NCBI GenBank assembly: GCA_903944895.1
Contig: CAJATL010000055.1
Coordinates: 1 to 35,240 of the forward strand
From: an uncultured Bacteroidota bacterium
GTDB taxonomy: Bacteria; Bacteroidota; Bacteroidia; Bacteroidales; 4484-276
Direction: 5' to 3'
Length of the DNA stretch: 35,240 nt
Of the stretch, positions 1-35,240 are shown in pieces. Every line of letters begins with the position of its first letter. The stretch's first letter is position 1. Under the pieces are notes generated by a model. The model worked only from the letters and a program-made list of their open reading frames with translations, was not told the origin of the DNA and did no database searches. A program made the position numbers and the translations under genes.

Positions 1-134
1 ACAAATTTTTCGTTTTCGTAATTCTTTTCCTGAGAAAACGCCCCAACGTAAAAAAGCAGGAAAGCTGCCGTCAGGATTATTTTAGAAAAGCCTGCAACAA
101 CGTTTTTCGTAAGTCCGGATTGATTCTTCATCAT
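1..134 (-). CDS. Exported protein, N-terminal fragment (runs off left edge)
   Basis: Reading leftward from tandem ATG codons at 132-134 and 129-131, an open frame of 44 complete codons reaches the window edge without a stop. It begins MMKNQSGLTK, has a hydrophobic core (IILTAAFLLFYVGAF) and then S-Q-E. This is a typical Bacteroidota Sec signal peptide with probable cleavage just before Gln. The mature protein lies outside the window, so no function can be given. It starts 51 bp after the SDR gene stop on the same strand and may be cotranscribed with it. A TTG at about 18 bp from a poor -7 (TAATTTAA) precedes it, so a separate weak promoter is possible. A signal peptide next to GH92 and GH127 genes would fit another secreted glycan-active enzyme, but that is inference only. 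Confidence 0.7.
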   Translation of the reverse strand, partial: MMKNQSGLTKNVVAGFSKIILTAAFLLFYVGAFSQEKNYENEKF

Positions 135-185
135 AACTTTATTGTTTAAATTATAAATTAACGATCAGATGCAAAAACCCACGCC

Positions 186-1742
186 CTACCAGCTAATCGG
201 GAAATAATCTTTCAGAAACTTGCCGCTCCAGTGCTTGCCGGTATTTATCCCGTCGATAAAAGGATCACAAACACGGGCGGCGCCATCAACGATATCCAGC
301 GGTGGCTGAAAATCGTAAACCTGCTGCTTGTGTTTTGATAATTCGGCAGGGTCCTCATCAGTAACCCAGCCTGTATCCACGGCATTCATGTAAATGCCAT
401 CTTTAGCCAGATCGCTGGCAGAAGTATGGGTTAACATATTGAGGGCTGCCTTGGCCATGTTGGTGTGCGGGTGCCGGTCGGCTTTCATAAACACATGAAA
501 CTTGCCTTCCATAGCCGAAACATTCACGATATGTTTTTTGCCCGTAAAATCTTTTCTCATCAGGGCAATCAATCGGTTGCACAGTACAAAGGGCGCAATC
601 GAATTCACCAGTTGTACCTCCACCATTTCGAGGGTTTCGATTTGCCCCAGCTTTAAACGCCAGCTATTGGTTTTACGTAAATCGACCTGTTGCAGGTCGG
701 CATCTAATTTCCCTTCCGGGAAAACTTCCCTGGCTTCGATTGAATTATCAAATTTATAGGGCACCTGCGAAAGTTGCGCAGAAGCCCTGATTCCAATCCC
801 CGGGGCCTGTCCGCTCCAGTTTACGGCCAATGCTTTTTGTGATGGAAGGCCGGATTGACTAAAATTTTCGATTTCGTGCAGACATTGCTGGTGATGTTGG
901 AGCAGTTGCTGAACTTCGCTGGAATGCGCATGAAACGGGAGCATCTCGTTTTCCATCAAATGCGCATAAAAACCGGAAGGACGCCTTACGGTTTGTGCTG
1001 CATTGTTGATGAGGATATCAAGCCTCTCATATTTCTGTTCAACATATGTAGCAAACAACTCCACACTGGGAATGTGCCGCAGGTCAAGCCCATAAATATG
1101 AAGCCGGTGACCCCACTGCGCAAAATCCTTTTCTTTGGCATAACGGATGGCCGAATCGGCCGGAAAACGGGTGGTAGCAATCACCGTAGCGCCCGAACGC
1201 AGCATCATTAAAGTAGCCTGGTAACCAATTTTTAGACGGGACCCGGTAATTAAAACTATCTGGCCTGTCATGTCGCAGGTTTGAAAACGCTTGGCATAGT
1301 TCAGGTCGCCACATTCGGTACACATCGAATCGTAAAAATGATGGATTTCGGTGTATAATTTTTTACAAACGTAACAATTCTGCGGCGACGAAAGATAGCG
1401 TTTCTCTGTTGGTGATTCCGCTTCGAGAGATGCAATCTGCGCAGGTGCCTCAAAAACACTGGCTGTGCGGGCACTCCGGATGCTGGTAGCCGCACGTGCC
1501 GAATGATTATGGGCATATTCGGCAATTTTCCGGGCAACCTTTACACTCTTGTTCCGCTTTTTTATCTCGGCTTTGTCGGGGCGGGTAATTTGCCCGGCGG
1601 CCTTCATGAGTTTGAGCAACTGCTCATCCGACAAATGAAGAAGCTGATCACCGTTTTGCTGCAAATGCTCCAATACCGAAATGCAGGTATTTATTTCGAC
1701 TTCTGATAATTTTACTTTCTGTTCCGAACTATAGTCCATCAA
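186..1742 (-). CDS. Zinc-finger / short-chain dehydrogenase (SDR) fusion protein
   Basis: This is a probable NAD(P)-binding SDR of 517-518 residues, about twice the usual SDR length. Residues 1-120 are a charged helical region. Residues 123-144 hold CxxC...CxxC (C123, C126, C141, C144, with H134/H135 between), a likely zinc-binding knuckle. The Rossmann part starts near 160 with ITGSRLKIG (165-173) in place of TGxxxGIG. It continues with NNAA (246-249), an insert of about 110 residues rich in His and Gln, N380, S409 and K431. The catalytic Tyr of YxxxK is absent: the residue four before K431 is T427 (HTNMAK). The chemistry may therefore differ from classical SDRs, or the family may use another residue. 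The frame opens with TTG at 1742, but the next codon (1739) is ATG and is the more likely start. The substrate is unknown, and there is no signal peptide, so it should be cytoplasmic. Confidence 0.8.
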
Positions 1743-1764
1743 TTTTCTAATCTTAAATAAAATG

Positions 1765-1772
1765 CAAAAGTA
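1765..1772 (-). promoter_or_regulatory. -7 promoter element for the SDR-fusion gene
   Basis: On the minus strand the octamer TACTTTTG matches the Bacteroidota -7 consensus TAnnTTTG exactly and lies 26 bp before the ATG at 1739. No clear TTG is found 19-21 bp upstream, so the -33 box is poor. Its position in the 132-bp gap after the GH127 gene suggests the SDR gene can be transcribed independently of the GH operon. Confidence 0.45.
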
Positions 1773-1874
1773 GGAATGTTTCGGGTTTTGTTTTTCGGTT
1801 ATTTTGGATTGTATTCCAGAGGGATGGAAAACAATGGTGTTTCACTGACAGATAAAATGATTTCTATCCGGATT

Positions 1875-3779
1875 TCATCTAAAAGTGGTCTGTCGCAAAA
1901 TGGTTTTACCAACTGGTTCCAGGTATAGTATTTCAAGTGTTTTGGTTGCTTCATTAATAAAACCAGCTTCTATCCTGCCTTTTCTGTAAATGGCATCATT
2001 TTTTTCGGAGAATAAATAGCGTGTGTTATCTAGGGGTTCGTAGCTCAAATCATCAAATCCCTTCAAATATTCCTTCGTTTTAATTTGCTTGGAAGGGATG
2101 GGATGGGCAAACACCAGGGCACCGTAAGTAAAATACTTTTCATGATTATTATCCTGATGGATTTTTACACTGGTTTTAAATTCCAGGGTAATGTTATCAC
2201 TTTCCCGGAATTTCCTTTCGATAACAAGAAAATCACCTTCAAGCATAAAAGTTTCATCAGTAATAATTTCTTCTACCCAACCGGGTTTTCTGATTTTTAT
2301 CTTCAATGTAGCGGGTTTTTCCATCTTAATTTTGAATACAAAACTATTTTGGTAAGGGTAGCCGGTTTCATTTTCGATTTGGATATTATTGTTATTTATC
2401 GTGGTGTTTAAAATATTAGGCATCAGCACAGTCGCAACTAAGGTATCAGCTTGCTTCATCCACGACGATTGAACAAAATAGGGCGTAATCCTTCCTGCAT
2501 TTGGGCTGCAACACACGGCCACATCCTGGTGTGCAGGTGAATACTTGTATCTTGTCTGTTTCCGGTCGGCCTCGACTTCGCCGTTTTTTGTCCCCAACAT
2601 TTCGTACGAATTATCTGTCTTCAGATAGGCGATGCACGAATGATCCGGGTTTCGTGAGCCTTGCGCTGCATTATAAAATATTTTTTCGGCATCATCGGCA
2701 ACAAGTGCTTTACCTGATTTTTGAAGCAACATGGTGTAGCCGTCCATCAATTCGTGCAACGAACAATATTCGTAACCGGTGTGGGTGGCATCGGCAGAGC
2801 GTCCGGCAATCCATTCATCACCAATAGCCCCGCCTGATGGAGTGGTTGTTTTTGCTATTCTAGCGAGATAAATATTTAAAGCATTGTTTAAAACATTGTC
2901 ATCCGAAGCATAAGCTGCCACAATTAAAGGCCGCAAATGTTCGTAGGTGTGAACGCCGTGAGATTTTAATTTATAAGCCGAATCCAAAATATTTGTAAGC
3001 TGAACATCACCCTCCGACTGATATGTTTCCGAAAAATCGTGATACAAAAACAGGGCATATTGCCGGTATTTTACATTCCCGGTAAGTTGGTACATTTTCT
3101 CTAAAATGTCAGTAAAAGTCAATCCATGCGAAACACCGCCATTAAAACTGTTTCCCGAACTGAAAGGGCTTGATGCATTAACCGGGTAATTGAGCATCAC
3201 ATTATCAACAGCCTTTATGAGTGCGTTCCATACTTTTTGATCGTTGGTGGCTTCGTAATAAGCCAGCAAGCCACGATACAAGGTTGCTTTTGCCCATAAT
3301 TCGCCATTTTCGCCATCAAAACGATAGCGCAATTCAGGTGAATAAATGCCGATGTATCCATCTTCGTCCTGGGTTTCTAAAATATCCTGAATATAAAGGT
3401 TAACTTTTTCGATTCCTTTTTCATCGTCAAGCAAAAACACATTCCGGATGTAACCGTCCCACCAGTTCGATTGGGTTTCGGAGTTCCACCATTTATATTG
3501 TTCGTCTCCGGCAGCATCGCCTTCTTTAAGGTTACCCAGATCTTTAGCTTTGCTGTTTTTTTGTAATCTTCCGGTGCTGTAAATCGGGTCGTTCATCAAA
3601 TCAGGCACAAGTTTATCAAGGTTACCAACGAAGCCTTCGATATCGCTTTGCACCTGAATTTTAACCCATCCGGCGGGTTTTATGCTTCCAAAAGGCAGTG
3701 CCTGAAGTTTTTCCGGTTTGTTTTGCGCGTTCATCGAAATTGGAAATAAGATGAGTAAAAAACAGATTATCCTTTTCAT
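1875..3779 (-). CDS. Secreted beta-L-arabinofuranosidase, GH127 (DUF1680) family
   Basis: GH127-type enzyme of 634 residues, expected to release beta-L-arabinofuranose from arabinose-capped glycans in the periplasm or outside the cell. Residues 1-19 are a signal peptide ending SMNAQ. The N-terminal PxGxIKPxGW-like segment (LPFGSIKPAGWV, 28-39) is typical of the family. The four-ligand zinc site is visible: E337 and C339 in YEYCSLHELMDG, and C423-C424 in VCCSPNAGR. These line up almost residue for residue with the Cys3-Glu site (Glu338, Cys340, Cys417, Cys418) known for HypBA1. In this family one of the cysteines acts as nucleophile and the zinc tunes it. The length fits the family. The start lies 5 bp after the GH92 stop, so the two form an operon. 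Related families such as GH146 share the fold, so the exact linkage is not certain. Confidence 0.9.
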   Translation of the reverse strand: MKRIICFLLILFPISMNAQNKPEKLQALPFGSIKPAGWVKIQVQSDIEGFVGNLDKLVPDLMNDPIYSTGRLQKNSKAKDLGNLKEGDAAGDEQYKWWNSETQSNWWDGYIRNVFLLDDEKGIEKVNLYIQDILETQDEDGYIGIYSPELRYRFDGENGELWAKATLYRGLLAYYEATNDQKVWNALIKAVDNVMLNYPVNASSPFSSGNSFNGGVSHGLTFTDILEKMYQLTGNVKYRQYALFLYHDFSETYQSEGDVQLTNILDSAYKLKSHGVHTYEHLRPLIVAAYASDDNVLNNALNIYLARIAKTTTPSGGAIGDEWIAGRSADATHTGYEYCSLHELMDGYTMLLQKSGKALVADDAEKIFYNAAQGSRNPDHSCIAYLKTDNSYEMLGTKNGEVEADRKQTRYKYSPAHQDVAVCCSPNAGRITPYFVQSSWMKQADTLVATVLMPNILNTTINNNNIQIENETGYPYQNSFVFKIKMEKPATLKIKIRKPGWVEEIITDETFMLEGDFLVIERKFRESDNITLEFKTSVKIHQDNNHEKYFTYGALVFAHPIPSKQIKTKEYLKGFDDLSYEPLDNTRYLFSEKNDAIYRKGRIEAGFINEATKTLEILYLEPVGKTILRQTTFR

Positions 3780-3784
3780 TGTAA

Positions 3785-5953
3785 TTATTTTTTCATTTCA
3801 AATTGTAAAATTCCGCCATCCATAATCTGGCGGTACGTTATAAATGGAGAATCAACCCGCTTATCGTTCAAAAGTATGTTCCTGGAGAGAATGTTTTTGT
3901 CGGAAAAATTAATCGCTTCGATTACGAATTTCTTTTCATCAGGCAAATTGATCGTGGCCATTTTTACCTGGGGCGAACCAAAAACAAATTCGCCATTTGT
4001 AGGGTTTACGGGGTAAAATCCTAAAGTTGATAAAACATACCACGACGACATCTGTCCGCAATCGTCGTTGCCAATCATCCCGTCGGGTGTGTTGTTGTGG
4101 AAGTTGTTTATTATTTGATGGATGTATTTTTGCCCGGTTTCGGGTTCATCCGAAAAAGCATAAAGATAAACTACATGATGGCCGGGTTCGTTTCCATGGG
4201 CGTATTGCCCGATCATGGCTTCCTGACCGAGAAATTTATTCGGATTTTCGGCTTCTGTCGTAAAAAACTGGTTCAGTTTTGCCGTGAATTTATCTTTCCC
4301 ACCCAATAAATTTATCAATCCCGGAAGATCATGTTGTGCCGGTGTCCAGAAATATTGCCAGGCATTGGCTTCGGTATAATCGCCGGGATTATTGAGTGGC
4401 GAGGTCGCCATTAAAGGATCAAATGGTGTCCGCCAATTTCCATTCGAGTCTTTTCCTCTGAAAAATGCTGATCCGGGATCGAAGAGGTTTTGATAATAAT
4501 TACTTCTTCGATAAAACTCATCAGCAACTTCTTTATTTCCCAGTTTAGAGGCCATATCGGCAACACACCAGTCATCGTAACCGCTTTCGAGGGTTCTCGA
4601 AACCGCTTCGTTTTCAAGTTTATCAAAAGGATAATAGCCATACTTGTTGTATAGCTCCCAGTCGGAGTTAATATGGCTAATTGTTGATGTTTCGGTCATC
4701 GCCTTTAAGGCTTCATTTTTATCGAAACCTTTAAAACCGTTGTTGTAAGCCGACAAAATCATGGGTATCGCGTGGTTGCCGATCATGCAGTAATTGTCCT
4801 GTCCCCATGCCGTCCAGATGGGTAAAAAACCGGCTGCTTTATGATGCAAAAGCATCGAATTAACAATGCCATCAATCTTTTCGGGGGCAAGAATCTGCAA
4901 AAGCGGGAAAGCCCCTCTGTAAATATCCCAGTTGGACAAGGTTGAATAATTTTCACGGTTTGGAGCCTCGGAAATTTTATCGTCGGCACCCCGGTATTTT
5001 CCGTCAACATCGGCAATATTAGATGGTTGCAAAAACAGGTGGTAAAGCGAGGTGTAAAATATTTCCTTTTGTTTTGGCGGAGCTTCGATTTCAATCCGGC
5101 TTAAATAACTGTTCCAGCAGGCAAGGTTATCGGTTTTTACTTTATCAAAATCCCAATGTGGTATTTCGGTTTTCATGTTAAGCATTGCGCCTTCAACCGA
5201 AACCGACGACAGCGAGATTTTTACTTTTAGCTGGCAATCGTGGTTTTCGGCAAATTCGAGGATGTATCTCGGTGCCTTTTCGCCATTAGCTTTTGGTAGG
5301 GTGGTATGTTTGTTGAATGGACGATCAAAGCTGATTACAAAAAAGTACTTCCTTTTTACCCAGTTTTCGGTGGAACAATAACCCGAAATTGTGCTGTCGT
5401 TATCGATGTTAACATCACTTTCTGTTACCAGAGGCCGGGCATTGTTTTCATCAAAAATAAAGCGAAGGCCATGTTGCAGATCGGTGTAAACCTGTATTGG
5501 TTTCCCTTTTGGAAAAGTATATTGATGAAATGCAACCCGCTCGCTGCATGTAAGTTCGACATGTACGCTGTCTTTTTTTATGACCGAATAATATCCTGGT
5601 TTTGCTGTTTCGGTTTGTTTAAAGTAGGTGTTTTTGAGTGTTTGATCTTCATGACCGGTAAACGGCAGCAAAAGTACGTCACCCATCTCGTTGATGCCGG
5701 TTCCGCTGAAACGGGTCTGTGAGAAACCCAGTAAAAAGGTGTCCTGATATTGATAGCCGCTGGTGTAATTCCATCCATGATCTCTATTATCAGGGCCGGG
5801 CTGCACCATTCCAAAAGGCATCGAAGGTCCTGGAAAAGTATGACCTGTTCCGTCGGTACCAATAAAAACATTAACATAATCAGTGTTTTGTGCGAAAACA
5901 GTGCTGCCTGACAAGATAAAAATCAATAGGGCTGTTATTCTGTTCATAAACAT
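3785..5953 (-). CDS. Secreted alpha-mannosidase, GH92 family
   Basis: Calcium-dependent exo-alpha-mannosidase of 722 residues, expected to trim mannose from N-glycans or mannans (GH92 members are mostly alpha-1,2). Residues 1-21 form a signal peptide ending VFAQ. The N-domain signature VNVFIGTDGTGHTFPGPSMP starts near residue 27, followed by PFGMVQPGPDN. In the (alpha/alpha)6 domain HGNEPGHH (586-593) carries the Glu expected to be the general acid. GNDDCGQMSSWYV (628-640) carries the Asp pair expected to activate water. The length matches single-domain GH92 enzymes. Two in-frame ATGs (5953 and 5947) are possible starts. It is the first gene of a pair with GH127. A mannosidase plus an arabinofuranosidase suggests a mixed glycan substrate, but no SusC/D-like transporter is in the window to define a complete utilisation locus. 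Confidence 0.95.
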   Translation of the reverse strand: MFMNRITALLIFILSGSTVFAQNTDYVNVFIGTDGTGHTFPGPSMPFGMVQPGPDNRDHGWNYTSGYQYQDTFLLGFSQTRFSGTGINEMGDVLLLPFTGHEDQTLKNTYFKQTETAKPGYYSVIKKDSVHVELTCSERVAFHQYTFPKGKPIQVYTDLQHGLRFIFDENNARPLVTESDVNIDNDSTISGYCSTENWVKRKYFFVISFDRPFNKHTTLPKANGEKAPRYILEFAENHDCQLKVKISLSSVSVEGAMLNMKTEIPHWDFDKVKTDNLACWNSYLSRIEIEAPPKQKEIFYTSLYHLFLQPSNIADVDGKYRGADDKISEAPNRENYSTLSNWDIYRGAFPLLQILAPEKIDGIVNSMLLHHKAAGFLPIWTAWGQDNYCMIGNHAIPMILSAYNNGFKGFDKNEALKAMTETSTISHINSDWELYNKYGYYPFDKLENEAVSRTLESGYDDWCVADMASKLGNKEVADEFYRRSNYYQNLFDPGSAFFRGKDSNGNWRTPFDPLMATSPLNNPGDYTEANAWQYFWTPAQHDLPGLINLLGGKDKFTAKLNQFFTTEAENPNKFLGQEAMIGQYAHGNEPGHHVVYLYAFSDEPETGQKYIHQIINNFHNNTPDGMIGNDDCGQMSSWYVLSTLGFYPVNPTNGEFVFGSPQVKMATINLPDEKKFVIEAINFSDKNILSRNILLNDKRVDSPFITYRQIMDGGILQFEMKK

Positions 5954-6014
5954 GATGGTGATATTGTTTTGTTGTAACGCTTACTTTTTTGATGAAGGAC
6001 ATTCATTATTGCCG

Positions 6015-6022
6015 CAAAACTA
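6015..6022 (-). promoter_or_regulatory. -7 promoter element for the GH92-GH127 operon
   Basis: Minus-strand TAGTTTTG matches TAnnTTTG and sits about 60 bp before the GH92 start codon. The expected -33 TTG is not present at 19-21 bp, so this could be a weak or activator-dependent promoter. It is divergent from the plus-strand promoter at 6068-6097. Confidence 0.45.
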
Positions 6023-6067
6023 ATTAATATTATGCTGTGCCCTGGCTGCCACCGTTTGATTTTCTTT

Positions 6068-6097
6068 TTGAACAAGCCTGATAAATCGTTAAGTTTG
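6068..6097 (+). promoter_or_regulatory. Bacteroidota consensus promoter for the 1375-residue T9SS cargo
   Basis: TTG at 6068-6070 and TAAGTTTG at 6090-6097 match the -33 and -7 consensus, with exactly 19 bp between them. The start codon follows 34 bp downstream. This is one of the two best promoters in the window. Confidence 0.75.
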
Positions 6098-6131
6098 CAT
6101 CAAAATTAAAAATAACAAAAAATATCAGACC

Positions 6132-9100
6132 ATGAAAAAGCATGTTACACTAATTAGTTTTACTGGCATCCGGGTTTTATTACTCCTGTTGCCATGCTTT
6201 GTTTTCGGCACGAATCCGGTAAAAAACAACTTCCAGCCTGAGCAAATATTTGCAGGAAGCTTAAGCCCTGATCAGATTATGGCCAACGATTCGATAATTA
6301 TCGGCGACAGCCTGCAACTGAGTATGCAGGTGCCGCTTGCACCCTGGTGGGGCTACTCTTTTACGCAAACACTTTATCTTCAACCAGAGATCAACATTGC
6401 CGATAAGCGGATTTACCAGATTGGCTACAAATACGGTGGCCTTGCGCCAAGTGTTGATTTCGACATCGAAGTTTGGTTGTCGCACACAACTTTAACCGAA
6501 CTCACGGAGGCGCTGCCATTAACCAATTTCACAAAAGTTTACGACGGGCCTTACTTTGTTGCTGCCGGCGAGGAATTTTCATACATTGATATTGATGCTT
6601 TTTATTATAATAATACCGACAACCTGATCATTTTCGTCATCGAAAAAAAACCTGGCTACACCACGCCTGATGACCAATTTTTCTGCACGCCAAACCCCGG
6701 AGGCCAGTTTTTATGTGTGGGTGCGCGAAACGATCAATCACCGTACGATCCAAATAACCTGCCTGCCGGAAGTGCCATCGAACACCGAGCAAACACAAAA
6801 CTGATGTTTCAGGATGTCCCAACCAACCCCGAAATAAAAGTAATGCCCGATTCGCTCGATTTTGGTGAAGTTGAGACAACACTTAACGCTGTTTTGTCGG
6901 TAAAGGTGATGAACATTGGCGGCGGCAATCTCGAAATTACCGGCGCTGATATTACCGACAGCCATTTTACAATCCTCAACCCCGAATTCCCGCTGACCTT
7001 AGGCACAGGAGAGTTTCACCTTTTTGATTTACAGTTTGCACCCACCGACCCGGGTTTGGTGGAGGCTGATCTTACCTTTTTAATTGACGAAACCGTTCCC
7101 GGAAACAAAACCGCTTATCTTGCCGGCCGTGGACTGCGTTTAGGCGTTTTGCGCGAAGGTTTCGAAGGCGAGCTTTTCCCGCCGTTGGGCTGGAAAGTTT
7201 ATGATGTAAATAATGATGGAAAAGGCTGGTATCGAAACGTGCTTGATGCTCCTACCGGGCAAACGGTTCCCCACACAGGCATTGCTGCCGCAGGACTTGA
7301 TACTTACGCCGGAAGTCCAGGACAAATCAGTTATAACGACTGGCTCATCACACCAAAAATGATATGGCAAGATGGCGATATTTTTAAATTTTTTATCAAA
7401 CGGCTGGCAAACCAGGATGGACAGGTTTGGCGCGTGTGCCTCTCGACAACGGGCGATCTTGTCTCTAATTTTACGCCTTTTGATGTGATAACCGATCCAC
7501 CGGTGGCCTATATCGAAAAAAGCTACGATTTAAGCCAGGAAGGACTTACCAACGGACAAGGTTTTTATATCGGGATTCAGTTTAACTCGCTCTGGTGCTG
7601 GCCGGGAGCTATTGACGACTTCCTGGGATCGGTAAAAGTGAGCTTCAACAACGATTTGATGGCGATCTCCTTTGCCGGAAATGATATTATTTACGAAAAT
7701 ACCGCAAGCAATTTTACCGCCGAAATCGGGAATTCGGGTTTTAATGCGGTTGCAGCAGGCAGTTTTGTAGTAAATGCCTGTGCCATGGTAAACGGCACCG
7801 AAACGGTTTTTGGAACCATTAACGGCCCGGCTATCGCTGCCGGACAAAACCTTTCGCTCACAATACCTGTGACCATCGCCGAAACTGGCGTTTACGAACT
7901 CTATTCGAAAATTGTTTGGACAGGCGATGAAAATCCTTTGAATAACGAAAGTGATATGCTGGAAGTAGAAGTCATCGGAAGTTCAATCGTGGTTAAAAAC
8001 ATCGGCGAGTTTCCCATCAACCAGCAAACCGATTATTACAATTTGTATCCGCTCAATTTCAGCGATTTCAGAGGCGCCAGCCTGAGCGAGTGTTTGTATT
8101 ATTCCGACGAACTCAACACCGGCGGAATCATCAGCCGGATAAGCTATTACAGCGCTTTTGGTACCACGCTTCCTTCGCGACGGATTCAGGTATTCATGAC
8201 CGAAACCGGCAAAGAAAACTACGATCAGGGTGCAATTCCTGCATCAGGGCTTAAAATGGTTTTTGATGGAAATATCGATTTTACAGAAGGGGTGCACCGC
8301 GTTAATATCGAACTTACCGAACCTTTTGTTTACACGGGCAGCGGCAACCTGTCGGTGATGGTTTATTATTTCCTTGGCGGAAATCCGTTCATCGTCGACG
8401 ATGGCCTTTTTGCCTACAAATACATGGAATATGGCCCAACGCGCACCGGCTTCGATAACTGGTACACCACCATCAATCCCAACGATTTAACCCACATGAG
8501 CTATGTGCCCAATTATCCGTTTACCAGCCTGATGTTCGATACCGGCAACGGCCTCGGCAACCTGAGCGGAAAAGTCTTGTACCAGGATAATCTTTTGCCC
8601 GTTGACAACGCAATAATCGAAATCGAAAACGCTGATTACCCGGGAATGAAAGCCGAAATTTACTCTAATTCCGAAGGTAATTTTATGGCGCCTTACCTGT
8701 TGGCAGGAAATAATATTACGGTAACTATTTCGAAATATGGCTATCAGGATGTGGTTTTTGAGAATGTCTCCCTAACCGCCGGAGGCACAGTTGTGCTGGA
8801 AGATGCATATCTTGTTTATCGTCCTGCGGTTATGCTTACAGGAAGTGTGCTAAAAAGCGACACCCAGGCTGCGGCAGCAGGTGCAGTTGTTAAATTGCTC
8901 GGCATTGACGATTATGAAACTACCACCAATGCAGCCGGAAGTTTTGAATTTGGAGAAATCTGGGGACTTACCACGTATCAGATCGAAGTTTCGCTTGATG
9001 GCTATCAAACCTACCTGGGCGAAGTTGTTGTTCAATCTTCCAATCTAACCCTCGACCCGATTACTATTCTCGAAAATGCGCCGCCCCCACATTTTGTTAA

Positions 9101-10259
9101 TGTAGTCGAAGAGGGCGATAATACTGTATTAAGCTGGTATGGCTCGGGTGCGCCTTTCCCGTTTACCTTCCGCTACGACGACGGAAACAGCGTTGGAAAT
9201 CTGATTACCACCGGGGCGCCGACCATTGTCGGTGGCTCGGCCTGGCCATATAATTCGATTGTTACCGGCGTGCAGTGGTTTACAGGAAATGCAGGCGGCT
9301 ACCCGCCTTCACCAAAAATACTGATAACAATTCTTGGCCTTAATCCTGACGGTTCGCCAAACCCGGCTGATGTGCTTTTTACCGGGCCGGATGTTACCAA
9401 TGTTCTGGGCTGGAATTCGTTTAACATCTCCAATCCTGTGTATGCCCCCAACGGTTTCTTTTTTGGGATTTCGGGATACAGCCTTTACACCATTATTGCT
9501 TACGATAACGGCGTTGGCGAGCCTTACGTCTGGCAGCCGCGCACCCAGTGGAGCAACGGCATGGGCGCCTGGTATCCGCTCGAAAATGTGACTGCTCCTC
9601 CGCTCTCGGCAAATATTTTTATGCGTGCCTCGGGGATGATTTACGAGTTGCAGGACAGCAAAACTTTTGAGGCCGGAATACCTTATCTTTTAAATATTCC
9701 TGAAGGTGCAAAACCACTCATCTGCCAGCCCATCGAACCATTTGAAGCCGGAGAACCCGAAACCGGCGGCTCATACATTCCTGCCGAAAACCTCAGGGCG
9801 TTTGATCATTATAATATTTACCGCAAATTGATCGAAGAAGAAGTCTGGCAGCAGATAAATACCGGCCCGGTAACCGACACTTCCTACATTGATAACGAAT
9901 GGCCCGATTTAGAAGAAGGTTTTTACAAATATGCCGTCGAAGCCGAATTTACCAACGGTGTACTTTCCGATCTGGTCGAATCGAACAGCATACAAAAAAT
10001 TATTGATGGTATTGGCGAAGCAGGTGCCGGAATGTTGCAGATATTCCCCAACCCAACCTCTGGCCTGGTTACTGTAAATTCGGAGGTTTTGATTAAAAGC
10101 CTCAGTGTGCTGGATAACTCCGGCCGCCTGTTGTTAGTTAAAGAAGTTGATGCTTTAAACTACACACTCGATCTGAAACAATTAAAAGAAGGTCTTTATT
10201 TTATCCGTATCGAAACCACCGAAGGTAAGCTGGTAAGGAAGATTTCGGTGATAAAATAG
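6132..10259 (+). CDS. Large multidomain T9SS-secreted surface protein
   Basis: Protein of 1375 residues, probably secreted by the type IX system and anchored or released at the cell surface. Order of parts: signal peptide (1 to about 27); a jellyroll-like N-region; an ASH/HYDIN-type Ig domain near 237-333 (SLDFGEV...VMNIGGGNLEI); a choice-of-anchor-J type domain near 340-497 (EGFEGELFPPLGW); a CARDB-like Ig domain near 506-612; an uncharacterised beta-rich segment near 615-800; two carboxypeptidase-regulatory-like Ig domains (about 810-890 and 900-980, each with a GSFEF/GNFMAPY turn and a GYQ motif); a region with a second sugar-binding-like beta domain; an Fn3-like domain near 1216-1290 (FDHYNIYRK...YKYAVEAEF); and a type A T9SS sorting domain from about 1301 (FPNPTSG ... 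GLYFIRI ... KISVIK). No catalytic motif was recognised, so an adhesin or binding role is likely. It is transcribed alone, between a consensus promoter and a terminator. Confidence 0.9.
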   Translation: MKKHVTLISFTGIRVLLLLLPCFVFGTNPVKNNFQPEQIFAGSLSPDQIMANDSIIIGDSLQLSMQVPLAPWWGYSFTQTLYLQPEINIADKRIYQIGYKYGGLAPSVDFDIEVWLSHTTLTELTEALPLTNFTKVYDGPYFVAAGEEFSYIDIDAFYYNNTDNLIIFVIEKKPGYTTPDDQFFCTPNPGGQFLCVGARNDQSPYDPNNLPAGSAIEHRANTKLMFQDVPTNPEIKVMPDSLDFGEVETTLNAVLSVKVMNIGGGNLEITGADITDSHFTILNPEFPLTLGTGEFHLFDLQFAPTDPGLVEADLTFLIDETVPGNKTAYLAGRGLRLGVLREGFEGELFPPLGWKVYDVNNDGKGWYRNVLDAPTGQTVPHTGIAAAGLDTYAGSPGQISYNDWLITPKMIWQDGDIFKFFIKRLANQDGQVWRVCLSTTGDLVSNFTPFDVITDPPVAYIEKSYDLSQEGLTNGQGFYIGIQFNSLWCWPGAIDDFLGSVKVSFNNDLMAISFAGNDIIYENTASNFTAEIGNSGFNAVAAGSFVVNACAMVNGTETVFGTINGPAIAAGQNLSLTIPVTIAETGVYELYSKIVWTGDENPLNNESDMLEVEVIGSSIVVKNIGEFPINQQTDYYNLYPLNFSDFRGASLSECLYYSDELNTGGIISRISYYSAFGTTLPSRRIQVFMTETGKENYDQGAIPASGLKMVFDGNIDFTEGVHRVNIELTEPFVYTGSGNLSVMVYYFLGGNPFIVDDGLFAYKYMEYGPTRTGFDNWYTTINPNDLTHMSYVPNYPFTSLMFDTGNGLGNLSGKVLYQDNLLPVDNAIIEIENADYPGMKAEIYSNSEGNFMAPYLLAGNNITVTISKYGYQDVVFENVSLTAGGTVVLEDAYLVYRPAVMLTGSVLKSDTQAAAAGAVVKLLGIDDYETTTNAAGSFEFGEIWGLTTYQIEVSLDGYQTYLGEVVVQSSNLTLDPITILENAPPPHFVNVVEEGDNTVLSWYGSGAPFPFTFRYDDGNSVGNLITTGAPTIVGGSAWPYNSIVTGVQWFTGNAGGYPPSPKILITILGLNPDGSPNPADVLFTGPDVTNVLGWNSFNISNPVYAPNGFFFGISGYSLYTIIAYDNGVGEPYVWQPRTQWSNGMGAWYPLENVTAPPLSANIFMRASGMIYELQDSKTFEAGIPYLLNIPEGAKPLICQPIEPFEAGEPETGGSYIPAENLRAFDHYNIYRKLIEEEVWQQINTGPVTDTSYIDNEWPDLEEGFYKYAVEAEFTNGVLSDLVESNSIQKIIDGIGEAGAGMLQIFPNPTSGLVTVNSEVLIKSLSVLDNSGRLLLVKEVDALNYTLDLKQLKEGLYFIRIETTEGKLVRKISVIK

Positions 10260-10282
10260 TTTCAAAAGAATTTATGTGATTG

Positions 10283-10320
10283 AAAAAACCGAACCCGGGA
10301 ATGAGGGGTTCGGTTTTTTT
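10283..10320. terminator. Bidirectional Rho-independent terminator
   Basis: A6 - CCGAACCC (10289-10296) - 9-nt loop - GGGTTCGG (10306-10313) - T7. The perfect 8-bp stem extends into A/T pairs and has a T-tract on either strand. It serves the plus-strand T9SS gene ending at 10259 and the convergent DUF262 operon ending at 10434. Confidence 0.9.
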
Positions 10321-10344
10321 TAACCTAACATCACTTATAAATCG

Positions 10345-10386
10345 CAGTCATCACTTAAGTTCAGGGTAATTCTTGAGTGATGGCTG
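10345..10386 (+). repeat. 15-bp inverted repeat / RNA hairpin between terminator and DUF262 genes
   Basis: CAGTCATCACTTAAG (10345-10359) pairs with CTTGAGTGATGGCTG (10372-10386) over all 15 positions if two G-U pairs are allowed, around a 12-nt loop. The wobble pairs form only in plus-strand RNA; in minus-strand RNA they would be A-C mismatches. A partial direct copy, CATCACTTA, lies just upstream at 10329-10337. Function unknown; it marks the left border of the AT-rich island. Confidence 0.55.
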
Positions 10387-10433
10387 GCGGCTGCATTTAA
10401 GCCCTATTGATTGTTTGCTGGATTTCTACTTTA

Positions 10434-12569
10434 TTATTTTATTTCTTTTAATTTTTTCTTTCCTTCGCTATTATTCGCAACTCTACTATACGGTATTAAC
10501 CAACAACGACTTTCATCTCTCGGAATCGCAATGTAATGAGAATGGCTGTGTTCTAACAATCCCTTTTCGTTTATTATTCTTTGTTTCCAATGCGGCAAAT
10601 TTGGAAAATCTTGCGTTTTTACAAATTCGTCTATTATTTTGTCAATCGTTTCTGTACACAATTTCAAAATCAAATCTTTAAGATATTTACTCCAATTATC
10701 TTTTTTAGTAAAGTTTCCTTTTAAATCACTTGTGTTTTCTATAATACATCGTTTGTCGGCAGAAACTACATTAAGCCACGACCACCAATAGTTATAAAAA
10801 AGTGTGTCTTGTATCGTAAATAATGCTCTTCTGAAATCATTAGAAACATCATCGGTATTTAAATAATTTACAAATACATTTTTAACTTTTTCTAATTCTG
10901 ATACCGCAAAAGTTGAAATGTTTGTATTGTCATAATCAATACAATAGAACGCAAAATCAATTTTTCCTTTACAGAAATTTGCATCTTCGGTTTCATGAAT
11001 TACTTGTTTGTTGTATTGATTTGCTATAGTTATTTTTGCTTTTTCAATTTCTTCTTTTACTTGTTCTTTTGCATGTCCTGCCGAAACTTCATTATTGGCT
11101 AAATATGTGTAAATTTCTGAGCAACCACTTGAAAGTTCTTGAACTAAATTTATCGCAGAAATAAAATCGCTTGGGTGTTCAATTGAAGAATTTTCAACAA
11201 TATTTCTCACAACTCGCAACCAATCAGAATAAGAATTTGTGTCAAAATCATTTTTCAACAAATAAATCGTTTGAGCATAAAATAAAATACGAGATTTATA
11301 TTCGGGTTTTGAATATTGAATAAAATCTTTAAAGATAGTACTTTTGCAATAACCCCATAAATCAAATTCGGGTTTTAAGTTGGAATATCCAAACGCATTA
11401 TTTTGCTTGCATGAGTATTTATTGAAACAATTAACCAAATATTTAAATGCCTCTTTTGTCGGAAAATCTTCGGGAATAACTTCTTTTGGCTTATTTGCTA
11501 ATTGCTGTATTCTTCGCTCAATTCTTTCTTTTTTAATTACTTCGTCTGTAACATCTTTAATTCTTCCTTTGTCAGAAAGTTCATTTTTGATGCTTTCTAT
11601 TTCTTCCTTGTTTTCTGCAATCTCTAAGGCTACAGCATAATAATTTATGGCTGTTCCTGCAATGAAATTGATAAGGTTAGTATCTAAACTGTAACTATTG
11701 TCTTTTTGTTTTTCTTTGTATTGCCAAAATAAATCTGTCCAAATAGTGTCAATCTTATGTGCGAATTGTTCTTCGGGATTGGCAATGCCGTCCTCAAACT
11801 TATTGATTTCAATATGTTTTTCAAATTGAGATTTGAAATTTTCAAATTCAGTCAGTTGTTTTCCTCGCGCATTCATTTTTATATACAAATCGTCTGAAAG
11901 TCCAAAATTTTCCAACTTGATATACAGGAAAGTTATTGACGGATTTTGTTCATCAATCAATTTATCCCATAATTCGGAAGTATCTTTGAATTTAAAGTGA
12001 ATAGCATCTAACATTATCAACATTGCTGAAATGGTTGGGTCTTTTTCCCAAGAGGCAACAAACCAAGCCGAATTTATTATCGTTTTAGACAATTCATTGT
12101 TTTTGCTTTGACCTTTTTTGTCAGCATCCGTCGTTAATAAATTGTTAAAATCTATGTGATTAGCCGTTAATTCATTGCAAAACTCACGAGAACTGGTTCG
12201 AGTTTCATAACTAAATTTTCTTTTTGTGATTTCGTTTTTTTCGTCTCGAATTTCTAACTGATTTTGTAAATCGTCTATTTTATTTTCTTTCGTTGCGATA
12301 TACCAATGCAACAAAAATAATGTCGTCAAGCGTTGTTGCCCGTCAAGAGGTTGCAAAGTGTAATTATCTTCGCTACCATAAATAAAATCCAATTCAACAG
12401 GTTTTTCGGTGAGAGCATAATAGAGTGAAGTTAAAAATTTGTCACGAATTTTCTGCTGATTTTCACGACCTTGCGCATAATCTCTTTGAATAATTGGTAT
12501 TTCTATGCTTATCTTAGTAAGTAGTTGCCAAAAACTTAATCTCTCAAATTGTTTATTATTATCGTTCAT
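10434..12569 (-). CDS. DUF262 (GmrS-type) protein without recognisable HNH domain
   Basis: Protein of 711 residues. The N-terminus carries the DUF262 signatures IPIIQRDYAQGR (24-35), LQPLDGQQRLTT (72-83) and a later (I/L)KMNARGKQLTEFE motif, features of the nucleotide-sensing ParB/Srx-like fold of GmrSD-type IV restriction systems. The remaining 400 or so residues look helical. They contain no DUF1524/HNH motif that I can recognise, although the extreme C-terminus has an unusual EHSHSHYIAIP...CWLIPYSR segment. The start ATG overlaps the stop of the upstream DUF262-DUF1524 gene by 4 bp (ATGA), so the pair is translationally coupled. The gene is markedly AT-rich compared with the T9SS gene beside it, a sign of horizontal origin. 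Likely role: partner, regulator or second sensor in a defence system; not proven by sequence. Confidence 0.85.
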   Translation of the reverse strand: MNDNNKQFERLSFWQLLTKISIEIPIIQRDYAQGRENQQKIRDKFLTSLYYALTEKPVELDFIYGSEDNYTLQPLDGQQRLTTLFLLHWYIATKENKIDDLQNQLEIRDEKNEITKRKFSYETRTSSREFCNELTANHIDFNNLLTTDADKKGQSKNNELSKTIINSAWFVASWEKDPTISAMLIMLDAIHFKFKDTSELWDKLIDEQNPSITFLYIKLENFGLSDDLYIKMNARGKQLTEFENFKSQFEKHIEINKFEDGIANPEEQFAHKIDTIWTDLFWQYKEKQKDNSYSLDTNLINFIAGTAINYYAVALEIAENKEEIESIKNELSDKGRIKDVTDEVIKKERIERRIQQLANKPKEVIPEDFPTKEAFKYLVNCFNKYSCKQNNAFGYSNLKPEFDLWGYCKSTIFKDFIQYSKPEYKSRILFYAQTIYLLKNDFDTNSYSDWLRVVRNIVENSSIEHPSDFISAINLVQELSSGCSEIYTYLANNEVSAGHAKEQVKEEIEKAKITIANQYNKQVIHETEDANFCKGKIDFAFYCIDYDNTNISTFAVSELEKVKNVFVNYLNTDDVSNDFRRALFTIQDTLFYNYWWSWLNVVSADKRCIIENTSDLKGNFTKKDNWSKYLKDLILKLCTETIDKIIDEFVKTQDFPNLPHWKQRIINEKGLLEHSHSHYIAIPRDESRCWLIPYSRVANNSEGKKKLKEIK

Positions 12570-14251
12570 TGTGTATCCTCCTTTGGCAAATAATTATCTT
12601 TAATGTTACTAAAATACTGGTTTCTATCTTTTTCGCCCCAAAAAGTCATTTGTTCGATTTTATGACTATAATATTTCATAAACACATTTTTGGTACAAAT
12701 CGGGACAAATGTTCCAGCTTTTTCTTTTTCAATAATAGTTTTTCGTTTTACAGGGAAAACGGAATTTTTGTAACCTCGATTTGTGCCTGCATCTAACAAA
12801 ACAAGATTAGATAAATCGTTAATATCTTCGTGCTTATGGTTTTCGTCAAAATAATTTAAAATATCTTTAAACAATGACTCAAAAGTTTCCTTTGAGTAAT
12901 TATTCAACTTTTCTATCAAATCAGTCCGTGTTTCATCTACAAATTCTTTTGCCTGCTCTAACCAATCTTTTTGGTGTTGTTCGGTTTTTGGCATTTCAGT
13001 TGCGATTGCGTGAATATGCTCAATGTCCCATTTTTCTCTTTTGTAACGATTAAAAGGGAATCGAGAAGTTTCATTTTTGTTATTGAGCATAGTTTGAATA
13101 TTGTGCATTAACAAAATACTTCTGATATTTCCATTGCCATATTCTATCTCGTCTAATTGAAGATTTGCAAACTTATTTTTTATTTTCTTGTCAATTAAAA
13201 CCTTAAAAGCGGATTTATTTTGCGTTTGAGATTGGATTAATAGATTGTTAATATCTTCTCCAAGTGTAATTAAAAAGCCGATTTTATGATATAGTTCTCT
13301 GCTTTCAAACCAATTTTGTAATGTTTGAAAGCATCGTTTTATTTCTTTCCAATTGCCAGTGATAATTTGCTCGGTATTATCCGTAAATTTTTCGTGAAAT
13401 TTGCGAAAAGTGTAATAATTATCTTCTGTGTTTGCAGATTTGCCAACGAGCAATTCAAAAAGAAATTCTATGCGAGTTTCTTTTTTGTTTTCCTCTTTAT
13501 TTACAAAAAGCCAAAATTCATCATTGTGTAATTCCGTTTCTATAATATCCCATTCGGTCGCAATTTCTAATTGTTTTAATCTTATGCGTTCTACATCAAC
13601 AATGTTTTCTGTTTTAAAATTTGAACTGTTTAGAAATAGTGCTTTTATAAGTTCTGCATTAGTCAAAGGAATTTTCCCCATATTAATACGAGAAAAAATG
13701 TCTCGTCCGTCTTGTGTCGGGTCTGTTTCATACCAAATAACTTTTGTTTTTTCTTTGAATTTGGATTGAAATTCATTTTCGTCAAATTTGCCATTCTTTT
13801 TTTCTATTACCCAATTATTGATTGCTTGATATGCTGATGAAATATATTGATAGTCAATATTTTTGTCATTTATTATTACTTTATTATCATCTTCCACTTT
13901 CATAGCTTTCAGAAAAAAGTAACTGTCATTTCTTGTTTGATATGTAATGATTGGCTCACTAATTTTTTGCTTACCAACCCACATTTCATTGAAGTAGTGA
14001 ATAATTAAAAAAATAGTTGTCAAGCGTTGTTGTCCGTCAATAACTTCCCATTCGTTTTCGTTTTTTTGTTTAACCACAAGAGGTTGCAAACAATACCACT
14101 CGTTCTTTTGTGGTATGAAATCGCAAATATCGTCAAGCAAATCATTAACTTGTTGCTTTGTCCAACGATACCCTCGTTGATAAGAAGGAATAAAAAAATT
14201 AATTCCCAATAATTTACTGACTGTTTTTAACTCAATATTGTTTTTTGCCAT
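12566..14251 (-). CDS. DUF262-DUF1524 (GmrSD-like) type IV restriction-type nuclease
   Basis: Protein of 561 residues with a fused sensor-nuclease layout. DUF262 is shown by IPSYQRGYRW (21-30), VIDGQQRLTT (70-79) and IFSRINMGKIPLTNAELIKALF (185-206). DUF1524, an HNH-type nuclease, is shown near the C-terminus by WDIEHIHA (408-415) and by LSNLVLLDAGTNRGYKNS (480-497), giving His and Asn residues as expected for a beta-beta-alpha metal site. Known GmrSD enzymes use NTP hydrolysis to cleave phage DNA with sugar-modified cytosines, and SspE of phosphorothioate systems has the same fusion. The target here is unknown. It is the first gene of a two-gene operon. The typical HxxP signature of DUF1524 is replaced by EHIHA. 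Base composition is roughly 30% GC by spot count. Confidence 0.88.
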   Translation of the reverse strand: MAKNNIELKTVSKLLGINFFIPSYQRGYRWTKQQVNDLLDDICDFIPQKNEWYCLQPLVVKQKNENEWEVIDGQQRLTTIFLIIHYFNEMWVGKQKISEPIITYQTRNDSYFFLKAMKVEDDNKVIINDKNIDYQYISSAYQAINNWVIEKKNGKFDENEFQSKFKEKTKVIWYETDPTQDGRDIFSRINMGKIPLTNAELIKALFLNSSNFKTENIVDVERIRLKQLEIATEWDIIETELHNDEFWLFVNKEENKKETRIEFLFELLVGKSANTEDNYYTFRKFHEKFTDNTEQIITGNWKEIKRCFQTLQNWFESRELYHKIGFLITLGEDINNLLIQSQTQNKSAFKVLIDKKIKNKFANLQLDEIEYGNGNIRSILLMHNIQTMLNNKNETSRFPFNRYKREKWDIEHIHAIATEMPKTEQHQKDWLEQAKEFVDETRTDLIEKLNNYSKETFESLFKDILNYFDENHKHEDINDLSNLVLLDAGTNRGYKNSVFPVKRKTIIEKEKAGTFVPICTKNVFMKYYSHKIEQMTFWGEKDRNQYFSNIKDNYLPKEDTQ

Positions 14252-14869
14252 AATTTTATTATTTGTTTTTTTGATGCTTCACAATTGCATTGAGATGTTT
14301 GGCTTGCAAATATCTCGGTTATAATTACAGAAAAACCATACCATCACTACCTAATTCGGCATGTATCGTAAAGTCTGTACAATTCGTTATTTCTTTAATA
14401 TTAATCATATTCCATCAATTTTTACTAAAAAATCAAGCTTCAAATGTAAACTTTTTACAAATCAGAAAACGATATGTTTCCAAAAAAATAATTTTCCTAT
14501 CTCCTTGAGTTCTCAGTATTTTTCAATTTCATCTCCGATAAAATATTTTTTCACAACAAATCTTTTTTCGTGCAATTTACTGTCTTAAAAAATCTGCTCT
14601 CAAGGATCGAAAAATAAATCTCCTTACAAAAAAATATTTTCTCGCGACATAATTTATTTTTGTCGCCAGAAAATAAAATTTTGTCGCGATGTTTTTTTTG
14701 CCATTCAGTACACGAAAAAAAGAACTTCCGGATTAAAAGAAAAAAACTGCTGTTGCCTTTTGAATTTTTGCTTCATGACCGGAACAAAAAAATGTGTAGT
14801 CATCGAAAAGACTGCGCATCGCTGTATTGAAACACTACAAGTTTTTGGCATTTGTTGGCTTGATAGCTT
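14252..14869. other. 618-bp AT-rich intergenic region in the defence island
   Basis: No convincing protein gene on either strand. It contains the DUF262 operon upstream region (a one-mismatch -7, GATATTTG on the minus strand, near 14310), a pair of 8-bp inverted repeats far apart (TCCTTGAG 14502-14509 and CTCAAGGA 14599-14606), and a long AT-rich hairpin at 14642-14689. It also holds a weak terminator-like element below the HU gene near 14790-14845: TGTAGT/ACTACA pairing with a T7 tract on the minus strand. Several homopolymer A/T runs are present. Room exists for a small RNA, but no known family was recognised. Confidence 0.5.
14642..14689. repeat. Long AT-rich hairpin with TCGCGACA/TGTCGCGA arms
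   Basis: TCGCGACA (14642-14649) pairs perfectly with TGTCGCGA (14682-14689). After one mismatch the stem goes on through about 10 further A/T pairs with one bulge. The loop itself contains a third related motif, TGTCGCC (14661-14667). T-rich tracts follow on both strands (T8 from 14692 on plus; T7 after the stem on minus). It could terminate HU transcription or be a structured RNA or protein-binding site. Confidence 0.6.
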
Positions 14870-15256
14870 TTACGATTCCATTTTCTCGTATTGTAAGGTA
14901 TTGAGCACAGTCTTAATTTCGGCGCCGGGACGATAGTTAATTTTCGACTTCTTGATGGTTGCTGCTGTAACTGCTTCGGGCGTTGCCGCTCCAACACTTT
15001 TTATGGCAATGCCAAACGAACCTAATTTACTGAGATAAACCATGTTCCCGTCCGAAATTTCGTCGTTGATTGCGTCCACCATTGCGATTATTACCGCGTA
15101 AATATCGGCGCGGCTTACGGTGCTGTTTTTTGAAATGATGCGCGACAACTTATCAATGTCGCATTTGCCGCCTCCGGTTGCTACTGCATAATATTTGGGA
15201 GGCTGGTTTGGGTCCTTTAGATTCCTGCGGGGAAGCGCTTTAAATTTGACTGGCAT
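14870..15256 (-). CDS. HU-family (HU-related, Bacteroidota type) DNA-binding protein
   Basis: Protein of 128 residues resembling the Bacteroidota HU-related histone-like family (longer than classical 90-residue HU). The N-terminus MPVKFKALPRRNLKDP precedes a first-strand segment (KYYAVATGGGKCDIDKL), the helical dimerisation part (SRADIYAVIIAMVDAINDEISDG), the strand LGSFGIAIKSVGA and a RPGAEIK segment near 109-115. These proteins bind DNA non-specifically and bend it. It stands alone, 220 bp after the type IIG gene and on the same strand. A near-consensus -7 (TACTTTAG) is seen in the gap upstream. A nucleoid protein inside a restriction cluster could be a mobile-element passenger or serve the island, but neither is shown. 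Confidence 0.88.
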   Translation of the reverse strand: MPVKFKALPRRNLKDPNQPPKYYAVATGGGKCDIDKLSRIISKNSTVSRADIYAVIIAMVDAINDEISDGNMVYLSKLGSFGIAIKSVGAATPEAVTAATIKKSKINYRPGAEIKTVLNTLQYEKMES

Positions 15257-15475
15257 ACTTATCGAATTTGTAGGTTAATAAATAAAAAACTAAAAGGATT
15301 ATTCTTACTATTGACGTATCCAACTTAATTTCAAGTCGTTTACGAACTGTTAACGGGGGCTAAAGTAATAAAAACCGGATTTTTAAACATTTGTTTGATC
15401 GAAATTATTGATAACAAAGCCTGGTGCAATTTTGATAATGTCGCCTCGATGAGACTGGATTATTTGGTGCCGTGG

Positions 15476-18400
15476 CTATTTCCCCTCCACAATCTTAATT
15501 TCTTCTTCGGTAAGTTCGTAAAGTTTGTAAACCATTTCGTCAATTTCCCTCTCATAACCGGTGGTGTCGTGGCCTTGTTGTTTGGCTTCGAGGATTTTGT
15601 CAACAAGTTCTAAAAAAGGTACTTGATCTACAAATGAAATTTTCTTTATTGGAAATTTCCTGCAATTTTCAATAAGAATTTTTTGAAATAATTCTTTTTC
15701 AATGTCAAGGTACAGATATTTATGAACAAAATTTATTAAAGAAGAATTTAGTAATGCAGTTAAATATTTGGGATCAATATCCTTTTCCTTTTTAGGAATT
15801 AATGAAAATCCAATTTGAGTGAAATATACTTTTTGGTCTGTAAAACCAGCATAGATTCTCAAAGGATTCCCAGAGACAATTTGCCGAACAATAACTCTTG
15901 GTTCAGTAAAAAATCTTTCTTCACGTGGAGCACCAAGCCAATCTCCATACTTCAAATATTCTTTTGGTGAAGGGTCAACAAAGTAGCGTTGAATATTACC
16001 TCCAGATATTAACGGTTTGAATTCGTCGCTCAATTTTGTATTTGAATGAAATGCTCTTTCTTTAATTTGTAAATCAGTATGACCTCTATATTTATCATAG
16101 GGTGTAATTCCTAGCGTGAAATGAGCTAATTGTTCCAAAGGGATTGAGTTCAGTATTGTTTTTGAAATGACTTTTTGAATGTCGTTTGAAAGGTAAATAT
16201 TAAACTTTAAATCCTCAAAAATATTCCAAATTACTTTTGATTGCTTTTCCGCTAAATCTTCATGAATAAAATTTACTTTCTCATCATGCTTGTATCGTAT
16301 TACATCGATATTTTCTATTTTAACATTTTTAATAAACGAAATAATGATTGTTTCTACTTTGACATCAGATTCTGCAAATACATTGTCAGGCAACTTAATT
16401 ATTTCAGTAACATTATTTGCAATTAGCTTTCTGATTTTGGAATACGAAGAATTCATCAAAATTGAGTTGGGATTGATAAAACTAAACCTCCCATTGTGGC
16501 GAAGTATTTTATTCCCTAATTCTATGAAAAGAGAATAAATATTTAATCTGTTTTCGGTTGTAGCAAAATTTGAAAACAGAAAATCTACAAAGGTTGGATC
16601 TAAGCCTTTAATATCAATATAAGGAGGGTTTCCAATAACAATATCAAATCCCTCAAACTCCCCGTCATTATTAAGCACTTCTGGAAACTCAAACCGCCAT
16701 TCGAAAGCGTTTTTGTAGATAACATTATTAAGTATTGCTTCCTTTTCAGCTTCAAGCTTTGCTAGAGTACGCGCAGCCTTTTCGAGTTTTTCCTTCAAGG
16801 CTTTGGGCGCTTTTTCACCCATTAGTAGCAAGTTGTGCATGTCGTTCATAATAAGGTCAACTACACCCCGGGCTTTTGCAATCTTTCCTTTAAAGGGGTC
16901 ATCAATTTTTGATCTGAAATCACCTTTTATGCCGTCAATGATCTTCTGCAGGCCACGTTTCACGTCCCTGTTTTTTTCGTTTTTGTAATCGTTTACAAAA
17001 CCGCGGTAGGCTTCTATGTCGTACTTAATGCTTTTGAGCGTCTTGCTCAGATCGGCATCCAGCGCAAAACGGCTCAGCAGACTGTTCCCGCATTTAATAT
17101 TGATGTCGATGTTGGGAAGGGTTTCTAACCGCTCTTCCTCCACCTCTCCGTTTTGGAGAGTGGGCCGGGGGGTGAGGTAATAAGCATTCTTCAAAAGCTC
17201 AATCCACAACCGTAACCGGCAAATTTTTACCGAGTTTGGATTGATATCAACACCAAAAAGGCAGCTCTCGATAATGGTTTGCTTTTCGTGAAAAAGGGTT
17301 TTTTGAACTCTTTGTTGTTCTTTATGAGGAACGGTTCTAAAACTTAATTTATCACCTCCAAACCTGTATTGTACAGTTCTGTTAATGACTTTTGGGGCAA
17401 GATATGAAAATTCATCGTCGGAATCGGCATCAAAAACACGAAGTTCATCATTGATAATTTCGACTTTATAATCGGAAATGCGCAGACCATTTTCATCGGC
17501 CAATAAACCCAGTTCATACTTGATAACGATGAGTTCGTTGAGCGAAGAAACCAGGAAATGCCCGCTGCCAACGGCGGGATCGCAAATCCGAAGCGAATTG
17601 ATCACGGCATTAAATTCGAGTATGTCCTTTGCCGAACGGCGGTCGGTGAGGTAGTTTTTAAGATCGTCAAAGGTTTCGATGGTCCATGCGTACCTTTCTC
17701 TGAACTTCTGCATTACCGCCAGCCGGATTGATTTCCGGCACATGTACATCGTAATAAAACCGGGGGTAAAAATGGAGCCGTCCTTGTACCCGTTTATTTT
17801 CTCGAACACCTTGCCCAAAACCGAAGCGTTGATGATGTTTTTGTTGTCTTCCTGCACCTCGTCGGTTCCCTCGCTGGCAAAGTCGTACGCATCCAGAAAC
17901 CTGAAAAGATAATCCAGCGTTGGCAGTTTGCCGGTGTTCTTTTTTACATCTTTTAAAATGGTTGTACCGATTAATTCGAGCTGGCCATCGTTGTCGAGCG
18001 AATTAATTTTGATGATCTGGTCTTCGAGTTCGCTGATTTCGAACAGGGAACTGTTTAAGTAAGGCACGTGGCTGTATTTGCTTTTGATGGCGTCGGTGCG
18101 GTCGTTGAGGTTTACGGCCAGCACTTTATGGAAAAGTTTAAACAGTTCGTCGAAGTCGTGGATGGTTTCGGTATTCAGGAAAAGATAATCGTCCTCAGCC
18201 TTCCGTCCTCCGCCAAATGAAGCGGGCGATTTATGATACGACACCAACTGGCTTTCGAGCAATTTGAGGAATAAAATGCGGTTAATCCAGGTAATGCAAA
18301 GCTCAAGGGCAACGCTGAAAATCCTTTCTTCTCTGGTTTTGCCGTAAATGGATGCGTCGGGCAGGCGGTGCAGCGTGTCTTCGGTATTGATGGCATCAAT

Positions 18401-19267
18401 AACCAGTTCGATGAGCGATGCAGCATTGCGGTTTACAATTTTGCGGCGGATAATATTTTTTGTGCCTTCCCTGGCTTCTTCCAGCCCGATGATGTGAAGC
18501 AATTCCCTGTAAAACTTCTCGTTGAGGGCGTTACTGTCGTTGGGCGAGGCAATTTTTAATAAATGCTGGGGCGAAAGTATTTTAAACAAAGCACTCAAGG
18601 CTTTGTCGTCTTCGCGGATATTGTTCCGTAAAATGGTGTTGTAATCCCTGATATCGAAGTAAACACAGGGTATTTCGATGTCGGACTTCTGGATGATTTT
18701 AGAGATTTCCTCGTAAAAGAAAGGGTTGTCTTTGCGATCGTTTATTTTTGTTTCGTACAGTTTCCTGATTTGTGTGTTGCGGTAAATGTGTTTATCGAAA
18801 TGGTTTGCATCGATGATGTACCACTCGTTAACATTAGTTAGAACAAGGTTTTTCAACTGAATGTTGCCGGCTTTGTTGCGCTCGTCGAGATAATAAAGGA
18901 TGAGTTCGTGAAGCGCTTTCCTGTTTGGGTTTTCGGCCGACACCATTTCGTTGAGGTTTGTTGGCCGCTTGGCTTCGATAATAACCGCGGCTTCGCTGTC
19001 GGTTGTTTTGCCGAGATGAATCACGAGGTCTTTCCTGTCTTTGGTGTTAATGGCGTTGGTGTCGCGGTAGTAGGTATCGCGCAGGAAGTCGCGCAGGTTG
19101 TTTTTAAGATGTTCTTCGCTTTCGTCGGTAGGTTGTGTTTCGATAACAGCAATTTTATCGAGCAAGGCAATGAGGTTGGTTTTAAAAACATCAATTTCGC
19201 TTCGTAAAGGCTTTTGCTTCAGGAAGGCTTTGAGTGCTTTTTTGGGCGTTTGAGGTATTAATTTCAT
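15476..19267 (-). CDS. Single-chain type IIG restriction-modification enzyme (Eco57I-like)
   Basis: Protein of 1263 residues combining cleavage, methylation and specificity. The N-terminal nuclease carries a PD-(D/E)XK pattern: D80 (KDLVIH) and E98-x-K100 (VIIEAKRP). A long helical connector follows. The gamma-class adenine methylase has a motif X-like GSIFTPGFIT (497-506), motif I ICDPAVGSGHF (561-571) and the catalytic NPPY (880-883, in IVIGNPPYIDIKG). A TaqI-like C-terminal specificity domain spans about 1040-1220 (ISGGNIQRYF ... RVIVRQIVSG ... TQIGFSLIPK). It should make N6-methyladenine and cut unmodified DNA at a distance from its site. BREX PglX shares the methylase core, but the N-terminal nuclease and lack of other brx genes argue against BREX. 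The segment coding residues of about 885-1219 is far more AT-rich than the rest. Confidence 0.92.
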   Translation of the reverse strand: MKLIPQTPKKALKAFLKQKPLRSEIDVFKTNLIALLDKIAVIETQPTDESEEHLKNNLRDFLRDTYYRDTNAINTKDRKDLVIHLGKTTDSEAAVIIEAKRPTNLNEMVSAENPNRKALHELILYYLDERNKAGNIQLKNLVLTNVNEWYIIDANHFDKHIYRNTQIRKLYETKINDRKDNPFFYEEISKIIQKSDIEIPCVYFDIRDYNTILRNNIREDDKALSALFKILSPQHLLKIASPNDSNALNEKFYRELLHIIGLEEAREGTKNIIRRKIVNRNAASLIELVIDAINTEDTLHRLPDASIYGKTREERIFSVALELCITWINRILFLKLLESQLVSYHKSPASFGGGRKAEDDYLFLNTETIHDFDELFKLFHKVLAVNLNDRTDAIKSKYSHVPYLNSSLFEISELEDQIIKINSLDNDGQLELIGTTILKDVKKNTGKLPTLDYLFRFLDAYDFASEGTDEVQEDNKNIINASVLGKVFEKINGYKDGSIFTPGFITMYMCRKSIRLAVMQKFRERYAWTIETFDDLKNYLTDRRSAKDILEFNAVINSLRICDPAVGSGHFLVSSLNELIVIKYELGLLADENGLRISDYKVEIINDELRVFDADSDDEFSYLAPKVINRTVQYRFGGDKLSFRTVPHKEQQRVQKTLFHEKQTIIESCLFGVDINPNSVKICRLRLWIELLKNAYYLTPRPTLQNGEVEEERLETLPNIDINIKCGNSLLSRFALDADLSKTLKSIKYDIEAYRGFVNDYKNEKNRDVKRGLQKIIDGIKGDFRSKIDDPFKGKIAKARGVVDLIMNDMHNLLLMGEKAPKALKEKLEKAARTLAKLEAEKEAILNNVIYKNAFEWRFEFPEVLNNDGEFEGFDIVIGNPPYIDIKGLDPTFVDFLFSNFATTENRLNIYSLFIELGNKILRHNGRFSFINPNSILMNSSYSKIRKLIANNVTEIIKLPDNVFAESDVKVETIIISFIKNVKIENIDVIRYKHDEKVNFIHEDLAEKQSKVIWNIFEDLKFNIYLSNDIQKVISKTILNSIPLEQLAHFTLGITPYDKYRGHTDLQIKERAFHSNTKLSDEFKPLISGGNIQRYFVDPSPKEYLKYGDWLGAPREERFFTEPRVIVRQIVSGNPLRIYAGFTDQKVYFTQIGFSLIPKKEKDIDPKYLTALLNSSLINFVHKYLYLDIEKELFQKILIENCRKFPIKKISFVDQVPFLELVDKILEAKQQGHDTTGYEREIDEMVYKLYELTEEEIKIVEGK

Positions 19268-19544
19268 CAGATTTCTTGTAAAAAATTACGGGGCTAATGT
19301 ACAATAATTAAATCAAAAAATGAGAAATGGAATCGGGGAAAGGGGGTTTGGTTTATCCGGCGCCTATTAAGGAAGTCCTGGCGGTTTTCCCTAATCTGAA
19401 TGAACCAAAAAAAAACAAAAAACAAAAAACAAAACTCAATTAATTCTGAAATTAATTTGTTTTTTGAGTCTTGTCTTTTGTGATTTCTGCCGAAAAAAAA
19501 GCAATTCCGAAAATAAAATACTTTGAAGCGCTTGTGTATTAAAT
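19268..19544. other. Intergenic region before the type IIG gene
   Basis: Apart from the terminator described separately, it holds the upstream region of the type IIG gene. The only promoter-like match is TACATTAG on the minus strand about 30 bp before the start, one mismatch from the -7 consensus and without a well-spaced TTG. No small ORF or repeat stands out. Confidence 0.4.
19405..19467 (-). terminator. Terminator of the AAA/DUF4143 gene
   Basis: AATTAATT (19438-19445), loop CTGA, AATTAATT (19450-19457), flanked by CTCAA-type pairing. On the minus strand the stem is followed by a long T-rich run (the complement of repeated CAAAAAA units, 19405-19434). It lies about 90 bp downstream of the gene stop at 19545. 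Confidence 0.65.
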
Positions 19545-20999
19545 TTAGCCATTGCGCAGTTGTTTTTGTGAAATGGTATTTTTCCCCACGGTGTAGGCAT
19601 ACAAAGATGAGGGCAAAAAATGTAAAGTCATCTCATCCATTGCTTTACTGCCACTTTTATCAATCGTTGTTGTTAAAGCATTTTTGAGTTTATTGGTGCT
19701 GCAAAAACTTAGGAGCGCTTTCAACTCACCGGGACTTTCAAAGTAACGATTGCTCCATTTAATTTCCAATGCCCAAAGTGGTTTAAAGTTTTGTGGCGAC
19801 AATCCAACCATATCAACCTCGCCCTGGAATCTTCCCTGCGACCACCGGGCATACCAGGGTTCAAACCATTCACGCTGCAACCATTGCGCATAAATAGCCG
19901 TTTCGACCATGGCGCCCATTAATTTATCGGTTGCCTGTAAGGGTGTAAACAGTGCGCTCCTTAACGAAGGGTTGGTTAAATAAATTTTGAAATAATTTGC
20001 CCTGCTGAATTTTTTGGCATTATGATCAATCCGGTGTACTATTTTTATCAGAAATGCTGCTTCAAGGTATTGGATGTATCGTTTGATCATATTTTTCTCG
20101 ACTCCTCCCGATGATTGACTCAGGGCTTCCAATGAAAATTCCTGTCCCGAATTATAGGCAATGCTGGTAAACAGCGAATTTAATTCCTGCACATCCTGAA
20201 TTCCATACAAACTGGGCAAATCTCTTAGCAGTACTTTATCAATAATGTCAGATTTAATAAAGCGCGAAGGGTTGACCTGCATTTTTTCGGAGAAGATAAT
20301 TTCGGGATAACCTCCATAATTGATGTATTTCAGAAAATGCTCATTCAGCAAAGCGATATTGGTGGATTCATAAAAACTTGTAACATTGCCATCCCAGTCA
20401 ATATTTGAAGGAATTATTAAATGGTGAAGTTGCAACAAATGAATGTATTCGTTGAAGGTTAAAGGTGGCAACATAAAATCAGTAAAACGCCCTGCCCCGC
20501 TTTCGTTGCTCTTTAGTTTAAGTGCCGCTGCAGCCGAACCACTCGCCACGAATTTACAATGTGGGTAGGAATCAACCAACGATTTTAAATGTACTTCCCA
20601 ATCTTTTAAATATTGTATTTCATCAAAAAAGACATACCAGCCTTTTGGTTCCGATTTCCCGGTAGCTTTGATGCAGGATTTAAACAGTTGTTCCAAAGGC
20701 ATCTTATTAAAAAATGGATTCTCGACCGAAACAAAAGCTATCTGATGCGGCGATACGCCATTCTTGAGCAAAGTTTCGATTGCATGGTAAATCATGACTG
20801 TTTTACCTACACGCCGTGGCCCCATTAAAATAACGGCTCTTCGTATCGTAATATCCTCGACCAACGGGAAAAACAAATCGAAATACAAGCGTTTTTGCAT
20901 TTTCGAATAATCCTCATCCACTTTTCCGGTTGCCCACCACGGGTTTTCCTGTTTTAGCCTGTCGAGCACCTGCTCCTCCGATAATGGTAATAATGCCAT
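19545..20999 (-). CDS. AAA+ ATPase with DUF4143 C-terminal domain
   Basis: Protein of 484 residues of the AAA_14/DUF4143 type. Walker A is GPRRVGKT (60-67), Walker B is WYVFFDEIQ (121-129) and the sensor motif is VASGS (151-155). The C-terminal third has the pattern GEVDMV ... WALEIKWSNR, an E/D plus ExK arrangement like PD-(D/E)XK nucleases, usual for DUF4143. The family is abundant in Bacteroidota and often thought to be linked to mobile DNA or toxin-like functions, but its biochemical job is unknown. The gene is transcribed from its own promoter, 277 bp upstream of the type IIG gene and on the same strand. Its composition is closer to the core genes than the DUF262 pair. A defence role is possible only by association. 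Confidence 0.88.
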   Translation of the reverse strand: MALLPLSEEQVLDRLKQENPWWATGKVDEDYSKMQKRLYFDLFFPLVEDITIRRAVILMGPRRVGKTVMIYHAIETLLKNGVSPHQIAFVSVENPFFNKMPLEQLFKSCIKATGKSEPKGWYVFFDEIQYLKDWEVHLKSLVDSYPHCKFVASGSAAAALKLKSNESGAGRFTDFMLPPLTFNEYIHLLQLHHLIIPSNIDWDGNVTSFYESTNIALLNEHFLKYINYGGYPEIIFSEKMQVNPSRFIKSDIIDKVLLRDLPSLYGIQDVQELNSLFTSIAYNSGQEFSLEALSQSSGGVEKNMIKRYIQYLEAAFLIKIVHRIDHNAKKFSRANYFKIYLTNPSLRSALFTPLQATDKLMGAMVETAIYAQWLQREWFEPWYARWSQGRFQGEVDMVGLSPQNFKPLWALEIKWSNRYFESPGELKALLSFCSTNKLKNALTTTIDKSGSKAMDEMTLHFLPSSLYAYTVGKNTISQKQLRNG

Positions 21000-21022
21000 A
21001 AAAAATAGTATTAAATGTACCG

Positions 21023-21049
21023 CAAATGTAAATCTAATATCATTTAGAT
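21023..21049 (-). promoter_or_regulatory. Promoter and operator-like inverted repeat of the AAA/DUF4143 gene
   Basis: Minus-strand TACATTTG (21023-21030) is an exact TAnnTTTG -7 box, 24 bp before the start codon. Directly upstream, in the spacer, lies the inverted repeat ATCTAA-6 bp-TTAGAT (21032-21049). A repressor bound there would block the promoter. No good -33 TTG is present. Confidence 0.5.
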
Positions 21050-21117
21050 AATCTTAATTTCGCATTATTTGTAATATTAAGAAATATTTCGATTAATGGA
21101 GGCGCTAAATTTACATC

Positions 21118-21151
21118 AAAAAGGCAAAATAATCACGCACAACTTCTGCCT
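21118..21151 (-). terminator. Possible terminator of the lipoprotein gene
   Basis: AGGCA (21122-21126) and TGCCT (21147-21151) pair around a 20-nt loop, with an A-tract at 21118-21122 giving a T-tract on the minus strand, about 75 bp after the gene stop. The stem is short, so confidence is modest. Confidence 0.35.
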
Positions 21152-21221
21152 GGGTAAAACTATATCATACACTTATCCTGTCAAGGATTCAGATGGTCGG
21201 AAGGAAGCTTTATCTGGTATT

Positions 21222-22010
21222 TTATTTTAGAATAACAGGAGGATTTGCAACTTTTTCCATCCGATAACTGGTGGTAAGTCCATTTTCTCTCAGGCCAGTC
21301 CAGGACATGGTATCGGCTTCGATATCGAAATTCCAGCATTCATAAGCTTTTCCGGTACCTCCTGATAGTAAGTCGTTGGTATAGTTGGATGCCATCAGAT
21401 CACCATAAAGAAAATAGACCCCTTCATTGTCGGGTTTATTAATCCAGTTGCCCAGACTATCCTGAAAATAATAGTCGTAATGGCCATCGGCAAAATAATC
21501 CCAGTAATGGTAGCTTGTATCTGAACTGCCCGGTGTTGTCGATTTCCCGTACCAGGTGCCTGCAAACTGATCGGCAAAATCTTCGGTTACGTGCCGTGAG
21601 GTGTAGGTTTTATTGTCCGGGTATTCAACATTATCAACTGTGAATTTACTCACCGAATAAACTAAAGTATTCTGGTCGATGGAACGGATTTCGAACTCCA
21701 TGTGAAAAAGACTTCCAGCTTCATTACTCCCATCAATAATGATCTTTTTGCCGGTTACGCTGTAAGTGTATTGATCATTTTCGATCCAGGTTTTGTTGTT
21801 TGCGTCGATAACATAACCTGAAGCAAAAATCTCCACATGATCAGCCCTGAACTCTAAAGCATAAGATTTATCAGTAAGAATCGCCTCATTGTCAACTTGC
21901 GTGTTGATCCAGCTACCCAGGATTAATGAGGCATAATCAGATGTTTCATCTTTTTGGCAGCCAAATAGCAGCAATGATATGATCATTCCGCTTAAAAATA
22001 ATTTTTTCAT
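21222..22010 (-). CDS. Lipoprotein with two lipocalin-like repeats
   Basis: Protein of 262 residues. The N-terminus MKKLFLSGMIISLLLFGCQKDE is a lipoprotein signal peptide with lipobox LLFGC and lipid-carrying Cys18. It lacks a clear Bacteroidota surface-export signal of the SDDDD type (QKDETSD follows). Two similar beta-barrel halves are visible. The first begins ILGSWINTQ (near 30) and runs through YALEFRADHVEIFASG and KIIIDG. The second begins FAGTWYGKS (near 149) and runs through YWDYFADGHYDYYF and YFLYGD. Each resembles the lipocalin-like/DUF-type small barrels common in Bacteroidota lipoproteins, where the GxW motif closes the barrel. The ligand is unknown. The gene appears monocistronic, with a promoter at 22076-22108. 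Confidence 0.8.
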   Translation of the reverse strand: MKKLFLSGMIISLLLFGCQKDETSDYASLILGSWINTQVDNEAILTDKSYALEFRADHVEIFASGYVIDANNKTWIENDQYTYSVTGKKIIIDGSNEAGSLFHMEFEIRSIDQNTLVYSVSKFTVDNVEYPDNKTYTSRHVTEDFADQFAGTWYGKSTTPGSSDTSYHYWDYFADGHYDYYFQDSLGNWINKPDNEGVYFLYGDLMASNYTNDLLSGGTGKAYECWNFDIEADTMSWTGLRENGLTTSYRMEKVANPPVILK

Positions 22011-22075
22011 CAGATAATTTTTAGTTGTAGTTTTCTGTTTTTTTTCGTCAATTCGACCTTAAAAGGCTATTGTGC

Positions 22076-22108
22076 CAAAAGTATAAAAAACGCTACAGCA
22101 ATGGCCAA
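22076..22108 (-). promoter_or_regulatory. Promoter of the lipoprotein gene
   Basis: Minus-strand TACTTTTG at 22076-22083 is an exact -7 match. A TTG lies 22 bp upstream (22106-22108) and another at 15 bp. The start codon is 66 bp downstream. Confidence 0.55.
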
Positions 22109-22335
22109 AAGAGTCCTCCAGAAATATAAAAAACAAACCTGGGATTGGGGTGGGCGATTTTCTTTTAGAACAAAACTCTGCCAGCATTTCAATCTCAGAG
22201 TTCCAAGCCTGTCACAGAATACCATTGCTTTATATTTACAGATGCGTAAAAATACTGAAGTTTAAGTGCCCATTCCAGGAATTTTTAATGCCCGAATGTT
22301 GCAGTCCTTAACAACCCGCTTACAATGAGATAAAA

Positions 22336-22368
22336 AAAAGCCTCCCCACTAATAGCAGAGAGGCTTTT
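22336..22368 (-). terminator. Rho-independent terminator, distal, after the TPR gene
   Basis: AAAAGCCTC (22336-22344) pairs with GAGGCTTTT (22360-22368), a perfect 9-bp match. The A8 run at 22332-22339 is the T-tract on the minus strand. Confidence 0.75.
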
Positions 22369-22395
22369 GTATTGCCGGTGCTGGAATCAGGAGTC

Positions 22396-22418
22396 AAAAA
22401 CCCGAGACTTTACGGGCA
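22396..22418 (-). terminator. Rho-independent terminator, proximal, after the TPR gene
   Basis: On the minus strand CCCG - TAAAGTCT - CGGG is followed at once by TTTTT. The stem is only 4-5 bp, so it is weak, but together with the distal terminator it forms a tandem pair about 100 bp after the TPR stop. Confidence 0.5.
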
Positions 22419-22515
22419 CCTGCTTTTTAGGCCAAATTAGTTCTCATTCTTACTTTAGGGTAGTTCGCGGGAAAACCAGTCACAGCTTTTATACGGGTAA
22501 ATATGATAACTACAA

Positions 22516-23031
22516 TCAGAACATTACCGCGATACGCCTCAGGGTGGTCATTTTACCCTTTACCCTGCGAATTTCGCTTTTCATGTAATCGGCAGTACCT
22601 TCATCCAGCGATTCATCTTTAGCTTTTCTGAGCAATTTCATGGCTTCAATAGTTTCGCCTTTCATTTCGGCGACTACAGCCATAAAGCGCAAAACTGACG
22701 GCTTGTGAATTCCTCTCACTTTGATTGCCTTTTCGGCAAGTTCATCCAACTTTTCAAATTCACGAAGCTCAATCAATAAGTTGCCATAGTTGAGGTATGC
22801 TCCTGGATATTCGGGAGCAAACTTCACAGCAAGCCTCAAGTGGTACTCAGCCCGCCCGAAGTCGCTCAACTTTGCACGATAGAGCCATCCCACGTGGTTA
22901 TGCGCCCTTCCGAAATCTGGTTCGTCCTCAAGAATTTCCATGAGGATTTCTTTGGCTTCAACGATTTCTCCCCTTTCGAGCAAAGTATCAGCGTGGAGAA
23001 ACCTTGCTTCTACATCCATGTACCTTTCCAT
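22516..23031 (-). CDS. Small tetratricopeptide-repeat protein
   Basis: Protein of 171 residues, cytoplasmic (no signal peptide), made of TPR-type helix pairs. These are ADTLLERGEIVEAKEILMEI near 14-33, AHNHVGWLYRAKLSDFGRAE near 43-62, PGAYLNYGNLLIELREFEKL near 76-95, and RFMAVVAEMKGETIEAMKLLRKA near 113-135. Canonical spacing (G/A8, A20, P32 such as EPDFGRAH and APEYPGAY) is preserved. The C-terminal 30 residues are basic (SEIRRVKGKMTTLRRIAV). Such proteins are scaffolds; the partner cannot be told from the sequence. It is flanked upstream by the terminator of the small ORF and downstream by tandem terminators, so it is an independent unit. Confidence 0.8.
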   Translation of the reverse strand: MERYMDVEARFLHADTLLERGEIVEAKEILMEILEDEPDFGRAHNHVGWLYRAKLSDFGRAEYHLRLAVKFAPEYPGAYLNYGNLLIELREFEKLDELAEKAIKVRGIHKPSVLRFMAVVAEMKGETIEAMKLLRKAKDESLDEGTADYMKSEIRRVKGKMTTLRRIAVMF

Positions 23032-23208
23032 AGATAGTTGTTTATGTTTGCCCCGGCGGTAGTCTCTCCCAACAGGGAAAGGACATGGTTATTTAAGGCC
23101 AATATACGACTACCATGAGGCGTTAATAAACGTCACGCATATTTGCCAATATCAAAAAAACGGATTGAGTTGCTGAGGCTGGGAATTGTTCTGATGGTGG
23201 TCATAAAA

Positions 23209-23237
23209 AAACCCGGTCTCATCAGGCGACCGGGTTT
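23209..23237 (-). terminator. Rho-independent terminator of the small ORF unit
   Basis: AAACCCGGTC (23209-23218) and GACCGGGTTT (23228-23237) form a perfect 10-bp stem with a 9-nt loop. The A7 run at 23205-23211 gives a T-tract on the minus strand. It sits 28 bp after the stop of the 32-codon ORF. Confidence 0.85.
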
Positions 23238-23265
23238 ATCATATCTTTTTCGACTTTAAAATCAA

Positions 23266-23364
23266 TCAATTAAGCAGATAAACACCAGAAGCCTGATCAT
23301 TAAAAAATGATGCATTTTGCTCCGGCATTAAATTTATCTTTAGTTTGTAACTTTGTTTTGTCAT
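23266..23364 (-). CDS. Candidate small protein, 32 residues
   Basis: Frame from ATG at 23362-23364 to TGA at 23266-23268. The peptide starts MTKQSYKLKINLMPEQ and ends NDQASGVYLLN. A promoter with perfect elements (23388-23417) ends 23 bp before the ATG, and a strong terminator follows 28 bp after the stop. The ORF is thus enclosed in a transcription unit of about 180 nt. It has no signal peptide or membrane segment. The ending SGVYLLN resembles the conserved SGVYxxxI strand of T9SS sorting domains, so it may be a remnant of a lost cargo gene rather than a real small protein. An RNA function for the transcript is equally possible. Confidence 0.45.
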   Translation of the reverse strand: MTKQSYKLKINLMPEQNASFFNDQASGVYLLN

Positions 23365-23387
23365 GTCTTTTCGTTAAAAATTCGCTG

Positions 23388-23417
23388 CAAAAGTAATAGC
23401 TTATTTTAAATATACAA
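23388..23417 (-). promoter_or_regulatory. Bacteroidota consensus promoter for the 32-codon ORF
   Basis: Minus-strand TTG (23415-23417) and TACTTTTG (23388-23395) are separated by exactly 19 bp, the same geometry as the promoter at 6068-6097. Transcription would start a few bases before the ORF. Confidence 0.7.
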
Positions 23418-23440
23418 GTTTTTTATTTTTTTTTCTTAAA

Positions 23441-23475
23441 AAAAACCGGCATCTGCTGGTAAGCAAAGCCGGGGT
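23441..23475 (-). terminator. Terminator of the protease/T9SS operon
   Basis: CCGGC (23446-23450) pairs with GCCGG (23468-23472), with further weak inner pairing (GC/GC). A long A/T run (complement of 23422-23445) is the T-tract on the minus strand. It lies 25 bp after the stop at 23500. Confidence 0.7.
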
Positions 23476-23499
23476 AAAACCTAACCTATAATCCTCCAA

Positions 23500-25578
23500 T
23501 TACTTCAATACAATCTTCCTGAAAATGTTAGTTCCATTTTGTGAGATTTTGATAAAATATACTCCTGATTGATAATCCGTCAGGTCAAATTCGGTGTTTT
23601 CCGAATCAGCAATTTTTTCCATCAAAACCTTCCCTTGTAAATCGGTAACGGTGAGAACAGTTCCGGGAATGATTCCGGAAATGTTTACCAGACCATCCGA
23701 AGGATTTGGGAAAACTTTCACACTGCTTAATAAGTTGTTCCCCAAAATTCCGGTAGAAGCCTTAAAGCTGGTGATGGCTGAGAGACCGTTTTCGGTGAAA
23801 AGTCCGTCGGATTGAGGAAGGTTTTGATCAAAGGTGGGTTCTAAACCTACCAGGTTTTCAAAACCTGTCAGGGTTTTAAAGAAGACCATCTCCCCTTCAA
23901 AAAAACCGTCCTTTTCGCCTGTTGTTGGGTCATCGCCGAAGATGGTGATGGAATTGTTTCCTTCACCGATTTTCGTTATTCCAAAACAGTTTCCAGCCTG
24001 ATCGTAAGCACCGATGAAGGTTCCCGGATCAAAGGTTTCGATGGCTGATGAGAAGATGGCGATGGTGTGGGTGGAAGGAGTTGCCTGGATGTTAAACGCT
24101 GTCAGGTCGATAGAGGCTGACAGGTTTTTACTTCCTGTAAAGTTTGATTTAAAATCAGCATAATTCACCTCTGCATTTTCGGTGAGCAGCACAAAATATG
24201 CTTTGCCAGGCAGTAAATATTCCATGGTGTTAATACCAAATTCCGGCCAGTAAATGCCGGTTCCGGCAACATCCTTGGCAATTACAAAACCGTTGACCGG
24301 TGAAAGTAAATCCGCTGCCGGAGCGCCATCGGGGGTTACAACAGGAAGCAAATTCCATCCTGCTTTGAGCAAAACGGTCATGTTGGTTTCATAATCACCG
24401 GTGAGGGTTAAAGTACAACCGGCTGAGGTTTTCACCTTATATGCCGATTGGCTTTCCCAGTTGCCGATGGTGTTGATGTTTTGACCAGGAAAATACATTC
24501 CGGTCATGGTTTGGGCAATGATCAGCTCATTGGAAATGGGTACGAAAACATCTTCCAGGGTTGAAGATAATGGGTTGATGTAACTTGAAAGTCCGCTCCA
24601 ACCCTCAGGTAGCAAAATATTGTGCTCATCATATAGTATGTGAATTGCCATTGGTGAATTTTCATCACCAACTGCAAAAGCTCCTACTGTTGTCAAACCA
24701 GTCCGGGTTTGAGTATATGGATTGCTGCCTGAGGCCGGCTTGGCATTCGGTGCATTCCAGGAGTCATCCTGAAAATGCCCGATTCCACTTTTCGTTCGGT
24801 CGAATAGAACTCTCTCATTTTCGGCATTCCATTGAAATTTAATAGTGAGATTACTCCCCCTCGGGCTTTGTTCAATAATATGCCAAGTATTCATTACACA
24901 ATGATCAATTTCAGGAATAGTATTTCCTGATGTGCCGAATTCAAGGATATCTGGAAATACATTGATGGCATAATTATCAATTAAGCCAGTGTTGGTCAAG
25001 GTTGCAGGTAAATATAAAGTTGATGTTCCTACCGGAAATAAAACTTCAGCATTACCCACTTCCCTCACAAGCACTCCTTGTGAGTGAGCGATGAGATAAG
25101 CATTTTCTCCTGCACCGGAAATTTGTCCGTCAGGCTCCATAAAAAGATTGTATTTGTTGAGCGCTATTTTGGCATTATTCAGATGCAAGACTCCTGCAAC
25201 ATGGATTTCATTTTCGAGTTCAACAAATTGTTCTACGACCAAATTTCCAAAATAGGTTCGGGAATTTCCTCCGATAATTTGTCCGGAAGTCCCATTTAAA
25301 ATTACGGTACCGGATCCGTTTTGAAGAAACAGATCACCGGTTGAATTATTCTTCCAGTTGCCTCCTACAGAAATACTTCCTGCGTTTTCTACCTCGACAT
25401 CAGCGATGAAGGTTAAATCTCCCGGGATATTCATCAAAGTTCCATTGGATAGTTTGATATTCGAACCGGCAACGGTAACATTCTGTGCATGGCCATATTG
25501 AATGAACAAACCGATGATTATGAGGAAAACTATATTTAGTGGTGTTTTCATAAATGTGAATTTAGGTTCATTTCCCAC
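23500..25578 (-). CDS. T9SS-secreted beta-solenoid surface protein
   Basis: Protein of 692 residues in the listed frame. The better start is the ATG at 25551 (residue 10), because MKTPLNIVFLIIIGLFIQYGHAQ is then a proper signal peptide. Residues of about 35-320 are beta-solenoid-like, with repeated short Gly/Asn-rich turns (GNWKNNSTGDLFLQNGSGTV, LHLNNAKIALNK). From about residue 324 (LPEGWSGLSSY) to the end, some 370 residues are almost the same as the C-terminus of the 1841-residue protein upstream. The last 75 residues are a type A T9SS sorting domain (VFPNPSDG ... QSGVYFIKI ... FRKIVLK). The solenoid may bind glycans or act as an adhesin; no catalytic residues were recognised. It is the third gene of an operon with the protease and the fibre-like protein. 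Confidence 0.88.
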   Translation of the reverse strand: MGNEPKFTFMKTPLNIVFLIIIGLFIQYGHAQNVTVAGSNIKLSNGTLMNIPGDLTFIADVEVENAGSISVGGNWKNNSTGDLFLQNGSGTVILNGTSGQIIGGNSRTYFGNLVVEQFVELENEIHVAGVLHLNNAKIALNKYNLFMEPDGQISGAGENAYLIAHSQGVLVREVGNAEVLFPVGTSTLYLPATLTNTGLIDNYAINVFPDILEFGTSGNTIPEIDHCVMNTWHIIEQSPRGSNLTIKFQWNAENERVLFDRTKSGIGHFQDDSWNAPNAKPASGSNPYTQTRTGLTTVGAFAVGDENSPMAIHILYDEHNILLPEGWSGLSSYINPLSSTLEDVFVPISNELIIAQTMTGMYFPGQNINTIGNWESQSAYKVKTSAGCTLTLTGDYETNMTVLLKAGWNLLPVVTPDGAPAADLLSPVNGFVIAKDVAGTGIYWPEFGINTMEYLLPGKAYFVLLTENAEVNYADFKSNFTGSKNLSASIDLTAFNIQATPSTHTIAIFSSAIETFDPGTFIGAYDQAGNCFGITKIGEGNNSITIFGDDPTTGEKDGFFEGEMVFFKTLTGFENLVGLEPTFDQNLPQSDGLFTENGLSAITSFKASTGILGNNLLSSVKVFPNPSDGLVNISGIIPGTVLTVTDLQGKVLMEKIADSENTEFDLTDYQSGVYFIKISQNGTNIFRKIVLK

Positions 25579-25581
25579 GGA

Positions 25582-27492
25582 TTATTGAAGTGAAATCAGC
25601 ACCAATACAAGGCCTTCATTATCCTCAAGGCTTGTCATTGCTTTGCCGATGATGGCACCGGTGGCTTTTTTCACATTTTTCACCTTCATGGCATAGCCTG
25701 GTTTTGATGATGAAGTGAGGAAATCGCCTGGTTTGATCTTGCCGTTGGAATTATCGGCTTTTACATAAACCCTTCCGGCAAGGGCAATAGGGTAGTCGCC
25801 TGTTGCGATAGAATTATCCTGCCCCATAACCATACCGGAATTGATTCCATTAGCACCGCTGATAACACCGACTATTCGGGTATCATAGGCCTGGCAGGTG
25901 GTTTCAAGTTTTCCAGGGGTTTCGGGGTGAATTGACACCAAAGTTCCTGGCTCAACAACCAACGATTCGTCGTTTTCGTCATTTACAACGTCAAAATATT
26001 CTGCAAGATCAGCGCCTCCGTAAAGTCTGATCTCGTCGCAGGAAATGCGGCTTTTACCGGAGTTGGAATGATTTGAACTAAGAATTATTTCAGATGACTG
26101 ATCATTTGACTTAAGTGTAAGTTTACCGCCTGTATTGACGCTATTAGCTTCCAAAATGGCTGTTGAAGTATTGCTCTCGTTGGTTAGGGTTATTCGGCCA
26201 CCTGTGCTGATGGGGTTGGCTTCAATAACCGCCCTGGAATTTCCGCTGGAATTAGAGAGTACCATTCTGCCACCTACGGCAGTGCTGGTTGAGGTTAATA
26301 CCGCCGTAGTCGTTCCACTTGGATTATAGAGGGTTAACGCACCACCGCCACCGCCGCTGCCGTTCAGATACACAGTTCTGATTTCGGAACTATTTGACAT
26401 ATTGATCCACGAACCCGAGATAGCACTAACAAATTCGCCAAGCTTTTTACCAACCTGATGTAATTCAAGGCTGCCACTAAACAATTTGATATCACCGCCA
26501 TTGAGTTCGATATCGGTACTGTTGAGGCCATTTGATGTGCCGATGATATCAGCGCCTTTGTTGAGGACAATGTCGCCGTTACCAAAAATTTGAATCAATT
26601 TATCATTCCCCCTTTCAAATTCCATAAATTTTGTGTCGTCGGGCGAACCTTGCGGCAATTTCATCCTAAGCATATTAATGCCTGAATAGGGGATGGCTGT
26701 CCGCTCAAAATTGATCATATAATCCATGACGCTCGGTGTACCACCACCTTTCACATCAATGAGCAAATCGGAATTCGGATCATTAATATTAAAACGGGCA
26801 TTTGCATCATCGGTTCCTGCGCCAATGGTTGAAGCGTTGAGGTGTCCGTTGCCGTTAATTTTTAATACCGTCTGATTGCCATATTTCAGATTTAAGAAAT
26901 CGAAATTGGTGTGTGAGCCGAACGGCACTTTCATTTGCAGGTAATGAGTTCCAGGCACTGGATTAATTGTTCTTTCGATACCAAAGATATACTCATCAAC
27001 TTCGCTGAGACTTGAACTGGTAATTTTTAGTGATGAGCCTGCGGTGGTGTTAATGTGAGTGGTAGCTTCGGGGCTGTTTGTTCCAATACCAAGCCTGATG
27101 TTGTTTTCTTCCCAAACGAAGTTATCAGAGCCTGTGAGTGAATTGCCCATACCCCACAGAGTCACCTGTCCCTGCAGACCGGAGCCACTCATTGAACCCG
27201 CCGACATGACTACCCACTGGCCGCCATCCCAGAAATAATAAAGGTTTTGATTGGTATCGAAAACCCACATTCCTTTTTCAGCTAATCCAAGATTTGGTTG
27301 AAGAATATTTACCCTCTCGAATGTGGTTAAACGATTGGGCAACAGTCCCCTGTCAGTTGCTCCAAGGTCAAGCGAGGAATGCATATTGGGGGTTTCGTTG
27401 TCAATTCCGATTTGTGCATCAACAGTATTAACACTGAGTATTAATGCGAACAAAATAGCTAAGTACTTGATATTTGTAAAGATAGTTTTCAT
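25582..27492 (-). CDS. Secreted tail-fibre-like beta-repeat protein
   Basis: Protein of 636 residues with a signal peptide (1-26, ending TVDAQ). It has an N-terminal segment common to Bacteroidota fibre-like proteins (GLLPNRLTTFERVNIL, then LYYFWDGGQWVVM) and the fibre motif LGIGTNSPEATTHI near 133. Residues of about 385-480 contain four tandem 24-residue repeats beginning GG(A/R/K)xxL. The C-terminal 140 residues (from DLAEYFDV) form a beta domain with VEPGTLVSI, GVISGANG, AGRVYVKAD, PGDFLTSSS and LVLVLISLQ. This block also ends phage and cyanobacterial fibre-type proteins. No peptidase S74 chaperone Ser-Lys dyad and no T9SS sorting domain were seen. It sits 25 bp after the protease gene and directly before the T9SS gene, so coexpression is very likely. 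It may form a surface fibre. Confidence 0.8.
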   Translation of the reverse strand: MKTIFTNIKYLAILFALILSVNTVDAQIGIDNETPNMHSSLDLGATDRGLLPNRLTTFERVNILQPNLGLAEKGMWVFDTNQNLYYFWDGGQWVVMSAGSMSGSGLQGQVTLWGMGNSLTGSDNFVWEENNIRLGIGTNSPEATTHINTTAGSSLKITSSSLSEVDEYIFGIERTINPVPGTHYLQMKVPFGSHTNFDFLNLKYGNQTVLKINGNGHLNASTIGAGTDDANARFNINDPNSDLLIDVKGGGTPSVMDYMINFERTAIPYSGINMLRMKLPQGSPDDTKFMEFERGNDKLIQIFGNGDIVLNKGADIIGTSNGLNSTDIELNGGDIKLFSGSLELHQVGKKLGEFVSAISGSWINMSNSSEIRTVYLNGSGGGGGALTLYNPSGTTTAVLTSTSTAVGGRMVLSNSSGNSRAVIEANPISTGGRITLTNESNTSTAILEANSVNTGGKLTLKSNDQSSEIILSSNHSNSGKSRISCDEIRLYGGADLAEYFDVVNDENDESLVVEPGTLVSIHPETPGKLETTCQAYDTRIVGVISGANGINSGMVMGQDNSIATGDYPIALAGRVYVKADNSNGKIKPGDFLTSSSKPGYAMKVKNVKKATGAIIGKAMTSLEDNEGLVLVLISLQ

Positions 27493-27517
27493 ATTAACTG
27501 TGTTTTTAATTATGTTT

Positions 27518-29377
27518 CTAATTGTTTCCTAAAGTTGATTCTCCGCCGAGAGTTTTTAACAATACATTCTTGTTCATCAAAAAATTGATAGGGGTATATG
27601 GTGATGGGTAATCGTTGCCAAAAAGTATTACAGCACCTTCGGCCGGAGGATTAGGTACTGCATTGAATGCATCATCAATATATTGGAAAACACGCGAAGA
27701 AAATCCTGAAGGGTTGTTAACCAACCTGTCAACGTACTTGGTGTTTACAATATAATCGTGGAGATAAAGCCCACCCCAACCATAAATATAGTCAAGTCCC
27801 GGGGGCCCCCAGTCCTTGTAGATTTGTGCTTTTCTAAAAAGAAGATATCTCATATTGTCAGCATTCAGATTTGGTTGTGTTGCCCACAGCGCTGCTGCTG
27901 CCCCGGCAGCATTTGGTGATGAACAGGAAGTGCCAAAAAACTGACCTCCTCCTCCCACTGTTGTTACAGTAGCCCCGGTAATATCAACTCCCTGTCTTCC
28001 TTCGTTGGTAGGACCCTCACTGCTATAAACGGTACTTATTCCTGAAACACCGGATGGATTGTTAAAATCAGGACGATCCACAGCAGCAACCCCAATAACA
28101 TTGTCGGCTGAGCATGCTGCAGGCCAGGTGATTGAACCGGCAGCTACACGAAAATTCAATTGATCGTTGACAACGCTGCTCCCAACACCACTAGTGCTAC
28201 ATTGAATTTCAAATTCTACATCCGGCCCTGATATTTTTTTCACGGCAATTGCCACCGTAATAGCAAAGCCGGCTGTATTCTGAAAATTCACGCTTTCAAA
28301 ATCAGTACCAGTCATCTCATCCGAGTCGAGTATTTGTGTCCCCTGAGAATTAGTAATATAAATATTGTAATCGGTATTTTGGGAAGGATCCCAGGTACAG
28401 CCACAACTTATTGAGGTGGTATCCTGAAGGACAAAAGTATTCAATTCATTATTTCCCGACCATCCATGCCAGTTGTCGTTGTCATTGTCGGAAAAATCCC
28501 CCTGCCAGTGCATCTTCTTACTGTTTCCGGATGAAACAAAGACCAGGATTCCTGCATCAGCGGCTAAATTAGCCGAGGTACAAAGATTATTATCATCATC
28601 TTCCCAACCCAAACCACGATAGCCCAGCGACATATTGATGATGTCCACATCATCTGACACCGCCTGGTCAATAGCACTTGCACACTGTGATGAATTTATC
28701 ACTTTGTGGATGAAATACTGAGCATTGGGAGCATGATCGAATACGGTCTCAATAACTGCCACCCCATGAGTTGAACCATTCAGAACACCCGACGAAGAAT
28801 AGTCGGTTGAATCATAGTTGGCCGGTGCCCGACCATTTGTAATCGCATTTTGAAGTCCATTGAATCCCACGTCAATAACTGCTATTTTAATACCAGCACC
28901 ACCTGGCGCACCTCCTAAAGAATAAGAGGCTGAATTATGAACCTGAGGAGTAGGCCCTTCATTCAAAGGATCAGCGGGTATTTCCTGGTAAAGAACATAT
29001 CCCTCTGGCAGTTTCTCTGCCAGTGCGATCAATTGCTTCGGGTCAATATAAATACTGGTTTGCTGTGGATCTTCGCGAAAAATCTCGATGTTGTGTCTGA
29101 GTAAAATATCCCTTGGAGAAATACGATTGTTTTTGGGATGAATTACCTTAACGTTGATTTTTTCGTCGATTCGCATGCTAATACGTGAGCGTAACATGAT
29201 CTGATTCATCTTCTCATGATCATCAGAATTTGCTGCATTGCATAATTCCCATAATCTTATTTGGATGGGCAAATCTGTTGGCCTTTTGAGTGGTTCTGCT
29301 ATGACCTGGTCCGTCTGTGAAAAACCGGAAACTATCGTCATAAAAAAGGAAAAGATAAGTAAATTATAACGTTTCAT
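27518..29377 (-). CDS. Secreted subtilisin-like serine protease (peptidase S8)
   Basis: Protein of 619 residues. It has a signal peptide (1-20, ending SGFSQ), a prodomain-like region (about 21-150) and a subtilisin fold. The catalytic residues are D169 (AVIDVGF), H204 (NGSTHGVAV), the oxyanion N284 (VSSGNS) and S484 (FGTSCSSP). The motifs are atypical: DVG for DTG, STHG for HGTH, and GTSCSSP for GTSMAxP. A beta-rich insert of about 120 residues (291-410, with WHGWSGNNELNTF and YNIYITNSQG) splits the domain between Asn and Ser, like a pre-peptidase C-terminal domain placed internally. The last 60 residues (FQYIDDAFNAVPNPPAEGAV...) look like the beginning of a beta-helix that stops early, and no T9SS sorting domain follows. 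The protein may therefore be a truncated version of a longer cargo. It is the first gene of the three-gene operon. Confidence 0.88.
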   Translation of the reverse strand: MKRYNLLIFSFFMTIVSGFSQTDQVIAEPLKRPTDLPIQIRLWELCNAANSDDHEKMNQIMLRSRISMRIDEKINVKVIHPKNNRISPRDILLRHNIEIFREDPQQTSIYIDPKQLIALAEKLPEGYVLYQEIPADPLNEGPTPQVHNSASYSLGGAPGGAGIKIAVIDVGFNGLQNAITNGRAPANYDSTDYSSSGVLNGSTHGVAVIETVFDHAPNAQYFIHKVINSSQCASAIDQAVSDDVDIINMSLGYRGLGWEDDDNNLCTSANLAADAGILVFVSSGNSKKMHWQGDFSDNDNDNWHGWSGNNELNTFVLQDTTSISCGCTWDPSQNTDYNIYITNSQGTQILDSDEMTGTDFESVNFQNTAGFAITVAIAVKKISGPDVEFEIQCSTSGVGSSVVNDQLNFRVAAGSITWPAACSADNVIGVAAVDRPDFNNPSGVSGISTVYSSEGPTNEGRQGVDITGATVTTVGGGGQFFGTSCSSPNAAGAAAALWATQPNLNADNMRYLLFRKAQIYKDWGPPGLDYIYGWGGLYLHDYIVNTKYVDRLVNNPSGFSSRVFQYIDDAFNAVPNPPAEGAVILFGNDYPSPYTPINFLMNKNVLLKTLGGESTLGNN

Positions 29378-29396
29378 AAGTAATGTTTTTTAATTT

Positions 29397-29426
29397 CTAA
29401 AATAAGTAAACCAGATTAATTACCAA
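29397..29426 (-). promoter_or_regulatory. Promoter of the protease operon
   Basis: Minus-strand TTG (29424-29426) and TATTTTAG (29397-29404, one mismatch from TAnnTTTG) are separated by 19 bp, 19 bp before the start codon at 29377. The spacing supports the call; the -7 mismatch lowers it. Confidence 0.45.
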
Positions 29427-29507
29427 TTGTTTAAATGAAATTGTTAATTAATAGTTAAACTAATTTCCTGACATTTTTATACACATTAAAATGCCGTACA
29501 ACAAAAA

Positions 29508-29538
29508 ACCCGGGTCTCACCAAAAGGCAAACCCGGGT
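29508..29538 (-). terminator. Terminator of the 1841-residue T9SS gene
   Basis: ACCCGGGT (29508-29515) and ACCCGGGT (29531-29538), each self-complementary, form an 8-bp stem around a 15-nt loop. The A6 run at 29503-29508 is the T-tract on the minus strand. It lies 25 bp after the gene stop. Confidence 0.75.
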
Positions 29539-29563
29539 CTTAAATCTAACTTGTATCCTCCAA

Positions 29564-32500
29564 TTATCTCAAAACAATCTTCCTGAAAATATTAGTTCCA
29601 TTTTGTGAGATTTTGATAAAATAAACCCCCGATTGATAATCCGTCAGGTCAAATTCGGTGTTATCAGAATCAGCAATTTTTTCTATTAAAACCTTCCCTT
29701 GTAAATCGGTAATGGTGAGAATTGTTCCGGGAATGATTCCGGAAATGTTTACCAGTCCATCCGAAGGGTTGGGGAAAACTTTCAAACTGCTTAATAAGTT
29801 GTTCCCCAAAATTCCGGTAGAAGCCTTAAAGCTGGTTATGGCTGAGAGACCGTTTTCGGTGAAAAGTCCGTCGGATTGAGGAAGGTTTTGATCAAAGGTG
29901 GTTTCTAAACCTTCCAGGTTTTCAAAACCTGATAGGTTTTTAAAGAAGACCATCTCCCCTTCAAAAAATCCATCCTTTTCCTCTGTTGTTGGGTCATCGC
30001 CAAAAATGGTAATGGAGTTATTTTCTCCACCGATTTTCGTAATTCCAAAACAGTTCCCGGCCTGATCGTAAGCGCCGATGAGGGTTCCCGGATCAAAGGC
30101 TTCGATGGCTGATGGAAGAATGGCGATGGTGTGGGAGATTGGTGTTGCCTGGATATTAAACGCTGTCAGGTCTATAGACGCTGACAGGTTTTTACTTCCT
30201 GTAAAGGTTGATTTAAACCCAGCATAATTTACCACTCCATTTTCGGTGAGTAGCACAAAATATGCTTTGCCAGGCAGCAAGTATTCCATGGTGTTGATGC
30301 CATACTCCGGCCAGTAAATGCCGGTTCCGGCAACATCCTTGGCAATAACAAAACCATTTACCGGTGAAAGTAAATCCACTGCCGGAGCGCCGTCGGGGGT
30401 TACAACAGGCAGCAAATTCCAGCCGGCGTTAAGTGAAACATTCATGTTGGTTTCATAATCACCGGTGAGGGTAAGTGTACAACCGGCTGAGGTTTTCACC
30501 TTATATGCCGATTGGCTTTCCCAGTTGCCGATGGTGTTGATGTTTTGACCAGGAAAATACATTCCGGTCATGGTTTGGGCGATGATCAGTTCATCTGAAA
30601 TCGGTGCAAAAACGTCTTCCAGGGCTGGCTGGCCGGGGATTACGTAGCTTGAAATCCCGCTCCATCCGGCAGGGAGTGATATGGGTTGAGTTGCAAACTC
30701 ATCACCCCAGAAAATGCGGTTGTAAGGATCATTTTCGAAATCGCTGCCGGCAAAATTTCCTGTGGCATTAATGAACGTAACACTTCCTGAATCAAAGATT
30801 TTCCTCACATTGTACTGCCCACCCCAGGTATTGGTTGGGAAAACTGCATTTTCGATGATGATGTCCTGCTCGCTGTCGATTGACATTAAAGTGGTTGGTC
30901 CGCTCATCCCATTGCGGAACTCGCAATTGGTAAACGAATAGGCTGGATTGACGATACCTCCCGGAGCAATGTAAACTCCCTGCTCGGGTAAGGTTTCAAA
31001 GATGGTAAACGTTGCCTCCAGTGTTCCTCCGCTGTTAATGCTGAATGTGTATGGCTCCGTTGGCAAAATACCCTTTACCCGGCTCATGGCACCTTCATAT
31101 CCAAAGATTGAGAGTGCGCCATTATCATAAACATTCACCGAGGAGAGGTACTTCATGCTTATGGTTGCAGAATTAACAGCCATCCAGCCGCCGTCTTGAA
31201 CTTCAAGATTAGTCCAACATTCGAGTTCGTGGCCAAATCCAACTTCCGCCAGGCCTTCGGCTACCACAAAATTGTTTTTAACTATCGAATTCCATATTGT
31301 TGCCCTGGTCGAAAAGTCGGTAGGTTTATTGATTGTTACGTTGTAAAATGCACCTCCTTCGGTTGATAAAATTGCGCTGTTTTGCGGGCCATAAAGTTCA
31401 ACTGTACCGCCCATGGGGTCGAATCCGGGTGATTGTACTATAAAACCGTTTTGTGTGCGAATCGTTCCGCCTGAAATGGTTGAGGTAAAACTGTATGGTG
31501 CAGCGTCCTGAATTTTTATTCCCTTGTCAACAAAATCGAGGACACCTGATCCCATAAACAAGGTCGCGTTTGCATTTGTGCCCCATAAACTATGGTCTTT
31601 GCCTCCATAAACCCTGAACTCACCACCATTTATACTTATGCTGCCGTGCAAATCAATACTTTGCAAAGCGTCCTGGTGCAATTCGATCGAATTCCACCAC
31701 AATACAAAGTCTCCAAAAATGCCGTCATCAGCAAGGTCGGCGGCATGAAAAGTACTGCCACCGGCTATCCACATTCCACCCTGTGTCCAATCGTAAATCT
31801 GGCATGAGATGTTTGATTCTGACTGGTCATAAAAATATTGAAGCGGTTTATCAATTTCAAGGATATAAAATTCTTCTGTTGAGCAGAATTGTGGCGTGCT
31901 GCCGTTAAAAATCACACGGCCGTGTGCTTCATAAAAATGGTCGGGACCGGCATTATTGATCCAGTCGCCACCAATAGTAACTGTATAACTTGCCGCAGAA
32001 AAAGTACCTGAATTAATGGTAAGATCATCGTGAATACTCACATTATTGTTCACGGTAACATTTGATCCACCGTTGATCTCCAGCGAGTTGAAATAGCTGC
32101 CTGATGATACATTAACTGTTTGTACTCCTGCAATCTTCTCCATGCTAACTGTGCCTGTGTTAAAATAAAAATTTCCGGCACCCCAAAAGGAACCTTTAAC
32201 TATAGTGGTGATGTTTGCATCACCATAGAAATTGGTTCCTATATCCATCAAGAGGTCTGAGTCTATTTTCAGGGTGCTTGTTGAAGCTGAACTGAGATAC
32301 ACATTGTAACCGGCATTTTTTTCGTTATATAAATACCCGAAGCCGCTATTGCTACTATTGCTGGTAATGGTGCTATGGCCATTGCCGATAAAATAAACAC
32401 GGCACGAAATCAGAGAAGCTGCCGAACCGGTTGAGAATTCCCAGTTTCCTGAAACATCAATAAAGGAATTTAAGCCTGCGGATATCGAAGAACCGGAAGC

Positions 32501-35089
32501 CCAGATAACATTCCCGGCAATAAGTTTTCCAGCTTTAAGTACTGCGCCTTGCATGTTTACTGTCCCATGAATGGTTGCAGTGCCGGATGCTGTGAGCCAG
32601 GTACTTCGATCGGTTACAATAATGGAAAGATTTGCGCCCGAATTGATGGTAAGATCGTTGCACACACCAGTTGAATCGGTTAAAAATGGTTGATTAACGG
32701 GTTCCGAAGGTATGGTAACATTGGTTTCTTCGGTGGGCACATTGCCATCGTCCCAGTTGCCGGCAGTAAACCAATCGGTCGAAACAGCGCCAGTCCATAG
32801 GCCGGGCTGGGGATTATCCCAATGAATTCGTCCGTATGGGTCATCTTCAAAAGCGCTGCCGGCAAAACTACCGGAATAGTTGACAAAAGTAATGCTGCCC
32901 GAATTTACCCATTTAGCAACATTGTACAGCCTGCTTTTCGAAACATGATCAAATTCAACATTTTCGGCTACCAGATCCTGATTTGTGTTTATGGTGATAA
33001 GTGCATTGTTGCAGGATTTACCATTTCTGAAAATGCAACCATTAAAAGCATTATCAACATCTACTTCAGCATTGTTATAAATAAACAGTCCTGTTTCGTC
33101 AAGATTTTCGATGATGGTATTCCTCATCGAAATCCAGCCACCATCAGCAACCGTAATCTGATAATAAGATGAGGGGGTAATCCCGGTAATTAAGCTTCTG
33201 TTTTCAGGAAGTCCATAAGTCCTGAGTTCAGCACCCTCTGCCACGTTTAATGCGGAGAAATTGCCCATATTTAATGTGCCTCCATAATATATTTCAAGCC
33301 AACCATTGTTCAGGTTTAAACTTTCGAGGCATGTAAGGGTATAACCATCCATGATATTAATACGTCCGCCATCAACAGTTAAAGCCTTTTTTACAACAGC
33401 ATTTTCCATCCCTACCGAAGGAGATATTGTGGATTTGTTGATCCGGAGATTATAAAATTCACTGCCGTTTCCGGAACCAACATAACCATCAGATTGACCA
33501 TAAATTTCAACCGTTCCTCCGGTTGGATCGAAACCGGGATGTTCTGCATGGAACAAACCAGTGGTTTTAATAATGCCTCCGGTAATATTGCTGGTAAATG
33601 AACAGGAAGCATTTTCTTTAATTTTAATTGATTGATTATTAAACTCCAGAATTCCACCACTCATCACCAGCGAGGCATCCGAAACACTTGGCCAGTAACT
33701 GAAATATTGCTGACCGCCGGCGACACTAAATACTCCGCCGTAAATAGTAACATTTCCTCCAAGTCCCATAGTTGACTCGTCATAGAGATAAATTAACCCG
33801 TCGTTGTGCAGTATCCAGTTTCCGGCGATCCGGTCATCCAATAAATCATAAGAATTGAACACGCCATTGATAACTTCCAAAGTCCCTGAAGTCCAGTCGT
33901 ATTTGTGGCATATTGTTGCAGCGCCATCATTAATCGTTAGTTTTGCATCGGAGTGCTGCCGAAGTTCAATAGTATTGAAACTTCCGCCGCCATATATGAA
34001 CTGGTTTTCGCCCGGATCATTCCCATCAAAAATAACTTTACTTTGTTGAGCAACAAAGGAACCCGATCCCGCATTGTTTTTCCAGTCGCTGCCCACACTG
34101 ATGATTGTGCTCCCACCATAAAACACACCCGAATTGATTATCAAATCATTTTTGATTGTCGATGTATTTGAGAAAATGTCGGTGAACGAAGCGGATCCGG
34201 TCATATTGAAATCAAGATTATTGAAATAGTTGTTCATACTCATTGTAATAATATGGGAATTTCCATTGAGGATGAAAGTGCCTGATTCACATTGAAAAGT
34301 GCCTTCACTGATCAGATGACCTTTGAGTACAATGCTTTGGCCGGAGGTACTGATGAAGCCTGAACCATCGGTAACGGAAAGATTTCCATTGATTCTCAAC
34401 GGAAGACCACTGGAGGCATCAAAGCTCACAATCGCACCTGAGTTTTTGTCACACACGATTTCATTGTAGTAACTTGTAATCGAATTATTCTTTATTATTG
34501 AATTGCCATCACCTGAAAATATTACCACACCATTATTAAGCTGCACATCCGACCCGGCTGCAAAAAACATATTTCCCTTACAATAGATTAAACTTCCGGT
34601 GTTGGCTGTTGCAGAAGATCCTTCCTGGCACCAGAAATCACCCTCTACAGCAACGGTTTTATTTATATTTAAATGTCCGAATAAAATCAGTTTCTCATTA
34701 ACGGTAAGGGTTTGATCCTGGATGGTGAGTTGACCATAATTCAACAGGTTTTTACATGCAGCGTTATTACTAATGACAGGCATCTTCATGCTCGATACTG
34801 ATTCCGGGACAAGCACATCAATAGATTCATCAGGTACATTAAAATCGTCCCAGTTGGCTGCGGTATGCCAGTCAGTTGAAACTGCGCCTGTCCAGAGGCC
34901 GGGCTGCGATGCACGCCAATCAATCCGGTTGTAGGGGTCATATTCAAATGCTGAACCAGCACCAGGCCCGGTTGCATCTAACATGGTTACCCTGCCAGTA
35001 TCAAATAGTTTTCTTACATTGTTTGTATTTGGAAGATTGGGAAAATGAGCGCCTAAAATAGAAATTTCCTGATTATTATCAATGCTCAA
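29564..35089 (-). CDS. Giant T9SS-secreted repeat protein, 5' end disrupted
   Basis: Open frame of at least 1841 residues. The codon at 35089 is TTG inside a homologous repeat (LLSIDNNQ), so the real protein begins further upstream. The frame is open back to a TGA at 35159-35161, and no signal peptide is present. The body is built of two units of about 700 residues plus a third partial start. Each unit opens with FAGSxFExDPYxRIxW-type, QPGLWTGAVSTDW and NWDDxNVP motifs, then continues as beta-solenoid (repeated NSGTF, GGEFRVYGG, FNNLDFN). After the third DPYNRIFWGDE comes the 370-residue module shared with the 692-residue protein. It ends in a type A T9SS sorting domain (VFPNPSDG ... SGVYFIKI ... 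FRKIVLR). A surface adhesin or matrix protein is likely. The 5' disruption may be real decay or a sequence error near the window edge. Confidence 0.85.
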   Translation of the reverse strand: MSIDNNQEISILGAHFPNLPNTNNVRKLFDTGRVTMLDATGPGAGSAFEYDPYNRIDWRASQPGLWTGAVSTDWHTAANWDDFNVPDESIDVLVPESVSSMKMPVISNNAACKNLLNYGQLTIQDQTLTVNEKLILFGHLNINKTVAVEGDFWCQEGSSATANTGSLIYCKGNMFFAAGSDVQLNNGVVIFSGDGNSIIKNNSITSYYNEIVCDKNSGAIVSFDASSGLPLRINGNLSVTDGSGFISTSGQSIVLKGHLISEGTFQCESGTFILNGNSHIITMSMNNYFNNLDFNMTGSASFTDIFSNTSTIKNDLIINSGVFYGGSTIISVGSDWKNNAGSGSFVAQQSKVIFDGNDPGENQFIYGGGSFNTIELRQHSDAKLTINDGAATICHKYDWTSGTLEVINGVFNSYDLLDDRIAGNWILHNDGLIYLYDESTMGLGGNVTIYGGVFSVAGGQQYFSYWPSVSDASLVMSGGILEFNNQSIKIKENASCSFTSNITGGIIKTTGLFHAEHPGFDPTGGTVEIYGQSDGYVGSGNGSEFYNLRINKSTISPSVGMENAVVKKALTVDGGRINIMDGYTLTCLESLNLNNGWLEIYYGGTLNMGNFSALNVAEGAELRTYGLPENRSLITGITPSSYYQITVADGGWISMRNTIIENLDETGLFIYNNAEVDVDNAFNGCIFRNGKSCNNALITINTNQDLVAENVEFDHVSKSRLYNVAKWVNSGSITFVNYSGSFAGSAFEDDPYGRIHWDNPQPGLWTGAVSTDWFTAGNWDDGNVPTEETNVTIPSEPVNQPFLTDSTGVCNDLTINSGANLSIIVTDRSTWLTASGTATIHGTVNMQGAVLKAGKLIAGNVIWASGSSISAGLNSFIDVSGNWEFSTGSAASLISCRVYFIGNGHSTITSNSSNSGFGYLYNEKNAGYNVYLSSASTSTLKIDSDLLMDIGTNFYGDANITTIVKGSFWGAGNFYFNTGTVSMEKIAGVQTVNVSSGSYFNSLEINGGSNVTVNNNVSIHDDLTINSGTFSAASYTVTIGGDWINNAGPDHFYEAHGRVIFNGSTPQFCSTEEFYILEIDKPLQYFYDQSESNISCQIYDWTQGGMWIAGGSTFHAADLADDGIFGDFVLWWNSIELHQDALQSIDLHGSISINGGEFRVYGGKDHSLWGTNANATLFMGSGVLDFVDKGIKIQDAAPYSFTSTISGGTIRTQNGFIVQSPGFDPMGGTVELYGPQNSAILSTEGGAFYNVTINKPTDFSTRATIWNSIVKNNFVVAEGLAEVGFGHELECWTNLEVQDGGWMAVNSATISMKYLSSVNVYDNGALSIFGYEGAMSRVKGILPTEPYTFSINSGGTLEATFTIFETLPEQGVYIAPGGIVNPAYSFTNCEFRNGMSGPTTLMSIDSEQDIIIENAVFPTNTWGGQYNVRKIFDSGSVTFINATGNFAGSDFENDPYNRIFWGDEFATQPISLPAGWSGISSYVIPGQPALEDVFAPISDELIIAQTMTGMYFPGQNINTIGNWESQSAYKVKTSAGCTLTLTGDYETNMNVSLNAGWNLLPVVTPDGAPAVDLLSPVNGFVIAKDVAGTGIYWPEYGINTMEYLLPGKAYFVLLTENGVVNYAGFKSTFTGSKNLSASIDLTAFNIQATPISHTIAILPSAIEAFDPGTLIGAYDQAGNCFGITKIGGENNSITIFGDDPTTEEKDGFFEGEMVFFKNLSGFENLEGLETTFDQNLPQSDGLFTENGLSAITSFKASTGILGNNLLSSLKVFPNPSDGLVNISGIIPGTILTITDLQGKVLIEKIADSDNTEFDLTDYQSGVYFIKISQNGTNIFRKIVLR

Positions 35090-35240
35090 TAAAGGGCCGA
35101 CAGCGATTCCGCAACAATCAAATTTTACTTTACGAATAACCGAAGTGCTGCAAACTATTCATAGCTATTGCTATCCGCGAGATTGCAGTTTGTAAAATCA
35201 TTATTAGTAAAAAGTTTACCTCCTTTCCTGGTTTAAATAA
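35090..35240 (-). pseudogene. Frame-disrupted 5' part of the giant repeat gene
   Basis: Upstream of TTG 35089 the same frame reads VIRKVKFDCCGIAVGPLL and meets TGA at 35159-35161. In another frame just before it, KLFTNNDFTNCNLADSNSYE ends at TAG; this looks like the FxNCxF strand that precedes SIDNxQ in the other repeat units. Still further upstream that frame has TAA, and the third frame (YLNQERR) also stops. Two shifts within 120 bp are thus needed to rejoin the coding sequence. Confidence 0.5.

What the first reader, a model, noticed from the sequence alone, without database searches (positions are those of the whole stretch)
10434..14251. Two overlapping DUF262 genes, only one with a nuclease domain
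Seen: both proteins carry the DGQQRLTT signature; the stop of the first overlaps the start of the second by ATGA; only the 561-residue protein has an HNH/DUF1524-type C-terminus; both genes are strongly AT-rich. Known: GmrSD systems have one DUF262 and one DUF1524 part, split or fused. Inference: a doubled sensor, with a fused nuclease plus a second DUF262 protein with a large helical C-terminus, is not the classical layout and may be a distinct anti-phage system in which the second protein regulates or re-targets the nuclease.
Basis: partly seen in the sequence, partly recalled or inferred. Interest (0 to 1): 0.65.

Follow-up and report, generated by a model that had tools for sequence, protein, structure and literature searches.

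The report
GrwAB-type two-gene phage restriction system
Two overlapping bacterial genes encode a nuclease and an essential-looking partner that very probably cut up phage DNA carrying unusual chemical modifications; the same two-gene layout was described in cholera bacteria in 2025 as GrwAB, so this is a new member of a known kind rather than a new system.

Summary
In detail: D561 (window 12566-14251, -) and D711 (10434-12569, -) overlap by ATGA, both carry a DUF262/GmrSD_N domain with DGQQR, and only D561 has a DUF1524/His-Me nuclease end. The pair is a sharp 30% GC block between 46-47% GC neighbours. It is not a chance arrangement. In a collection scan, 76 of 80 D711 relatives lie directly behind a D561 relative on the same strand, one is fused to it in frame, one follows a degraded copy, and two start at a contig edge. 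Conversely, every close D561 relative found in Bacteroidota has a D711 relative behind it. The layout, gene order and catalytic-residue pattern match GrwAB (Nat Microbiol 2025, PMC12137116), a two-gene GmrSD-like type IV restriction system in which both proteins are required and phages with modified DNA are targeted. It is not TgvAB-type: gene order and His-Asn spacing differ. D711 shows no cryptic nuclease: residues 1-530 resemble SspE/DndI, and a variable C-terminal part replaces DUF1524. New here are a natural A-B fusion and near-obligate pairing across phyla. Direct comparison with V. cholerae GrwA/GrwB was not possible.

The parts
12566..14251 (-). D561, GrwA-type nuclease subunit: N-terminal DUF262 (about residues 1-210; Q25-R26, D72GQQR76, F186xxxN190), helical linker, C-terminal DUF1524 His-Me finger (H412, N482, N491)
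   Evidence: Pfam GmrSD_N E=9.2e-34; invariant residues in 62 homologues; AlphaFold model pLDDT 90.7 aligned over 1-561 to SspE, Z 16.5
10434..12569 (-). D711, GrwB-type partner: N-terminal DUF262 (about residues 1-250; Q28-R29, D76GQQR80, YIKMN233), helical middle with family-specific R452/N456/E507/K510/E528/G535, variable C-terminal part (about 540-711), no nuclease motif
   Evidence: Pfam GmrSD_N E=9.1e-19; alignment of 74 homologues; model pLDDT 87.1; residues 1-536 aligned to SspE (Z 13.6) and 5-491 to DndI (Z 13.2); no conserved His outside DUF262 except a partial column 530
12566..12569 (-). ATGA overlap of D561 stop (TGA) and D711 start (ATG): probable translational coupling of a bicistronic unit
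   Evidence: close coupling also seen in homologous pairs, gaps from -209 to +14, mostly within 20 bases, with mechanical start calls
14252..14869 (.). AT-rich upstream intergenic region (GC 0.30), likely to hold the promoter of the pair; not tested
   Evidence: for GC; inference for promoter
15476..19267 (-). Neighbour, not a conserved component: type IIG restriction-methyltransferase
   Evidence: PADLOC REase_MTase_IIG 753 bits; no homologue in the 80 loci of related pairs

Best explanation
The two genes form a bicistronic, two-protein type IV (modification-dependent) restriction system of the GrwAB kind. D561 is the nuclease subunit, with a DUF262 NTPase/sensor domain joined by a helical linker to a DUF1524 His-Me nuclease. 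D711 is an obligate partner with its own DUF262 NTPase domain and, in place of the nuclease, a helical and variable C-terminal region. Most likely the two make a 1:1 complex. Binding of hypermodified phage DNA, plus NTP binding and hydrolysis at the two DUF262 sites, releases the D561 nuclease to cut that DNA. Shown here: gene layout, domains, invariant catalytic residues, no nuclease motif in D711, near-obligate pairing in fixed order, correlated divergence, one natural fusion. Taken from work on GrwAB (PMC12137116): need for both proteins and both DGQQR motifs, and targeting of modified DNA. Inferred: the 1:1 complex, the C-terminal part as DNA or modification contact, and which modification is seen by this copy.
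For: Pairing: 76 of 80 loci from the genome scan have a D561 relative directly upstream on the same strand; L090 is an in-frame fusion, nuclease part at residues 123-632 and partner part at 644-1198; L078 keeps a degraded upstream end; L027 and L092 start at the contig edge. Fifteen of 17 viral-contig loci have the same order. From the other side, all 12 Bacteroidota genomes with a close D561 relative (profile score 250 bits or more) have a D711 relative downstream, while the weaker places (under 130 bits) do not. D561 and D711 identities co-vary over 60 pairs, Spearman 0.72, 0 of 999 permutations as high. GrwAB match: order and domain layout as in PMC12137116. GrwA R81/H431/N521/N530 correspond to D561 R76/H412/N482/N491. 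Asn-Asn spacing is 9 in all 62 relatives and in GrwA. His-Asn spacing is 70 in D561, 61-116 in the family and 90 in GrwA, but 22-31 in other GmrSD-like proteins measured here and 31 in TgvB (PMC11411939). GrwB R86 against D711 R80. Structures resemble SspE, DndI and BrxU.
Against: The V. cholerae GrwA and GrwB sequences could not be obtained, so homology to them is inferred from layout, residue numbers and spacing, not from an alignment. D711 has Y229xxxN233 where the third DUF262 motif is given as FxxxN. No experiment exists on this pair, and DNA-modification dependence cannot be read from sequence. Pfam DUF1524 is below its cut-off in D561. The C-terminal part of D711 (172 residues after 540) is at the short end of its family (median 264), so target range may differ from GrwAB.
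Confidence: 0.85

Rival explanations
1. It is a TgvAB-type system, the other published two-protein GmrSD-like restriction system.
For: Both kinds consist of two DUF262 proteins of which only one has DUF1524 (PMC11411939), and homologous pairs here are found inside type I restriction operons, as tgvAB is.
Against: Gene order is reversed (tgvA, DUF262-only, comes first). TgvB H571-N602 spacing is 31 against 70 in D561. Pairs in TgvAB order (L123, L129, L144, L145) form their own well supported DUF262 clades apart from D561 and D711. The GrwAB authors also state that GrwB and TgvA differ outside DUF262.
Confidence: 0.04
2. D561 is a self-sufficient single-protein GmrSD/HEC-06/BrxU-like enzyme, and D711 is an accessory, for example protecting it from phage inhibitors or restraining it.
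For: D561 has every domain of single-chain GmrSD enzymes and aligns end to end with SspE. PADLOC HEC-06 is its best hit, and HEC-06 and BrxU act alone (PMC11411939).
Against: No close D561 relative without D711 was seen. HEC-06 matches only residues 3-220. In GrwAB both genes were required.
Confidence: 0.08
3. The pair is the restriction or sensing half of a larger system with the neighbouring type IIG enzyme, or with a host modification as in Ssp or Dnd.
For: A type IIG enzyme lies 1.2 kb upstream, homologous pairs often sit in restriction loci, and SspE/DndI are the closest solved structures.
Against: No type IIG homologue in the other 80 loci. Type I restriction genes occur beside only about 10 of 80. 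No phosphorothioation genes among the nine window proteins scanned.
Confidence: 0.03

Closest known systems
[quoted passage not shown] cholerae (PMC12137116)
   Same: Two genes; first DUF262+DUF1524, second DUF262+unknown extended C-terminus; same order; same catalytic residue pattern and similar spacing; found in about 1% of genomes, comparable with 10 of 395 Bacteroidota here by protein search.
   Different: Different host and presumably distant sequence; D711 C-terminal part is at the short end of its family; neighbours are a type IIG enzyme and an HU gene, not Shedu.
TgvAB of V. cholerae VPI-2 (PMC11411939)
   Same: Two DUF262 proteins, one nuclease; anti-phage by sensing modified DNA; often inside type I restriction operons.
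   Different: Reverse gene order, short His-Asn spacing in TgvB, partner reported as distinct from GrwB outside DUF262.
Classical GmrSD / Eco94GmrSD / BrxU / HEC-06
   Same: D561 has the same DUF262-linker-DUF1524 architecture.
   Different: These act as one protein; here a second DUF262 protein accompanies it in nearly every relative.
SspE and DndI (phosphorothioate-sensing)
   Same: Closest solved structures for both proteins (Z 16.5 and 15.0 for D561, 13.6 and 13.2 for D711).
   Different: Single nuclease protein working with host phosphorothioation genes; none seen in this window.

Membership tests
GrwAB | Two adjacent same-strand genes, DUF262+DUF1524 first, DUF262 with non-nuclease C-terminus second | tested here: met
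   order constant in homologues
GrwAB | GrwA motifs QR, DGQQR, FxxxN and His-Me H/N/N | tested here: met
   Q25R26, D72-R76, F186xxxN190, H412, N482, N491, invariant in 62 sequences
GrwAB | GrwB motifs QR, DGQQR, FxxxN | tested here: inconclusive
   Q28R29 and D76-R80 present; third motif is Y229xxxN233, N invariant, F replaced
GrwAB | Residue spacing in GrwA: R-H 350, H-N 90, N-N 9 | tested here: met
   D561 336/70/9; family ranges 316-403, 61-116, always 9; other GmrSD-like H-N 22-31
GrwAB | Sequence homology to V. cholerae GrwA and GrwB over full length | not testable with these tools
   sequences not in the reachable collections; one attempt to reach Vibrio genomes failed
GrwAB | Both genes required; protection against phages with modified DNA | not testable with these tools
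   needs plaque assays
TgvAB | DUF262-only gene upstream of the DUF262+DUF1524 gene | tested here: not met
   order reversed
TgvAB | TgvB H571-N602 spacing of 31 | tested here: not met
   70 in D561, 61-116 in family
TgvAB | DUF262 domains cluster with TgvA/TgvB | tested here: inconclusive
   separate supported clades, but TgvAB-like rows were chosen by gene order, not by known sequence
Classical single-protein GmrSD | Functions without a second DUF262 protein | tested here: inconclusive
   function untested; near-obligate partner in homologues argues against
SspE/DndI | Encoded with DNA phosphorothioation genes | tested here: inconclusive
   none among the nine window proteins scanned; rest of genome not searched
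BrxU/BREX | Part of a BREX locus | tested here: inconclusive
   the nearby methylase scores as type IIG (753 bits) rather than PglX (79 bits); other BREX genes not seen in the scanned part

The most novel reading that the evidence does not exclude
GrwB-type proteins are not accessory but the second half of a two-key sensor. The two anciently separate DUF262 domains (D561 and D711 types) form an asymmetric heterodimer in which both must bind NTP and modified DNA before the single nuclease fires, with the variable C-terminal part of D711 setting which modification is read. The natural fusion and the correlated divergence make this testable.
Probability: 0.3. Interest if true: 0.5.

Novelty: new member of a known kind. 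Interest (0 to 1): 0.27.

Why it matters
Why GrwAB and TgvAB need two DUF262 proteins, when GmrSD and BrxU need one, is an open question stated by their discoverers (PMC12137116, PMC12409362). This pair extends the GrwAB kind to a Bacteroidota genome, and the relatives collected here (Bacteroidota, Spirochaetota, Bacillota, Actinomycetota, Pseudomonadota, Campylobacterota by record title) show near-obligate pairing, a fixed order and a natural single-chain fusion. The fusion is a ready-made 1:1 construct for structural work.

Tried and rejected
Cryptic nuclease in D711: no conserved His-Me motif and no DUF1524 hit. D711 as a recent duplicate of D561: rejected, their DUF262 domains form separate, strongly supported groups on long branches. 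Type IIG enzyme as a third component: no homologue in 80 loci. PADLOC, NCBIfam and PHROGs gave no family for D711; annotated phage records hold no D711 relative. Foldseek alone gave no match below E 0.001 for D711; the SspE/DndI match came from the second look and covers residues 1-536, so the part after 540 is barely tested. Reaching the V. cholerae GrwAB sequence failed: a Gammaproteobacteria sample gave three genomes with the family, none shown to be Vibrio, the ToxS marker rang nowhere, and a DNA search of E. coli genomes found nothing. PDB entry 20yv (DUF262 protein) matches only short DUF262 segments.

Full report
WHAT IS THERE. The finding's coordinates and features are correct. D561 (12566-14251, -) and D711 (10434-12569, -) overlap by ATGA. 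Both have the GmrSD_N (DUF262) domain; GmrSD_C (DUF1524) is a weak, sub-threshold hit in D561 only. The pair is a 30% GC block; the gene downstream is at 47%, the HU gene upstream at 46%, which suggests horizontal acquisition (inference).

IS THE PAIRING REAL. A protein search of 395 Bacteroidota genomes found D711 relatives in 10, each directly behind a D561 relative. In 76 a D561 relative lies directly upstream on the same strand. L090 (Victivallis MAG) is an in-frame fusion with two DGQQR motifs and one EHIFA nuclease motif. L078 carries a recognisable but frame-broken end of the upstream gene (my reading of the translation). L027 and L092 start at the contig edge. In viral contigs (IMG/VR), 15 of 17 loci show the same order; the other two (L144, L145) have the reverse, TgvAB-like order. 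Seen from D561, 12 Bacteroidota genomes with a close relative (profile score 250 bits or more) all have a D711 relative behind it, and the places below 130 bits have none. Identities of the two proteins co-vary over 60 pairs (Spearman 0.72, 0 of 999 permutations as high). This has no control for species relatedness, but the DUF262 tree shows several of the same sister pairs in both proteins.

STRUCTURE. D561 model: pLDDT 90.7; aligned with SspE over its whole length (Z 16.5) and with DndI (Z 15.0), BrxU lower (Z 7.5). Large rmsd values probably reflect domain shifts between enzymes (inference). D711 model: pLDDT 87.1; residues 1-536 align with SspE (Z 13.6) and 5-491 with DndI (Z 13.2). For a mostly helical model Z near 13 is at the edge of the background the tool describes, but the matched chains are DUF262 enzymes and stand far above the unrelated rows (Z about 4). 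Behind residue 540, D711 has a part that varies in length between relatives (166-402 residues, 172 here) and in which no nuclease motif was found. Family-specific near-invariant residues in the middle part are R452, N456, E507, K510, E528 and G535; they may form the contact with D561 (inference).

WHAT IT IS. GrwAB (PMC12137116) has a first gene with DUF262 and DUF1524 and a second with DUF262 and an unknown extended C-terminus. Both genes and both DGQQR motifs are needed. It protects E. coli against Tevenvirinae and Queuovirinae, and phage escapers map to the 7-deazaguanine-inserting enzyme DpdA. The window pair has this order and layout. GrwA residues R81, H431, N521 and N530 correspond to R76, H412, N482 and N491; the distance between the two Asn is 9 in all 62 relatives, although 9 also occurs in at least one other GmrSD-like protein (L128, read by eye), so it does not discriminate. 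The His-Asn distance does: 61-116 in this family, 90 in GrwA, against 22-31 in other GmrSD-like proteins measured here and 31 in TgvB (PMC11411939). TgvAB is disfavoured by order and by this spacing; DUF262 domains of TgvAB-ordered pairs fall into two other clades, though those rows were picked by order and not by comparison with the true TgvA/TgvB. A direct alignment with V. cholerae GrwAB was not possible, so 'GrwAB-type' is a strong inference and not a sequence result.

HOW IT LIKELY WORKS. Shown by sequence: two intact NTPase-type DUF262 motif sets (with F to Y in the third motif of D711) and one intact His-Me site. From GrwAB work: both proteins act together on modified DNA. Inferred: a 1:1 complex in which modified DNA and NTP at both DUF262 sites license the single nuclease. 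The fusion in L090 fits a 1:1 arrangement. Which modification this copy reads is unknown.

NEIGHBOURHOOD. The upstream type IIG enzyme is not conserved beside other pairs. Related pairs sit inside or beside type I restriction operons in about 10 loci (for example hsdM-hsdS-A-B-hsdR in L029, L044, L051, L063, L089, L096), and in others beside a WYL regulator, a DnaQ-like exonuclease and an AAA ATPase. This fits the general clustering of defence genes and does not define the system.

VERDICT. A real, conserved two-gene unit, very probably an anti-phage restriction system, but of a kind published in 2025.

Noticed in passing
L090:1878-5666: Natural in-frame fusion of the nuclease and partner proteins in a Victivallis MAG; no stop between the two parts.
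   Followed up: yes
L021, L039, L050, L056, L069, L088: Recurrent neighbours of the pair: WYL-WCX regulator and DnaQ-like 3'-5' exonuclease upstream, AAA ATPase often nearby; possibly an extended defence operon.
   Followed up: partly
L029, L044, L051, L063, L089, L096: The pair lies between hsdS and hsdR of a type I restriction operon, as tgvAB does in V. cholerae.
   Followed up: partly
L123, L129, L144, L145: Two-DUF262 pairs in the reverse (TgvAB-like) order, forming their own DUF262 clades.
   Followed up: partly
window 15476-19267: Type IIG restriction-methyltransferase whose C-terminal half is 35% GC and N-terminal half 44%: possible exchange of the specificity part.
   Followed up: no
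window 19545-20999: AAA_14/DUF4143 ATPase matching the PADLOC candidate family PDC-S01.
   Followed up: no
L020:6869-10755: Contig assigned to a Treponema MAG carries the nearest relatives (about 70% identity to D711, 81% to D561): recent transfer between phyla or a misbinned contig.
   Followed up: no
L113 (G316): Nuclease gene of one Bacteroidota pair is split in two frames (504 and 133 aa) while the partner stays open: a decaying copy or a sequencing error.
   Followed up: no
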